Assembly (NCBI RefSeq): GCF_024170505.1
Contig: NZ_JALJYG010000014.1
Coordinates: 1-54,686, forward strand
Direction of reading: 5' to 3'
DNA from: Methanocalculus alkaliphilus
Lineage (GTDB): Archaea > Halobacteriota > Methanomicrobia > Methanomicrobiales > Methanocorpusculaceae
DNA: 54,686 nt
Part shown: one piece after another, positions 1 to 54,686 of the stretch
Layout of the letters: the number at the start of each line of letters is the position of its first letter
How positions within the stretch are numbered: position 1 is the stretch's first letter
Notes under the pieces: generated by a model
Told to the model about the DNA's origin: nothing
Database searches by the model: none
What the model saw: the letters and a program-made list of their open reading frames with translations, nothing else
Position numbers and translations under genes: made by a program

Positions 1-149
1 GCCTGAGCATGAAGGAACTTCTCTGCACCGATGGCACAGGCATGATAGACCTCCTTGATCTTCTTGCCGTCATCGGAGAGCTCGATCTCAAGATCGTCAC
101 AGAGCGTCCCGCAGAAGGTGCATATTACATCTGATACGATATTTGCCAT
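1..149 (-). CDS. fwdB: Formylmethanofuran dehydrogenase subunit B, N-terminus (partial)
   Basis: First 49 residues of the catalytic B subunit of the molybdenum or tungsten formylmethanofuran dehydrogenase, which reduces CO2 onto methanofuran in the first step of methanogenesis. The N-terminus MANIVSDVICTFCGTLCDDL carries the Cys-x2-Cys-x3-Cys pattern of the family's iron-sulfur site, with a further Cys in YHACAIGAEKF. The ATG is at 147-149, and GAGGAAAG lies just upstream as a ribosome site. The rest of the gene lies left of the window, so the metal type (fwd or fmd) and the Cys or Sec active site cannot be seen. It has its own TATA box about 140 bases upstream and is transcribed away from porD. 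Confidence 0.85.
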   Translation of the reverse strand, partial: MANIVSDVICTFCGTLCDDLEIELSDDGKKIKEVYHACAIGAEKFLHAQ

Positions 150-240
150 AGACTTTCCTCACATCCAGGACCGGCCCAAAAAAAACAGAGAGCAGATGGT
201 GCTCATGACCCGGAACTCCCCGGAGACTGGACCTGGCTTA

Positions 241-296
241 TGTTCGTAAACCAACGAACTGTAAGGATATAGACGAACTAAAAATATTTATACCCT
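241..296 (-). promoter_or_regulatory. Promoter with repeated AGTTCGT motifs upstream of fwdB
   Basis: On the minus strand TATAAATATTTTT (complement of about 280-293) is a strong archaeal TATA box. A start site near 262 would leave a leader of about 110 bases before fwdB. The heptamer ACGAACT (AGTTCGT in the direction of transcription) lies at 254-260 and 273-279, and the inverted variant TGTTCGT lies at 241-247. The copies therefore sit between the TATA box and the predicted start site and just after it, the usual place for an archaeal repressor. The operator role is inference. Confidence 0.5.
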
Positions 297-329
297 CGTA
301 TGGGGGCAGAAGAGAGATTGGGGGGATGA

Positions 330-575
330 TCACCGCTCTTCGCGGTCCATCCGGATTGCCTTTTTGGGGCATTCCTGGGCACAGATCCCACATCCTTTGC
401 AGAAATCGAGATCGATCTCGAAGTCGGCATCGATGCAGGCATCCGGACAGTACATCGCACAGAGGCCGCAGGCGTTACATGCCTCACGATCGACCACCGG
501 CCGGAATGTCCGCCATGTTCCGGTCTTTCCCGCAGCTCCCTGCCGGGGTCTGCTCATCGCAACAGGATCACTCAT
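330..575 (-). CDS. porD: Pyruvate:ferredoxin oxidoreductase, delta (ferredoxin) subunit
   Basis: Small 81-residue subunit with two [4Fe-4S] motifs, CNACGLCAMYCPDAC and CKGCGICAQECPKKA. These pass electrons between the thiamine active site and external ferredoxin. It is the last gene of porB-porA-porC-porD and overlaps porC by four bases (ATGA). In autotrophic methanogens the enzyme runs as pyruvate synthase, joining acetyl-CoA and CO2. The length and the two-cluster layout are normal for PorD. Confidence 0.95.
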   Translation of the reverse strand: MSDPVAMSRPRQGAAGKTGTWRTFRPVVDREACNACGLCAMYCPDACIDADFEIDLDFCKGCGICAQECPKKAIRMDREER

Positions 576-1099
576 ACCGTCAACTCCTCATATGCAGCCT
601 CAGCCGCCTTCACATTCCGCTCATCCGCAAACATATCACGGATTGCGGCGAGCGCAGATTCATGGGTGATGATACCCATCTTTGCAATCGCCCCAAGCAC
701 AGGGGTATTTAAGATCGGGCTCCCCGCGACGACGAGATCAACGGAGAGGGCGATCCCGGTGAGATCGATGGTGAGAGCCTCGACCCCCGGAAGATCAACC
801 GGGTGGGGGCTGTTGATCAGAACACGGCCCCCCGGCTTCATCCCCTGGAGGACATCGACCGCATCCATGATGCTTGCATCGAGGACGACGATGAGATCGG
901 GAGATCGGATCTGGGAGTAGATCTTGATGGTATGATCATCGATACGGACAAACGAGACGACGGGGGCGCCCCGCCGTTCCGCTCCATAGAACGGGGCGGC
1001 CGTCGCATGCTTTTTATCAAGGAAAGCCGCCATCGCGATGAGACGGGCGGCAGTGACGCCCCCCTGTCCACCGCGTGAATGGATCCGGATCTCATACAT
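572..1099 (-). CDS. porC: Pyruvate:ferredoxin oxidoreductase, gamma subunit
   Basis: A 175-residue gamma subunit of the 2-oxoacid:ferredoxin oxidoreductase family. The N-terminal IRIHSRGGQGGVTAARLIA is the family signature, and APFYGAERRGAPV follows near residue 37. In the assembled enzyme this domain contacts alpha and beta and helps bind CoA. The start codon shares one base with the porA stop, and the 3' end overlaps porD by four bases, so the four subunits are translationally coupled. A different 2-oxoacid cannot be strictly excluded, but the four-gene order and sequence fit pyruvate. Confidence 0.95.
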   Translation of the reverse strand: MYEIRIHSRGGQGGVTAARLIAMAAFLDKKHATAAPFYGAERRGAPVVSFVRIDDHTIKIYSQIRSPDLIVVLDASIMDAVDVLQGMKPGGRVLINSPHPVDLPGVEALTIDLTGIALSVDLVVAGSPILNTPVLGAIAKMGIITHESALAAIRDMFADERNVKAAEAAYEELTV

Positions 1100-2208
1100 C
1101 AGGCATCAACCCCGAACCAGAACTCTTCACCCATCCGGCGATCCCGGACGAACCCGGCGATATCATCATAGGTGACCTCCTGGCCGCCGAGTCCGGCGAC
1201 GACGGAGTAGATCGAGGCACCCGGATACTTCGACCGGATCTCAGAGGAGAGGACACCGCCATACCCGAATGAGTAACCGCGATCCAGGACGACGAGATCG
1301 CGTCCCCCGATATCAAGGTCAGGGAATGGCCTGAACCAGCGGATTCGCATGGATCCTGCCTTGATACCCGCATCCCTGAGAAGATCGACCGCCACTTCGG
1401 CCTCCTTGCCGAGTGTTCCGAGTGCGACGATGAGAACCTCGGCATCCTCGCATCGGTACTCCTCGGTCGGGCCATATTTCCGGCCGAACTGCCTGAAGAA
1501 CTCCTCTTCCGCATCCCGGATGACCGCCGGCGAGTTGCGCATCGCCTTCTCGATCCCCCATCTGAATTTGAAGTGATCGTTTGGCCCGGTCATCGCGCCA
1601 TAGCCTGCCGGATTCTCCGGATCGATCCTGTGGGGGAGCCGCACCGGCGGGATATAATCGCCCGGCTCCACGGTCTCAAGCGACTGCATGATATGAGAGA
1701 GGAGGAACCCGTCGAGATTCACCATCACCGGGAGGAGGATACCATTGTTCTCTGCTATGCGGAATGCCATCAGGGTGGTATCGTATGCCTCCTGGACATC
1801 GCCGACAAAGAACTGGAGCCATCCGGTATCCCGCTGTGAGAAGGCATCGGTATGTTCTGCCCAGACATTCCATCCGGGACCGAGGGAACGGTTGATGTTT
1901 GCCATCACAATGGGGAGGCGGGCACCTGCCGCCCAGTGGAGCATCTCGTGCATGTAGAGGAGCCCATGGGAGCTGGTTGCCGTGAAGGAGCGGACACCGG
2001 TGATTGAGGCCCCGATACAGGCAGTCATCGCCGAGTGTTCACTCTCAACCGGAATGTACCGGGTATCCATCTCACCTGCGGTGACGTACTCTGCGATCTG
2101 CTCGACCACCTCACTCTGGGGGGTGATCGGGTATGCCGCGACAACGGCCGGCTTTGCGGCCTTCACCGCAGCTGCAACCGCCTTGTTTCCTGTTGCTACC
2201 GTCAGCAT
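1099..2208 (-). CDS. porA: Pyruvate:ferredoxin oxidoreductase, alpha subunit
   Basis: The 369-residue alpha subunit. Near the N-terminus AAYPITPQSEVVEQIAEYV is the pyrimidine-binding Pyr-domain signature. It continues with VESEHSAMTACIGASITGVRSFTATSSHG and the LGPGWNVWAEHTD segment typical of PorA. The C-terminal part (ALGTLGKEAEVAVDLLRDAG) is the transketolase C-like domain. Its first codons overlap the end of porB by seven bases. With PorB it forms the thiamine-diphosphate active site for reversible pyruvate oxidation or synthesis. Confidence 0.96.
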   Translation of the reverse strand: MLTVATGNKAVAAAVKAAKPAVVAAYPITPQSEVVEQIAEYVTAGEMDTRYIPVESEHSAMTACIGASITGVRSFTATSSHGLLYMHEMLHWAAGARLPIVMANINRSLGPGWNVWAEHTDAFSQRDTGWLQFFVGDVQEAYDTTLMAFRIAENNGILLPVMVNLDGFLLSHIMQSLETVEPGDYIPPVRLPHRIDPENPAGYGAMTGPNDHFKFRWGIEKAMRNSPAVIRDAEEEFFRQFGRKYGPTEEYRCEDAEVLIVALGTLGKEAEVAVDLLRDAGIKAGSMRIRWFRPFPDLDIGGRDLVVLDRGYSFGYGGVLSSEIRSKYPGASIYSVVAGLGGQEVTYDDIAGFVRDRRMGEEFWFGVDA

Positions 2209-3083
2209 TCTCCTGCCTCCTCCTTTGCAAGCCGGGCGAGGTTCTTCTCGACCTGCTGTTCAAGCTCATTCACCTGCTTCTCTGTGATCCCCTTGAACCG
2301 GCCCTGAAGCGAGATATACTCCTTCAGCGGGAGCCGCTTCCTCATCGCAGCCTTCGAAGCACCATTGATGGTGAGCTCTCCGTACTTCCTCTCCCAGAGG
2401 ACCCACATCCCGGTCTTCACCGCCATCTTCCCGACCGTCACCGGCATATCAGAGGGGATACGCCAGCCCGGCGGGCAGGGAACAAGGATATGAATGAACG
2501 AAGGGCCGGGCGTGGCAAGGGCGGTCTTCACCTTCTCAAAGAGATCCTTTGGATGCGCCGCAGATGCCGTCGCCTGGTAGGGGATGTTATGAGCGGCAAT
2601 GATCCGATCGATATCCTTCTTCGTATCGGTCTTTCCACCCGGTGTCGTCGTCGTCCGTGCCCCTATCGGGGTTGCACCCGACCGCTGCATCCCGGTGTTC
2701 CCGTATGCCTCATTGTCATAGCAGATATAGAGGAAGTTGGTGCCACGTTCAAGTGCACCAGATAGTGCCTGAATACCAATATCCACCGTACCACCATCGC
2801 CCGCAAAGACGATGACGTTCGTCTTCTTTCCTTCACTCGCAAACGCTTCGCTCATCCCTGATGCACATGCCGCAGCGGCAGCAAACGCGATATTATACAC
2901 AGGAACAGCAAATGCGGTATTTGGGTATATCCCCTGCAGAACACTTGTACAGCATGCCGGAACGACAAGGACCGTATCAGGTCCGGCTGCCTTGAGCACG
3001 TACCTGAGTGCAAGCGCAGCGCTGCACCCGGCACATGCCGTTGTGCATTTGAGGAGGTACTCATCCTCTGGTATCTCAGCCAT
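2202..3083 (-). CDS. porB: Pyruvate:ferredoxin oxidoreductase, beta subunit
   Basis: The 293-residue subunit that binds thiamine diphosphate, first gene of the por operon. GDGGTVDIGIQAL and the YDNEAYGNTGMQRSG segment form the diphosphate and Mg2+ site. Cysteines in KCTTACAGCSAALALRY and VVPACCTS are placed to hold the proximal [4Fe-4S] cluster, as in other PorB proteins. The ATG at 3081-3083 follows a TATA box by about 30 bases, giving a leader of only a few bases. The gene order B-A-C-D is common in methanogens. Confidence 0.96.
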   Translation of the reverse strand: MAEIPEDEYLLKCTTACAGCSAALALRYVLKAAGPDTVLVVPACCTSVLQGIYPNTAFAVPVYNIAFAAAAACASGMSEAFASEGKKTNVIVFAGDGGTVDIGIQALSGALERGTNFLYICYDNEAYGNTGMQRSGATPIGARTTTTPGGKTDTKKDIDRIIAAHNIPYQATASAAHPKDLFEKVKTALATPGPSFIHILVPCPPGWRIPSDMPVTVGKMAVKTGMWVLWERKYGELTINGASKAAMRKRLPLKEYISLQGRFKGITEKQVNELEQQVEKNLARLAKEEAGEC

Positions 3084-3107
3084 CCGAATCAGGGTACGTT
3101 TGTCATT

Positions 3108-3118
3108 CCTTTATAATG
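3108..3118 (-). promoter_or_regulatory. TATA box of the porBACD operon
   Basis: On the minus strand CATTATAAAGG lies 25-35 bases before the porB ATG. A start about 25 bases downstream falls near 3088, so the transcript would be almost leaderless. It sits in the 56-base gap after the archaellin stop. No operator-like repeat is obvious. Confidence 0.55.
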
Positions 3119-3139
3119 AGGCTTCGGTTTCATGCATCA

Positions 3140-3709
3140 TCAGCCGACCCGGGTATATGTGGTGAGGGAGGGTGGAAAATGGAACGGAATATGAAGCGGG
3201 TGGACTCCGGGTGCGATGATCTCAACGGTGAAGCGCGAGTTTGGGGAGAGATCCCATGAGAATACGGGTTTGACCATAAAGACGACCACCTCGCCGGGTT
3301 GAAGCACAGGATTCTGATCGTCGCGTATCGGGCGGATGATCGAGAAGCGGGAGGGGGGAGGGGAGGAATTGAAGAGGGGATCATGAGCAGACATCTCTTC
3401 GTAATTGTGGAACCCCCTGAACCTGATGGAGACGGTCCTGAGATCCACCGGACGGGATCCCGGTGTGAGCTGAACCGGGATCTCAAGGTGCTCAGCCCTC
3501 CTCAGATCATTATTCGTATCAACCGCAAAGATGCTCCCGGCAAGAACAAAGCCCGAGTTTCCCCGATGAACACCTTCGGTAACCTCAGTTCCGACATTCT
3601 GTGAGATTGAGAAGCCTGCAGCAAGAATGACCATTGAAAAGGCAGCAGCAATGACGACAAAGGCAATCAGGACGACTGCCGCCTCAAGGCCGGTGAAGCC
3701 GTCCTCCAC
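3140..3709 (-). CDS. Archaellin-like protein (type IV pilin-like filament subunit)
   Basis: A 189-residue protein with a very short class III signal (MEDG) followed by FTGLEAAVVLIAFVVIAAAF, the archaellin N-terminal helix that packs in the filament core. The likely prepilin-peptidase cut is after the Gly before FTGLE. The rest is beta-rich, as in the archaellin outer domain. The start is GTG directly after the TGA of the upstream paralogue (no gap), so the two are co-translated. No arlCDEFGHIJ genes are in the window, so these lie outside an archaellum operon. They may be minor archaellins or adhesive-filament subunits. Confidence 0.8.
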   Translation of the reverse strand: MEDGFTGLEAAVVLIAFVVIAAAFSMVILAAGFSISQNVGTEVTEGVHRGNSGFVLAGSIFAVDTNNDLRRAEHLEIPVQLTPGSRPVDLRTVSIRFRGFHNYEEMSAHDPLFNSSPPPSRFSIIRPIRDDQNPVLQPGEVVVFMVKPVFSWDLSPNSRFTVEIIAPGVHPLHIPFHFPPSLTTYTRVG

Positions 3710-4288
3710 TCATCCCACCTCATAGCGTTTGTTCCCAAGGAGCGTCCCCGGAACGGTGCATGGTATGCTGACCGGAACCCCCCGAGGGGGAATGATGGTG
3801 AGGGTGAAATCGTCTCCGGTGGAGAGGCCCGCATCAGTGATGGTCAGCCGGACGCTGAGAAGCTTCCCACGGGAGAGGACCCCCTCAGCCGGATCCCCGG
3901 AGGGCCACCTGTAATGAATATCCTTCTTTGGGATCTGGTAGATCATCTCGGTTGTATGGAGCGTGTAGTGGATACCCGACATGGCAACCTCCCCTCCGAT
4001 AACCTCACAGAAGAAGTTGAGCGATTCCGGGTTGGAAAACGCATCGACACCCAGAATGACCGCCCCGTTCACCACCAGCGAGGAGGGTGTCGTCCCGGCA
4101 TCCGAGGTGACCTGGCGGGCCTTCTCGGTCGCATAAAAACCTGATCCAAGGACAACATATGAAAATACCGCCGCCACAACGACAAAAGCGATCAGGATGA
4201 TCCCCGCCTCAAGACCGGTGAATGCCTCTTCATCATCAACAGCAGAGATCAACCCTGTACCCCCCGATGGCAGGCTCTCAGCCGCCAC
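3710..4288 (-). CDS. Archaellin-like protein, upstream paralogue
   Basis: A 192-residue archaellin. The core motif EEAFTGLEAGIILIAFVVVAAVFSYVVLGSGF is split by a predicted prepilin-peptidase cut after DDEEA, followed by a beta-rich outer domain. The apparent GTG start gives a leader of about 22 residues that is neutral at first and then acidic. Most archaellin leaders are shorter and basic, so the true start may be a TTG about 12 codons in. AATAAATAC near 4342-4350 could be its TATA box. Paralogous to the next gene, with the same layout and divergent outer domains. Confidence 0.8.
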   Translation of the reverse strand: MAAESLPSGGTGLISAVDDEEAFTGLEAGIILIAFVVVAAVFSYVVLGSGFYATEKARQVTSDAGTTPSSLVVNGAVILGVDAFSNPESLNFFCEVIGGEVAMSGIHYTLHTTEMIYQIPKKDIHYRWPSGDPAEGVLSRGKLLSVRLTITDAGLSTGDDFTLTIIPPRGVPVSIPCTVPGTLLGNKRYEVG

Positions 4289-4360
4289 AACATCGGAAAA
4301 CCCGGCAGTACAATCTGGACAAAGAAGAGATAATGATTGTGTATTTATTCAGACAACCAT

Positions 4361-5551
4361 TCATTCATGCCTGAGAGCTTCGATCGGATCAGCTTCTGAG
4401 GCCTTCCATGCCGGGTACAGCCCGGAGAGGATCGAGGTCCCAATGCCAAAAGCCATCCCGATCGGGATATAGATGAGGCTCGAAGGAGCGAGGAGATAGC
4501 TGGTATCCTCAAGCATCACAAGGAGGGCAAGGTATCCTCCGGCAACCGAGAGGATGCCCCCGATGATCGATCCCGCGAGGCCGAGGAGGAGGGACTCATA
4601 GAAGAACATGCGCCGAATCTCCCGCCTGAGAGCCCCGATTGAACGGAGAACCCCGATCTCCCGGTACCGCTCCATCACCGACATCATCATGACATTGAAG
4701 ATGGAGACCCCTGCGACGACGAGGGAGATACCCCCGATGGCGATGGTGAAGGTCGAGATCCTCCCAAACGTCTCGAGGATCGTCGCAAGGATGGCACGGG
4801 TATCATACACATCCACCTCCGTCTCCCTCCGGTTCAGCGATGTCTCGATGGAGGTCTTTACCGCCTCGATCTCCTCAAGATCACGGACCTTGACGATCAC
4901 CCGGTCATACCCGTGGGGATTATACCGGGTCTCATACCACCTGTCAGAGACGACGATGGCAGTGTCGGTATTGATATCAAACCCCATTCCCCGCTCCTCC
5001 AGGATTCCCGTCACCCTGATCGGTTGTTCATCCGAGCCGATCAGAATCCTGCTCCCTACGTTCAGCGAGTAGGTCTCTGCAAGACGGGATCCGATCATCG
5101 CACCGGACGGACCCCGCAGGTACTGGCCGTCCTCCCGTTCAAGAAGAATCGGAATATCGGCTGTCCGCATCCCATAGATGGGGGCAAACCCGGTCTCACC
5201 CCCGATCCTGATCCGTTCACCCCCCGAATAGATCGGGATGACGGTATGGGGGGCTGATGCACGGGTGATCCGCTCAAGCTGCCGGGAGGTGATGACATCA
5301 TCGGTTGAGACCCCCCCGGCGCCACCAGGCCCGCCCCCCATCAGACTTCCGCCGGTATGGGGTACAACGACGATGGTGTCGCCGACCGTCGTCAGGTCTT
5401 CTGAGATGGAGAGGACGAGGGAGGAGCCAAGAATACCCATCGAGGTGATTGCAACCACACCGATGATGATACCAAGCATCGCAAGAAGTGATCGGAGCCA
5501 ATGGAGACGGAGGTTCCGGACCGCGAAGAGGAAGAAGATCGGGCGGTTCAT
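4361..5551 (-). CDS. ABC transporter permease, MacB/LolC type
   Basis: A 396-residue permease with an N-terminal membrane helix (LRSLLAMLGIIIGVVAIT), then a periplasmic-core MacB_PCD-like domain (about residues 45-245). The FtsX domain (about 265-390) has three more helices and ends with the typical LYPAWKASEADPIEALRHE. These four-helix proteins do not form a normal import or export channel. They use ATP hydrolysis to move or extract substrates at the outer membrane face (mechanotransmission). Its start overlaps the ATPase stop by four bases. With the CARDB protein and Yip1 gene it forms an operon often seen in methanogens. The substrate is unknown. Confidence 0.9.
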   Translation of the reverse strand: MNRPIFFLFAVRNLRLHWLRSLLAMLGIIIGVVAITSMGILGSSLVLSISEDLTTVGDTIVVVPHTGGSLMGGGPGGAGGVSTDDVITSRQLERITRASAPHTVIPIYSGGERIRIGGETGFAPIYGMRTADIPILLEREDGQYLRGPSGAMIGSRLAETYSLNVGSRILIGSDEQPIRVTGILEERGMGFDINTDTAIVVSDRWYETRYNPHGYDRVIVKVRDLEEIEAVKTSIETSLNRRETEVDVYDTRAILATILETFGRISTFTIAIGGISLVVAGVSIFNVMMMSVMERYREIGVLRSIGALRREIRRMFFYESLLLGLAGSIIGGILSVAGGYLALLVMLEDTSYLLAPSSLIYIPIGMAFGIGTSILSGLYPAWKASEADPIEALRHE

Positions 5552-6219
5552 GCGATCCTCCCGTCAACGATCCGTATAACCCGGTCGGCATACTCTGAGG
5601 TTATTGGATCATGGGTCACCATGATGATCGTCTTCCCCTCCTCCTTCTGGAGGCGGACGAGGAGGTCCATGATCTGCGCACCGGTCTTTGTATCGAGATT
5701 CCCTGTCGGCTCATCAGCAAGCAGAATCTCGGGATCATTGATGAGAGCTCGTGCAATCGCAACCCGCTGCTGCTGGCCGCCGGAGAGTTCAGCAGGGGTA
5801 TGATCGAGGCGATCCATGTGGATGCCGACCTCGGCAAGGATATTCATACACCGGTCGGTGCATCCCGGATCACCCCCCTTGAGGATGAGGGGGAGCCGGA
5901 CATTTTCTATCGCAGAGAGGAGGGGGATGAGGTTAAACTGCTGGAAGATGAAACCGAGATGCTCACGCCGGAGCATCGTCAGTTCATCATCGGTCATCTC
6001 ACCGATATTCCGCTCACCGATGAAGACCTGGCCTTGTGTCGGGGTGTCCAGGCACCCCATCATATTCAGAAGAGTGGATTTTCCGGATCCGGACGGCCCC
6101 ATGATAGCGATGAACTCGCCCTTCTCGATCGAGAGGGTGATATTACCAAGTGCGGTGACATCCCCACTCCTGAGAGAGTAGATCTTTGAGACGTCCAGAA
6201 ACCGGATCGCGGGTGTCAT
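5548..6219 (-). CDS. ABC transporter ATP-binding protein, LolD/MacB type
   Basis: A 223-residue ATPase that pairs with the downstream permease. It has Walker A GPSGSGKST, the Q-loop FQQFNLIPLLSAIENV, the signature LSGGQQQRVAIARAL, Walker B ILLADEPTGNLD and the switch His in MVTHD. Two insertions common to LolD-type ATPases (CLDTPTQG, RREHLGFIFQ) place it in that subgroup. It overlaps both neighbours by four bases. Confidence 0.95.
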   Translation of the reverse strand: MTPAIRFLDVSKIYSLRSGDVTALGNITLSIEKGEFIAIMGPSGSGKSTLLNMMGCLDTPTQGQVFIGERNIGEMTDDELTMLRREHLGFIFQQFNLIPLLSAIENVRLPLILKGGDPGCTDRCMNILAEVGIHMDRLDHTPAELSGGQQQRVAIARALINDPEILLADEPTGNLDTKTGAQIMDLLVRLQKEEGKTIIMVTHDPITSEYADRVIRIVDGRIA

Positions 6220-7346
6220 CTCTTCTTCTTTCGTGAATAGACGAGTGCTCCTGCGACGATTATGACCGAAAGGAGGATAATTCCGATCATCATCGGAGAG
6301 AGGCCGCCATCATGCTCCTGCACCGGCTGTATACCGGATCGAATCGTCGCCATCACCGTCTCCTCATAGAGGTTGCCATCACCATCGCGGTACCGGATGA
6401 CAAGGGGGATCTCTTCGAGATCCTTTGCGGCAAACGTCACCTCAAAGGAGGAGAAGTCATCGGGATCAAGGGTTCCGACGACATAGACCCGGAACGGATC
6501 GATGGGTGCTGCCGGGGCTTTCGTCGTCATCACGACGGACCGTGCAGATTCAAGCCCGGCATTTGAGACATCCCCGGTTATCCGGTATCCGCCTGCAACC
6601 GATGTCACCTCGATGTTTGAGACGATCGGATCTGCCGCTTTCTTGGCAATACCCGGAGTGATCGGGATGGTCAGCGGTACGGTATGGGTATTCTGGCCGT
6701 TGCGATACTGCACATTGAAGGTGAGATCACCCTCTCCGGTCGGGGTGACGGAGAATGCGGCATCACGTGACTCACCCGGTTCCAGGGATCCGATGAAGAA
6801 GGTCGTTGGAACGACATCGGCAACCCCGGTGACGGGGGTGACCGAGACCGAGGATATGGTATTCATTCGTGGGTTGCCGAGGGAGACGACGACATTCTCT
6901 TTTCTCCCCTCCATAAAGACATCAGGCCGGGATGAGATCCCCGCATCAAGGGGACGCCTGTCCACCCTGAGAAGGACCGGCTCTGAGAGGGAGCCGCCGC
7001 CCATGAAGTTCATGGAGAAGCGGGGGTAGAAGATACCCTCCTCGCCCCGGACACGGATGGTATAGGTAAATGTCATACTGTTCCCGGCACCCAGCATTCC
7101 CGAGCCGGTATGTGGGGAGGTGAGGATCTCAACGTTCTGCTCCCCTGTCATGCGGACCGCAGAGAGGCTGATCGGGAGTGTTCCGGTATTCTGAACAGTG
7201 ACCTGCACCGTTCCGGTATCCCATGGCATAAAGACCCCGGGATCAATGGAGACACCCGTCACCGTCACCTGTGCCGAGCTATCGGCTGCAGCTCCTGTGG
7301 AGATGAGGGCCGCACAAAGAACCAGTAGTATGAGATATATCCGCAT
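6216..7346 (-). CDS. Surface protein with CARDB/S-layer-like domains and C-terminal anchor
   Basis: A 376-residue extracytoplasmic protein. It has a signal peptide (MRIYLILLVLCAALISTGAAA), then tandem beta-sandwich domains of the CARDB or COG1361 kind (motifs such as VQVTVQNTGTLPISL and GDVSNAGLESARSVVM). It ends in one membrane helix (MMIGIILLSVIIVAGALVY) and a basic tail SRKKKR. It is the typical partner of MacB-like ABC genes in methanogens and may be the component that docks or presents substrate outside the membrane. That role is inference. It shares one base with the Yip1 stop. Confidence 0.8.
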   Translation of the reverse strand: MRIYLILLVLCAALISTGAAADSSAQVTVTGVSIDPGVFMPWDTGTVQVTVQNTGTLPISLSAVRMTGEQNVEILTSPHTGSGMLGAGNSMTFTYTIRVRGEEGIFYPRFSMNFMGGGSLSEPVLLRVDRRPLDAGISSRPDVFMEGRKENVVVSLGNPRMNTISSVSVTPVTGVADVVPTTFFIGSLEPGESRDAAFSVTPTGEGDLTFNVQYRNGQNTHTVPLTIPITPGIAKKAADPIVSNIEVTSVAGGYRITGDVSNAGLESARSVVMTTKAPAAPIDPFRVYVVGTLDPDDFSSFEVTFAAKDLEEIPLVIRYRDGDGNLYEETVMATIRSGIQPVQEHDGGLSPMMIGIILLSVIIVAGALVYSRKKKR

Positions 7347-8008
7347 CAGAGAACCCCGAATGATATGATGGTTATAATCAGGTAGAGACCCACAGGGATA
7401 AAAACTGTGTATGCGGCATCCCGCTGGGTCAGCTTCCTGGCATACCGGATCCCTGAGTACCAGATGTTTGCAGCCCAGATCATAAAGACGATCGAGAGGA
7501 CCGTCTGAAGGAGGGTGTACTCTGCCATCGCAGGCTGGGTCATAAACGCCTCTACGGCGGTATCAATCGCGGCAGGATCCATAAAGTCCCGGATCACCGG
7601 GGTGACGATCTGGTCGGCGATCATCGAGAGCCAGACCATGGCAATCCCGACCGATGCGATAAGCGGGGCGAAGCCATATCCGACCGCTTCAAGGACCTTC
7701 TTCATCGATCCTTCACCCTTGAAGATCATACTCAGGAGATAGAAGATGACCGATGCGATGATCCAGAATACAATTGCCGAGATAAATCCACCGGCGGCTC
7801 CAAAGAAGATGATGATCCCTTCATACCCCTCTGCAATCGAGGCGTACATCGGGGCCATCAGTGTCGTCATCTGATACCCGAGGATCGCAGAGAGGGCTGC
7901 ATATACAAGGACGATGCCAAACGGAAGCCCGAGTGCAGGCTCCTTTCCTGCCTGCTCTTCAAAGAACTCATCGGGCCGGAAGAGTATTGTCATGATGCTG
8001 TCTGCCAT
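7346..8008 (-). CDS. Yip1-domain membrane protein
   Basis: A 220-residue protein with five predicted membrane helices. The N-terminal TILFRPDEFFEEQ motif is typical of archaeal Yip1-like proteins. I place the start at the ATG at 8006-8008 because GGTGGTGA lies just upstream. The reading frame is open 16 codons further, but those residues (MFYILRHPCPGAGGES) look non-genic. First gene of the Yip1 / CARDB / ATPase / permease operon. Its function in archaea is unknown; being always beside MacB-like genes suggests it helps that complex. Confidence 0.85.
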   Translation of the reverse strand: MADSIMTILFRPDEFFEEQAGKEPALGLPFGIVLVYAALSAILGYQMTTLMAPMYASIAEGYEGIIIFFGAAGGFISAIVFWIIASVIFYLLSMIFKGEGSMKKVLEAVGYGFAPLIASVGIAMVWLSMIADQIVTPVIRDFMDPAAIDTAVEAFMTQPAMAEYTLLQTVLSIVFMIWAANIWYSGIRYARKLTQRDAAYTVFIPVGLYLIITIISFGVL

Positions 8009-8071
8009 AGATTCACCACCAGCACCCGGACAGGGGTGCCTGAGAATGTAAAACATTCGTTACATTTGGAC

Positions 8072-9841
8072 TTAATGCTTCTCATCCTCATGATCGGAGT
8101 CGATGGCATAATGGCGCTTCAGAAACCCCCTGACATTCTCAGATTCGATCCAGCCCTGGTCAAGCCTGCTGACGATATCGTTGATTCTCCGGACCTGATC
8201 TGAGATCTCCTCTGCATACTCCCCATTACCGAGGATGGTATAGCCTTCGATGACCTGGAGGGGATTTCTGATATGGTCCCCAAGGATCGCAAGCTGGGTG
8301 ATATTCTCCTCGATCTGCCTGAACGCCTCCTTCTGTTGTGATATAAGCTCCATCCTTTCGGTAATATCCCGGAGGAGCCCCTGGATACCGATGATTTCCC
8401 CTCCTTTATACATCGGGAAGAAGGTCGCCTCGATTATTGCTTTCGTTCCATCCTCCCGGAGAAGCGGGAAGGTCAGTGCCTCAATCTTCTCACCCAAAAG
8501 GATGGCGTCAAATGCTCTGCTGACCCTCTCCCGATCATCATCCGGAATGAATTCCAAGAGTAGTATTCCTGCAGCTGGCGGGACCGTCATGCCGGCAACC
8601 CGCTGAAATGAAGGTGAGAGATACGTCACCCGGCGATCCGGGTCGATGGTGACTATCGGGTCGAAGCTCCGCTCAGTTATTCCACGGTACAACTCCTCCC
8701 GCTCCCGGAGCTCCGCCTCCATCCCCCGCTGCTTCTGAAGCTCAGCCTCCTTCATCAGAACGATGGTGACGAGGAAGACACCCCCGATAAGGAGGATTAT
8801 AAGGATATACATGGGTATCTCAACGATCGGCGGGGGTCTGTTGATGATCGCTGTTCCCGGGGGGAGCTGTTCCGGAGCGATCCGGTGGGCGACGAGAGCC
8901 CGGTGGTCGACGATCCCTTTCGTCTCAACCTCTTCGATGATGGGGAGGTCGTCGGGATGAGCACCATCAAGGATCTGCCGGGCAAGATCAGCAGCAATCC
9001 TCCCCTGGTCCCTTCCTGTGAAGAAGACTCCCCCGATCACTCCGTCTCCAAGATAATACTCAAAGATACCATACACCGGGGCTTCCGTCCTCGCCGCGAT
9101 ATAGGATCCCACCCTGTCATGCGGGATGAATGCCAGACCATCCGGATCATTGGTCAGTGCCAGGAGGAGGATAACATCCCCCTCGCCATATGATCCGACA
9201 CGATCCCCAATCCCCGGAATGGACTCTCCTTCGATGTACTCAACAGCCACCGATCCCGGGATCAGGGACCGGACCTCATGGAACGTTTTAAGCGTCTGGG
9301 ATCCGGTGATACTCTCTTCATTAATGACGACCAGCCGCTTCATTTCGGGATGGAGGGTTCTGATCAACAACAGTGTATCATGGATATTGACCCCCTCGAC
9401 GACGCCGGTGATTCCCGAATGCCCTTCAATCAGCAGGGGATCATAATGGTTGATCCCGCAGAAGACGATCGGAATTCCGGGGAAGAGTTCTTCCCTGTAA
9501 TCCAGGAGGAAACGGAGTCCGGCATCATCAGCAACGATGATGCAGTCGGGGGGATCATCATGGTACTTGTACCTGTACATCGCGGCGAGCTGGTCAAGAT
9601 ACGCAGGCGACTCGTACCGCTTCGTATCCATATACTCGGTCCGTATCTGGATCGGGTCCGTTGATGCACCCAGAACCTCCCCGATACCTGCACTGATATC
9701 TGTCACCCAGACCATCTCGGGATGATAGGAGTGGAGAACAAGGACCATTTTTTCATCCGCCGAGGCTGCCGGAGAGAGGATGAGCATCAGGAGAAGAAGA
9801 GAGACCAGCCATCCTCTCAAAGAAGATTCCCCCTGATCCAT
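8072..9841 (-). CDS. Membrane sensor with ABC-type ligand domain and PAS, H-box but no ATPase
   Basis: A 589-residue sensor. A signal anchor at 1-28 is followed by a periplasmic-binding-like domain of the ABC_sub_bind family (about 30-330). A membrane helix (about 340-362), a short coiled stretch and a PAS domain (about 383-500) come next. The C-terminus has an H-box-like HIRNPLQVIEGYTIL with His523 and then only 66 residues. There is no N, G1 or G2 box and no HATPase domain. The frame closes cleanly before the Yip1 gene, so I see no frameshift. Methanomicrobiales have other kinases of this shape. Phosphorylation by a partner kinase, or a purely structural signal, are the options. Confidence 0.85.
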   Translation of the reverse strand: MDQGESSLRGWLVSLLLLMLILSPAASADEKMVLVLHSYHPEMVWVTDISAGIGEVLGASTDPIQIRTEYMDTKRYESPAYLDQLAAMYRYKYHDDPPDCIIVADDAGLRFLLDYREELFPGIPIVFCGINHYDPLLIEGHSGITGVVEGVNIHDTLLLIRTLHPEMKRLVVINEESITGSQTLKTFHEVRSLIPGSVAVEYIEGESIPGIGDRVGSYGEGDVILLLALTNDPDGLAFIPHDRVGSYIAARTEAPVYGIFEYYLGDGVIGGVFFTGRDQGRIAADLARQILDGAHPDDLPIIEEVETKGIVDHRALVAHRIAPEQLPPGTAIINRPPPIVEIPMYILIILLIGGVFLVTIVLMKEAELQKQRGMEAELREREELYRGITERSFDPIVTIDPDRRVTYLSPSFQRVAGMTVPPAAGILLLEFIPDDDRERVSRAFDAILLGEKIEALTFPLLREDGTKAIIEATFFPMYKGGEIIGIQGLLRDITERMELISQQKEAFRQIEENITQLAILGDHIRNPLQVIEGYTILGNGEYAEEISDQVRRINDIVSRLDQGWIESENVRGFLKRHYAIDSDHEDEKH

Positions 9842-10224
9842 GCGGTAATCTCATCCCTCAGAAGACGGAGGGCGGCAAGTTGCTCCCCCTCTTCGCCGGA
9901 AAGAGCGGCGGGGTCGGAGAGGGGAACAGAGATAACCTCCCCTGCCGGAGGGAGGAAGGGGGGGACCTCATCTGTCAGGATGATGATACGGTCAAATCGC
10001 CGGTCAAGGAGTGCAGAGAGAGGTCCGGGCCTGTGATCCGGGATATTGATCCCCACCTCACCCATCACCCGGGTGACGAGCGGATTGGGCCTTGATGCCG
10101 GGCTGATCCCAGCGCTCAGGGCAATGTAGCGGCCAGGTGCCAGGTGGTGTACAAGAGCCGCCGCCATCGGGGAGCGCCCTGCATTCCTGCTGCAGACGAA
10201 GAGGATGGAAGGGAGTGCCGCCAC
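9817..10224 (-). CDS. Low-molecular-weight protein-tyrosine-phosphatase-like protein
   Basis: A 135-residue protein with the P-loop FVCSRNAGRSPMAAA (Cys11, Arg17) and a later SDPAAL that fits the general-acid loop. It resembles arsenate reductases of the thioredoxin-coupled type, but it has only one Cys in the whole chain. The two extra resolving cysteines needed there are absent, so a phosphatase, or an arsenate reductase using a different thiol, is more likely. The start is GTG, and GGTGATC just upstream exactly matches the 16S tail. It follows the decarboxylase by six bases and overlaps the sensor gene by 25. Confidence 0.8.
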   Translation of the reverse strand: MAALPSILFVCSRNAGRSPMAAALVHHLAPGRYIALSAGISPASRPNPLVTRVMGEVGINIPDHRPGPLSALLDRRFDRIIILTDEVPPFLPPAGEVISVPLSDPAALSGEEGEQLAALRLLRDEITAWIRGNLL

Positions 10225-10230
10225 CTCTGA

Positions 10231-11040
10231 TCACCCGGCCACCGGCCGTTCAACGGCTGCAAGCTCATGGGAGAGATCCCGGCCCAGTTCCGCCTCAATG
10301 AAACCGCCTTCCGATGGAAGGAGCATCATGAAGCGTGGGGTCTCATCAAGGAGGATGGTTGCATCCTCAAGCGAGAAGTCAACGATATGGCCCCCAATCG
10401 TCCGATCATCACTGATGAAATGGAGATGATAGCCGGGGACATTCAGACCCCCCATATACTCCGGCAGGAGTGTCCCGACCGCAGTCCCGGAGACGTTGGT
10501 ATGGGTGGCGATATACTGATCTGCCAGTGCGTCAACAAGGCGTGGATAGGGGCGCTCCTGCCGATGGGGGGCACGGACGGTAAGAGAGGAGAAATAACCA
10601 TCAATTCGTATCATATAGATCAGGTTCCCTGATCGCACCTCCGCATCGACGAGATCCTCAAAAGCGGCGTACCCGCTCGTCGATGCCCCGGTCAGAATTA
10701 TATCGGGATCAAAGAAAGAGACCATAGCAAGAGGCGTGAGGAGATCGGATGGTGCAACCCGGACACTCCCGTCCCCCCGTGCCTGATAGACGATCCCATC
10801 AACAAGGATCAGCTCACCATCAAGCGAATCGAAGGTTCCAATCCCGGTATCGCCATACCAGACCAGGTCACCGACCGGGATGACCCCATCGTACACACTC
10901 TCAAGAAGGGCTTCTATGGTAGAGACCTGGTAGAGCACCTCCCGATCCTCCGGGACGGATGGAGAAGAGAGAAGAGAAGCGGAACCGGCGCCAAGGAGGA
11001 TGCCGATGATGAGAGTTGCGACGAGGAGGGAATTTCGCAT
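10231..11040 (-). CDS. budA: Membrane-anchored acetolactate decarboxylase
   Basis: Family match to alpha-acetolactate decarboxylase, which turns acetolactate into acetoin. The conserved core is present: STIEALLESVYDG, GDTGIGTFDSLDGELI, YQARGDG, RIDGYFSSLTVR and YHLHFISDDRTIGGH. His205, His207 and His218 are placed as zinc ligands; Glu76 and Arg156 fit known active-site positions. I start at the ATG at 11040, giving 269 residues. The open frame continues 18 codons upstream, but that segment holds the TATA-like sequence. Residues 3-24 form a hydrophobic anchor, so the enzyme appears to act outside the membrane, unlike most homologues. A relation to the phosphatase and sensor downstream is suggested only by the operon. 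Confidence 0.85.
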   Translation of the reverse strand: MRNSLLVATLIIGILLGAGSASLLSSPSVPEDREVLYQVSTIEALLESVYDGVIPVGDLVWYGDTGIGTFDSLDGELILVDGIVYQARGDGSVRVAPSDLLTPLAMVSFFDPDIILTGASTSGYAAFEDLVDAEVRSGNLIYMIRIDGYFSSLTVRAPHRQERPYPRLVDALADQYIATHTNVSGTAVGTLLPEYMGGLNVPGYHLHFISDDRTIGGHIVDFSLEDATILLDETPRFMMLLPSEGGFIEAELGRDLSHELAAVERPVAG

Positions 11041-11070
11041 TACTACAAATACACAATCAATGTATATCAA

Positions 11071-11082
11071 CGTTATATATCC
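11071..11082 (-). promoter_or_regulatory. TATA box of the budA operon
   Basis: On the minus strand ATATATAACG (about 11071-11080, complement of CGTTATATAT) lies about 35 bases before the chosen ATG at 11040. That predicts a start near 11050 and a leader of about 10 bases. This box overlaps codons of the longer reading and is the main reason to reject them. Confidence 0.45.
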
Positions 11083-11167
11083 CATCACCTTCACAGGAAG
11101 AAGACCCTTTTCGACAGGATGCCAGAGAGAAAAGTGCTATCTTCTATCGACGGTAATGATCAGATAG

Positions 11168-11500
11168 ATGCTGGAGATAACCACCGGAATGGAGAATAAT
11201 ATCGGGATCATCAGCCCGTCCGGAAGGCTTGATGCCGTCAGCTCCACGCTCCTTGATGCGGCATTTGAGAGGCTGATTGGAGACGGGGTGAGGATCATCG
11301 TCCTCGATGCCGGGAGGCTCCACTATACAAGCTCATCCGGTCTCCGGGTGATCCTCTCTGCACAGAAGCGGCTGAAACAGGCGGGGGGAGAACTCCGGAT
11401 CGCCGCTCTCAGCCCTGAGATCGAGGCAGTCCTGGCGATGACCGGATTTGCATCCGTCTTCACCATCCGGGAGTCGGTATCCGAGGCGCTGGCAGGGTAG
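11168..11500 (+). CDS. STAS-domain protein (anti-sigma factor antagonist-like)
   Basis: A 110-residue single STAS domain like SpoIIAA/RsbV. The segment LDAGRLHYTSSSGLRVILSAQKRL contains the phosphorylation-site region, with Ser56 the likely site. It lies 17 bases before an RsbW-like kinase gene, the usual partner pair. In bacteria the kinase phosphorylates the STAS protein to control a sigma factor. Archaea have no sigma factor of that kind, so this pair must switch another target. The promoter is not clear; the leader holds GGTAATGATC as a possible ribosome site. Confidence 0.9.
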   Translation: MLEITTGMENNIGIISPSGRLDAVSSTLLDAAFERLIGDGVRIIVLDAGRLHYTSSSGLRVILSAQKRLKQAGGELRIAALSPEIEAVLAMTGFASVFTIRESVSEALAG

Positions 11501-11517
11501 GAGAGGCGATCCAGAAG

Positions 11518-11964
11518 ATGATACAACCCTCTGAGGATGTGGGATCGGTGTATGTGAAGGGGATATTCCGGGCTGATATTCAAAGCCTCCCGGAGATGGT
11601 CCTTTTTCTCGAAGGAACACTCTCTTCGATGGGACTCTCAGCCACAGAGATATTTGATCTCCAGCTGGCTGCAGATGAGATCTTCACCAATATCGCCTCC
11701 TATGCCTATGGATCGGAGAGTGGTTCAGTGAGTATCGAGGTTATCAGAGATGCGACAACTGTTGTCATCACCTTCACCGATTCAGGCATGCCGTTTGATC
11801 CGGAGAGCCTCCCCACCCCGGATATCAGCTCAGGTATAGAGGATCGAGCGATCGGGGGGCTCGGCATCCATCTTGCCCGTCAGCTCACCGACAGGCTCTC
11901 CTACAGACGCGATGACGGGAGGAATATCCTCACCATCGAAAAAGCGATAGGGGAGCCGGAGTAA
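11518..11964 (+). CDS. RsbW/SpoIIAB-like serine kinase (HATPase_c_2)
   Basis: A 148-residue GHKL ATPase of the anti-sigma-factor family. It shows LQLAADEIFTNIASYAYG (Glu54 and Asn58 of the N box), FTDSGMPFDP (G1) and GGLGIHLARQLTDRLSYR (G2). It would phosphorylate the STAS partner encoded just upstream. GGAGAGGCGATC before the ATG is a good ribosome site. No PP2C phosphatase of the RsbU type is in the window. The pair ends two bases before the convergent CDF gene. Confidence 0.9.
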   Translation: MIQPSEDVGSVYVKGIFRADIQSLPEMVLFLEGTLSSMGLSATEIFDLQLAADEIFTNIASYAYGSESGSVSIEVIRDATTVVITFTDSGMPFDPESLPTPDISSGIEDRAIGGLGIHLARQLTDRLSYRRDDGRNILTIEKAIGEPE

Positions 11965-11967
11965 CGG

Positions 11968-12912
11968 CTACTCCCGCCGTGCCGGACAGAGCATCACCCC
12001 GCAGTCATTGCACTCCTCATGGCATGGTTCCATGTGAATGGTGATGTGGCTCTTTGGAAATTCAGTCTTCAGATCCGCCTCCAGATGATCGGCGAGATCA
12101 TGTGCCGTCGTGAGAAGGACATCCTGGTCAAACATCACATGGAACTCGATGAACCGGTCAGGCCCGGACCGCCGGGTCCGAAGACCATGAAAGTTGACAT
12201 ACCGGGTGCAGTGTGCCTTGAGGATCTCCTCTATCCGTACGACATCCTCCTCGGGAAGCCGGGTATCAAGGATCTGTCCAAGCGCTTTTCTGACAAGTTC
12301 CACCCCGGTCCTGATGATGACAAGGCCGACCCCGATAGCAATAACCGCATCAAGGAGAAGGATTCCGGTGAAATGAATCAGGATAAGCCCGGCAAAGACG
12401 CCCACTGAGGTATAGACATCAGTCCTCAGATGCCAGGCATCACTCTCAAGGGCAATTGATTCGGTTCGTATCGCTATCGCCATCATCCGATGGGAGATGA
12501 TGATGTTGGCAAGTGCCGAGACACCGACTGCCACAAGGCCAAGGCCGATGAGGTCGGGGTTGAGGGTGCTCTCGCCTGCGATGAGGGCTCCCGCAGCCTC
12601 GTAGATAATAAATCCGGCAACGGCAAGGATCAGGACCGCCTCGATGAGGCCTGAGAGCGACTCATACTTCCCATGGCCAAACGAGTGCTGATCATCAGGC
12701 GGCCGGGCAGACTTTCTCACCGCAAAGTAGGCAATCGAGGATGCGATGATATCCGTTGCCGAATGGACGGCATCGGAGATGATCGCCACCGATCCGGTGA
12801 TGAACCCGATGACGAGCTTCAGGATGACGAGGAAGGTATTGCTGAAGACTGCGACAAGGGCGATCCCTGTCTTCTCCCGTGAGGAGTCGTCATGGGGAGG
12901 GGAGTCAGACAT
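11968..12912 (-). CDS. Cation diffusion facilitator, divalent metal exporter
   Basis: A 314-residue CDF transporter. Helix 2 has SDAVHSATD and helix 5 has ESDAWHLRTDV, matching the metal-site pattern D/H-x-x-x-D, with six membrane helices in residues 15-225. The C-terminal cytoplasmic domain (about 225-300) has the usual GP.RFIEFHVMFD fold. The extreme C-terminus CHEECNDCGVMLC is a cysteine-rich tail not found in all members and may bind metal. The metal is likely Zn, Fe or Mn. It is convergent with the RsbW gene, with two bases between. Confidence 0.92.
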   Translation of the reverse strand: MSDSPPHDDSSREKTGIALVAVFSNTFLVILKLVIGFITGSVAIISDAVHSATDIIASSIAYFAVRKSARPPDDQHSFGHGKYESLSGLIEAVLILAVAGFIIYEAAGALIAGESTLNPDLIGLGLVAVGVSALANIIISHRMMAIAIRTESIALESDAWHLRTDVYTSVGVFAGLILIHFTGILLLDAVIAIGVGLVIIRTGVELVRKALGQILDTRLPEEDVVRIEEILKAHCTRYVNFHGLRTRRSGPDRFIEFHVMFDQDVLLTTAHDLADHLEADLKTEFPKSHITIHMEPCHEECNDCGVMLCPARRE

Positions 12913-12962
12913 TGCTATCTCTGGTTTCTGACAGAGCAGGAAAAAGATTTGGGGGGATCCGG

Positions 12963-14096
12963 TTATGCCCCGCAGATCCGATCCATCGCATCTTCAAGCC
13001 GTTCCATCGAGGTTGCATAACTGATCCGGATCCAGCCCGGCGCTCCAAAGGCGGAGCCGGGGGTCGTCGCCACATGCCGCTCCTCGAGCCATTCGGACGC
13101 AACAGCGAGATCATCCCCGCCGACATTGGCAAAAGCATAGAATGCCCCGTCAGGAGGTGCACAGGGGTATCCTGCTCTTTGGAGGCGATCGATGACATAC
13201 CTCCGGCGTCTGGCAAATTCGGTCCGCATCTCCTCGACACAGGCCTGATCCCCGGTCAGGGCGGCGAGGCCGCCATACATCACAAAGGTCGTCGGGTGGG
13301 AGACCGAGTGCTGCTGGATCCGGTTCATGTAATTGATCACCGGTGCTGGCCCTGCTGCATAGCCGAGCCGCCAGCCGGTCATCGCATACGCCTTTGAGAA
13401 GCCGTTGACCGTCACGGTCCGCTCTGCCATATCCCCAATCGAGGCAAGGGAGATGTGTTCGGCCCCGTCATAGAGGAGCTTCTCATAGATCTCATCCGAG
13501 AGGGCGAGGATATCATGATCAGAACAGAGATCAGCGATCATCCCAAGGGATGATCGGGAGAGGATCGAGCCGGTCGGATTGGATGGCGAGTTGATGATGA
13601 TCATCTTCGTTGCAGGGGTGATCAGATCCGCCAGATCCTCTCCCGGCTGGAATGTCTCCGGATCAAGAGGGGAATGGATCGCCCGGCCGCCCGCCATCTG
13701 CACACATGGCTCATAGGAGACCCAGGAGGGATCGAGGATGATCACCTCGTCGTCCTGGTTCAGGACCGCCTGGCAGAGGAGCCGGATCGCATCCTTTGCA
13801 CCGGCGGTTGCGATGATATCAGCCGATGCGACAGGAATATTGTTCTCCCTTCCAAGCTTTTCTGCTATTGCATCCAGCAGCTCCGGGATCCCGCGTGAGG
13901 GGGCATAATGGGTCTCCCCACGCCTCAGTGCCGCAATCGCCGCCTCGGTGATATGCTCAGGGGTCGGAAAGTCGGGCTCACCGATCGAGAGGCTGATGAC
14001 ATCGATCCCCTCGCGGGTCATCTCTTTCGCCCGGTCGGTGATCGCCATCGTTGCCGACGGGGTGATCAACCCAATCGCCGTCGAGAGATGCTTCAT
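12963..14096 (-). CDS. Class I pyridoxal-phosphate aminotransferase (aspartate-type)
   Basis: A 377-residue fold-type I aminotransferase. It has [16 protein letters not shown] at the N-terminus, [10 protein letters not shown] around residue 165, the PLP lysine in [18 protein letters not shown] and the C-terminal [16 protein letters not shown]. It is annotated in relatives as aspartate or broad-specificity aminotransferase. It is last in the operon with ribC and ribH and overlaps ribH by four bases. Why an aminotransferase travels with riboflavin genes is not known, though the upstream class V enzyme shares the same setting. Confidence 0.93.
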
Positions 14097-14500
14097 GACA
14101 ATCTCTGGACCAGTTTTACCGCCGATTCGACGGCCCTGCGGGCATAGTCAACCCGTTCCTGTGCCTCAAGACGGGTCATACCCGGACCCGAGATGCCAAG
14201 TGCCACCGGCTTCTCAAACTCAAGGGAGAGATCGATGATCTTCCGGGCGGCATGCTGGACGACGATCTCATCATGACCGGTTGCCCCTTCGATGACACAC
14301 CCGATGGTGACGACCGCATCGACGTTTCCATCCTTCAGCATCTTCTTGATGGCAAGCGGCATGTCATAGGCGCCCGGGACATAGACCCGGTCAATAACCT
14401 CCGCACCAAGGAACTTCGCATGCTCCTCTGCCTCGATCTCCATCATGTACGTAATATCGCGGTTAAACTCCGCAACGACCAGTCCAAGTTTTATCGTCAT
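14093..14500 (-). CDS. ribH: 6,7-dimethyl-8-ribityllumazine synthase
   Basis: A 135-residue lumazine synthase that joins the ribityl-aminouracil and dihydroxybutanone phosphate. It has [17 protein letters not shown] at the N-terminus, [15 protein letters not shown] in the middle, [21 protein letters not shown] as the active-site strand and [15 protein letters not shown] at the end. Length and motifs are normal. The riboflavin so made also feeds F420 (FO) synthesis; cofH is elsewhere in the window. Confidence 0.95.
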
Positions 14501-14515
14501 AGTATCATCATCTCC

Positions 14516-16104
<1,589 letters not shown>

Positions 16105-16156
16105 CCTGATCGACCGTACTATAAGAAGATAAACGTCTTAATAGATGGTGAAGCCT

Positions 16157-16546
16157 ATGGTCGACGTAGCTGTCATCGCAGGATCGAAATCAGACGAGGC
16201 GATCATTCGCAAAGTCTGCGTAACACTCGAAGAATACGGTATCAGCTATGAAGAGCGGGTTATTTCAGCTCACCGCGATCCTGAGGAGCTCCAGGAGTAT
16301 ATCAGGACAAGTGATGCCCGCGTCTTCATCGGGATCGCCGGAATGTCCGCCGCCCTCCCCGGCGTCATCGCGTCAAAGACGAAAAAACCGGTCATCGGAG
16401 TCCCGGTGAGTGGAAAAGTGATGGGCGGCCTCGACGCACTCCTCTCAATCGCCCAGATGCCAAAGGGCGTCCCGGTCGCCTGCGTGGCAGTGGATGGCGG
16501 GGAGAATGCCGCACACCTCGCCGCGCGGATACTCGGCGTTGCATGA
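16157..16546 (+). CDS. purE: 5-(carboxyamino)imidazole ribonucleotide mutase
   Basis: A 129-residue class I PurE of purine synthesis. [13 protein letters not shown] is the substrate phosphate loop, [11 protein letters not shown] is the catalytic His motif, and [24 protein letters not shown] is the conserved core. An in-frame ATG at 16145 would add MVKP, but GGTGA in that added stretch is well placed as the ribosome site for the ATG at 16157, so I choose the latter. It diverges from the class V aminotransferase gene. No purK is seen nearby. Confidence 0.94.
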
Positions 16547-16614
16547 GGGAGCAGCCGGTCATTGGGGAAGGGGGCATCCCCCTGCCCTATGACCTCTCTG
16601 CAGAGGAAACCTAA
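16543..16614 (+). CDS. Possible 23-residue ORF coupled to purE
   Basis: An ATG overlapping the purE TGA (ATGA) opens a 23-codon frame ending at TAA in 16612-16614. Its product would be [20 protein letters not shown] plus three residues. Codon use resembles the neighbours, and the ATGA coupling is like real operon joints here. However, 16569-16583 is a perfect hairpin (AGGGGG-CAT-CCCCCT) that could equally be the purE terminator. I do not recognise the peptide. Low confidence. Confidence 0.22.
16569..16583 (+). terminator. Hairpin AGGGGG-CAT-CCCCCT after purE
   Basis: A perfect 6-bp GC-rich stem with a 3-base loop begins 23 bases after the purE stop. There is no T run right behind it; the nearest A or T runs are at 16621-16633. 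It may end or protect the purE transcript, or may sit inside the small overlapping frame. Confidence 0.35.
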
Positions 16615-16638
16615 TCCTATATTGGTAAAAAAACCGGA

Positions 16639-16678
16639 GTCAATAGCCTCTTCCGGAGACCGGGGAGATACTATTGAC
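16639..16678. terminator. Bidirectional hairpin between purE and thiC
   Basis: GTCAATAG (16639-16646) and CTATTGAC (16671-16678) are perfect 8-base inverted repeats. Inside them TCTTCC can pair with GGGAGA (one G-T pair), extending the stem. It lies between the convergent purE and thiC genes, so a shared terminator is the natural reading. It ends five bases before the thiC stop codon region. Confidence 0.5.
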
Positions 16679-16683
16679 AAACC

Positions 16684-17994
16684 CTACTTCTTCTGATCCC
16701 CGTCAAAGATCTCCCTTACCATCTTCACGGCACAGAGATCCCCGCACATCGAGCAGGTCTCCCTCTCGCTGTCGCGATCGTGGATGGCACGTGCATGGTC
16801 AGGGAAGAGCATCTCGGCATACTGCCCCTCCCAGTCGAGATCACGCCGGGCAATCGCCATGCGTCCCTCTTCAGGGCATCCCGAAACCCCGCCGCGGCGA
16901 GAGATATCCCCGACATGGGCGGCGATCCGGGCGACCCGTGTCCCCTCGATGATCTCGCGTTCATCAGGGAGGGCAAGGTGCTCTGCAGGAGAGACCATGC
17001 AGAGGAAATCCGCCCCTGCCGATGCGGCAATGGCGCCTCCGATGGCCCCGACGACGTGATCATACCCGGTTGCGATGTCGGTGACGAGCGGGCCGAGCAG
17101 ATAGAGCGGCGCATGGTCGGTCACCTCCTTGATGACCTTCACATTCCATGCGACCTCATGGATCGGGATATGGCCGGGGCCCTCGATCATCCTCTGAACC
17201 CCCGCATTGAGTGCGATGCGGGCCTGCCTGCCGAGCGTCAGGTACTCGGTCGTCTTGGCAAGCCTGTCCGCATCGACGAGTGCTCCGGGGCGCATCCCGT
17301 CGCCAAGGCTTAAGGTGACATCCTCTTCGGCAAGGATCTCAAGGAGGTAGTCGAACTCCTGTGCAAGGGGGTTCTCCTCGCCCGTTGCCGCCATCCATGC
17401 GACATGGAACGCCCCGCCCCGTGACACGACACCAAGCGTCCTTGGATCGAGCCGGAGTGCCTCGAATGCATCAAGATTCACCCCGGAGTGGAGGGTCATG
17501 AAATCAACACCCTGCCTGGCCTGCTCCCTGATGACTGAGAAAAGGATATCGGCAGTGAGATCGGCTGCGGAACCGGCACGGCGGACCGCTTCGTAGATCG
17601 GAACCGTTCCAACCGGGATATCGAGGGAGAGGATCTTCCGCCGCATCTCCCGAAGATCACCGGCGGTTGAGAGATCCATCAGGGCATCCGCACCTGCGTC
17701 GATGGCGGCGGCAGCCTTGACCATCTCGAGATCGGGATCACATCTCCCCTGTGAGGTCCCGATATTGACATTTACCCTGACGCGGCACCCTTCCCCGATA
17801 GGGATCAGACGGGCATTCCGCCGCGGGTTGGCAGGGATGACAATACGCCCTCGCTGAACTGCTTCTGCCATCCTCTCCGGGGAGATACCTTCAGTCCTGG
17901 CAACCGCTGTGAGCTCCGGAGGAAGACCAGAGCGGCACTGCCTGATGAGTGCATGCATAAGAACCATCTGTCTGGAGAGCTTATTATCCTGCAT
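16684..17994 (-). CDS. thiC: Phosphomethylpyrimidine synthase (HMP-P synthase)
   Basis: Radical SAM enzyme that rearranges aminoimidazole ribotide into the thiamine pyrimidine. It has NVNIGTSQG near residue 75, MDLSTAGDL, the SRGGAFHVAWMAATGEENPL region and EGPGHIPIHEV. The C-terminal CSMCGDLCAVKM is the ThiC [4Fe-4S] motif (Cys-x2-Cys-x4-Cys). At 436 codons it matches the archaeal length. The start is doubtful: the first ATG (17994) sits in the palindrome GCATGC and overlaps the divergent gene's ATG. In-frame ATGs at 17967 and 17958 give N-termini closer to other archaeal ThiC. No thi-box riboswitch was recognised. Confidence 0.93.
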   Translation of the reverse strand: MQDNKLSRQMVLMHALIRQCRSGLPPELTAVARTEGISPERMAEAVQRGRIVIPANPRRNARLIPIGEGCRVRVNVNIGTSQGRCDPDLEMVKAAAAIDAGADALMDLSTAGDLREMRRKILSLDIPVGTVPIYEAVRRAGSAADLTADILFSVIREQARQGVDFMTLHSGVNLDAFEALRLDPRTLGVVSRGGAFHVAWMAATGEENPLAQEFDYLLEILAEEDVTLSLGDGMRPGALVDADRLAKTTEYLTLGRQARIALNAGVQRMIEGPGHIPIHEVAWNVKVIKEVTDHAPLYLLGPLVTDIATGYDHVVGAIGGAIAASAGADFLCMVSPAEHLALPDEREIIEGTRVARIAAHVGDISRRGGVSGCPEEGRMAIARRDLDWEGQYAEMLFPDHARAIHDRDSERETCSMCGDLCAVKMVREIFDGDQKK

Positions 17995-18595
17995 GCCCGT
18001 CCAGTGGATACCAGGGAGCGGCTGGCAGGCGAACTCCTATCTTATCGGAGACATTCTCATCGATGCAGGGGTTCTCCCGATGGCTCTTGAGCAATACAAA
18101 GACCAGATTGAGACGATCATCCTGACACACGGCCACTTCGACCATACCGCCCATCTCGCCCAGATCAAGGCGATGTGCGGCGCAACGGTCTGTATCCATG
18201 AGGAGGATGCCGTATCCCTCAGATCCGAGGCGGAAAGCCTCTCGTTTCACTTCGGCGCACGCCCCCCGATGGTCATCCCCGATCGGATCCTCAGCAACGG
18301 CGACCAGATCGGGCCGCTCAGGGTCATCCACACACCCGGCCATACCAGGGGAAGCATCTGCCTCTATCATGAGGAGGAGGCGGCACTCATCTCCGGGGAT
18401 ACCGTCTTCCCCGGGGGATCATTCGGGAGGACCGACTTTCCCGGCGGAAACGCCGGAGAACTGAAGCGATCGGTCGAACAGCTTGCAATGCTCCAGGTTG
18501 AGTCGCTCTGGCCAGGCCATGAGCAGCCGGTGAAGAGTGGCGCAGGAAGGCATCTCCTCGCCACCCGGCAGTGCCTCCAGTCCTATCATGGATAA
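17993..18595 (+). CDS. MBL-fold metallo-hydrolase (glyoxalase II-like)
   Basis: A 200-residue single-domain metallo-beta-lactamase fold protein. ILTHGHFDHTAHLAQIKA is the HxHxDH metal motif; VIHTPGHTRGSICLYHEEEAALISGDTVF gives the other ligands and the Asp. It starts at the ATG at 17993, where the mature N-terminus MPVQWIPGSGWQANSYLIGD fits the family. The longer frame to 17909 reads into the thiC coding region. The substrate is unknown; hydroxyacylglutathione is unlikely because methanogens lack glutathione. Overlaps the GIY-YIG gene by eight bases. Confidence 0.88.
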   Translation: MPVQWIPGSGWQANSYLIGDILIDAGVLPMALEQYKDQIETIILTHGHFDHTAHLAQIKAMCGATVCIHEEDAVSLRSEAESLSFHFGARPPMVIPDRILSNGDQIGPLRVIHTPGHTRGSICLYHEEEAALISGDTVFPGGSFGRTDFPGGNAGELKRSVEQLAMLQVESLWPGHEQPVKSGAGRHLLATRQCLQSYHG

Positions 18596-19013
18596 GGGGA
18601 TCTACACCCTCATCCTGAAATCCGAAGGCGCCGATATACGGATTGGGGCGCTGGGTACCCTCGCGATACCCGGAGGGTATCTCATCTATGTCGGATCCGC
18701 CCTGGGACCCGGAGGGCTTGGACGGATCAGCCGCCATGAAAAGGCCGCCCATGACGGGAGGCGGCCGCACTGGCATATCGACTATCTCCTCCGTCATCCC
18801 TCAACCCGTCTGATCGCATCGGTGGCCGCACCAACGAGCGAACGGCTTGAGTGCACGCTTGCAGATGCGGTGGCCGGAACATCAATACCCGGATTCGGGG
18901 CATCGGACTGCCGGTGCAGATCCCACCTTTTTACCCGGGTGGATGATCCGATACCAGAGCTGGCAGCTATCTTCTCGTCACTCGGACTCCTCGCCACGAT
19001 CAGAAGATATTAG
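18588..19013 (+). CDS. GIY-YIG nuclease-like protein (DUF123)
   Basis: A 141-residue protein with the DUF123 / GIY-YIG pattern: GIYTLILKSEG, GYLIYVGSALGPGGLGRISRHEKA and HWHIDYLLRHPSTR. The chosen ATG overlaps the stop of the MBL gene, and the longer frame to 18537 adds 17 unlikely residues. Archaeal members are small and often standalone. A C-terminal cluster of Cys and His (GASDCRCRSHLF) may hold a metal. The cellular role is not established. Confidence 0.88.
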   Translation: MDKGIYTLILKSEGADIRIGALGTLAIPGGYLIYVGSALGPGGLGRISRHEKAAHDGRRPHWHIDYLLRHPSTRLIASVAAPTSERLECTLADAVAGTSIPGFGASDCRCRSHLFTRVDDPIPELAAIFSSLGLLATIRRY

Positions 19014-19037
19014 ATACCTGAGATGAAGGATACCCCT

Positions 19038-19592
19038 ATGAAGGTACTTGGCATATCAGGGAGTATGCGTCGCGAGGGGAATACCGCGATTCTGGTCCAT
19101 GAGATCCTTGGGCATGTCGCGCAAAAGGGTGTTCCAACCGAGTTCATCTCTCTCTCGGGGAAGGAGATCAAGCCCTGCATCGGGTGTGAGAAATGCAAGG
19201 AAGAGAAGTGCTGCGTCATTAAAAATGATGACTGGCATGAGATCATCGAGAAGGTTGTGGCAGCAGACGTTCTGGTCATCGGATCACCGACCTACTACTT
19301 TGATGTCTGCGGGCAGGTGAAGAACCTGATTGACCGGACATACTCGCTCTGGCATGACCGCAAGCTTGCAGGAAAGAAGGCGGTTGCAATCAGCGTCTGT
19401 GCGGACAAGGGAGGAACACGGGCACTTGAGACACTTGAGGCGTTCCTCTCGACCCATGAGTATGGCTATATCGGTCATATCATCGGAAGAGGGTTCAATC
19501 CAGGGGATGTCCGCGAGGATAGCATCGCGATGGGATCGACAAAGCCGATAGCAGACCGGATCGTCTCCTACTTTGGAACACTCGATGACTGA
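19038..19592 (+). CDS. Iron-sulfur flavoprotein / NADPH-dependent FMN reductase-like
   Basis: A 184-residue flavodoxin-like protein. MKVLGISGSMRREGNTAILV is the FMN phosphate-binding N-terminus. CIGCEKCKEEKCCVIKND is the compact cysteine motif that holds a [4Fe-4S] cluster in archaeal Isf proteins, and IGSPTYYFDVCGQVKNLIDRT binds the flavin ring. I begin at 19038, whose N-terminus matches the family and has AAGGA upstream; an ATG at 19023 is also in frame. It likely shuttles electrons from ferredoxin and may detoxify O2 or peroxide. DUF1805 follows after nine bases. Confidence 0.9.
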   Translation: MKVLGISGSMRREGNTAILVHEILGHVAQKGVPTEFISLSGKEIKPCIGCEKCKEEKCCVIKNDDWHEIIEKVVAADVLVIGSPTYYFDVCGQVKNLIDRTYSLWHDRKLAGKKAVAISVCADKGGTRALETLEAFLSTHEYGYIGHIIGRGFNPGDVREDSIAMGSTKPIADRIVSYFGTLDD

Positions 19593-19601
19593 GGGGGTAC
19601 A

Positions 19602-19901
19602 ATGCAGCATCTTACGATACCCTTGGAGAACAGAATGGCAGACGGCTACTCGGTCCCGATCGGCGGGGTCCACCTCATCTTCGTGACAGCCGGTGACGGG
19701 TTGATCGGATGCGGGGCCTTTGATATCACCGCACTTGAGAAGTTCGGGGTACCTGCGGCAAAGATGCAGGCGATGACCGGCCCTGCCATCACCTCCATCG
19801 AAGAGATCCTCTATGCGGAGGTCAAAGAGGCGAACCGATTTGCAGAGGAGAGGGGTATTACAAGAGGAATGATCGGAAAAGAGGCCCTTGAGCTCCTCTG
19901 A
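19602..19901 (+). CDS. DUF1805 family protein
   Basis: A 99-residue protein recognised as DUF1805 (YunC-like), a small alpha-beta fold in archaea and firmicutes. The GCGAFDITALEKFGVPAAKM region is characteristic. Preceded by GAGGGGGTAC as ribosome site, nine bases after the flavoprotein gene. The stop lies six bases from the convergent pdxT stop. Function unknown. Confidence 0.85.
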   Translation: MQHLTIPLENRMADGYSVPIGGVHLIFVTAGDGLIGCGAFDITALEKFGVPAAKMQAMTGPAITSIEEILYAEVKEANRFAEERGITRGMIGKEALELL

Positions 19902-19907
19902 GGGAGA

Positions 19908-20483
19908 TCAGAGGCCGAGGTTTTCAAGGAAGAGCTGGTGGAGCCTCAGATCCCCACCAAGTTCGGGATGGAACGAGAAGGCCATATGAAGGCCATGCCT
20001 GATCGCGATATATCCTTGTGGAAGCTGGGCCAGTACTTCTGTTTTGTATCCGACGCGGGTTGCCACAGGTGCCCGGATGAAGACTGCATGGAATGGATCC
20101 AAAAAACCCGCACAGTCGATGTCGGCTTCAAATGATTCACGCTGGCGTCCAAAGGCATTCCGCTTCACCGTCATATCCATGATGCCGAGTGGCTCAAAGA
20201 GGCTGTCATCCTGGACCTCTGTTGCCAGGAGGACCATCCCGGCACAGGTGGCAAAGATCCCGCCATCATACTCCTGAAGGGGCCGCTGCATCCCTGCATT
20301 CTGGATCAACCGCATAATCGTGGTTGATTCCCCTCCAGGGAGTGCGATGCCGTCAAAGTCCGGAATCTCGGATGCCGTCCGGAAGACAGATACCTCTCCC
20401 CGATCACCAAGCGCTACGCGAAATGCCTCCACATGCTCGGAGACGTCGCCCTGGAGTGCAAGGACTCCGATCCTACCAGCCAC
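19908..20483 (-). CDS. pdxT: Pyridoxal 5'-phosphate synthase, glutaminase subunit
   Basis: A 191-residue class I amidotransferase that gives ammonia to PdxS. It has [29 protein letters not shown], the nucleophile Cys in [29 protein letters not shown] and the His-Glu pair in [16 protein letters not shown]. It overlaps pdxS by 11 bases; the two form the PLP synthase operon. The order pdxS-pdxT is conserved in archaea. Confidence 0.96.
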
Positions 20484-21369
20484 GGGTCTGCAACACCTCG
20501 TCCGGACGGAGCGTATGGATGTCGATGCCCTTCATCGCCTCACCAAGGCCACGGCTCACCTCTGCGATCACTTTTGGATCATTAAAGTGATGGACCGCCT
20601 CGACGATTGCCCGTGCCATCTTCTGGGGATTCTCTGACTTGAAGATCCCTGAACCGACGAAGACGCCGTCTGCACCAAGCTGCATCATCAGTGCGGCATC
20701 GGAGGGTGTTGCGATACCGCCTGCCGAGAAGTTCACAACCGGAAGACGCCCGCGGGCAGCAGCATCCTCGACGAGTTCGACCGGTGCCTCGATCTTCCGG
20801 GCATATGCCGCCCGCTCCTGGGTATCCATCCCGGAGATAAGCCGGATCTCGGACTGAATGGCCCTCATATGCCGGACTGCCTCAACGACGTTGCCGGTCC
20901 CGGCCTCGCCCTTCGTCCGGACCATCGCTGCACCCTCGTTGATCCGTCTCAGCGCCTCACCGAGATTACGTGCCCCACAGACGAACGGCACCGAGAAGAC
21001 TTTCTTATCAACATGGAACTCCTCATCTGCGGGTGTCAGCACCTCGGATTCATCGATCATATCAACGCCAAGCTCCTGGAGCACCTGCGCCTCGACGAAG
21101 TGGCCGATCCTGACCTTCGCCATGACCGGGATCGAGACCGCTTCTGTTATCTCAACGATCTTTGTTGGATCTGCCATCCTGGCGACACCGCCCATCTTCC
21201 TGATATCGGCAGGAACACGTTCAAGTGCCATGACCGCAACCGCACCGGCCTCTTCCGCGATGACTGCTTCTTCTGCAGAGACGACATCCATAATGACACC
21301 GCCCTTCTGCATCGATGCAAAACCACGCTTCAGAAGTTCCGTCCCAAACCTCAGCTCTTCAAGTTTCAT
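20473..21369 (-). CDS. pdxS: Pyridoxal 5'-phosphate synthase, synthase subunit
   Basis: A 298-residue PdxS that makes PLP from ribose 5-phosphate, glyceraldehyde 3-phosphate and ammonia. [33 protein letters not shown], the catalytic lysine in [16 protein letters not shown] and [34 protein letters not shown] are typical. It is the most conserved protein in this stretch. The transcript seems to have little or no leader. Confidence 0.97.
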
Positions 21370-21392
21370 CCTTATTTATTTGATCAGGCAAG

Positions 21393-21402
21393 ACTATAAA
21401 AC
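21393..21402 (-). promoter_or_regulatory. TATA box of pdxS-pdxT
   Basis: On the minus strand GTTTTATAGT lies about 25 bases upstream of the pdxS ATG. That places the start at or just before the ATG, so a leaderless message is likely. No ribosome site is seen before the ATG (AATAAGG only). Confidence 0.4.
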
Positions 21403-21466
21403 ATAACATCCCGGAGAAATTTGGAAAAATGCAATTCCAGGCAGCTTATTTTTCCTATACCCCCAT

Positions 21467-21490
21467 ACCCCGGTAAGAGATTGCCGGGGT
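21467..21490 (-). terminator. Hairpin after cobD
   Basis: ACCCCGG (21467-21473) and CCGGGGT (21484-21490) form a perfect 7-bp stem with a 10-base loop, four bases after the cobD stop on the minus strand. Behind it on the minus strand comes GGGGGTATAGGAAAAATAAG, with no U tract, so it may be only a barrier hairpin. It separates cobD from the pdxS promoter. Confidence 0.4.
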
Positions 21491-21494
21491 GTAA

Positions 21495-22412
21495 TTAGTT
21501 AGAAATGATGAAGGGAGCAAGAAATGTGAGTATAAGAAGGATGAAGAGAAAGATCACCGTCGCTCCCCCTACCGCACCGATGACACATCTCCCCCCATCC
21601 TCAAGGCTTCTGGTACTATCCCCAATCCGATAGCTCCCCGGTTTCTCAAACCGGATCCCACACCCCCCTGCGATGAGGGCCATCGGGATCCCGCCATTGA
21701 AACCCGGACGCTTCCCTGCATCACGGAGGAGGATCGCAAGCGCCTCCCTTCCTCGCCTCCGGGCAGTGAACCAGAGGAGGAGGAGGCACCCGGTGATCCG
21801 TGCCGGAATATAACTGAGGATATCATCGGCACGGGCAGCGAACCACCCGAGCCGCTCACGGTCATCCCGGTAGCCGAGCATCGCATCCATCGTATTTGCG
21901 GCACGGTACATCGCGGCACCGGGAAGGCCAAGAAGAAGGAACCAGAAGAGCGGGGCGATGATCGAGTCGACAAGGTTCTCTGCAGCCGACTCGTACGCTG
22001 CTGAACGGACCTCCTCATCCGAGAGGAGGGCAGTGTTCCGGGAGACCATCATCCCTGCCGCCTTCTGCCCCTCACCCCCCCCTCGCGAAAGCCCCTCTTC
22101 GACCGAGAGGGCATGTTCTTCCAGCGAACGCCATGCAAAGGTTGATTTCAGGAAAACTGGTGCAATAAGGAGATAGAGCCACCAGGGGGCATGCCATTCA
22201 AGCAGGAGAAACGGTATCACCGCGAGAGCGACGGTTGCACACCAGAAGATGACACCAGCCCCTCGCTGGAACGAATGGCGGTATGCAGAGGGGCGGCCCC
22301 ACCATCCGATGAATCTCCCGATGAGGGCCACCGGGTGGTACGGGGTATGGGGATCTCCCACGGCCCGATCCAGAAAGACTGCCAGGATCAGGATGATTCC
22401 GGCAAGCGGCAT
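21495..22412 (-). CDS. cobD: Adenosylcobinamide-phosphate synthase
   Basis: A 305-residue integral membrane enzyme (CbiB/CobD) that attaches aminopropanol phosphate to adenosylcobyric acid. It has DRAVGDPHTPYHPVALIGR at the start, then SAAENLVDSIIAPLFWFLLLGLPGAAMYRAANTMDAMLGYRDDR, and FNGGIPMALIAGG. Several membrane helices fit the family, and the length is normal. Last in the operon purA / Trm112-like / two-helix protein / cobD; it overlaps the preceding gene by 25 bases. Confidence 0.94.
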   Translation of the reverse strand: MPLAGIILILAVFLDRAVGDPHTPYHPVALIGRFIGWWGRPSAYRHSFQRGAGVIFWCATVALAVIPFLLLEWHAPWWLYLLIAPVFLKSTFAWRSLEEHALSVEEGLSRGGGEGQKAAGMMVSRNTALLSDEEVRSAAYESAAENLVDSIIAPLFWFLLLGLPGAAMYRAANTMDAMLGYRDDRERLGWFAARADDILSYIPARITGCLLLLWFTARRRGREALAILLRDAGKRPGFNGGIPMALIAGGCGIRFEKPGSYRIGDSTRSLEDGGRCVIGAVGGATVIFLFILLILTFLAPFIISN

Positions 22413-22936
22413 GCGGTGACGACCCCGGCGAGGAGAAGGAGGACGATGAGTGCTGTTGCAAAAGCATCCACAGGCGCCAGGAGGGGCCCCCGGAAGGAGA
22501 GCCAGATGAGATAGATGATGCAGGCCAGGATGCAGGGGATCAGGGCGAGCAGTGGAGGAGACCTCTTCAGGAGAGAGTCTTCAACAACGATGATCTCGGG
22601 ATCCTCACAGACAATAGGGCATGCCTTGCTCACCACGATCTTTACCCGGGTCGTTCTTGCCCCATAGCCGGTGATAATATCAAGGCTAAAATTACCATCG
22701 CCTGATGATTCACGAATCGGGATAGCGATCTCGATGACACCATCCACAAAGATATTCTCATGGAAAAAATCGGTGAATGACTGTCCGTTTTGTGTTCTGA
22801 TGGTCGCATGGGTAGGGGAGCCGTGATTCTCAAACCGGATGGTCAGATCACTCCCGGCATCGACGGGAACCTCACGGGCCGATACCTCGATACTGTTTAC
22901 TCCCTTCCGGTTCAGATGGACATCAATGACAGTCAT
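22388..22936 (-). CDS. Two-helix membrane protein of unknown function
   Basis: A 182-residue protein with a soluble N-terminal beta-rich part (about 1-125; SIEVSAREVPVDAGSDLTIRF) and two membrane helices (about 128-147 and 155-175). I do not firmly recognise the family; it looks like an archaeal DUF found next to Trm112-like genes. It lies between a zinc-ribbon gene and cobD on the same strand. No enzyme motif was seen. Confidence 0.75.
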   Translation of the reverse strand: MTVIDVHLNRKGVNSIEVSAREVPVDAGSDLTIRFENHGSPTHATIRTQNGQSFTDFFHENIFVDGVIEIAIPIRESSGDGNFSLDIITGYGARTTRVKIVVSKACPIVCEDPEIIVVEDSLLKRSPPLLALIPCILACIIYLIWLSFRGPLLAPVDAFATALIVLLLLAGVVTACRLPESS

Positions 22937-22945
22937 ACAGCAGGA

Positions 22946-23131
22946 TTACTCCTCTTCTGATTCTGGTGGAAGCAGGTTTGGGATCCCCTCATGAATCGGA
23001 TAGTCAACAGAACATGCAGGACACCGGAGAGTACCCTCCATAATCTCCTCCCCTTCCTCTTCAGTAACAGAGAGCTCAATATCACCCTTACAGACCGGAC
23101 AACAAAGAATATCCATCAACCAACGCTTCAT
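22946..23131 (-). CDS. Trm112/UPF0434-like zinc-ribbon protein
   Basis: A 61-residue protein with two CxxC knuckles (CCPVC and RCPAC) and the typical C-terminal VDYPIHEGIPNLLP. In archaea Trm112 activates several SAM-dependent methyltransferases that modify tRNA, rRNA and release factor. It overlaps purA by four bases, ATGA. Free-standing partners in the window include methyltransferases at 40795 and 50781, but no link is shown. Confidence 0.88.
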   Translation of the reverse strand: MKRWLMDILCCPVCKGDIELSVTEEEGEEIMEGTLRCPACSVDYPIHEGIPNLLPPESEEE

Positions 23132-24138
23132 TTCTTCTTCCTCAGATCAATGATTTGTGATAGTTCGGGTCCTGTCGAGATGATGGTGACCGGACGTCCC
23201 ACATCCACCTCGACCTGATGGATGAAATCTTTTGCGGTCTGGCTGAGCGTTTCGTACTCAGTTACTCCATAGCAGTCGGGATCAACCCGGTCGATCCCGG
23301 TGATGGCAACCTGGGTGCATCCGTTGATCATCGCTGAATACCGTGCCATGGCACCATCCCAGTTTCCGATCCTCCTCTCCCGGTGTGTGACGGTCCCAAA
23401 CTCCTGGATACCCATGGAGTGGGATGCCTCAAGGCTCATCTCAGTTGAGAAGGGGCCCTCTCCCACCCGTGTCGGGAATGCCTTGAAGACGACGATGACA
23501 TCATCGACCCGTGTCGGACCGACACCCGTATCCGCCGCAATCTGGGATGCCGAGGTATCCTTGCTCGTCACATAGGGGTATGTTCCATAATAGAGCGATA
23601 TTCCAAAACCCTGGGTACCTTCGATGAGAACGGTCTCGCCATTGTCAATCGCTGTATTCACCATCTCTGCAACGTCGGCGATATACGGAGCAAGTTCCGG
23701 GATATCCTTCGCCTGCTTTGAGAGACGGAGTACCCGGTCCGAGTTTGCGGGGCCGCATCCGGATCCGGTACTCCCGATCGTCTTTGCCAGATGCTCACTC
23801 GATTTATCACGGGCAATATGCTCCTCATCGATGACGCCGCATCTCCCATCAATGAAGACGCGCCCGGCGACACCGACATCATCCACCTCTTTCTGCAGGA
23901 CTCTGGGGTCAACGAGGACACCCGGGCCAATACAGAGTTTCGCATCAGGATAGACGAAACCGGACGGGACCATCCGGACGCCATATTCCTTCTCCCCTAC
24001 TTTAACTGTATGGCCGGCGTTTGGACCAACGCCGCCACGAGAAATAACTGTTGGATGGTCCTGATAAGCGATATGGGCAACGATCTTGCCTTTACCCTCA
24101 TCACCAAAGAAACCACCTACGATGATCGTACAGGACAT
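23128..24138 (-). CDS. purA: Adenylosuccinate synthetase
   Basis: A 336-residue enzyme converting IMP to adenylosuccinate with GTP and aspartate. The N-terminal loop GGFFGDEGKGKIVAH replaces the usual GxQWGDEGKGK (Phe-Phe for Gln-Trp). NAGHTV holds the catalytic His, and EGTQGFGISLYYGTYPYVTSKDT is typical. I start at the ATG at 24138; an upstream in-frame stretch (20 codons) covers the promoter-like AT-rich region. First gene of the four-gene operon ending in cobD. Archaeal versions are shorter than bacterial ones. Confidence 0.94.
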   Translation of the reverse strand: MSCTIIVGGFFGDEGKGKIVAHIAYQDHPTVISRGGVGPNAGHTVKVGEKEYGVRMVPSGFVYPDAKLCIGPGVLVDPRVLQKEVDDVGVAGRVFIDGRCGVIDEEHIARDKSSEHLAKTIGSTGSGCGPANSDRVLRLSKQAKDIPELAPYIADVAEMVNTAIDNGETVLIEGTQGFGISLYYGTYPYVTSKDTSASQIAADTGVGPTRVDDVIVVFKAFPTRVGEGPFSTEMSLEASHSMGIQEFGTVTHRERRIGNWDGAMARYSAMINGCTQVAITGIDRVDPDCYGVTEYETLSQTAKDFIHQVEVDVGRPVTIISTGPELSQIIDLRKKK

Positions 24139-24250
24139 AATCGTATCATTAGATTTCTGTTTAGATAGGTGATAAAATAGTCCCCCATTAATAACCATAC
24201 ACCCCGGAAGAGGAAACCATCAAGAGAGATTCATACCATATATTTCTTCA

Positions 24251-24922
24251 ATGACGAGATCGACGAAGGCAGATCCGAAAGATGAACCTGACACTTCCCT
24301 GATAGAGAGGTTCAGGAGTAGTGACCATCCGGCTGTGTCGCTTGCCCGTGATCTCGTCTGGGTTGGCCTCGTCGTTGGTGGAATCGCCCTCCTTCTCTTC
24401 CTCGTCTTTGGAACATGGCCTGCCGTTGTAACCATCGAGTCAGGGAGCATGCTCCCGGAGATGCAGGTAGGGGATCTCGTCTTCGTTGCCGCACCGGATC
24501 GGTTCGGATCCCTTGTGACGGCGGAGGAGGGGGCAGAGATCGGGCATACCTCGTTTGGGCGTCCCGGGGATGTCATCATATTCCGGCCAAACGGCAATGA
24601 CCAGGTCCACCCGATCATCCATCGGGCGATGATATGGATCGATGATGAAACAGCCGCCTCAGAACTTGGACTTGAGAATACCGGCGGAGGGATCATTACT
24701 CGGGGCGATAATAATCCGGTCATCGATCAGGTGACGGTGCATCCGGGAATCGGGAGAATAGAACCGATCAGGGATGAATGGATCATTGGAAAGGCGGTCT
24801 TCAGAATTCCTCTCATCGGGTATCTTCCACTCCATATCTGGGAGTTTGCAGCCTTCGTTGTCGCCATTATTATTATCCAGGAACTGATCGCATCAAGGAG
24901 ACGAAGAAGTGAGGAGAGATAA
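24251..24922 (+). CDS. Signal peptidase I, archaeal (S26B) type
   Basis: A 223-residue membrane protease that removes signal peptides. It has an N-terminal helix (about 33-57), the catalytic Ser66 in TIESGSMLPEMQVGDL, His124 in HPIIHRAM and Asp153 in ITRGDNNPVID. The His replaces the bacterial lysine, so it is the archaeal/ER-like type. A C-terminal helix (about 198-217) ends with a basic tail RRRRSEER. It is followed by cofH after three bases and diverges from purA. No good ribosome site precedes the ATG, so it may be leaderless. Confidence 0.93.
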   Translation: MTRSTKADPKDEPDTSLIERFRSSDHPAVSLARDLVWVGLVVGGIALLLFLVFGTWPAVVTIESGSMLPEMQVGDLVFVAAPDRFGSLVTAEEGAEIGHTSFGRPGDVIIFRPNGNDQVHPIIHRAMIWIDDETAASELGLENTGGGIITRGDNNPVIDQVTVHPGIGRIEPIRDEWIIGKAVFRIPLIGYLPLHIWEFAAFVVAIIIIQELIASRRRRSEER

Positions 24923-24925
24923 TCG

Positions 24926-26011
24926 ATGATACAGACTACGCAATTACTCGACGACTGCCTGGGAGGCCACCGGCTCACCCCTGAGGAAGGGCTCCATCTG
25001 CTCAACGTGACGGGAAGGGAGATACTTGAGGTCTCTGCTGCGGCTGATGAGCTCCGCCAGAGGAAGGTTGGCGATCAGGTCACCTATGTCAGAAACCAGA
25101 ACATCCACATCACAAATATCTGTAAAAATCTCTGCGGTTTCTGTGCATTCGGGAAGAGAAAAGGAGATCCTGATGCCTTCTTCGATGACCCCGAGAGGAT
25201 CCGCCAGAAGGTACAACTCGCTCTTTCCAGGGATATCACGGAGATCTGTCTCCTCTCCGGCGTTCACCCCGATTATACCATCGATAGCTATGAAGATATC
25301 ATCCGGACCGTTCATGAGACTGCCCCCGGCATCGACATCCATACCGCAAGCCCTGATGAGGTTGATTACATCGCACGGAAGAGCGGGGTGTCGACCAAAG
25401 ATGTTCTTGAGCGGCTGAGGGATGCCGGGCTTGGAACCCTCCAGGGAACCGCCGCCGAGATCCTCGTCGATGATGTCCGGAAGGTGATCTGCCCGGCGAA
25501 GGTGGATACAGCCACCTGGGTCAGGATCATCAAAGAGGCGCATGGGATGGGGATCATGAGCACATCAACGATCATGTATGGATCCTCAGAGACCCCACGG
25601 GACCGGATCATCCATCTTGATATCCTCCGATCCATCCAGGATGAGACCGCGGGATTCACCGAGCTTGTTCCCCTCTCCTACCTCCACCAGAACACAGCAC
25701 TCTATGAGAAGGGGCTTGCACCGGCAGGAGCAACCGGCCGGGAAGACCTCCTGATGATCGCCGTATCCCGCCTCTTCCTCGATAACGTCGATCACATCCA
25801 GGTCCCGTGGGGGAAGTTTGGGATCAAGCTCACCCAGATCGCACTCCTCGCCGGAGGTGATGACTTTGGAGGAACGATGTTCTCCGATGACGTCTCCGTC
25901 GAGGCGGGCGGGAGCGAGGCAGGATACCTTGATCCACGGGTGATGGACCGTATCTCGACAGATATCGGGAGACGACTCGTCCAGAGGACGACGAAGTACA
26001 GACGTATCTGA
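24926..26011 (+). CDS. cofH: FO synthase subunit 2 (CofH)
   Basis: Radical SAM enzyme that with CofG makes 7,8-didemethyl-8-hydroxy-5-deazariboflavin (FO), the core of coenzyme F420. NICKNLCGFCAFGK is the Cys-x3-Cys-x2-Cys cluster motif near residue 70. LLSGVHPDYTIDSYEDIIR and SSTIMYG-like STSTIMYGSSE fit CofH rather than CofG. At 361 residues it has a normal length. cofG is not in the window. It is translated right behind the signal peptidase gene and is followed by an A-rich then T8 stretch. Confidence 0.95.
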   Translation: MIQTTQLLDDCLGGHRLTPEEGLHLLNVTGREILEVSAAADELRQRKVGDQVTYVRNQNIHITNICKNLCGFCAFGKRKGDPDAFFDDPERIRQKVQLALSRDITEICLLSGVHPDYTIDSYEDIIRTVHETAPGIDIHTASPDEVDYIARKSGVSTKDVLERLRDAGLGTLQGTAAEILVDDVRKVICPAKVDTATWVRIIKEAHGMGIMSTSTIMYGSSETPRDRIIHLDILRSIQDETAGFTELVPLSYLHQNTALYEKGLAPAGATGREDLLMIAVSRLFLDNVDHIQVPWGKFGIKLTQIALLAGGDDFGGTMFSDDVSVEAGGSEAGYLDPRVMDRISTDIGRRLVQRTTKYRRI

Positions 26012-26021
26012 AAAGAAATCA

Positions 26022-26029
26022 TTTTTTTT
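26022..26029 (+). terminator. T-tract terminator after cofH
   Basis: Eight consecutive T begin 11 bases after the cofH stop, inside a weak ATCA...TGAT hairpin. Archaeal transcription commonly ends at such T runs without strong hairpins. Confidence 0.45.
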
Positions 26030-26361
26030 GATCCCCCTTCCGAAGAAGCGTGAAGAGATTATCCGGTCGATCTGAGATAGCACGTAAAAAGGAAGAGAGA
26101 GGTGATTGATACATGCCCGCACGGCACAGGAAGTATTGACTGGGAAGGTGGCGTGCCCCCGGTATGATCAAACGTAGCGACCCGAAGTGATCATGGAACA
26201 ATTGTGTGATCGCTTGAGAGGTGTGTAGCCGGGTCTATGGGTGAATTGTGTGCCTTGAATTCATGTGAAGATCAAGACCGGGGGCAGGACGCACGCCTTC
26301 ATCTACTGGATGGGCGATATCCGAATCGGATTGATCCGGATTGTCCATTACGATCTTCACC
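26030..26361. other. Gene-free region with nested inverted repeats, possible structured RNA
   Basis: No coding frame is convincing here. Several inverted repeats nest. GGCGTGCCCCCGG (26150-26162) can pair with CCGGGGG (26278-26284) and CACGCC (26292-26297), leaving a 7-base bulge. Inside, ATGATCA (26164-26170) pairs with TGATCAT (26188-26194). As an alternative, GCACGGCAC (26119-26127) can pair with GTGGCGTGC (26148-26156) with one mismatch, excluding the first pairing. AATTGTGTG occurs at about 26200 and again at about 26245. Downstream, ATCCGA-A-TCGGAT is at 26319-26331. The strand and function are unknown. Confidence 0.35.
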
Positions 26362-26446
26362 ATATGGCCATATAAAAGTATCCCTCAATGCCATGCATTG
26401 ATGCTCATTGTGACGCCGTGCAATGTCGAAATGGTTTTATCGAAAT
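26362..26446 (+). promoter_or_regulatory. Promoter with palindromes and CAATG/CATTG half-sites
   Basis: ATATGGCCATAT (26362-26373) is a perfect palindrome that overlaps the TATA box TATAAAAG (26371-26378). TCAATGC-CAT-GCATTGA (26385-26401) is a second perfect palindrome at the predicted start site. CAATG or CATTG occurs at 26386, 26396, 26406 and 26421, the first three spaced by 10 bases. TCGAAAT repeats at 26426 and 26440. The layout is that of an archaeal operator, and the gene just downstream has an HTH domain, so self-control is likely. Confidence 0.55.
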
Positions 26447-26464
26447 CCAACGATATCCTGAGTA

Positions 26465-28612
26465 ATGCCATCGTACCCTGCTGAGGTCACCCGTATCACC
26501 GAACTGCTGAGAGGCAATCCGCGCGGGATGTCTGTTGGCGAGATCGCTGATGCCATCTCGATCAACCGCAACACCGCGGCCCGGTACCTTGATATGCTCC
26601 TCATCGGGGGTCAGGTGGAGATGCGGACATTCGGGAAGGCAAAGGTCTTCTTCCTCTCCCAGAGGGTCCCGATTGGGGCGATGCTCAACATATCCTCGGA
26701 TCTCGTCATGGTCCTCGATCAGCATGCCTCCCTCATCCTAGCAAATGATCAGATCCTTGGATTCTGCGGTGCAGTGCGTGAGCAGATCATCGGAAAGTGC
26801 CTCGATGAGACACCCCTCATCATCTTCTCCCACCCAGCACTGAAGGACTATATCCGGGAGAATAACGGGAGATCGGGATCAGACGAGGTGATCCGGCTGA
26901 TGAAAGGGGGGAATGAACACCTCTTCCGGCAGAGGGTATTTCCTACCGTCTTTGATGACGGCACACCCGGCATCACCGTCATCCTTGAGGATATCACCGA
27001 ACAGAAGAGGGCAGAAGAGGCGCTCCGGCAGAGCGAGGAGCTCTTCCGGACGCTCGTCTCTGATATCAGCGATGTGATCTGGTCAACGGATGAGACCGGG
27101 ACCATCACGTATATCAGCCCGCGATCTGAGGCGGTCTGCGGCCTGGATCCTGAAGAGATGATCGGGAGGAAGTTCACCGATTTCATGGATCCCATCGAGG
27201 CACGGGAGTTCCGAAGACGACTCCAGCCATCCATCAATGCAGGGAAACCCTGGCCCCTTATCGAATGCGGTTTCAGGCGGCCGGATGGTGCCGCGATCAT
27301 CATTGAGCTCTCGGGAGCACCGATAACAATCTCTGATGCAGATGGAAAGCCCGTCTTCCTCGGATACAGGGGTGCCTTCAGAAACGTCACCGAGCGAAAC
27401 AGGGCCATCAAGCATGTGAAGCAATGGAAGACCTTTCTCACCTCCATCGTTGAGAATATCCCGGATATCGTCATCGTCGAGGAGGTGGAGAATCACACCC
27501 TCGTCTTCTTTAACCGTGCTGCTGAGGAGTTCATCGGCATACCACGGGAATTTCTCACCGGCCAGAAGGCTGAGAGGGTCTTCCCGGATCTCCTCGGAGG
27601 ATCATGGCAGGAGACGACAGCGACCGTCATGGAATCCGGAGAGACCCTTGAACTGGTTGTGGAGATCAGAGACGAAGGGAACGGATCCAGAACACTCAGC
27701 ACAAAGAAGATACCCATCTTCTCTTCAGGCGGGGAGATGCGCTACATCCTCGGCATCAGCAGGGATATCACCGAAGAGCGGCAGGAGGCCGAACGTATAC
27801 TGATTGAGAGGAACCTTGCCCTCTGTTTTGAGAGAGCAACCTCCCTCAGAGAAGCGGCCATCCCCTGCCTCAAGGCGTTCCTCGGCGTCTCCGGGATGGA
27901 TGGTGGCGGAGTCTTCAGGCTGAACGGAAGCGGGGAGGTACGATCACTCGGGACCGCCGGAGAGGAACTCCTCCCGCTCCCCCCTGATGTAGAAGAGTAT
28001 CTGCATGGGGAGGTGCGGTATCTTTCGGATCCGGCCCCGGAGATCGTCGGATCCGGCACTGGATCACGTCTGATCATCCCGATCATACGCGAGGAGGAGA
28101 TCTCCCTCTCTGTCATTCTTGGATCAGATCGGGAGCGGGTGATACGGCCCGAAGTGCATTCCAGAATCCTCTCCCTTCAGGCGCTGACAAAGACCGGTTT
28201 TTCACGCCTCATTGCAGAAGAGAGGCTGAAGGAGGAGAGAGATTGTGCAAACAGCTACCTCCAGCTTGCCGGTGTCCTGATCGCCGTCATCAGCCCGGAT
28301 GGAACCGTGCGGATGATCAACAAAAAGGGATCGGCAATCCTTGGGTACTCAGCGGAGGAGCTCATCGGTGCAGACTGGTTCGCAACCGTCGTTCCGGAGG
28401 ATATCCGTGATCAGCTCCGGGAGAGGTTCGACCGGCTCGTCGAATCCGGTGTTGAGCCACGATCACGTGAGAGGAGCCCCATCATCGACCGAAAAGGGGA
28501 AATTCGCGAGATATGGTGGCACAATACAGTCATCAGGGATGATTCCGGGACCATCACCGCTGTCGTCTCGGCAGGGGAGGAAGAGGGAAGAGAAGCTTTT
28601 TCTCCGTCTTAA
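26465..28612 (+). CDS. HTH-PAS-PAS-PAS-GAF-PAS signal-responsive regulator
   Basis: A 715-residue protein without any kinase domain. Residues 6-67 form a winged helix (GMSVGEIADAISINRNTAARYLDML). PAS domains follow at about 70-180, 190-310 and 325-435, each ending in DITE-type junctions. Next comes a GAF-like domain (about 440-590) with a C-terminal PAS at about 605-710. There are no H, N or G boxes, no receiver domain and no membrane helix. It looks like a soluble transcription regulator sensing through PAS and GAF. The ATG at 26465 has no strong ribosome site, and a second TATA-like TTTTATC sits about 28 bases before it. The sensor kinase gene follows after 59 bases. Confidence 0.85.
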   Translation: MPSYPAEVTRITELLRGNPRGMSVGEIADAISINRNTAARYLDMLLIGGQVEMRTFGKAKVFFLSQRVPIGAMLNISSDLVMVLDQHASLILANDQILGFCGAVREQIIGKCLDETPLIIFSHPALKDYIRENNGRSGSDEVIRLMKGGNEHLFRQRVFPTVFDDGTPGITVILEDITEQKRAEEALRQSEELFRTLVSDISDVIWSTDETGTITYISPRSEAVCGLDPEEMIGRKFTDFMDPIEAREFRRRLQPSINAGKPWPLIECGFRRPDGAAIIIELSGAPITISDADGKPVFLGYRGAFRNVTERNRAIKHVKQWKTFLTSIVENIPDIVIVEEVENHTLVFFNRAAEEFIGIPREFLTGQKAERVFPDLLGGSWQETTATVMESGETLELVVEIRDEGNGSRTLSTKKIPIFSSGGEMRYILGISRDITEERQEAERILIERNLALCFERATSLREAAIPCLKAFLGVSGMDGGGVFRLNGSGEVRSLGTAGEELLPLPPDVEEYLHGEVRYLSDPAPEIVGSGTGSRLIIPIIREEEISLSVILGSDRERVIRPEVHSRILSLQALTKTGFSRLIAEERLKEERDCANSYLQLAGVLIAVISPDGTVRMINKKGSAILGYSAEELIGADWFATVVPEDIRDQLRERFDRLVESGVEPRSRERSPIIDRKGEIREIWWHNTVIRDDSGTITAVVSAGEEEGREAFSPS

Positions 28613-28671
28613 TCCAAAAAGAGATCATCAGCGAAGACTTCCCTGGAAACGAGCCATACCATCAGGCAGCC

Positions 28672-30270
28672 GTGACCACTACCAGCATGGCCGGAGAGGC
28701 GGCGATTGATGCCACAGCACTCTATCGTGAGATTTTTCTCTCAGCACCTGAGATTATACTCCTCCTCGACCGGGAACGGATCATCCAGGCCAATACGACA
28801 GCCGGTGAGTTCTTCGGTGTGTCGCCAGATCAACTCGTTGGGAGAACACCTGCCGAGCTTTCTCCGGAGTATCAGCCTGACGGGATACGAACAGAAGAGA
28901 AGATGTATCATCTCCTTGAGGAGGCCGGGAGGGGACCGATGAAAGGTTTCTGGGTTCACCGTGCTGCCGGCGGAATCGAGCGGGAGACGAGCGTTACCCT
29001 CACACCGATCCGGGTTGATGGGATTAGCATGGTCATGGCCACCGTCAGGGATGTGACCCCGCTCCTTGATGCGGGCCGGAGGATTGAATCCCAGAACCGC
29101 CTCCTCAGGACGACAAATACGGTTATCAGTGCAATGCACCGTGTGGAGAATATCGAGGATGCCCTGAAGATCATTGCCGATGAACTTGGCAGCATATTCG
29201 GAAACTCGATTATTGCTATCTATCTCACAGACCATGATGCGGGTGATGCAGTTCTTATGGCCATACAGGCGCCGGAAAGCTGCCTTGACGGGCTTTCCGG
29301 ATATCACCTGATCCCTCTTGATAAAGACCCATATGCTGCCGTCTACCAGAGAGGAGAGTCGATCTTCTGTGACATTCTGGACCTCCACTGCCCCGGGGTC
29401 ACCGGATTTGCAGAATATGCCATGAGAATCGCACCCACGGGAATCTGCATCATCCCCCTCATCGCAGATAAAACGGTCTATGGATCGATCAACATCTACA
29501 AAATTGGAGAGGAGGGCATTGATCCTGATGAACAGTCGCACCTCATCAGTATCGGAAGGGAGATAGGAGGCGCTATCCGGACACAGAAGATCAAGGAGGA
29601 GGTGAAGGATGCCCATGATATGGCAAACCTCTTCCTCGACATCCTCATCCATGATGTCAATAACGCTCATATGGCAATCGGGGCGGGACTCGACCTAATG
29701 ATGGATGCCGAGGGAGAGGAGCGGAAGCAGCATGCAGGAATCATCCGTTCAGCACTGAAATCAGCGGCAGAGATCCATCAGAACGTTATGATGATCCGGC
29801 GAATCCGGGAAAGCGGTGAGCAGAGCCTCAGACCAGTCGCCCTTGATCCAATCATCAAAGGAGCCGTTCCACCGCGAACAAATTTCAGGTTAAAGGATTC
29901 CGGAGTATCCGTCATCGCAGATCACCTCATCTCAGGGATATTTACCAACCTCTTCTTAAATGCGAAGAAGCACGGAGGACCAGATGTCACAATCGAGATC
30001 AGAACCGAGGTGATGGGTGACAGGGTTATCATCACCGTGGCAGACGATGGCCCCGGCATCCCGGACCAGGATAAAGAACGTCTCTTTGAGAGATACACCA
30101 GGCTATCCACGCGATCCCGCGGACTTGGAATAGGGCTCTTCCTCTGCAGGACCCTTGCTTCACGGTATGGGGGAAGTATCCGGGTAGATGACAGGGTTCC
30201 GGGGCATCCGGAGAAGGGATCGGCATTTATCCTCACCCTCAGGTCGGCAGAGATGCGTGATCAGCCATGA
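28672..30270 (+). CDS. PAS-GAF sensor histidine kinase
   Basis: A 532-residue soluble kinase with a PAS domain (about 15-135), a GAF domain (about 140-310) and an H-box with IHDVNNAHMAIG. The HATPase domain is complete: N box NLFLNAKKHG, G1 DDGPGIP, F box and G2 LGIGLFL. The H-box form (HDVNNA) is common in methanogen kinases. The start may be GTG at 28672 or ATG at 28687. No receiver gene is adjacent; the HTH-PAS regulator upstream and CheW at 32817 are the nearest signal genes. It overlaps ygiQ by four bases. Confidence 0.92.
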   Translation: MTTTSMAGEAAIDATALYREIFLSAPEIILLLDRERIIQANTTAGEFFGVSPDQLVGRTPAELSPEYQPDGIRTEEKMYHLLEEAGRGPMKGFWVHRAAGGIERETSVTLTPIRVDGISMVMATVRDVTPLLDAGRRIESQNRLLRTTNTVISAMHRVENIEDALKIIADELGSIFGNSIIAIYLTDHDAGDAVLMAIQAPESCLDGLSGYHLIPLDKDPYAAVYQRGESIFCDILDLHCPGVTGFAEYAMRIAPTGICIIPLIADKTVYGSINIYKIGEEGIDPDEQSHLISIGREIGGAIRTQKIKEEVKDAHDMANLFLDILIHDVNNAHMAIGAGLDLMMDAEGEERKQHAGIIRSALKSAAEIHQNVMMIRRIRESGEQSLRPVALDPIIKGAVPPRTNFRLKDSGVSVIADHLISGIFTNLFLNAKKHGGPDVTIEIRTEVMGDRVIITVADDGPGIPDQDKERLFERYTRLSTRSRGLGIGLFLCRTLASRYGGSIRVDDRVPGHPEKGSAFILTLRSAEMRDQP

Positions 30271-32186
30271 ACCCGATACCGGAGCCATTGTTCCTCCCGA
30301 TGACAGCCAGAGAGAAGGAGCAGCTTGGGATCGAGAGATTTGACATCATCATCGTCTCCGGGGATGCCTACGTCGATCATCCCTCCTTTGCCGCCGCGAT
30401 CCTTGGCAGGAACCTCTGGGCTGCCGGATATACCGTCGGGATCATCGCCCAGCCGGACTGGCGATCAGATCATGACCTTATCCGGCTCGGCATCCCCCGT
30501 CTCTTCTTCGCCATATCTGCCGGAAATGTCGATTCGATGGTCAATGCATTCAGCCCGAACAAAAAACGAAGAAAAGAGGATGCCTATTCTCCGGGGGGCA
30601 TTCCCCGCCGGCCTGACCGGGCGACGATCGTCTATGCCAACCTGCTCCGATCCATCGCCCCCGGCACCGGCATCGTCATCGGCGGGATTGAGGCGAGCCT
30701 CCGGCGATTCGGACACTACGACTACTGGTCCGACAACGTCCGCCAGTCGATCCTGGCAGACGCACCTGCCGACCTCCTGGTCTATGGGATGGGGGAGGAG
30801 ACCCTGATCGCCATCGCGGATCGGATGGCGGCGGGTGAGGCGATCCGATCCATCCGGGATCTCAGGGGAACATGCTGGACGATGCCGGTTGCAGAGTTCA
30901 GATCAACCGATACCACCGGAATGGTGCTCCTCCCCGGGTATCCGGAGGTCCGGGATAATCCAGCTGCGTATGCACGGGCATATGCCGCATATGCCGGGGA
31001 GCAGGATCCCATCCGTGGCAGGATCATCGCCCAGCCACACCCAAAGACCATCGTCATCCAGAACCCGCCCCGCCCCCCCCCGACGACAGCTATGCTTGAT
31101 GCCATCTATGACCACCCTTTCACCCGGTCCGCCCATCCCTCCTATACAGAACCGATACCGGCACTTGAAACGGTCCGGTTCTCGGTTATCAGCCACCGGG
31201 GATGCTTTGGAAACTGCTCATTCTGTGCACTCGCCCATCATCAGGGGAGGATCGTCGCCTCCAGAAGCGAAGAGTCGGTAGCGGCCGAGGTTGAACGGAT
31301 CACCCGGATGCGATCCTTCAAAGGAACGATTCAGGATGTCGGGGGACCTTCCGCGAATATGTACGGCCTCTCCTGCCCGAAATGGGCAGAGAGGGGAACC
31401 TGTCCTGATCGGGACTGCGGACCGGACTGCCCGTCACTCTCCGTCGATCATACCCCCCTCGTCCGGCTCCTGAAGCGGCTCCGGGAGATACCCCGGGTGA
31501 AGCATCTCTTCTGCGGATCAGGGGTCAGGTTCGATCTCGCCGTTGCTGACCGATCAGGATACATCAGTGAGCTTGCAGAACACCATGTCTCCGGCCAGTT
31601 GAAGGTCGCCCCCGAACATATCACCCCTCATGTGACGGGGCTGATGAACAAGCCTCATAAAGGCGCATTTGAAGAGTTTCGTACGAGATTTGACGAATCA
31701 CAACCCAAAGGAAAGGGAAGACAGTACCTGATCCCATACTGGATCTCATCACACCCGGGGTGCACCATTTTGGATATGATCGAACTTGCCGAATATATCA
31801 GGCGGACCGGGCTTGCCCCAAAGCAGGTTCAGGACTTTACACCGACCCCGATGACCCGTTCGACCGCGATGTACTTCACGGGAATCGATCCGATGACCGG
31901 GGAGAGGGTTCATATCCCAAAAGGGCGTGAACGGCAGATACAGCGTGCATTTCTCAGATATATGGATCCCCCAAATTATCCCCTCGTCCGTGAAGGGCTC
32001 ATCTCTGCCGGGAGAAAGGATCTCATCGGGGAGGGGAGGGAGTGCCTCGTCCCGCCGGAGAGGAGAGAAAAAGCATTATCCGGAAGAGGCTATATCTCAT
32101 CATATGCACAGAACAGGAATCGCAGTACTCCTCATCGCCGTTCTCCTGCTCCCAAACGCAGGGGCCATGGAAGCGGTGATAGGTGA
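30267..32186 (+). CDS. ygiQ: YgiQ family radical SAM protein
   Basis: A 639-residue YgiQ/UPF0313 protein. The N-terminal part (about 1-200) resembles a B12-binding fold, SVDHPSFA-like, with YVDHPSFAAAILGRNLWAAGY. Near residue 312 CFGNCSFCALAHHQGR is the Cys-x3-Cys-x2-Cys radical SAM motif, followed by APEHIT and KPHKGAFEEF typical of this family. It overlaps the kinase by four bases at its start. Its last 83 bases also carry the start of a PEGA gene in another frame. The reaction is not known. Confidence 0.9.
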   Translation: MNPIPEPLFLPMTAREKEQLGIERFDIIIVSGDAYVDHPSFAAAILGRNLWAAGYTVGIIAQPDWRSDHDLIRLGIPRLFFAISAGNVDSMVNAFSPNKKRRKEDAYSPGGIPRRPDRATIVYANLLRSIAPGTGIVIGGIEASLRRFGHYDYWSDNVRQSILADAPADLLVYGMGEETLIAIADRMAAGEAIRSIRDLRGTCWTMPVAEFRSTDTTGMVLLPGYPEVRDNPAAYARAYAAYAGEQDPIRGRIIAQPHPKTIVIQNPPRPPPTTAMLDAIYDHPFTRSAHPSYTEPIPALETVRFSVISHRGCFGNCSFCALAHHQGRIVASRSEESVAAEVERITRMRSFKGTIQDVGGPSANMYGLSCPKWAERGTCPDRDCGPDCPSLSVDHTPLVRLLKRLREIPRVKHLFCGSGVRFDLAVADRSGYISELAEHHVSGQLKVAPEHITPHVTGLMNKPHKGAFEEFRTRFDESQPKGKGRQYLIPYWISSHPGCTILDMIELAEYIRRTGLAPKQVQDFTPTPMTRSTAMYFTGIDPMTGERVHIPKGRERQIQRAFLRYMDPPNYPLVREGLISAGRKDLIGEGRECLVPPERREKALSGRGYISSYAQNRNRSTPHRRSPAPKRRGHGSGDR

Positions 32187-32820
32187 GACGGTTACCCTCG
32201 CCGGATCAGCAGCAGGGGCAGATACGATCTATCTCTTCATGACCGGCCCAAACCTCGATCCGGGCGGGGTTCCACTCCATGATCCATCACTATCTGCCGC
32301 AGCAGGGCAGTTTACGACAGTCCGCGTCTCCTCTGAAGGAAGATGGGAGTACTCCTGGAGCACCGCAGGACTGGGGATTGATGCAGGTTCCTATTCTGTC
32401 TTCGCCGTCACCGAGCCACGGGATCGGAGAAATCTTCAGGGTGCAACCTATACGATACTCCCGGTGAGACTCAGCCAGGGGAGCATCACTCTCCGTGAAG
32501 AGCGGGGCTCTCTCCAGGTGACAATCGCTCCATACGGTGCACGGGTGGAGATCGACTCCGACTATCGGGGAGAGACACCACTCGGGATATCACTGCCTCC
32601 GGGAGGGTATCATCTGGTGGTCACCCATGACGGATACGAACCCTTCATCATGGATATTTCGGTCTATGACGACAGGACGACATCCATTGTAACCAATCTT
32701 ACACCAATTATGACCCCGGAGCCACCGGAGACGACCGCCCCACCGGCAACCGAGGCGGCAGGATGGTGGGTTGCAGTCGCGGGGGCCGGCCTCCTCATCG
32801 GATACAGGCTGAGACGTTAG
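32104..32820 (+). CDS. PEGA-domain surface protein
   Basis: A 238-residue exported protein. Signal peptide at 1-21 (MHRTGIAVLLIAVLLLPNAGA), then a beta-rich N-domain (about 22-130) with VIGETVTLAGSAAG, a PEGA domain (about 133-195; ARVEIDSDYRGETPLGISLPPGGYHLVVTHDGYE) and a C-terminal helix with RLRR. I set the start at the ATG at 32104, where the signal peptide begins. A longer open frame to 31927 reads into ygiQ with no signal and is rejected. It overlaps ygiQ by 83 bases, and four bases overlap the convergent cheW. Confidence 0.85.
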   Translation: MHRTGIAVLLIAVLLLPNAGAMEAVIGETVTLAGSAAGADTIYLFMTGPNLDPGGVPLHDPSLSAAAGQFTTVRVSSEGRWEYSWSTAGLGIDAGSYSVFAVTEPRDRRNLQGATYTILPVRLSQGSITLREERGSLQVTIAPYGARVEIDSDYRGETPLGISLPPGGYHLVVTHDGYEPFIMDISVYDDRTTSIVTNLTPIMTPEPPETTAPPATEAAGWWVAVAGAGLLIGYRLRR

Positions 32821-33302
32821 GCGCGGGCAGCATCGGCAAAGAAGTTCTCAAGGAGGCGCTTCATATCAAGCCAGAGGATGAGGCTGGTCTGCTCATCCTC
32901 CTCGCCCACGCCATCCCGCCTGATCCTGATGATGCCCCGGAGATAATCAGTCACCTCATCGCCGTACCCTTCCTTTGAGAGATCGATGTCAGACTCCGGA
33001 ACATGCATCACCGAATGAACATCATCGACGATCATCCCGACATTGGTTCCCTGCGACGTCTCGGGGACGAGGACGATGATCTTCCGATCCCCGTCTGTCT
33101 TTTCAGGAACCGAGAGAAGCTCATTTAAGGAGAGGATCGTCGTTATCTCACCCCTGAGGTTCATGATCCCTTTGATATACGGCGGTGTCCGTGGGATCTC
33201 CGTGATCGGCTTCATCTCGACGATCTCACGAACGAGATGGATATCAAGTGCATAATGTTCTCCGCCAAGTTCAAAGTCAACAATCTCGATATATCCATCC
33301 AT
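32817..33302 (-). CDS. cheW: CheW chemotaxis adaptor
   Basis: A 161-residue CheW domain linking receptors to CheA. IEIVDFELGGEHYALDIHLVREIVEM, PPYIKGIMNLRGEITTILSLNELL and VGMIVDDVHSVMHV are typical. No cheA, cheY or receptor is in the window, so it is an isolated copy. A ribosome site GGTGAT at 33309-33314 precedes the ATG. Its 3' end overlaps the PEGA gene stop. Confidence 0.93.
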   Translation of the reverse strand: MDGYIEIVDFELGGEHYALDIHLVREIVEMKPITEIPRTPPYIKGIMNLRGEITTILSLNELLSVPEKTDGDRKIIVLVPETSQGTNVGMIVDDVHSVMHVPESDIDLSKEGYGDEVTDYLRGIIRIRRDGVGEEDEQTSLILWLDMKRLLENFFADAARA

Positions 33303-33412
33303 ATATAATCACCATACACACCCTCTACCGGGAAAGGTACTGATCTGAAGGTTGGTGAGAAATTGTACACTCCACAATGATATAAATTGATCCTGAGCAG
33401 AAAGATGCGATA

Positions 33413-33422
33413 GCTATATATT
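33413..33422 (+). promoter_or_regulatory. TATA box of the five-repeat PEGA gene
   Basis: CTATATATTT at 33413-33422 would start transcription near 33444, which is the first ATG. So the message is leaderless at that ATG or has a 12-base leader to the ATG at 33456. A second TATA-like TATAAATT at 33380-33387 could also serve cheW in the opposite direction. Confidence 0.4.
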
Positions 33423-33443
33423 TCATTTTTCCCTTCTGTTATA

Positions 33444-34772
33444 ATGGGATATTCGATGCAGAAAGAATTCTCTCTTCTCATGATTGCAATGGCGGTACTG
33501 CTCATTGCAACAGTAAGCCCGGCCGCCGCACAACTCGGCGGCGATGTCGGGATCATCTCGGTCACTTCCAGTCCGAGCGGGGCCAGCGTAAATTACGGTG
33601 GCCAGTATGAAGGAACAACCCCTGTCGATATCAGGATATACACAACAGGGACTCCGGGTGGACAGATCGTCGTCTCGATGTCCGGATACAAGACGTACTC
33701 CACTTCGGCCCCAATGGTCGGTTCAGGGGAGACAGCCTATGTTCATGCCGTCCTCCAGCCGGTAGCACCGACGCCGACACCCTCACCTGACGGGTACTTC
33801 GCTATATCATCCTCACCGTCCGGAGCGAACGTCCGGATTGATGGGCATTATGTAGGAAGAACACCACTCACAACATCGGTGAGCCCCGGAACAAGCCACC
33901 GTGTTCAGTTTGAGCTTGCCGGATATCAGGCGACCTCCGGAACATACTCGGCATATTCAGGACAGACAACTGAGGTATATGCTGCACTGAGTCCAAATCC
34001 CCCATCCACAGGAACCCTCGCAGTCACCTCCAGTCCATCAGGAGCTGATGTTTATGTTGACGGGAACTACCGGGGATACGCGCCGATGAAGGTTGGGAAC
34101 CTTAATGTCGGATCCCACACCGTTGAGCTTCGCCTTGCAGGATACAGTGTCTACAGGTCAAATATCCAGATTTATGCAGGACAGACTACAAAAGTGAATG
34201 CCCAGCTCTCAAGGGCAACCCCGACAACCGGATCAATTGGTGTTCAGTCGTTCCCCTCTGGGGCAGCCATCTACCTTGACGGAAATTACCAGGGAACAAC
34301 CTTTCAAAACGACTACTTTGATATCATCGATATCCCGGTCGGTACACACTCGGTCTCCCTGAGAAAGCCGGGATACAAAGACTACTCAACAAGCGTCAGC
34401 GTGACCGGAGGCACCCTGAAGTATGTCACCGCAACCCTGACACCGGTCTCAGCCCCGGCATCCACCGGCAGAGTGAGCTTCAACTCCGCACCAACAGGTG
34501 CCGAGGTCTATCTTGACAACCTCTTCCGCGGATATGCACCGGTCATCGTCCCTGACATTGATCCAGGGACTCACTCGGTGACAATGAAGATGCAGGGCTA
34601 TAACGACTGGTCGAGCACTGTTGCAGTGAGCGCCGGCGAGACCGCACAGGTCGTTGCGACACTCACCCCAAAAGCAGCACCTGCACCTGAGCCGGCTGCA
34701 TCGCTTCCGATCACCGCCATCGGGGCAATCGCTCTCCTTGGCATCATCTTCGTCGTTGCACGGCGGAGATAA
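33444..34772 (+). CDS. Surface protein with five PEGA repeats
   Basis: A 442-residue exported protein with a signal peptide (cleavage after SPAAA near residue 30; the ATG at 33456 would shorten it by four). Five PEGA repeats follow at about 37-105, 118-185, 190-257, 262-335 and 342-412. Each has a SSPSGA-type core and a Y.G..P turn. A proline-rich linker (APAPEPAAS) leads to a C-terminal helix (SLPITAIGAIALLGIIFVVARRR) with a basic end, a membrane anchor. The repeats are diverged, so they are old. Likely a cell-surface binding or wall protein; the ligand is unknown. Confidence 0.9.
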   Translation: MGYSMQKEFSLLMIAMAVLLIATVSPAAAQLGGDVGIISVTSSPSGASVNYGGQYEGTTPVDIRIYTTGTPGGQIVVSMSGYKTYSTSAPMVGSGETAYVHAVLQPVAPTPTPSPDGYFAISSSPSGANVRIDGHYVGRTPLTTSVSPGTSHRVQFELAGYQATSGTYSAYSGQTTEVYAALSPNPPSTGTLAVTSSPSGADVYVDGNYRGYAPMKVGNLNVGSHTVELRLAGYSVYRSNIQIYAGQTTKVNAQLSRATPTTGSIGVQSFPSGAAIYLDGNYQGTTFQNDYFDIIDIPVGTHSVSLRKPGYKDYSTSVSVTGGTLKYVTATLTPVSAPASTGRVSFNSAPTGAEVYLDNLFRGYAPVIVPDIDPGTHSVTMKMQGYNDWSSTVAVSAGETAQVVATLTPKAAPAPEPAASLPITAIGAIALLGIIFVVARRR

Positions 34773-34786
34773 AAACCTCCAGAACC

Positions 34787-34793
34787 TTTTTTT
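34787..34793 (+). terminator. T-tract after the PEGA gene
   Basis: Seven consecutive T about 15 bases after the PEGA stop; no strong hairpin nearby. It fits archaeal intrinsic termination. The acyl-CoA synthetase promoter (TATAAAG near 34861) lies downstream. Confidence 0.4.
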
Positions 34794-34892
34794 CCGATAC
34801 GGTACCATCAGGGAATCTGAGGACGCCGGCCGGATCCATCTGCCATTCTCAGGATAACCTATAAAGTACTCCCGCCCTATCTCCGTTCAGGT

Positions 34893-36932
34893 ATGGCTGA
34901 GAAGATAGTATCCGGGCGTGAGGCATACTCCATCCTTGCAGAGTATGGAATACGGGTACCGGAAGAGGAGCTTGCCGGGGATGAGGATGACGCGGCGGTG
35001 ATCGCAGGGAGAATCGGCTATCCGGTCGTTCTGAAGATCGAATCCCCCGATATCGTGCATAAGAGTGATGTTGCGGGTGTGATCCTTGGGGTAGAGGATG
35101 AGGACCAGCTCCGCAAAGGATACCGGGATCTCCTTTCCCGGGTGGAGAGGCTGCGCCCCGATGCCCGGATCACCGGGGTTCGGATCGAGGAGGAGGTACC
35201 TCCGGGCCTTGAGATCCTCATCGGGGGATCAACGGATCCCACCTTTGGAAAGACGATAACCGTCGGTATGGGTGGCAAACTCGTTGAACTCCTCCGGGAT
35301 ACCGCGATCCGGGTTCTCCCCGTCGATCTGGAGGAGATCCGATCGATGATCCGGGAGATACGGGGGTATCACCTCATCAGAGGATTTCGGGATGAGCCTC
35401 CCCGGGACGAGGAGGGGCTCATCTCCGTCATCGAAGCAGCCGCCCGCCTCTTCCTGGACCACCCCGGCTATTCAGAATTTGATATCAATCCTCTCATCCT
35501 CCATGAGAAGGGGGCTGTTGCCGTTGATATCAGGTTTATCAAAGGAGATCGTGTAACCGAGGGGCGTCAGGAGATCCGGCCTCTTTCAGACTGTATCCTG
35601 AAGGCAGGTTCAATCGCCGTCATCGGAGCCTCTCCAAACCAGGCGAAGATCGGCTATACCATCACCCGGAACCTCCTCCCGTTTCCAGGGGAACTCTACC
35701 CGGTCAACCCAAAACATGATCGAATCCTCGGGAGAAGGGCATACCCGACGATCACCGCCGTTCCCGGCCCTGTCGATATGGCGGTGATTGCAGTCCCCGC
35801 CGGAATTGTTCCCGGCATCATCAGAGAATGCGGTGAGAAAGGGGTGAAGGTTGCCGTCGTCATCTCCTATGGTTTTAAAGAGGCAGGGGCTGAAGGGGAA
35901 CGGCTTGAAGAGGAGATGCTTGCCATTGCCCGATCATATAATCTCCGAATCATCGGGCCAAACAGCCTCGGCATCATGGTGCCGCCTGCCGGGATCAACA
36001 CGACGTTTGGGAACAGCTCTCCCGGGCCGGGACCTTTTGGATTCATCTCACAGAGCGGGGCATTGATCACCACCGTCGTCGACTGGGCAGCTGCAGAGGA
36101 TATCGGATTCTCTGCGGTGATCAGTGTCGGCAACCAGTCTGATATCGGATTCGTCGAATATATCGATCTCCTCTCACGGGATGAGGCAACCGGGGCCATC
36201 GTCCTCTATATCGAGGAGATCCGTGACGGACAGAGGTTCCTGGAGACGGTACGACAGGTTGCCGGAATGAAGCCGGTGATCGCCATCAAGGCAGGGAGTT
36301 CCCGCATCGGCCGGGCTGCCGCAGCATCGCATACCGGATCCCTTGCAGGAGACTACCAGACCTACAGGGCAGCATTCCGGCAGGCAGGTGTCGTTCCCGC
36401 AGAGTCGATCCGCTCGGCATTTCAGATCGGGGGGATCATCGCCGACCAGGGATACCCGAAGGGGAGGAGGGGGGTGGTTATAACGAGCGCCGGAGGGTTT
36501 GCCGTCCTCTCATCCGATTATGCGGAGGCCGCCGGAATCGATCTCGTTGACCTCCCCGCAGATGTACGTCGCCATATGGACGAGGTCCTCCCTCCCGGAT
36601 GGAGCGGGAGAAATCCGGTTGATATGATCGGGGACGCGACGGCGGGAAGATTCGCTGCGGTCCTCGATATCCTCCTCGACCATCAGGAGTTCTGGGATAT
36701 CGCAATCATCATCTCCGCCCCGACGGCGATTGCCGATCCCAGGCAGGTCGCCCTTGAGATCGTCCGGCTCTCAGATCATACGGAGAATATGATTCTCGCC
36801 GCCTTTCCGGGAGGAGACTCGGCCCGGCCTGCTGTCCCCGTCCTGAGGCGGGGGAGCGTCCCGGTCTTCTCCGAGGTATGGGATCTCTTCCGGTCTCTTG
36901 GAGAGCTCCCCGGGAATAGGGAACGCTCCTGA
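34893..36932 (+). CDS. Acetate/acyl-CoA ligase (ADP-forming), fused beta-alpha
   Basis: A 679-residue fusion of both subunits of the archaeal ADP-forming acyl-CoA synthetase, which makes ATP from acyl-CoA or the reverse. The ATP-grasp beta part comes first (about 1-215; VVLKIESPDIVHKSDVAGVILGV with its His). The CoA-binding domain (about 222-350; SIAVIGASPNQAKIGYTI) and the ligase-CoA domains follow. The phospho-His is in the SHTGSLAGDYQTYR motif near residue 480. Many relatives have alpha first; the beta-first order here is a natural variant. TATAAAG near 34861 gives a short leader. The acyl group is not defined. Confidence 0.9.
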   Translation: MAEKIVSGREAYSILAEYGIRVPEEELAGDEDDAAVIAGRIGYPVVLKIESPDIVHKSDVAGVILGVEDEDQLRKGYRDLLSRVERLRPDARITGVRIEEEVPPGLEILIGGSTDPTFGKTITVGMGGKLVELLRDTAIRVLPVDLEEIRSMIREIRGYHLIRGFRDEPPRDEEGLISVIEAAARLFLDHPGYSEFDINPLILHEKGAVAVDIRFIKGDRVTEGRQEIRPLSDCILKAGSIAVIGASPNQAKIGYTITRNLLPFPGELYPVNPKHDRILGRRAYPTITAVPGPVDMAVIAVPAGIVPGIIRECGEKGVKVAVVISYGFKEAGAEGERLEEEMLAIARSYNLRIIGPNSLGIMVPPAGINTTFGNSSPGPGPFGFISQSGALITTVVDWAAAEDIGFSAVISVGNQSDIGFVEYIDLLSRDEATGAIVLYIEEIRDGQRFLETVRQVAGMKPVIAIKAGSSRIGRAAAASHTGSLAGDYQTYRAAFRQAGVVPAESIRSAFQIGGIIADQGYPKGRRGVVITSAGGFAVLSSDYAEAAGIDLVDLPADVRRHMDEVLPPGWSGRNPVDMIGDATAGRFAAVLDILLDHQEFWDIAIIISAPTAIADPRQVALEIVRLSDHTENMILAAFPGGDSARPAVPVLRRGSVPVFSEVWDLFRSLGELPGNRERS

Positions 36933-36936
36933 AGCC

Positions 36937-37770
36937 TCAGTGATGGAGGGGGGAGAGGAGTGCCGCCGGAAGGTCCTCTCTTCTCGTCACCACAGTCGAT
37001 GACTGTTCGAGCATCAGGTTGACATGCTCATTGTGGCCTGCACTCCGAAAGTCGGTCCGGAGCGCAACAACCGGGATGCCAAGGGCATGGGCATACCCCA
37101 TCTCCCATGCGGTCCCTGAGTCCGCATCCGCACCATCGACGATAGCAACCACCCAGTCGGTATTCCCAAGCGCCTCGGCATGTGATGCAAAGATCTCCTG
37201 CATCGTCTGGTGATGCCGGGATGCCGAGTCGTCACCCGCCTCCTGGGGGAGATAGACCTCAAAGCAGTGGGTGGCAAGGATATCGCGGATGAACTCATTG
37301 TATCTCCGTTCCGCTTCCGAGAAGAGCGGGGCGGCGAGGTACACCCTGTACCGGGCAAAGTCATAGACATCTGTTGCCGGGATATCAGGGAACCTGGAGA
37401 GGAACGCTCCGCGATGCTCTATCCTCCCCTCCGGGCTGTACCAGGTGGTGTTCACCCCGCATGTGGGTGATGAATCCACCCCGACGAAGCAGAGCGGCTC
37501 GCCCTTCTCAAGGATCATCTGCCGGACCTCGGATTCGAGCCGGTCGAGGAGGGTAGAGAATTCACGTGTCTCAAGCCGTTCGGTGTATGTCCCGGGGGGG
37601 CGGTCCCTGCCAAGGTACAGCGTCTCCGGGCAGGGGAGAGGGACGACCTCCAGCCCGAATGCCGAGCACCGCCTGAGGCACCGTTCATAGGCCCTGAGAT
37701 CCTCTTCCCGTGTGATCCCCTCTGCCCGGAGGGTGGGATCCAGAATACAGGGAGCAACCATGATGTACAT
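36937..37770 (-). CDS. TudS-like desulfidase fused to nucleoside 2-deoxyribosyltransferase
   Basis: A 277-residue two-domain protein. Residues 1-135 resemble the TudS/DUF523 family: Cys8 (APCILDP), Cys47 (PLPCPET) and Cys104 (SSPTCGV) are spaced like the three iron-sulfur ligands of thiouracil desulfidases. Residues 142-265 are a nucleoside 2-deoxyribosyltransferase: VYLAAPLF at the start and DADSGTAWEMGYAHALGIPVVA, with Glu223 as the likely nucleophile. The joint activity would act on thiolated bases or nucleosides. Start may be the ATG at 37761. Convergent with the synthetase gene, four bases apart. Confidence 0.8.
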   Translation of the reverse strand: MYIMVAPCILDPTLRAEGITREEDLRAYERCLRRCSAFGLEVVPLPCPETLYLGRDRPPGTYTERLETREFSTLLDRLESEVRQMILEKGEPLCFVGVDSSPTCGVNTTWYSPEGRIEHRGAFLSRFPDIPATDVYDFARYRVYLAAPLFSEAERRYNEFIRDILATHCFEVYLPQEAGDDSASRHHQTMQEIFASHAEALGNTDWVVAIVDGADADSGTAWEMGYAHALGIPVVALRTDFRSAGHNEHVNLMLEQSSTVVTRREDLPAALLSPLHH

Positions 37771-37846
37771 AGATCATATCTGTCCTGATCCCAGATGGAT
37801 TGATCGCGGCTTTTGATGACAGATGAGAGCAGAGTACTTATCCAGC

Positions 37847-38341
37847 ATGATTCCCCTGATCGCATATCGTGACAACACCTGTGCCCCACGAAAGTGTACA
37901 GTGAAGCGGCTGGAGCGTTTCGGGATGATCCGGATCGTCCCCTCGATGAGGCAGGTACCCAAAGGAACCCTCCTCCTCGACCCGACCGCCGGAGTTGTCA
38001 TCTCGCCCGCCGACCGGGGATGGGTCCGGTCGATAACGGCCCTCGACTGTTCCTGGGAGGTGCTTGAGCGGGAGGAGATGGGGAGGTTCCGGGGCAGGAG
38101 AGCACTCCCGTTCCTTGTTGCGGCGAACCCGGTCAATTTCGGGAAGCCGTTTGTCCTCTCCTCGGTCGAGGCGCTGGCAGCCGCACTTATTATTCTGGGA
38201 GAGAGGGAGCAGGCAGAAGAGATCCTCGCAAAAGTTCCGTTTGGGATCAGGTTCCTTGAGGTGAATGCCGAACCCCTTGCCGACTATGCAGCAGCAGGTG
38301 ATAGTGCCGGGGTGCTTGCAGCCCAGGCAGAGTATCTCTGA
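37847..38341 (+). CDS. tsr3: Tsr3-like rRNA aminocarboxypropyltransferase (DUF367)
   Basis: A 164-residue protein of the Tsr3 family, which adds an aminocarboxypropyl group to small-subunit rRNA. The N-terminal IAYRDNTCAPRKCTVKRLERFG, the DPTAGVVISPADRGW stretch and LVAANPVNFGKPFVLSSVEALAAAL are diagnostic. I start at the ATG at 37847 because family members begin right before the IAYRDNTC motif; an ATG at 37823 adds eight residues. It diverges from the TudS-like gene and ends back to back with the next minus gene. Confidence 0.88.
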   Translation: MIPLIAYRDNTCAPRKCTVKRLERFGMIRIVPSMRQVPKGTLLLDPTAGVVISPADRGWVRSITALDCSWEVLEREEMGRFRGRRALPFLVAANPVNFGKPFVLSSVEALAAALIILGEREQAEEILAKVPFGIRFLEVNAEPLADYAAAGDSAGVLAAQAEYL

Positions 38342-40252
38342 TCACTCTTCCTTTTTTGGATCATAGTCGGGATCAACATCCTGGCGAACCCAGGTGACGA
38401 GATCTCTCATATCAGAGAGCCTCCTGAACTGATCCTCGACCATGAGATACATGATCAGCCCCGCCACCATGACAAGCGACATTGCCGGGAAGGTATGCCG
38501 GATCACATCAATAACCTGAGACTGCGGATACCCCAGGGTGAAGAGAGGGAAGATGACAAGGATATGGAGGGCTTCCACACCGACACCGAGGATGGCAAGC
38601 CGGAGCGGGGTGAGCGTCTCCCAGTACCTTCTGGCAACACCCCCGATGATCCCTGCTGCGACCGTTGCGATCGCACAGGGAAGCGCAGTCCAGCCTCCAA
38701 GCGAATACCGGTAGCCTCCACCGATCAGGCCGGCTGCCGCTCCGGCAAGGGGGCCGCCGATCAGGCCGGCAAGGACCGGGCCAAGATCCCGGAAGTTCAG
38801 GATGACATCATCTATCTGGAAGCCCCGTAATGTCCCATAAACCGAGAGTATACCAAATATAAGGACCAGCCAGAGGAGATCGGTTCTCGTCGCAACACCC
38901 CTCCGGTACGCCTCTGCGAGATCAGACCGAACAAAGAAGTACAGGACAAGTAAGACGATGGCAAGCCTCTCGACGAGTGGGAGTCCAAAATCAAGCAGGC
39001 TCTTCTCCTGGAGGAGGGCTATGAGAAGATAGAGACCGGACCCTGCCGCCATCACCGCAAGCCAGATCCGGGAACCCTGGTGCTTTTTTGGAAGCCTGTT
39101 ATCGATATAGATGAGGCCAAACCCGATGACCGCAAAGAGGATCGAGGAGAAGATCGAGACGTTTTTGATGAGATATTCGGGTTTTGAGATGAAGAATGCA
39201 GTAAAGATCATGGCAGAGAAGCCCAGGAGAATGAGACGGTAAAGCCTCTTTGGGGCTACCTGTACACCCCCCGCCTCCCGCAGGATTCCGCAGACCGCAC
39301 GCGCCCTGCCGTCAATTCCCGATATGACCGTGCCTGCAAGGAGGATGAATGATGAGAAGATGATGAGGGGGGCGGCATAGGGGATCGTCATGAGGATATG
39401 GCCGGAGACGGCAACGGCAGAGTTTGCCATCTCAAGGTGAGGCGCCCCCTGGTATGAAGCACCAATCGAGAGGAAGACAAAGCTCATGAATGCGATGAAT
39501 CCAAAGCCGATGAGGAGATCCCCCCGGATGATCCGCATCTTCTCCGGGAGATCATCGGTACAGGGCTTCCCTCCGGTCTTTTCGTGGAGCCAGACGGAAT
39601 AGAGGAGGATATTCAGGCCTGCGCCGACGGCACCAAGAAGCGCCATCTTCCAGAGGAGATTGTTCTCATGGATATACGGGATAAAGCCCTCTGCAACCTC
39701 AGTAAAGGGGATATGGAGTGCCGTCAGGCTGAAGATGAAGCCGACGAAGAGGAGGAGGACCATCCCAAGGATCAGGTGTTCAAACCGCTCATACGATCCT
39801 TTCCAGAGAATGACGATGATGGCAGCAAGCGTCAGGATCGCAATTATCAGGATCGGGATATCGAATGGAATGAGATAATAGAGAAAATGTGCCCCGATGA
39901 TGAGGAATCCCCCGTACGCAATCATCTCGAGGATATAGATGATCGTGATGAAGGTGACCTCCCAGTTCCGGGGACCCGGAATAGACCGGAGGCCGGAGAA
40001 GATCGTCTTTCCTGTGGCGAGGGTATACCGGGCGATACCATATGCAAAGGCATATTTATAGATGAGCGCGACGGCACATATCCAGAGGAGCGAGTATCCC
40101 GTCGCCCTCCCTGCCCCGAAGATCTCGACGATCCCGGACTCTCCCGAGACCTCGATTGCAAGGATAAGAACAGGGCCAAGGAAGAAGAGGCGCTCTGCAA
40201 TTCGTCTGCGGAACGTTGATCCGGTTGTTTCAGAGGCAGATATCTTCTGCAC
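38342..40252 (-). CDS. NRAMP-like transporter fused to a LytS-type 5TMR receptor domain
   Basis: A 636-residue membrane protein. Residues 20-400 resemble the NRAMP metal transporter fold (FFLGPVLILAIEVSGESGIVEIFGAGRATGYSLLW), but the metal-binding DPGN motif is replaced by SGESG, and the later Met-His motif is absent. Residues 420-610 match the 5TM-5TMR_LYT sensor of LytS kinases (GPVLAGLIGGPLAGAAAGLIGGGYRYSLGGWTALPCAIATVAAGIIGG). No kinase or GGDEF output follows; only a short acidic tail. The start is GTG, behind a TATA-like TTATACC. The fusion would couple a receptor to a transporter-like core. The substrate is unknown. Confidence 0.8.
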   Translation of the reverse strand: MQKISASETTGSTFRRRIAERLFFLGPVLILAIEVSGESGIVEIFGAGRATGYSLLWICAVALIYKYAFAYGIARYTLATGKTIFSGLRSIPGPRNWEVTFITIIYILEMIAYGGFLIIGAHFLYYLIPFDIPILIIAILTLAAIIVILWKGSYERFEHLILGMVLLLFVGFIFSLTALHIPFTEVAEGFIPYIHENNLLWKMALLGAVGAGLNILLYSVWLHEKTGGKPCTDDLPEKMRIIRGDLLIGFGFIAFMSFVFLSIGASYQGAPHLEMANSAVAVSGHILMTIPYAAPLIIFSSFILLAGTVISGIDGRARAVCGILREAGGVQVAPKRLYRLILLGFSAMIFTAFFISKPEYLIKNVSIFSSILFAVIGFGLIYIDNRLPKKHQGSRIWLAVMAAGSGLYLLIALLQEKSLLDFGLPLVERLAIVLLVLYFFVRSDLAEAYRRGVATRTDLLWLVLIFGILSVYGTLRGFQIDDVILNFRDLGPVLAGLIGGPLAGAAAGLIGGGYRYSLGGWTALPCAIATVAAGIIGGVARRYWETLTPLRLAILGVGVEALHILVIFPLFTLGYPQSQVIDVIRHTFPAMSLVMVAGLIMYLMVEDQFRRLSDMRDLVTWVRQDVDPDYDPKKEE

Positions 40253-40288
40253 TCAAAAATATGTGTCGTCTTCTGGTATAAGGTACGA

Positions 40289-40780
40289 TTATCTGTATAC
40301 ACGGTAGCCTGCCGTATGAAGCATCCTGAGAACCACCCTCTCCCATGCAGGATCACTCAGTTCTGCATGCTGAGCCATCTCTTCCCGGAAGAGCCGGAGG
40401 AGATCGGGATCCTCAGAGGCGAGGTGCCGTGACGCCATGATTCTCCCAACCCGCCTCCCATCCCGATCGAGGATGAGGATCCGCCAGCAGCCATAATCAC
40501 GGCAGATCTCAGGCCGTGTTGCATGGACAGAACAGTACCCCTTCCCTTCCTCCCCATCAAAGCGGAAGAAGGGGCAGGCTTCAGGGCGGTCTGCAAAGGT
40601 CCGGTGGTCATTGAAGAGGGGGAGCATCCCCGGGGCGACGGTAACGGTCGTCCGCTCACCGGTATACTCGTTTCTCACGACATACCGGTGATCACCAAGA
40701 TCCTTGATAATCCGATGGACGAGGCCGAGGTGGCTGCAACAGTCGCCGCATTGGTTGCATTCAAACGCCAGATGAATCAC
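40289..40780 (-). CDS. YkgJ-family cysteine-cluster protein
   Basis: A 163-residue protein with the ECNQCGDCCSHL motif at the N-terminus and CPFFRFDGEEGKGYCSVHATRPEICRDYGC further on. Eight or more Cys are placed to bind a zinc or iron-sulfur site (YkgJ/UPF0153). It lies behind the methyltransferase gene on the same strand after 14 bases. The function is unknown in archaea. Confidence 0.85.
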   Translation of the reverse strand: MIHLAFECNQCGDCCSHLGLVHRIIKDLGDHRYVVRNEYTGERTTVTVAPGMLPLFNDHRTFADRPEACPFFRFDGEEGKGYCSVHATRPEICRDYGCWRILILDRDGRRVGRIMASRHLASEDPDLLRLFREEMAQHAELSDPAWERVVLRMLHTAGYRVYR

Positions 40781-40794
40781 CCTCCCGATAGCCC

Positions 40795-41523
40795 TCAGTC
40801 CTGCTTCCGGAAGATCCAGCAGGCCCAGCCGAAGGCCTCCCTGCCATAGACGAGATACTCATCCTGGATCCGGGTGAGGTACTCCTCAACAAGGGGACGA
40901 TCAGGGTGGTCCGGATGGGCATCCATCCAGTCGAGGCAGTTCTGCCAGATGGCGCTCTCGTAGGCATCATGATCGGCCTCGGTTGCCCGGACGAGGCCGG
41001 CCAGTGTGAGGCCACATTCCCGGGCTCCTGAGACGAGGCCGTATTCGGTCGGGATCTCCGGCCATTGGACGGCAAATTCCGGGGATACACGATCTGAGCG
41101 CCAGTATCGATCACCGATGACGATCACCCCGCCGGGTGCGGTCATCTCTGCAAGCCGGGGGATCGCACCCTCGGCACCACCGAAGATGAAGGCAGAACCG
41201 AGGGCGACGGTGCAGTCTGCGGCTCTCTCAGGAGTCCATAGAGCCCCATCCCCTTCGATGATCCGAATCTGCCCGCCCGCACCCGATACCTCGCTCCTGG
41301 CTCTGGCTACCGAGCTCGTCCGCTCCTCAATACCGATCCCCGCAATCCCGTATGCCTCATGCCAGAGCGCAAGCAGGGTCCCGTTCCCGCAGCCGATATC
41401 ATAGACGACCGATCCGGGAGAGAGCCGGGCGAGTGAGCCCGCAAGGAGGAGCATCTCCGGGGTGGTCGGGTTCATCAGGGGAAGGCCTGCCTGGGCGATG
41501 GATTCTATCTCAGTCTCATTCAT
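40795..41523 (-). CDS. Class I SAM-dependent methyltransferase
   Basis: A 242-residue methyltransferase. Motif I is VVYDIGCGNGTLLALWHEAYG, with the acidic IGIEE loop, DGALWTPERAADCTVALGS and GGVIVIGDRYW as later motifs. The substrate is not recognised. It sits between the ROK kinase and YkgJ on the minus strand, with gaps of 29 and 14 bases. Confidence 0.88.
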   Translation of the reverse strand: MNETEIESIAQAGLPLMNPTTPEMLLLAGSLARLSPGSVVYDIGCGNGTLLALWHEAYGIAGIGIEERTSSVARARSEVSGAGGQIRIIEGDGALWTPERAADCTVALGSAFIFGGAEGAIPRLAEMTAPGGVIVIGDRYWRSDRVSPEFAVQWPEIPTEYGLVSGARECGLTLAGLVRATEADHDAYESAIWQNCLDWMDAHPDHPDRPLVEEYLTRIQDEYLVYGREAFGWACWIFRKQD

Positions 41524-41552
41524 CTGTGGTTTGTGTATGGACGTACTCCGGC

Positions 41553-42500
41553 TTAAGGAGATGATACCGGGAGAGGATCACAATCCAGCGATCCCTCTCT
41601 CCAGGCAACCACCCCTGCACCTATCAGCGGTGCATATCCGCCAAGAGGGCTGACCAGACACTCCGGAACCGGCAGGTACCGATCCACCCTGTTCACCATC
41701 GCAGGGACGAAATCAGGGTGGTTCCGTACGACGGGGCCGTCGAAGATGATCACCTCCGGGTTATATGCGGCGATGATGCTGGAGAGCCCCCGGCCGCAGA
41801 CAGCGGCAAGCTCGTTCCTGAACCGGCAGGCGACGGGATCCATGGAGGAGAGGATCGCATCAGCAGAGTCCAAAACAGGGGCCGTCTCCCCCTCTTCCTC
41901 AAGGAACCGTGCATAGAACCGGGGAATCCCGGTCCCGGAGGCATATGCCTCAAAGTGGCCTCTCCCCCCGCAGCCGCAGATGAGGCCATACCGTCCGTCC
42001 ACATAGAAGTGGCCGACCTCCCCGCCGTTGCCACCCGCACCCGAGAGGAGGCGGCCACCGGAGATGACACCGCCGCCTATCCCGGATGAGAAGGTGATAT
42101 AGACGAGATCTCCACGACCCCTGCCCGCACCGAACGCCTCTTCTGCGAGAGCAGCGGCCCGGCAGTCATTGATGAGGGTGGCGGGGCGGCCGAACCGCTC
42201 TTCAACCGGGGAGACAATCTCGATCCGGTCAAATGCCATATTCGGGGAGGAGACAATCGACCCGGACCTGAGATCCAGGGGACCGGCAGAGGCGATCCCG
42301 ATTCCTGTACCCGGAGGTGTTTTTGGGAGGATCTCATCGAGGATCGTACTCACCGCCTCTGTCACGACCAGACTTGAGCTGCCGGCAGTCGGGGTCGGGA
42401 CCCGGAGGAGAGAGGAGAGGGAGCCATGCCGATCGATGAGCCCCCCACGTATCCAGGTCGCACCGATATCGATCCCTGCCCGCAGATCCGCAGTATGCAT
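41553..42500 (-). CDS. ROK-family sugar kinase
   Basis: A 315-residue ROK protein. The N-terminal GIDIGATWIRGGLID binds ATP phosphate, FGRPATLINDCRAAALAEEAFGAGRG and YITFSSGIGGGVISGGRLL are the family core, and GEVGHFYVDGRYGLICGCGGRGHFEAY carries the zinc His-Cys-Cys cluster. ADP- or ATP-dependent glucokinase or N-acetylmannosamine kinase are possible; the substrate is unclear. It starts the group of ROK / methyltransferase / YkgJ. Confidence 0.88.
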   Translation of the reverse strand: MHTADLRAGIDIGATWIRGGLIDRHGSLSSLLRVPTPTAGSSSLVVTEAVSTILDEILPKTPPGTGIGIASAGPLDLRSGSIVSSPNMAFDRIEIVSPVEERFGRPATLINDCRAAALAEEAFGAGRGRGDLVYITFSSGIGGGVISGGRLLSGAGGNGGEVGHFYVDGRYGLICGCGGRGHFEAYASGTGIPRFYARFLEEEGETAPVLDSADAILSSMDPVACRFRNELAAVCGRGLSSIIAAYNPEVIIFDGPVVRNHPDFVPAMVNRVDRYLPVPECLVSPLGGYAPLIGAGVVAWREGSLDCDPLPVSSP

Positions 42501-42555
42501 AAATGACTACTACGATGACCAGTTGTATTATCGTTATGGATTGAGAGTATACTGT

Positions 42556-42828
42556 ATGGAGTTGTATCGTATTCTTTTGATACCCGTTCTCCTCTGTATC
42601 CTCTGCACCGGTGTCGTTTCAGCGGCAGAATATCCCTCTGCCCCCACCGGGAGCATGGAAGGGCTCGGGGAGTTCGTCGGCTGGCTCACCGACCTCGGAC
42701 GGGCCCTGATCGATATATTCAACGATGCGATGGAGATGATCGGCCTTGGCAATGAGACCTGTGTCGGGGAGATGGTGGAGTCGCTTGAAGGTGGTCTGGA
42801 GATGGTCAATCAGAGGATGGGTTCGTAA
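42556..42828 (+). CDS. Small secreted protein of unknown function
   Basis: A 90-residue protein with a signal peptide (MELYRILLIPVLLCILCTGVVSAAE), then a short acidic amphipathic chain (GLGEFVGWLTDLGRALIDIFNDAMEMIGLG, one Cys near the end). The frame continues upstream into the ROK gene, but the ATG at 42556 starts the signal. No relative is recognised. Its 3' end overlaps ablB by 23 bases in a convergent way. Confidence 0.65.
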   Translation: MELYRILLIPVLLCILCTGVVSAAEYPSAPTGSMEGLGEFVGWLTDLGRALIDIFNDAMEMIGLGNETCVGEMVESLEGGLEMVNQRMGS

Positions 42829-43663
42829 GAAGGGATCGATACCAGACATTCATACTCTCACATCCCTCCCCAATCCGGGTATTGTTCGGGAGCGTGCCGG
42901 CAAACCGGTACCCTCCGCGTGCAAAGAGGATATTCACCGGAGGCTCCTCCCCACGGCAGATGGTGTATGCCAGATGATAGCCGTCATCCCGTACAATCAC
43001 CTCCATATGTCCAAGGAGGACCCCGGCGGCACCGAGCCCCCTCGCCTCCGGGAGGGTCGCAAAATCGGTCATCTCGACCGTTCCGGAGTCCGGGTCGAGT
43101 TCTGCGGAGGCGGCGGCGAGGAGAGTCTCCCCGTGCATCATCATGAAGAACCGGGTCTCCCCGCTCTGTATTGAATCTCGTATGAAGCCGGGATCATCTA
43201 TCGGAAACGGGTAGCTCGGAAAGACCGTTCCATAGAGCCCGGCCAGCGCCTCTGCATCGGAGGCGTCCGCCTCATGAATCAGATATCCCTCCTTCAATGG
43301 ATGATGGCCTGAATCTGCCCGTTCAAGCGCAGTCCGGACTGTTGCAGCCACCCCCTCCTCATGGTACTCCCTCCGCGAGGGATCGGTGTACTTCCCCATG
43401 AAGAGGCAGGAATCGCCATCACTGAAGTAGCCGGGGATCTCCGCCTCAACCCCAAACCCCTCCCTCTCAAATTCAGGTGAAGCAGATTGTGGAATCTTTG
43501 CGAAGACCTTGGTATATCCCTCTTCCTCAAGTGTTCCCCGTATCCACCCGATGATGCGATCGGTATCCCCGGGATCAAGTTTCATCAGGTAGATCCGGTT
43601 GTTGTATCTTCCATGCTGGATGAGGCTTCGGCCTACCCTGATGACCGGATCACTCCTCGTCAT
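42806..43663 (-). CDS. ablB: Beta-lysine N-acetyltransferase
   Basis: A 285-residue GNAT-family enzyme, second step of N-epsilon-acetyl-beta-lysine synthesis. The acetyl-CoA segment [25 protein letters not shown] lies near 225, and the partly conserved N-terminal half is specific to AblB. I start at the ATG at 43663, with GGAGAGG directly upstream; a longer frame adds 30 residues made of ablA codons. It overlaps ablA by 14 bases. Confidence 0.9.
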
Positions 43664-44969
43664 CCTCTCTCCGTGCCATCCGCTCCGAGTCGGCTGGGAC
43701 GAGCGCCGTCGCCTCGTCATAGTCCGAGAGGAGCTTTGCGATCCCGACGACATGCTGCTCGTCCCCGGACTCGAGTTTCAGCTGGAGTGAACAGTCCTTG
43801 CAGTTGCGATCACAGAAGATCGAGGTATAGTTATCAGGCTCCCGGTAGGTGCTGATCACCCCTTCGAAGTTCCTGAGGATCACCTTGTTGGTAGAGTATG
43901 ATATCAGATATGTCGGCATCACCGGGATCTTCCCGCCGCCCCCGGGTGCATCGATGACGTAGGTTGGAACCGCAAAGCCGCTCGTATGGCCGATGAGATT
44001 CTCCATGATCTCAATCCCCTTCCCGACCGGGGTCCGGAAGTGCGAGAGACCCTCAGAGAGATCACACTGGTAGAGATAGTACGGCCTGACCCTGTTTTTG
44101 ACAAGCTTCTGGACGAGCGACTTCATGATCCTCGGGCAGTCGTTCACTCCGGCAAGGAGAACCGACTGGTTGCCGAGGGGAATCCCGGCATCCGCAAGTT
44201 TTGCAAGTGCCTTCTCCGCACTCGGCGTGATCTCCTGGGGATGATTGAAATGGGTATTGAGCCAGATCGGCTGATGTTTTTTGAGGACATTCACCAGACC
44301 ATCGGTTATTCTGAATGGAAGGACGACAGGGGTCCGCGATCCGATCCGGATCACCTCGACGTGGGGAATCGCCCGCAGTTCGGTGAGGATTCGATCAAGG
44401 AGATCATCGGGGAGCATGAGTGGATCACCACCTGAGAGGAGGACATCCCGGACCTCGGGATGCTCCCGAATATAGGTGATGCCCGCCTCCATCTCCTCCC
44501 ATGTCGGGATTCTGTCCCGATCTCCTACTCTCCGCTTTCGTGTGCAGTGGCGGCAGTACATTGCACAGACATTTGAGACGAGGAAGAGGACACGATCCGG
44601 GTACCGGTGGGTGATCCCCGGAACCGGGCTGTCACTATCCTCAGCAAGGGGATCCTCAAACTCGCACTCATCCACTCTGAGTTCATCCGGAACAGGAACG
44701 GCCTGCCGGAAGATGGGGTCATTGGCATAGTCCTCGGCCTTGATGAGCGAGAGGTAGTACGGGGTTGCGGCAAGAGGGAACGTATCGATCGTCTTCTGGA
44801 GCTTCTTCCGCTCTTCGGGGGGGAAGGTGATGCCAAGAACCTTCTCAAGCATCGAGAGGCTCCTGACGGTGTGGGCTATCTGCCAGCGCCAGTCCCTCCA
44901 CTGTGGTGCATCCTCACCTATCGAGTTGTGATATTCTCCGGATTTTGGGTTATGTGAAGATAGTTCCAT
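43650..44969 (-). CDS. ablA: Lysine 2,3-aminomutase
   Basis: A 439-residue radical SAM enzyme turning lysine into beta-lysine, the first step of the osmolyte path. The cluster motif is [13 protein letters not shown] (Cys135, 139, 142). [19 protein letters not shown], the PLP site near [17 protein letters not shown], and zinc-binding Cys in the C-terminal CDRNCKDC fit the family. The promoter lies in the AT-rich gap to the cupin gene. Salt-controlled expression is known for the methanogen ablAB genes; no salt element was recognised here. Confidence 0.94.
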
Positions 44970-45063
44970 AATACGTTCAACTCACTAGTAGTACGATCTT
45001 CGCCTTCTTAAAGGTGATGTAAAAGCCAAATATTAGTCATTTTCAAAAATCATGGTTTATTTG

Positions 45064-45113
45064 GAATTATATTGATTTAGAAATTTTATTTTGTTTCCCT
45101 ATCAGAGGAGGTC
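45064..45113 (+). promoter_or_regulatory. Promoter and ribosome site of the cupin gene
   Basis: AATTATATTG near 45065-45074 is a likely TATA box, with a start near 45097. AGAGGAGGTCA at 45104-45113 is one of the best ribosome sites in the window, three bases before the ATG. The surrounding 44990-45100 is clearly richer in A and T than the rest. Confidence 0.5.
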
Positions 45114-45115
45114 AA

Positions 45116-45772
45116 ATGGCGGAAAAAGAGATTGAAGGGATCTGGTTTTTCTATATTTGGAATGAGCTTCTCTCATCAGGTAATCATTCCATCAGGGCGA
45201 GAAATGGATATATCAGAAGCTTGATATGCGGACAACACCACTTCTCATCTATGTCAGAAGCGAGAGACGACGCAATCATCGGAGTTCCGATCAGGCCCCG
45301 TGATATGATCACCTATCAGTCCGAGACGATTGTATCGCGGATGGTGATGATGAGCAGGCAGGGGACGGTAACACTCTTTGCCTTCGATGAAGGCCAGGGC
45401 CTCTCAGAGCATACCGCACCCTTTGATGCCCTTGCCTTCTCTCTCGATGGAGAGGCCGAGATCACCATCGCCGGAACAGCCCATCACCTCAGGGAGGGGG
45501 AGATGATCATCATGCCGGCGGATATCCCCCATGCAGTCCGGCCGGTTCACCGGTTCAAGATGATGCTCATCATGATCCATGCCAGGAATGGAGAGAAGAA
45601 AGAGGAGACTCCTGGAAGTGATGAGAAGATTGTCCTGAAGGAAGAAGGGGAGAAGAGTCCAAAGAAGGATAAAAAGCAGAAGAAGGAAGAGAAGAAGGCA
45701 AAGAAAGAGAAGAAGAAGGGTAAAAAGCAGAAGAAGAATGAAAAGAAGGTAAAGAAAGAGAAGAAGAAGTAA
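45116..45772 (+). CDS. Cupin protein with lysine-rich tail
   Basis: A 218-residue protein. Residues 65-155 form a cupin fold: EGQGLSEHTAPFDALAFSLDGEAEITI and EGEMIIMPADIPHAVRP are the two motifs. The C-terminal 161-218 has 29 lysines in 58 residues, with Glu between, and no fold. The first 45 residues (MAEKEIEGIWFFYIWNELLS) match no cupin; an ATG at 45251 would give the usual length, but the strong ribosome site is at 45116, so I keep the long form. The tail could bind nucleic acid or anionic polymers. The substrate is unknown. Confidence 0.75.
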   Translation: MAEKEIEGIWFFYIWNELLSSGNHSIRARNGYIRSLICGQHHFSSMSEARDDAIIGVPIRPRDMITYQSETIVSRMVMMSRQGTVTLFAFDEGQGLSEHTAPFDALAFSLDGEAEITIAGTAHHLREGEMIIMPADIPHAVRPVHRFKMMLIMIHARNGEKKEETPGSDEKIVLKEEGEKSPKKDKKQKKEEKKAKKEKKKGKKQKKNEKKVKKEKKK

Positions 45773-45848
45773 AGCCTCCATGATCCCTCCATCCATCGGC
45801 TTCAGTGACCAGAATCGTTTATACTGAAAAGAAGCAATACCATAACCA

Positions 45849-46607
45849 ATGATCACCGTTGGACTGCTCGGGTGTGGCAATATCGGGCATATCATCGCAA
45901 AACACCAGAAATCATTCAGTATAACAGCAGTCTATGACCAGATTGAGGCACGGGCAGACGAGCTGGCGGCAGCATCCGACGCCCATGCCTATACCGATTT
46001 TACAACATTTCTCTCAGCAGACTTTGATATCGTCGTCGAAGCAGCCTCGGTTGCCGCCGCGCAGGAGTATGGGGAGGCGATACTCAGATCCGGCCGTGAC
46101 TTTGTGGTGATGAGTGTGGGGGCCCTCTCGGATACGGATTTCCGTGAACGGCTTGTCAGGAGAGCAAAAGAGATGGGCAGGAAGATCTATGTCCCATCCG
46201 GTGCGGTGATGGGCCTTGACAACATCAAGGTCGGGCAGATATCGGCCATTGATACCTTCCTCCTCAGGACGACGAAGAGTCCGGCATCCCTCTCCATCAG
46301 GGCCGATGCACCGACGATGATCTTCTCGGGAAAGGCACATGAATGCATCAGGGATTACCCAAAGAACGTCAACGTCTCTGAGGCATTGACCCTTGCCGCC
46401 GGCCATGAGGTCGATGTTGAACTCTGGGTCGATCCCAAAGCGGATCGAAATATCCATGAAATCTTCATCGAGGGTGAATTTGGGGATGCGTATATCAGGG
46501 TACGAAATATTCCAAGCCCTGACAACCCTGCAACAAGCTATCTTGCCGCACTCTCGATACTGACACTGCTTGAAAATCTTGATAACCCGCTGGTGATCGG
46601 CACATGA
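45849..46607 (+). CDS. nadX: L-aspartate dehydrogenase
   Basis: A 252-residue enzyme oxidising aspartate to iminoaspartate for NAD synthesis. GLLGCGNIGHII is the Rossmann start; ADFDIVVEAASVAAAQEYGEAIL and VPSGAVMGLDNIKV are typical. It takes the place of the oxygen-using NadB, as expected in an anaerobe. It overlaps nadA by four bases. TTTATAC near 45820 could be the promoter. Confidence 0.95.
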   Translation: MITVGLLGCGNIGHIIAKHQKSFSITAVYDQIEARADELAAASDAHAYTDFTTFLSADFDIVVEAASVAAAQEYGEAILRSGRDFVVMSVGALSDTDFRERLVRRAKEMGRKIYVPSGAVMGLDNIKVGQISAIDTFLLRTTKSPASLSIRADAPTMIFSGKAHECIRDYPKNVNVSEALTLAAGHEVDVELWVDPKADRNIHEIFIEGEFGDAYIRVRNIPSPDNPATSYLAALSILTLLENLDNPLVIGT

Positions 46608-47500
46608 CAACAGATGAAGAGATACGAAAGCTGAAGGAGGAGAGGAATGCCCTCATCCTGGCACATAATTACCAGCTGCCCGAGATCCAGGATGTTGCGG
46701 ATATCGTTGGCGACAGCCTAGAGCTCGCAGTAAAGGCATCTGAAGCTCAGGAGTCCGTGCTGATCGTCTGTGGGGTCCTCTTCATGGCCGAGACAGCAAA
46801 GCTCCTCTCCCCTGAAAAGACTGTCCTGATTCCGGTCCCGGATGCCGGATGCCCGCTCGCCGATCATCTCACCCCGGAGATGGTGCTGGAGGCGCGAAAG
46901 AAGCATCCTGATGCGGCCGTCGTCGTCTACGTCAACTCAACAGCAGCCGTCAAAGCTGTAGCCGATATCACCTGTACATCAGCAAATGCCGCCGATGTCG
47001 TCAGATCACTACCGGAGAAGACGATCCTCTTTGGGCCGGATGCAAACCTCGCCTCCTTTGTGCAGAAGCAGGTTCCTGAGAAGGATATCATCCCGCTTCC
47101 CCCCGAAGGGCACTGCTATGTCCATACAGCCTTCACCGTCGACCAGGTAGAAGAGGCACGCTCCCATGGGTGCCGGATCGTCTGCCATCCCGAATGCCGC
47201 CCCGAGGTTCAGGAGATCTCTGATCTCGTCACATCGACCGGTGGGATGGTGAGGCATGCTGATGAGTGCGATAGCTGGTTCGTCTGTACAGAGCGCGAGA
47301 TGGGATACCGGCTCAGAAGCCTCTATCCGGATCGGGAATTTCTCCTCCCCGAGGATGCGGTCTGTGAGGATATGAAGAAGACGAAGCGGGAAGATCTCCT
47401 CCGTTCCCTTCAGAATGGTGTTCATGAAGTGATCATCGATGAGGATGTCCTTGGGCCGGCGAAACGGGCGGTCGAACGGATGATCCGGATCCGGCGGTGA
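46604..47500 (+). CDS. nadA: Quinolinate synthase
   Basis: A 298-residue NadA that condenses iminoaspartate with dihydroxyacetone phosphate. ALILAHNYQLPEIQDVADIVGDSLELA at the start, CGVLFMAETAKLLSP, YVNSTAAVKAVADITCTSANA and the C-terminal region carry the [4Fe-4S] cysteines and active-site residues. Length is normal for archaea. Middle gene of nadX-nadA-nadC. Confidence 0.96.
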   Translation: MTTDEEIRKLKEERNALILAHNYQLPEIQDVADIVGDSLELAVKASEAQESVLIVCGVLFMAETAKLLSPEKTVLIPVPDAGCPLADHLTPEMVLEARKKHPDAAVVVYVNSTAAVKAVADITCTSANAADVVRSLPEKTILFGPDANLASFVQKQVPEKDIIPLPPEGHCYVHTAFTVDQVEEARSHGCRIVCHPECRPEVQEISDLVTSTGGMVRHADECDSWFVCTEREMGYRLRSLYPDREFLLPEDAVCEDMKKTKREDLLRSLQNGVHEVIIDEDVLGPAKRAVERMIRIRR

Positions 47501-47504
47501 GAGG

Positions 47505-48356
47505 ATGATGATGGAGGATTCGCTCCGGAGGTTTCTGGCAGAGGATCTCCCCTTCGGGGATATCACATCAGAAGCGACGATCCCACAAACCGAGGGCCGG
47601 GCAGTGATCATCGCACGGGAGACGATGGTGATCGCCGGTATTGAGGAGGCGGTATTCCTCTTTAACGAATGCGGTGTCCGGGCAGACGCTGCCATACCCG
47701 AGGGAGAATGGGCAGATCCCAACCAGACCATCCTCACCATGACCGGGCCTGTTCATGGGATCCTCGCCGCTGAACGGACGGTTCTGAACCTGATGGGGAG
47801 GATGTCAGGGATTGCGACCGCAACCAGCCGGTTCGGGCGGGTGATCGAATCGGCGATGCCCGGAGCACGGATCGCCGGGACCCGGAAGACCGCTCCGGGC
47901 CTTCGGTTCTTTGACAAAAAAGCGATCCGGATCGGGGGGGGAGAGCCGCACCGGTACTCCCTCTCGGATGCTATCCTGATAAAAGATAATCATCTCGCCA
48001 TCGCCGGGATTGATGAGGCGATCCGGCGTGCAAAGGCCTTCTCGGCATTCAGGGTGATCGAGTGTGAGGTGGAGAGGCCCGAGGATGCGATCATCGCCGC
48101 ATCCGCTGGTGCAGACATTATTCTCCTCGACAACATGAGTCCAAAGACCGTGATGAAGACCATTGACCTCCTCAAAGAAGCAGGGCTTCGTGAGAGGGTG
48201 ACAATTGAGCTTTCCGGAGGGATCACGCCGAAGAACGCGGGATCCTATGCAGGATGCGAGGTTGATCTCGTCTCCTCCGGATGGCTGACCCATTCCGTCC
48301 GGAACGCGGACCTGAGCCTCGATATCAAAAAAGCTGAAAAGATTGTGAGAATTTAG
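47505..48356 (+). CDS. nadC: Nicotinate-nucleotide pyrophosphorylase (quinolinate phosphoribosyltransferase)
   Basis: A 283-residue NadC, last step of the de novo route. EDLPFGDITSEATIP, RTVLNLMGRMSGIAT, GTRKTAPGLRFFDKKAIRIGGGEPHRYSL and LLDNMSPKTV are typical. Three in-frame ATGs (47505, 47508, 47511) follow GGTGA; the spacing favours the middle one slightly. Its stop is five bases from the convergent DUF4349 gene. Confidence 0.96.
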   Translation: MMMEDSLRRFLAEDLPFGDITSEATIPQTEGRAVIIARETMVIAGIEEAVFLFNECGVRADAAIPEGEWADPNQTILTMTGPVHGILAAERTVLNLMGRMSGIATATSRFGRVIESAMPGARIAGTRKTAPGLRFFDKKAIRIGGGEPHRYSLSDAILIKDNHLAIAGIDEAIRRAKAFSAFRVIECEVERPEDAIIAASAGADIILLDNMSPKTVMKTIDLLKEAGLRERVTIELSGGITPKNAGSYAGCEVDLVSSGWLTHSVRNADLSLDIKKAEKIVRI

Positions 48357-48360
48357 GAGA

Positions 48361-49194
48361 TCATCCCTTCCGACGCCTGAGAATGAGCCAGACGATCCCC
48401 CCGATAACAGCAAGCGGGAGGAGGGCGAAGGCGGCGACGATCAGGATGACAATAACCCCCATAAATGCTGCTATACCGGCATTAAGAACTCCTGAAGCGG
48501 TAAAGCCCGAATCTACACCGACGCTAGGGGCTTCCCTGATCGATACGGTAATCTTCGCTTCATCGATCCGTGATTCGAGGAGATTGAGCCTCCCTGTCAC
48601 GATATCCAGGTTTCTCTGAGCGGTGTCACGGGCTGTCTGGACATTCAGTATCTCCTCAACCGTCACTGCCTTTCCAAGGAGATCATCATATCGCTCAACC
48701 TGCCGTTGTAGTGATCGCTTCTCGGCATGGAGATCGGTATATTCTGCCGTGACATCCCGCTCCCGTATCTGCCTGTGGGTGAGCGTGCCGGTACCTTCAA
48801 TCTCCTGCATCACCGCATCAAAGGATTGGGGTGGAACCCTGAGGATCGCCTCGACATAATAGCGCTGTTTTCCATCCCGCACCCCGGCGGAGTTGATGGT
48901 GAGGGACTGGATACGGCCGTTATACCGCTCTGTTATATCTGTGATCTCATCTGCCGTCAGCCGTGGATCCCGGCTCTGCAGAGAGATCTCTCCCTCCCGG
49001 ATCACCTGTGCATCGACAAAGCCTGTCTTTGTATCATAGGCAAATGCAGATCGTTCATTTTGAACTGCGCTCTCATACACCACCATCTCGCTCCACCCAT
49101 TCTGGACGTACGGGGATGTATCTGCCATCATGCATCCGGCGGTTGCCGTGACGCCAAGGAGAAGAAGAATCAGCATGTAATATGATCGTTTCAT
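48361..49194 (-). CDS. DUF4349 lipoprotein with coiled coil and C-terminal helix
   Basis: A 277-residue DUF4349 protein. Signal with lipobox-like ATAGC (Cys21) at the N-terminus, a beta domain (about 55-135; VIREGEISLQSRD), a coiled coil (about 140-215; DVTAEYTDLHAEKRSLQRQVERYDDLL) and one or two C-terminal helices (about 235-272). In bacteria such proteins sit in the envelope; the role is unknown. Convergent with nadC, five bases apart. Confidence 0.85.
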   Translation of the reverse strand: MKRSYYMLILLLLGVTATAGCMMADTSPYVQNGWSEMVVYESAVQNERSAFAYDTKTGFVDAQVIREGEISLQSRDPRLTADEITDITERYNGRIQSLTINSAGVRDGKQRYYVEAILRVPPQSFDAVMQEIEGTGTLTHRQIRERDVTAEYTDLHAEKRSLQRQVERYDDLLGKAVTVEEILNVQTARDTAQRNLDIVTGRLNLLESRIDEAKITVSIREAPSVGVDSGFTASGVLNAGIAAFMGVIVILIVAAFALLPLAVIGGIVWLILRRRKG

Positions 49195-49355
49195 GGGGCA
49201 CCTCTATTATCATGAGAGATTGGGATGCGTGGAAGAAAAAGATGCCCAAGACTTCGAATCGTTCCGCACCTATCGATGATCGTCAATTTGAGCAATAATA
49301 TCATCCGATATGGCAATCCAGCCTCCAAAACCCTCTTATATCCATACAGCATAAT

Positions 49356-49371
49356 CTCCGGATACCGGAGG
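49356..49371 (+). promoter_or_regulatory. Hairpin covering the ribosome site of mgtE
   Basis: CTCCGG (49356-49361) and CCGGAG (49365-49370) make a 6-bp stem with a three-base loop. The Shine-Dalgarno GGAGG (49367-49371), eight bases from the ATG, lies in the 3' arm, so it would be hidden when folded. CTTATATCC near 49335-49343 is a possible TATA box placing the start close to this hairpin. It may reduce or gate translation. Confidence 0.4.
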
Positions 49372-49379
49372 ACAGGGGA

Positions 49380-50717
49380 ATGCACGGGGACAGAATTCGG
49401 GAGTTACTCTCCCTGAGAGACTGGAAAGGGCTTCGGAATTACGCAAAAGAGCTCTCCAGGGTCGAAGCTGCAGATCTCTTCTCTGAGATGGAGGATGCAG
49501 ACTACGCCATCTTCTTCCGTCTCCTTGAGAAGAATACGGCCCTTGATGTCTTCGAGTCGCTTGATCCCGAACAACAGGCCCGGCTTATCGGCCTGATGGA
49601 GGATCCGGAGACACTCAGCCTTGTCGAATCGCTCGATCCCGATGACCAGACACGGTTGTTTGAAGAGCTTCCTGCAAAGATCGCCAAACGAATCCTTGCT
49701 GAGATGAAGCCCGGAGATGCGGCAGCAGTCAGCCATCTCCTCGGATATCCCGCAGGGAGCTCCGGGCGGTTCATGACCTCCCGGTACCTTGCATTCCATG
49801 AGAATTCAACCATTGGGGAGGTGCTGGCAAGGCTTCATACCAGCCCGCTCCGCCCTGATGAGATGGGCGTCATCTATGTCATCGGTCCGGGGAGGGTATA
49901 TCGCGGATATATCAGCCTGGGCAGTCTTCTCAAGACGACCCCGGATGTCAGGATCGGAGAGATTGCAACAGAACCCGGCCTCTTCGTCAGAACAACCGAG
50001 CCACGGATACGGGCTGCAGACCTCGTTGCTGAATATGACCTCTTTGCAATAGCGGTCCTTGATGGAGAGGACAGGCTTGTTGGATCGATCACCTTCGATG
50101 ATGTCATCGATCTCCTCGAAGAGGAGGGTACCGAGGACTTCCTCAAGATCGGGTCGGTCCGCGATATCGGGATGAGCGTCAAGGATGCTACCATCGGTAT
50201 TCTCTATCGGAAACGGCTCCCCTGGCTTCTCGTCCTCGTCCTGATGAATGTTTTTTCCGGGGCAGGTATTGCGTACTTCGAGGAGACGATCGCTGCGTAT
50301 GTCGTACTCGTCTTCTTCCTCCCTCTCTTAATCGATAGCGGAGGAAATGCAGGATCACAGTCGGCGACCCTGATGGTCAGGTCTCTTGCAACCGGTGATG
50401 TCGAAGCAGGAGACTGGGCACGGCTCATCGGGCGTGAGGTATTCATCGCCCTGGCGCTTGGTGTCAGTCTCGCCGGGGCGGTGATGGTACTTGGCATCTT
50501 CCGGGGAGGTCCTGAGATTGCCGTTGTGGTCGGGCTCTCGATGATGCTGATCGTCATCGTCGGATCTCTCATCGGGATGACGCTTCCCTTCCTCCTGACC
50601 CGCCTGAACAAGGACCCGGCGGTGGCGAGCACACCCCTCGTCACCTCGTTTGCGGATATCACCGGGGTTCTCATCTACTTCTCGATTGCAACCTGGTACC
50701 TTGGTATCGCGGCGTGA
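49380..50717 (+). CDS. mgtE: Magnesium transporter, MgtE type
   Basis: A 445-residue MgtE. An N-terminal helical domain (about 15-125) and two CBS domains (about 130-250) form the Mg2+-sensing part. Five membrane helices (about 275-440) include LPLLIDSGGNAGSQSATLMVRSL and TPLVTSFADITGVLIYF, the conserved pore motifs. Length and layout are standard. It is solitary, behind the divergent DUF4349 gene, with a Shine-Dalgarno hairpin. Confidence 0.95.
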   Translation: MHGDRIRELLSLRDWKGLRNYAKELSRVEAADLFSEMEDADYAIFFRLLEKNTALDVFESLDPEQQARLIGLMEDPETLSLVESLDPDDQTRLFEELPAKIAKRILAEMKPGDAAAVSHLLGYPAGSSGRFMTSRYLAFHENSTIGEVLARLHTSPLRPDEMGVIYVIGPGRVYRGYISLGSLLKTTPDVRIGEIATEPGLFVRTTEPRIRAADLVAEYDLFAIAVLDGEDRLVGSITFDDVIDLLEEEGTEDFLKIGSVRDIGMSVKDATIGILYRKRLPWLLVLVLMNVFSGAGIAYFEETIAAYVVLVFFLPLLIDSGGNAGSQSATLMVRSLATGDVEAGDWARLIGREVFIALALGVSLAGAVMVLGIFRGGPEIAVVVGLSMMLIVIVGSLIGMTLPFLLTRLNKDPAVASTPLVTSFADITGVLIYFSIATWYLGIAA

Positions 50718-50733
50718 GACGGGCGTTCATCCA

Positions 50734-50740
50734 TTTTTTT
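50734..50740 (+). terminator. T-tract after mgtE
   Basis: Seven T begin 17 bases after the mgtE stop. GGGC and GCCC flank it, only four bases each. A plain archaeal termination signal is likely. Confidence 0.35.
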
Positions 50741-50780
50741 CAGGCCCGCCTGATGTATATCCGGCACCATGCCGGTGATT

Positions 50781-51578
50781 TCAGTTGCGGGAGACCTCCT
50801 CTTCCGGCTTCTGAAAGGAGACCATCCAGAAGAGCCCATCCCATAGCTGGCGAGTCGTCAGATCGACCATCGTATCGGGGATGAACCTCTCAGGGGGATC
50901 ATAGACCCCTGTATCGGAATCAGGCATGAATCGGCCAAAAAGATGGGATCTCTCCTTAAATTTTGCCGATTCATCACAGATATGGATTCTGCCCCCGGGT
51001 TGTGCAACCCGGATCATCTCGTTGATGGCCCTCTCCTTATCATTGAAGAAGTTGATGCCGCCGATATGGTAGACGACCTCAAACAATGCATCTCCAAAGG
51101 GGAGTGCTTCTGCATTCCCCTGAACACAGCCAATATCGATCCCCCACCTCCTCTGATTCTTCCTGCACCTTCGCAGCATGCCAAATGAGATGTCATTTCC
51201 GTAGAACCGGGCATCGACACCATGGTTGTGGAGATTTCGAAACTGCTGGCCGGTTCCGACAGAGGTCTCAAGAACACGGTCTCCCGGTTGGATCTCAATG
51301 ATGGCGGCAATCTCATTCAGCCAGTTCCCGATGTTGCCGATATTAAACCGATACATGAAATCATACACCAGGCTCAGCCAGTCATATCCTCTCTGCGCCG
51401 TTCTGTTCCACCCGGCCACATCATCGGATCGAAGGATCACCGGTATCCCATCCCGAATGGTGAACTGCTCCCCCGAGACGCGATCTATCAGTCTCTCATC
51501 CTCATAGTCGAGGGGCTCTCCGGTTGCGGGATTTCTCAGGAGGGAGAGAAGTTCTTCCTGTCTGGACATCATACCCAT
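50781..51578 (-). CDS. Class I methyltransferase with Trm112-like N-terminal segment
   Basis: A 265-residue protein with an N-terminal Trm112-like stretch (LRNPATGEPLDYED...RVSGEQFTIRDGIPVILR) that has lost the cysteines. A SAM-binding methyltransferase fold follows (DRVLETSVGTGQQFRNLHNHG, FYGNDISFGMLRR, CVQGNAEALPFGDALFEVVYHIGGINFF). It resembles ubiquinone/menaquinone-type or unknown methyltransferases; no quinone genes are near. Start may be any of three ATGs at 51578, 51572 or 51569; the longer frame to 51668 is not convincing. Confidence 0.82.
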   Translation of the reverse strand: MGMMSRQEELLSLLRNPATGEPLDYEDERLIDRVSGEQFTIRDGIPVILRSDDVAGWNRTAQRGYDWLSLVYDFMYRFNIGNIGNWLNEIAAIIEIQPGDRVLETSVGTGQQFRNLHNHGVDARFYGNDISFGMLRRCRKNQRRWGIDIGCVQGNAEALPFGDALFEVVYHIGGINFFNDKERAINEMIRVAQPGGRIHICDESAKFKERSHLFGRFMPDSDTGVYDPPERFIPDTMVDLTTRQLWDGLFWMVSFQKPEEEVSRN

Positions 51579-51702
51579 CGGTTCCGGGAAGGTTCTCCTG
51601 ATAGAAAAATTTTCTCGTTGTATGATTGTGAGTGCCCACCCTCGGTGCGCAAAGAGGCAACACGACAAAACAGAGCTTTGGACTGATCGTCATCCGGGAT
51701 GA

Positions 51703-51752
51703 TGACAGAAGAGAAAAAGAGAAAAATGATGCTTCATCCTCAGAGGAGGATG
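51703..51752 (-). terminator. Terminator of the pyrophosphatase gene
   Basis: CATCCTC (51735-51741) and GAGGATG (51746-51752) form a 7-bp stem on the minus strand with a four-base loop over the stop region. It is followed by TTTTTCTCTTTTTCTC (complement of about 51709-51727). The arrangement is close to a bacterial-type terminator and lies right at the hppA stop (51740). Confidence 0.6.
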
Positions 51753-53764
51753 AGGAGCGGGGCAAAGACAAGAGCCACCATCGACATCAGCTTCAGCAGG
51801 ATGTTGATAGCAGGACCTGAGGTGTCTTTGAATGGGTCACCGACGGTATCACCGACGACAGCTGCCTTGTGGGCATCTGAACCCTTTCCACCATAGTTGC
51901 CCTGTTCGATGTATTTCTTTGCATTGTCCCATGCACCACCGGCGTTTGCCATGGTGATTGCAAGTGAGAAACCTGCAACAAGCGACCCTGCAAGGAGACC
52001 ACCGAGTGCTGCGGGGCCGAGGAAGTACCCGACAAGAAGCGGGGCAAGGACCGCGAGAACACCAGGTGCGATCATCTCACGAAGGGCAGCGTTTGTGGAG
52101 ATTGCAATACATGCTGCATAGTCCGGATCGGCTTTCTCCTCCATGATACCGGCGATCTCCTTGAACTGCCTCCTGACCTCGATGACGACTGCATAGGCAG
52201 CCTTTCCGACCGCGGTCATGGTGAGTGCACAGAAGAGGAACGGTAGCATTGCACCGATGAGCATACCGACGAAGACCATCGGATTGGTGACATCGATTAT
52301 CTCAAGCCCGACTGCAAGGGTGTATGCAGAGAAGAGGGCGAGTGCGGTGAGCGCTGCGGATCCGATGGCGAAGCCTTTGCCGATGGCGGCGGTGGTGTTG
52401 CCGACTGCATCAAGGGTATCGGTGATGACACGGACCTTTGGATCCTGGTGTGACATCTCAGCAATACCGCCTGCATTGTCAGCGACCGGTCCGTATGCAT
52501 CGACGGCAAGGGAGAGACCGAGGGTCGAGAGCATACCAACTGCGGCGATGGCTATACCATAGAGGCCTGCGAAGTGGTAGGAGATGGTGATTGCAATTGC
52601 CACGAAGAAGACCGGGAAGACGGTCGACTCCATGCCCTTTGCAAATCCGCTGATGATGTTCGTTGCTGAACCTGTCTGACATGACTTTGCAATCGAGAGT
52701 GTCGGTGCCCTGTCATAGGATGTGTAATACTCTGTGACGAGACCGATGGCAAACCCTGCGATGAGACCGGCAATGGCGGCATAGAAGATACCGATATATT
52801 CAGGTCCGACGAGGGTTGTGACAAGGAAATATGTCGCAAGGACGATAAGGACGATTGCAACGATGAGACCTTTGTTGAATGCCATGTGAATAGCAGTCAT
52901 ATCGGTCTTGTTCGTCCTGACGAAGAACGATCCGATGATAGCTGAGAAGATACCAAGTGCGGCGATCATCATCGGAAGAAGGACGAGCTGCATCGGGTCA
53001 AGGCCTGCATACATCTCGGTGTGGACCGCGGTGATACCAAGGACCATCGCGGCGATGATGGATCCGACGTAGCTCTCATACAGGTCAGCGCCCATACCGG
53101 CGACGTCACCGACATTGTCACCGACATTGTCAGCGATGACTGCCGGGTTTCGTGGGTCGTCCTCAGGGATGCCTGCCTCGACCTTGCCGACGAGATCTGC
53201 ACCGACGTCAGCTGCCTTGGTGAAGATACCTCCACCAACACGGGCAAAGAGCGCAATCGATGAGGCACCAAGACCAAATCCTGTCACCGTCGAGAGAACC
53301 TCGGCCTGGGGAAGACCCATTGCTGAGAGACCAAGATAGGCGAGGGAGAGACCAAGAAGACCAAGACCGACAACGGCCATTCCCATGACGGAACCGCTTG
53401 CAAACGAGACACGGAACGCCTCAGCGATCCCGCGGCGGGCTGCATTGGTGGTTCGTACATTCGCTGCGGTCGCCGTGTACATACCGATATAACCGGCTGT
53501 TGCGGAGAGGAGTGCACCAAGGACGAACGTCGCTGCGGTGAGCGGGGATATTCCAACTGCCAATACGATCGCCAGTACAACGACGAATACAGCAATTGCA
53601 CGATACTGGCGATTCAGATAGACCATGGCGCCGAGATGAATGGCGGCGGCGATCTTCTGCATCACCTCTGTTCCTGTACCCTCTTTCTTCACCGTGATGA
53701 AGGAGAAGCCCGCAAATGCAAGGGCGATAAGGGCAGCAAGAGGTGCTAAATAGATGATATCCAT
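51740..53764 (-). CDS. hppA: Membrane pyrophosphatase, K+-dependent type
   Basis: A 674-residue ion-pumping pyrophosphatase with about 16 helices. The catalytic core has [46 protein letters not shown], then [17 protein letters not shown] and [24 protein letters not shown]. The Ala after GNTT marks the K+-dependent branch; K+-independent ones have Lys. It pumps Na+ or H+ on pyrophosphate cleavage; related methanogen enzymes pump Na+. GGAGGT lies nine bases before the ATG, and TATTTATG upstream may be the promoter. Confidence 0.95.
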
Positions 53765-53911
53765 GTTTTTTATACCTCCATGTTCGGAATGCCTTCCATA
53801 GAAGAAGGTACGAGAAGCATAAATATCATATGGAATGATGCGAGGAAAATACGGCTATTAACGAAGGGCTATTCGTGATCAGCCCGGTTGCGCGCAGAGG
53901 AAAAAAGGAGG

Positions 53912-54686
53912 TCAGAGCGATCCGATGATCATCGAATATGTCTCTGCCTGGGACCGGTACTGCGCCATCACCTTCATGGTGATCACCGGGGTGAGGCGTG
54001 GATCGAGCTCCATCGCCTTCTGGTAGTCTTCCATCGCCTTCATATACGCATTCGATGCCTCTCCTGTCAGCCTCGTCGTTCTGCCTGCCATACCGGCTGA
54101 GAAGCCGGATCCCGGAGCGGAATGGGCATCCCTCATCTCAGTCTCATAACTCTGTGTTATGTGCATGTACGCATCCCCCCGGTACATCCGTGCCCGTGCA
54201 CTGTCAGGATATGCTGCAACGAGGGCATCGAGATCTGCAATGGCTTCGGTATAGCGCCCTTCCGCAAGGAGGGTGACCGCCCTGCTATGGAGAGCGGCGG
54301 GTTCACCGGGTGAGAGGGAGAGGGCTTTTGTAAAGGCGGCCTCGGCTGCGGAGGGATCCCCGGCCATCAGGTAACAGCGTCCAAGGCCGGTAAGGTAGTC
54401 GGGGGAGGTGGGATCAATCGATGCCGCATGCGAGTAGAGGACGGCAGCCTCCTCGTATTCATGAAGCGAGTAGAGGGCCTCTGCCTGTCTCCTGATGATG
54501 GTCGTATCATTCTGGTCAAAACGGAGGGCATATGAGTAGCTGGATGCCGCAATCGCACTCTGGTTCATCGAGACAAATCCATCTCCGATGACCTGACTTT
54601 GTGATTTTCTAACTTCGAATCCTCCTCTCCCCATACCATCCCGTTGTACATTCTGCCGTTTTTCCTCTTCCTCCTTCAAATAAGAT
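53912..54686 (-). CDS. TPR-repeat protein (5' end cut by the window)
   Basis: At least 258 residues with about five tetratricopeptide repeats, for example EALYSLHEYEEAAVLYSHAASIDPTSPDYLTGLGRCYLMAGDPSAAEAAFTKALSLSP. The last repeat is split by a Gly/Ala/Arg insert (about 185-205). No start with a ribosome site is seen: the first start-type codon near the edge is TTG at 54679, and the frame stays open to the end. So the true N-terminus, perhaps with a signal, is likely beyond the window. A scaffold or binding role; the partner is unknown. Confidence 0.75.
   Translation of the reverse strand, partial: SYLKEEEEKRQNVQRDGMGRGGFEVRKSQSQVIGDGFVSMNQSAIAASSYSYALRFDQNDTTIIRRQAEALYSLHEYEEAAVLYSHAASIDPTSPDYLTGLGRCYLMAGDPSAAEAAFTKALSLSPGEPAALHSRAVTLLAEGRYTEAIADLDALVAAYPDSARARMYRGDAYMHITQSYETEMRDAHSAPGSGFSAGMAGRTTRLTGEASNAYMKAMEDYQKAMELDPRLTPVITMKVMAQYRSQAETYSMIIGSL

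Follow-up and report, generated by a model that had tools for sequence, protein, structure and literature searches.

Architecture of the Fused Gene

What would be served by joining a domain that resembles thiouracil desulfidase (TudS) to a nucleoside 2-deoxyribosyltransferase (NDT) in one polypeptide chain, and do the two halves act on the same compounds? This question is raised by a gene of Methanocalculus alkaliphilus in the window, i.e., the whole stretch of 54,686 nucleotides analyzed here. A first-pass annotation, made from the letters alone, had proposed such a fusion at 36937-37770 without giving its strand. These coordinates proved to be exact: the gene is a single ORF on the minus strand, with its ATG at 37770, its stop at 36937 and 277 codons. 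It is present as a single copy in the 2.09-Mb Methanocalculus genome, the closest named relative being Methanocalculus chunghsingensis with 93% identity. A close-relative search with the fusion, the sole scan covering bacterial genomes, returned nine loci, all from Methanomicrobiales. The gene is divided as follows.

36937..37770, minus: whole fusion gene, 277 aa (ORF and translation)
37372..37770, minus: TudS-like domain, residues 1-133 (NF045597, profile comparison, model against 6z93)
36937..37353, minus: nucleoside 2-deoxyribosyltransferase domain, residues 140-277 plus stop (PF05014; Foldseek 7o62)

The fusion of the two domains in one chain is real, and the identities of both are near certain. 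A chance fusion or an assembly error was rejected, because the same single ORF is found in many separate assemblies.

The TudS-like Half

A TudS-family score for the N-terminal half had been set beforehand as a test of its assignment, and NF045597 (TudS_rel_CD3072) matches residues 3-127 of the window protein at E = 1e-14 with 54.5 bits, below the curated cut-off of 130 bits. PF04463 (TudS) gave a weak score of 14.7 bits, below its gathering score of 34.7, so the half is termed “TudS-like” rather than filed as a member. Among 20 diverse fused N-halves, all matched NF045597 and 16 matched PF04463 at E ≤ 0.1, with a best value of 5e-8; one fusion ortholog (G018) was reported at the PF04463 cut-off. 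To our knowledge, CD3072-type TudS relatives have no known activity. In a profile comparison against 21 canonical TudS/RudS domains, 22 CD3072-type stand-alone and fused sequences gave a probability of 94.7% (E = 5.9e-8), and 20 fused sequences alone gave 87.6% (E = 3.5e-6). In both comparisons the TudS catalytic motifs aligned with C47-x-E49 and S101-P102-x-C104, and in that of the 22 sequences C8 was additionally paired with TudS Cys10.

To analyze the fold, residues 1-133 were modeled with AlphaFold2 (pLDDT 83.1, pTM 0.78, 10 rows). Foldseek alone yielded no match to this model at E ≤ 0.001 and no TudS among the best 50 entries, while re-alignment to the 1000 best Foldseek chains placed TudS 6z93 first at Z 8.8, covering 126 of the 133 residues with an rmsd of 4.0 and 18% identity; the next entry had a Z of 4.9. 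Searching solved structures by sequence with the N-half found no TudS relative, and no TudS appeared in the Foldseek list of the full-length model (pLDDT 70.5, weak around residues 100-118). The TudS structural relative was thus recovered solely by profile comparison and fold re-alignment. Taken with the family score, these two lines agree with the call of a TudS-like desulfidase made at first pass. The residues of greatest interest are located at the following positions, conservation being counted over 45 distinct full-length fusions.

37747..37749, minus: Cys8, predicted cluster ligand (45/45; aligns with TudS Cys10)
37624..37632, minus: Cys47-Pro48-Glu49, predicted ligand and catalytic Glu (C47 and E49 in 45/45; canonical C-P-E motif)
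37459..37470, minus: Ser101-Pro102-Thr103-Cys104, predicted catalytic Ser and third ligand (S101, P102 and C104 in 45/45)

In the numbering of the TudS crystal structure, the corresponding set is Cys10/Cys43/Cys104, Glu45, Ser101 and Ser103 (PMC10611767, accessible text). C8, C47-P-E49 and S101-P102-T103-C104 of the fusion follow the TudS order with near-identical spacing, a match that chance does not explain, and the three cysteines, together with Glu223 of the C-half, were found exactly where the first-pass annotation had placed them. The correspondence is less complete elsewhere. Position 103, equivalent to the second catalytic Ser103, is Thr in the window protein and T21, A10, C7, S4 and V3 across the 45 fusions, so that 20 of them carry A, C or V. 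The position of the base-stacking Tyr18 is Ala16 in all 45, and Arg57 is Arg in 43. A fourth cysteine, Cys35 (R34-C35, 37666-37668, minus), is likewise present in 45/45 and lies outside the TudS ligand positions.

The Deoxyribosyltransferase Half

NDTs go through a Glu-deoxyribosyl intermediate, a mechanism with which PMC7308715 is consistent. The call of this enzyme for the C-half is confirmed by PF05014, which matches residues 143-253 at E = 1.5e-25 with 90.1 bits, above the gathering score of 28.8. The best structural match of the full-length model is the deoxyribosyltransferase of Desulfotalea psychrophila, 7o62 (Foldseek E = 4.2e-9), so structure prediction, which had been suggested for both halves, led to the expected family in each case. 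Identity of the NDT half to 7o62 (DpNDT) and 7m5h (EfNDT) is 32-36%.

37339..37341, minus: Tyr144, deoxyribose-versus-ribose position in NDTs (45/45; rule from the accessible text of PMC7308715)
37102..37122, minus: Asp217-Glu223 (DSGTAWE), sugar-binding Asp and nucleophilic Glu (D217 and E223 in 45/45)
37012..37020, minus: Asn251-Leu252-Met253, NDT “NLM” motif (45/45)

The (d)NMP glycosidases (Rcl/DNPH1, MilB) are not known to carry the sugar O5′-binding Asp and the NLM Asn of NDTs. Membership of the C-half in this group was considered and is opposed by the retention of D217 and N251 in 45/45 fusions. Tyr144, Asp217 and NLM together mark the C-half as a transferase of the deoxy type and speak against an NMP glycosidase. 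The whole active-site set (Y144, D205, D217, E223 and N251-L-M) is invariant in the 45 fusions, and T239-D-F-R242 is the counterpart of the TDYR motif of tetramers. For the archaeal relative AvNRT, which has ribosyltransferase activity, roles are described for Glu85, Asp79, Asp62, the Asn of NLM and the tetramer TDYR motif in the accessible part of PMC7308715. In the same part of that source, Tyr at the discriminating position is tied to 2′-deoxyribose and Phe to ribose; Phe7 of AvNRT is replaced by Tyr144 in 45/45 fusions, as in deoxy-specific NDTs. Judging from these residues, the C-half looks like a deoxy-specific NDT whose active site is complete and which has the motifs typical of the tetrameric enzymes.

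Constraint, Distribution and Splitting

Over the full length of the 45 fusions, C8, R15, C35, C47, E49, S101, P102, C104, Y144, D205, D212, D217, E223 and N251 are invariant. Both halves are under purifying selection in Methanocalculus: among seven Methanocalculus-type sequences, dN/dS was 0.03-0.19 over 21 pairs for the TudS half and 0.05-0.17 over 20 computable pairs for the NDT half, the remaining pair being saturated. The fusion query was matched by 144 of 150 sampled Methanomicrobiales genomes, including 107 of the 108 of high quality. Both halves are present in 138 of the 150 (105/108 of high quality), a count from the match listing that takes in two fusions cut by contig ends and two that are frameshifted. 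In the wider phylum, NF045597 matches occur in 85/246 genomes. Beyond Methanomicrobiales the matching proteins stand alone, any NDT gene being located elsewhere in the genome; the stand-alone NDTs of Methanosarcinaceae do not adjoin a TudS-type gene. IMG/VR contigs contained neither the fusion nor the TudS half. Among 51 phage records matching the query P0001, none matched over 80% of it, and the best 8 of the 51 were NDT half only. Plasmids, queried with the N-half only, gave six Enterococcus records. On two of these plasmids (L212, L213), a CD3072-type gene is clustered with yedF, DUF3343, selB, selA and an ECF transporter component, which suggests a selenium-related role for this relative in Enterococcus.

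The halves are also found apart. Five genomes of family f3 (G002, G014, G032, G044, G050) have the NDT half only, in one genome (G126) the TudS half has decayed and the NDT is located on a different contig, and one from the class sample (G171) has the TudS half only. The separate halves in the f3 genomes and in G171 indicate that coupling is not obligatory. A first FastTree analysis placed the NDT-only f3 genes outside the fused clade with a support of 0.739; in IQ-TREE, with f3 fusions added, they nest inside it, with an SH-aLRT of 91 joining them to the f3 fusions L128 and L129 and of 56 for the whole f3 clade. Because of this nesting and of shared synteny, we prefer to read the NDT-only genes as losses of the TudS half, a reading that falls short of proof; that they represent the ancestral state is disfavored on the same grounds. 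Regarding the origin of the fusion, a type II GAPDH gene adjoins the stand-alone TudS-type gene in 5/20 loci and is near the fusion in 4/26. Its presence at both kinds of locus implies that the fusion probably formed at an old TudS-GAPDH locus.

Genomic Context

The fusion belongs to no operon. The gene downstream is convergent and encodes an ADP-forming acyl-CoA synthetase-like protein, and on the other side lies a divergent gene.

37823..38341, plus: Tsr3 (16S rRNA aminocarboxypropyltransferase, DUF367), a neighbor outside the enzyme (NF002621, E = 8e-54)

Tsr3 stands head-to-head with the fusion in 25/26 fused loci and in the window. This arrangement suggests a bidirectional promoter that has been conserved and perhaps also a connection in function with RNA modification. 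The match ends of the two genes are often ~30-80 bp apart (window; L031-L038, L070-L087).

It had been suggested at first pass that split versions be sought near genes for tRNA thiolation, and such neighbors exist. The stand-alone TudS-type gene lies within ~2 kb of the tRNA thiolase gene ncsA in 7/8 Methanosarcinaceae loci, compared with 0/12 of the other stand-alone TudS-type loci, with an opposite-strand gene between the two. Two of these ncsA neighbors matched NF047749 at E = 1e-88 and 2e-92, both under the family's own cut-off. In G171, the remnant with only the TudS half is followed after ~220 bp by an NcsA-like ORF in the same orientation. ThiI was detected in 23/25 genomes tested, with or without the TudS half, and therefore does not discriminate.

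Canonical relatives were also inspected. The only canonical TudS protein of the window's genome, of the RudS type (L208, G000:C1:129473-129895), has SPTSG and is without the third Cys, which leaves the fusion as the genome's only three-Cys TudS-like protein. Many methanogen proteins of TudS-DUF1722 length (L176-L211) have SPSCG replaced by SPTSG, SPTIG or SPSMG, and the third cluster Cys is lost. In family f8, which we infer to be the Methanosarcinaceae, a RudS-type copy with intact SPSCG occurs in 8/8 genomes without the CD3072-type gene versus 2/10 with it, as if the two genes replaced each other, a pattern that is confounded by genus.

Proposed Function and Competing Explanations

It is proposed, tentatively and with somewhat less than even confidence, that the gene encodes a bifunctional Methanomicrobiales enzyme in which thiopyrimidine desulfidation is placed beside deoxynucleoside base exchange, as conserved residues and predicted structures suggest. 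The N-half would draw sulfur from a thiopyrimidine, be it a base, a nucleoside or a nucleotide (e.g., one set free when tRNA is turned over), to the open iron of its cluster and would then release sulfide and the oxo-pyrimidine. In TudS, the thio-sulfur is bound at the cluster and replaced by Glu/Ser-assisted water (PMC10611767, accessible text). The C-half would exchange bases on 2′-deoxyribose through a covalent Glu223-deoxyribosyl intermediate. As a tethered pair, the halves would allow pyrimidine salvage while thiobases are kept from being built into deoxynucleosides. Here, it is the coupling of the halves and the direction of the pathway that we infer; the idea advanced at first pass, that the two would jointly desulfurate and exchange thiolated bases, is plausible as a hypothesis. 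Rather doubtful, in our estimation, is an extension of the proposal to order-wide thionucleoside sanitation, whereby the tethered desulfidase would desulfurate pyrimidines at the point of deoxynucleoside entry and so guard DNA from thiouracil in sulfide-rich methanogens.

The main competitor, nearly as likely as the favored coupled reading, supposes two working enzymes in one chain that share no substrate. One would desulfurate thionucleotides and the other would exchange deoxynucleoside bases in general, their union serving co-expression or the stabilization of the N-half by the NDT tetramer. It gains from the survival of each half without the other in some relatives and from the nesting of the f3 NDT-only genes, implying that the NDT was useful after TudS loss. 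Tyr144 also implies deoxyribose, as against the ribonucleotide 4-thio-UMP that canonical TudS prefers according to the accessible text of PMC10611767. This mismatch, moreover, renders a strict series of reactions on tRNA ribonucleosides unlikely. Separate activities are harder to reconcile with the retention of the fusion in 138/150 genomes, where it has not been split repeatedly, and with the nucleobase chemistry common to both halves. The recycling of thio-ribonucleosides from tRNA, the pathway offered in the first-pass annotation, would have the NDT half exchange or cleave ribosides. The proximity of stand-alone TudS-type genes to ncsA speaks for it, as does the ribosyltransferase activity of the archaeal NDT relative (PMC7308715, accessible text); in the ribose-using enzyme, however, Phe occupies the position of Tyr144, which is invariant in 45/45 fusions, the halves are lost separately, and ThiI does not help to discriminate. 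The pathway is partly supported, and as an account of the fusion it appears improbable.

The remaining explanations concern the chemistry of the N-half. It could be a non-catalytic or sensory Fe-S domain, or could act on a thio-compound unrelated to nucleobases, and the scores below the curated cut-offs of NF045597 and PF04463 and the failure to keep the Ser103 and Tyr18 equivalents are in keeping with this. Yet Glu49, Ser101 and Arg57 are kept along with the ligands, and their counterparts in RudS are essential (PMC11417400, accessible text), for which reason we give this reading little credence. Action on selenium compounds is brought to mind by the operon of the bacterial relatives, in which the CD3072-type gene is flanked by selA and an ECF transporter gene within the selB-selA cluster of Enterococcus gilvus and E. 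raffinosus, and by G359, the only genome of 246 above the NF045597 cut-off, which also has SelD over its cut-off. SelD reaches its cut-off, however, in just 2/33 genomes tested, the window's genome not among them, and in 1/21 members of the order tested (G043). Selenium chemistry in the fusion is accordingly unlikely, and very much so as an explanation of the N-half.

Relation to Known Systems

With TudS (DUF523, PF04463; PDB 6z92-6z96) the fusion shares the fold, the three Cys ligands and equivalents of Glu45, Ser101, Pro102 and Arg17, whereas it differs in its low identity (~18%), the variable Ser103, the change of Tyr18 to Ala, the attached NDT and a score below the Pfam cut-off. RudS (TudS plus DUF1722), a tRNA 4-thiouridine desulfidase, likewise combines a TudS-type domain with a second domain that may redirect it, although in the fusion the place of the tRNA-binding DUF1722 is taken by an NDT (PF05014). 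Among named families, the CD3072 family putative desulfidase (NF045597) is nearest to the N-half; it is in contrast stand-alone and, in Enterococcus, part of a selenium operon. DpNDT (7o62), EfNDT (7m5h) and AvNRT resemble the C-half in fold, Glu nucleophile, Asp, NLM and TDxR motifs, but are without an N-terminal TudS-like domain; AvNRT further differs in having Phe for Tyr and in using ribosides (PMC7308715, accessible text).

DUF1722 is given as the main fusion partner of TudS in the accessible portions of PMC10611767 and PMC11417400, which make no mention of a deoxyribosyl partner. No description of a TudS-NDT fusion was found in the non-subscription papers searched, and what turned up there for TudS in methanogens concerned a different enzyme. 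Were the sanitation reading true, no earlier case would be known of a TudS-type domain fused to an enzyme of nucleoside glycosyl transfer. The established partner DUF1722 may direct the enzyme to tRNA; a second TudS partner, this one acting on nucleosides in its own right, suggests that thionucleotides are handled by a further route as well. With a single protein, the fate of thiolated bases in methanogens becomes directly testable. At their curated cut-offs, Pfam and NCBIfam see nothing of the window protein beyond its NDT half, so that an order-wide desulfidase candidate is hidden under what would be a deoxyribosyltransferase annotation.

Elsewhere in the window, the genes at 43650-44969 and 42806-43753 appear by eye to encode a lysine 2,3-aminomutase-like and a GNAT acetyltransferase-like protein, which from their appearance we take to be the makers of the osmolyte N-epsilon-acetyl-beta-lysine.

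Follow-up and report, generated by a model that had tools for sequence, protein, structure and literature searches.

The analysed stretch of DNA (the window) comprises 54,686 nucleotides of the Methanocalculus alkaliphilus contig NZ_JALJYG010000014.1 and carries, on its minus strand, a gene for a 636-aa protein in which an NRAMP-like transporter core is followed by a membrane receptor module of the 5TMR type. The open reading frame starts with a GTG codon; the initial annotation, which had recognised both parts, left the coding strand unstated. The gene and its features are the following:

38342..40252, minus strand: fusion gene, 636 aa, NRAMP-like core and 5TMR receptor module (open reading frame, Pfam, dN/dS, orthologues)
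39011..40201, minus strand: NRAMP-like 11-helix core, residues 18–414 (Pfam, alignment to a solved NRAMP, hydropathy)
40133..40147, minus strand: TM1 motif SGESG, residues 36–40, at the DPGN position of NRAMPs (HMMER alignment, family alignment)
39587..39634, minus strand: TM6 segment GAVGAGLNILLYSVWL, residues 207–222, at the MPHN position of NRAMPs (HMMER alignment, family alignment)
38930..38986, minus strand: 5TMR helix H0, residues 423–441, predicted to run from outside to inside (hydropathy, K/R distribution; H0 as named in PMC11109136)
38441..38893, minus strand: 5TM-5TMR_LYT receptor module with the S-component fold, residues 454–604 (Pfam, genome search)
38675..38791, minus strand: predicted ligand-pocket segment with R488 (NFR motif), R515 and C526 (alignment read against PMC10653868)
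38345..38437, minus strand: short tail, predicted to be cytoplasmic, residues 606–636, no output domain (Pfam, hydropathy)
40289..40780, minus strand: CxxCxxCC (PF03692) protein, co-directional and upstream of the fusion across a 36-bp gap, kept in the genus (neighbourhood and Pfam; putative link)

Pfam assigned residues 47–269 to Nramp (PF01566; E 2.8e-20, 73.1 bits, cut-off 29.8) and residues 454–604 to 5TM-5TMR_LYT (PF07694; E 4.4e-36, 124.5 bits, cut-off 24.6). Both assignments agree with the initial annotation of an NRAMP-like core joined to a LYT sensor, and residues 411–636 hold a true LYT-family match rather than extra transporter helices. The NCBIfam call for the protein was also Nramp, and the PDB chains matched by a profile of the fusion family were NRAMP, MntH and NRAT only. 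The core can be aligned by HMMER to the solved NRAMP 10ky over residues 24–359, shows 11 hydropathy peaks with alternating K/R loops, and ends where stand-alone NRAMP-like homologues of ~416 aa stop. Pfam detected no kinase, GGDEF, EAL or receiver domain, as had been proposed, and the last helix is followed by only ~30 residues to the C terminus; judged by its domains, the fusion chain itself gives no kinase output. An AlphaFold2 model of the protein (8 alignment rows) was unusable, with a mean pLDDT of 36 and a pTM of 0.23.

The nearest named relative is that of Methanocalculus chunghsingensis K1F9705b (93% identity). Comparison of the window gene with a 93%-identical orthologue gave a dN/dS of 0.092 for the whole gene. 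The NRAMP half has a value of 0.065 and the 5TMR half one of 0.108, and both are under strong purifying selection. A search of the organism's own genome revealed no Nramp protein besides the fusion and one further 5TMR protein. The latter stands alone, is 233 aa long, ends in a short charged tail and lacks an output domain; its gene lies on contig C7 of this genome (L051:6071-6772, plus strand). Upstream of the fusion, at window positions 40289-42500 on the minus strand, genes for the CxxCxxCC protein, a SAM-dependent methyltransferase and a ROK-family protein are co-directional with it, with gaps of 14–36 bp. The order of the CxxCxxCC and methyltransferase genes is constant across the genus, and the group could form one operon.

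In PMC11109136, the 5TMR domain is described as an S-component fold with an extra helix H0, seven helices in total. Hydropathy and the positive-inside rule predicted for the fusion an inside N terminus, 11 transmembrane helices, an outside loop, H0 running from outside to inside, and an inside C terminus. The 11 helices of the core and the seven of the receptor module fit one consistent topology of this kind; the hydropathy scan gives 17 peaks because H2 and H3 merge. The predicted orientation of the 5TMR module agrees with that of BtsS (PMC10653868), and in relatives with several modules the repeat unit takes in the helix before H0, matching what the topology requires.

The metal site of the transporter core is altered in both its TM1 and its TM6 motif. 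In the HMMER alignment to 10ky, GESG of the fusion sits on DPGN, which upholds the earlier claim that SGESG replaces the metal-binding motif, and AGLN sits on MPHN. Across a family alignment of 40 rows, DPGN is replaced by [SA]GE[SA]G (G37 in 39, E38 in 37, G40 in 39 and E43 in 39 rows) and MPH by [SA]GL, with Ser or Ala, and Gly in one row, at the position of the metal-binding Met. G207, G210, L213, W221 and L222 of TM6 are invariant, and the TM6 motif G-x-x-G-[SA]-[GS]-L-N is, together with the TM1 motif, near-invariant across these rows. We take the glycine-rich, unwound TM1 and TM6 segments to resemble those of carboxylate-binding APC carriers. Since DraNramp coordinates its metal through D56, N59 and M230 (PMC6398981), all three metal side chains are replaced in the fusion family, and we infer from the alignments a substrate other than a transition metal. 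PF01566 contains outgroups that diverge at the metal site and have been seen as linking the NRAMPs with transporters of non-metal substrates (PMC10606218, PMC4072509, PMC9606685).

With Slc11/NRAMP proteins (MntH, DraNramp) and with the NRMT and NRAT proteins the fusion has PF01566 and the LeuT-like 11-helix core in common, but it differs from them in the replaced DPGN and MPH ligands and in the extra seven-helix receptor module; relatives of the fusion also have a binding-protein partner. The annotation of these proteins is corrected here, as they match divalent metal transporter models yet lack every metal-coordinating side chain tested.

The receptor module shares with LytS/BtsS-type receptors the 5TM-5TMR_LYT domain and, from the pyruvate pocket, the NFR motif and the R and C residues; the NxR motif of the window protein is N486-F-R488. 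BtsS residues R72, R99 and C110 correspond to R488, R515 and C526, and S113 corresponds to A529, the codon of which lies just downstream of the pocket segment. A change of S113 to Ala abolished the response of BtsS; as the fusion has Ala at this position, we do not claim specificity for pyruvate; a small anionic ligand is plausible. The fusion further departs from these receptors in having no kinase and in placing the 5TMR module at the C terminus of a transporter. The pocket residues vary across the family (R488 in 24, R515 in 33 and C526 in 28 of 40 rows), whereas the TM1 and TM6 motifs are near-invariant, suggesting that what is conserved is the permease core and not one receptor ligand. 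Helix 1 of the window protein lacks the AxxxA motif of ECF docking, which was seen in 6 of 40 family rows.

Fusion matches were found in 59 of the 199 genomes of the order, a count that includes a few NRAMP-only matches, and in 17 of 38 sampled genera (E ≤ 1e-40). One fusion lies beyond the order (G295), and a scan of viral contigs found no fusion relatives. Module content varies: the NRAMP-like part occurs alone (~416 aa) in some genomes, and the 5TMR module is present twice in G409 and G439 and three times in G295. Relatives were also checked for a kinase that might have been lost in the window gene; they are generally without a fused kinase, and 38 of 40 aligned proteins end after the 5TMR modules. 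The remaining two carry an extra soluble tail of ~300 aa without a kinase match. These tails (L073:5888-6826, minus strand, and L074:9440-10378, plus strand; genomes G473 and G477) follow two 5TMR modules and are 74% identical to each other. They were considered as degenerate kinases and rejected, with no Pfam or PDB match and an hhalign probability of 0.1% to REC-HK. A split gene in Methanocalculus relatives was likewise dismissed as biology, the break in L005 being an assembly NN and that in L006 a small loop frameshift.

Most relatives of the fusion have a partner gene. It encodes a Peripla_BP_6 protein (E 2.3e-42) of ~390–410 aa with an N-terminal hydrophobic anchor, the closest PDB matches of which are Leu/Ile/Val-binding proteins. 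Among the 29 loci that have both genes on one contig, the binding-protein gene starts within 50 bp of the fusion stop, on the same strand, in 26, with a 4-bp overlap in 12; usually it overlaps the fusion or sits at most 3 bp away. At the other three loci it lies 192 and 290 bp after the fusion (both disrupted loci) or, in one case, before it. Strong matches to the binding protein in the order (E < 1e-55) adjoin a fusion gene, except on cut contigs and in G086, which has extra paralogues. Fusions linked to a binding protein group in a single clade (25 of 25 tree rows, support 100/95), to which the window clade, on a long branch, is sister (93/90).

All 31 binding-protein rows, among which the query is counted twice, have the equivalents of LIVBP Ser79 and Thr102, and 30 of them have D or E at the Glu226 position; all three residues have roles in LIVBP. 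The LivH/M-type permease BPD_transp_2 (PF02653) was found in none of 23 genomes, of which 21 carry the binding protein, and in 12 of 14 controls. In the three binding-protein genomes checked (G301, G306 and G208) the partner is the sole Peripla_BP_6 match. Given the absence of PF02653 from the genomes checked, the binding protein is left without a Liv-type ABC transporter to serve. The window genome was searched as well and yielded neither the partner nor any Peripla_BP_6 protein, so that a dedicated binding-protein gene without an ABC partner is present in the sister clade but absent in the genome of the window. At a separate locus, L140:4795-7080 (minus strand), two LivK-type domains follow each other within a lipoprotein-like protein of 761 aa; a BPD_transp_2 permease was not found in that genome.

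A second paralogue without the binding protein occurs in G301, G408, G432, G374 and G368 (all f6), directly behind a co-directional soluble REC-HisKA_2-HATPase kinase; the four kinase-linked paralogues in the tree form one clade (support 100/99). The kinase, 365–436 aa in length, lies directly upstream of the paralogue at L084:10072-11169 (minus strand), L054:7480-8580 (plus strand) and L065:6180-7490 (plus strand). Three genomes (G411, G423 and G438; loci L134, L135 and L136) keep the kinase, but no fusion gene was found beside it, and in L134 and L135 other genes flank it. For this reason the kinase was rejected as an obligate partner and its link to the fusion is suggestive only.

We interpret the fusion as a non-metal solute transporter of the PF01566/APC type with a built-in receptor, fed by a binding protein in the sister clade, and give this interpretation about an even chance of being right. 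In close relatives, a binding protein of the amino-acid type is dedicated to the fusion and would have no other pump to feed, which, at the level of sequence, makes the protein probably a nutrient importer under the control of its own sensor and not a metal transporter. The binding protein, the loss of the TM6 ligand and the kinase-linked paralogues, all missed by the initial annotation, shift the likely substrate from a metal to an organic solute; the earlier suggestion that a receptor gates the transporter, or that the transporter itself acts as one, is still plausible.

Such a protein would belong to the secondary transporters of PF01566/APC (LeuT-fold) type and would have lost transition-metal binding. 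In the sister clade, a membrane-anchored LivK-type protein, the product of the overlapping or abutting gene, would capture an amino-acid-like solute and hand it to the NRAMP-like core, which would replace an ABC permease. Alternating access would proceed via TM1 and TM6, as the fold suggests, and the 5TMR pocket may bind a small ligand from outside the cell and thereby set the rate or coupling of transport, an allosteric control of gating. For the Methanocalculus version in the window, the binding protein may have been lost or never present, and the solute is presumably taken directly. More tentatively, and with the balance against it, the sister clade may represent a new class of binding-protein-dependent secondary transporters, in which a LeuT-fold, NRAMP-derived permease with an S-component-like receptor works with an anchored LivK-type feeder and no Liv ABC permease. 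Against the solute-transporter interpretation, the window genome has no binding protein, a paralogous clade is kinase-linked, which fits a receptor better, and the TM1 carboxylates E38 and E43 could still serve a cation.

That receptor, or transceptor without transport, would sense extracellular solutes through the NRAMP-like core and the 5TMR module, alone or together with the binding protein, and signal to a separate soluble kinase or another partner. Binding proteins are known to serve receptors, as in LuxP/LuxQ and TorT/TorS, and the one of the sister clade could act in this way with the 5TMR part. The clade of paralogues behind the REC-HisKA_2-HATPase kinase (100/99) points in the same direction, as does the description of 5TMR as a receptor domain (PMC11109136). 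However, no kinase adjoins the window gene, none is a conserved partner in the binding-protein clade, and G411, G423 and G438 keep the kinase without an adjoining fusion, with other genes beside it in L134 and L135; the best-conserved part of the protein is, moreover, the permease core. We consider a receptor without transport rather unlikely.

Distinctly unlikely, in our assessment, is a sensor-regulated divalent-cation transporter with a rebuilt metal site for Mg2+, Mn2+ or another ion, which is the general proposal in PMC11109136. It would agree with the PF01566 membership and with NRMT and NRAT relatives that move cations in spite of altered metal-site residues (PMC10115441), and the conserved new TM1 carboxylates E38 and E43 could serve a cation. 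Yet the fusion retains none of the Asp, Asn and Met ligands, whereas NRATs keep DPSN, and the binding protein found as its partner belongs to the amino-acid type. Inspection of sequences also found a ZnuABC-like ABC operon near the gene in one family, but this was rejected as a metal link, since the operon lies on the opposite strand and belongs to a wider block of conserved gene order. A subunit that acts as a scaffold or regulator, neither transporting nor sensing in the classic manner and serving, for example, to organise a membrane complex, would accommodate the amplification of 5TMR to two or three copies (G409, G439, G295) and the loss of pocket residues in several lineages; against it, the glycine-rich motifs that TM1 and TM6 place at the substrate site, which hardly vary, and the core dN/dS of 0.065 suggest an active site, and we hold this alternative to be very improbable.

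The initial annotation knew of no described system of this form, a statement that has to be withdrawn, as the same fusion has been in print since 2024 (PMC11109136, Commun Biol 2024). In the part of that paper covered here, NRAMP-5TMR is the sole transporter-5TMR fusion reported and is suggested as a bridge between ion transport and sensing; the architecture is the same, with the NRAMP-like PF01566 part first and the 5TMR module C-terminal, and the proteins are mostly archaeal. The same part takes the NRAMP portion as a divalent-metal transporter and gives no gene partners, motif loss, module amplification or taxonomic analysis of the fusion. A search of the open-licence literature found no report of a binding-protein partner, motif loss, module amplification or a kinase-linked clade. 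The LeuT fold is also that of SLC5. In the CbrA transceptor (SLC5-STAC-histidine kinase; PMC13022988, PMC7096432), transporter and sensing are united in one chain, as in the fusion, but CbrA carries its own kinase, whereas the sensor of the fusion is a membrane module with no kinase fused to it.

The binding-protein clade would share with TRAP transporters (PMC9352664, PMC9971032) secondary transport with a dedicated binding protein; unlike the fusion, TRAP systems use elevator-type QM membrane subunits and another type of binding protein, and have no NRAMP/APC fold. Transport fed by a binding protein and combined with the NRAMP/APC fold would be new if functional. If the pairing is functional, the LeuT fold would join the ABC, TRAP and TTT systems in which a binding protein feeds transport, and the receptor integrated into the permease would offer a compact, single-chain model of a transceptor.
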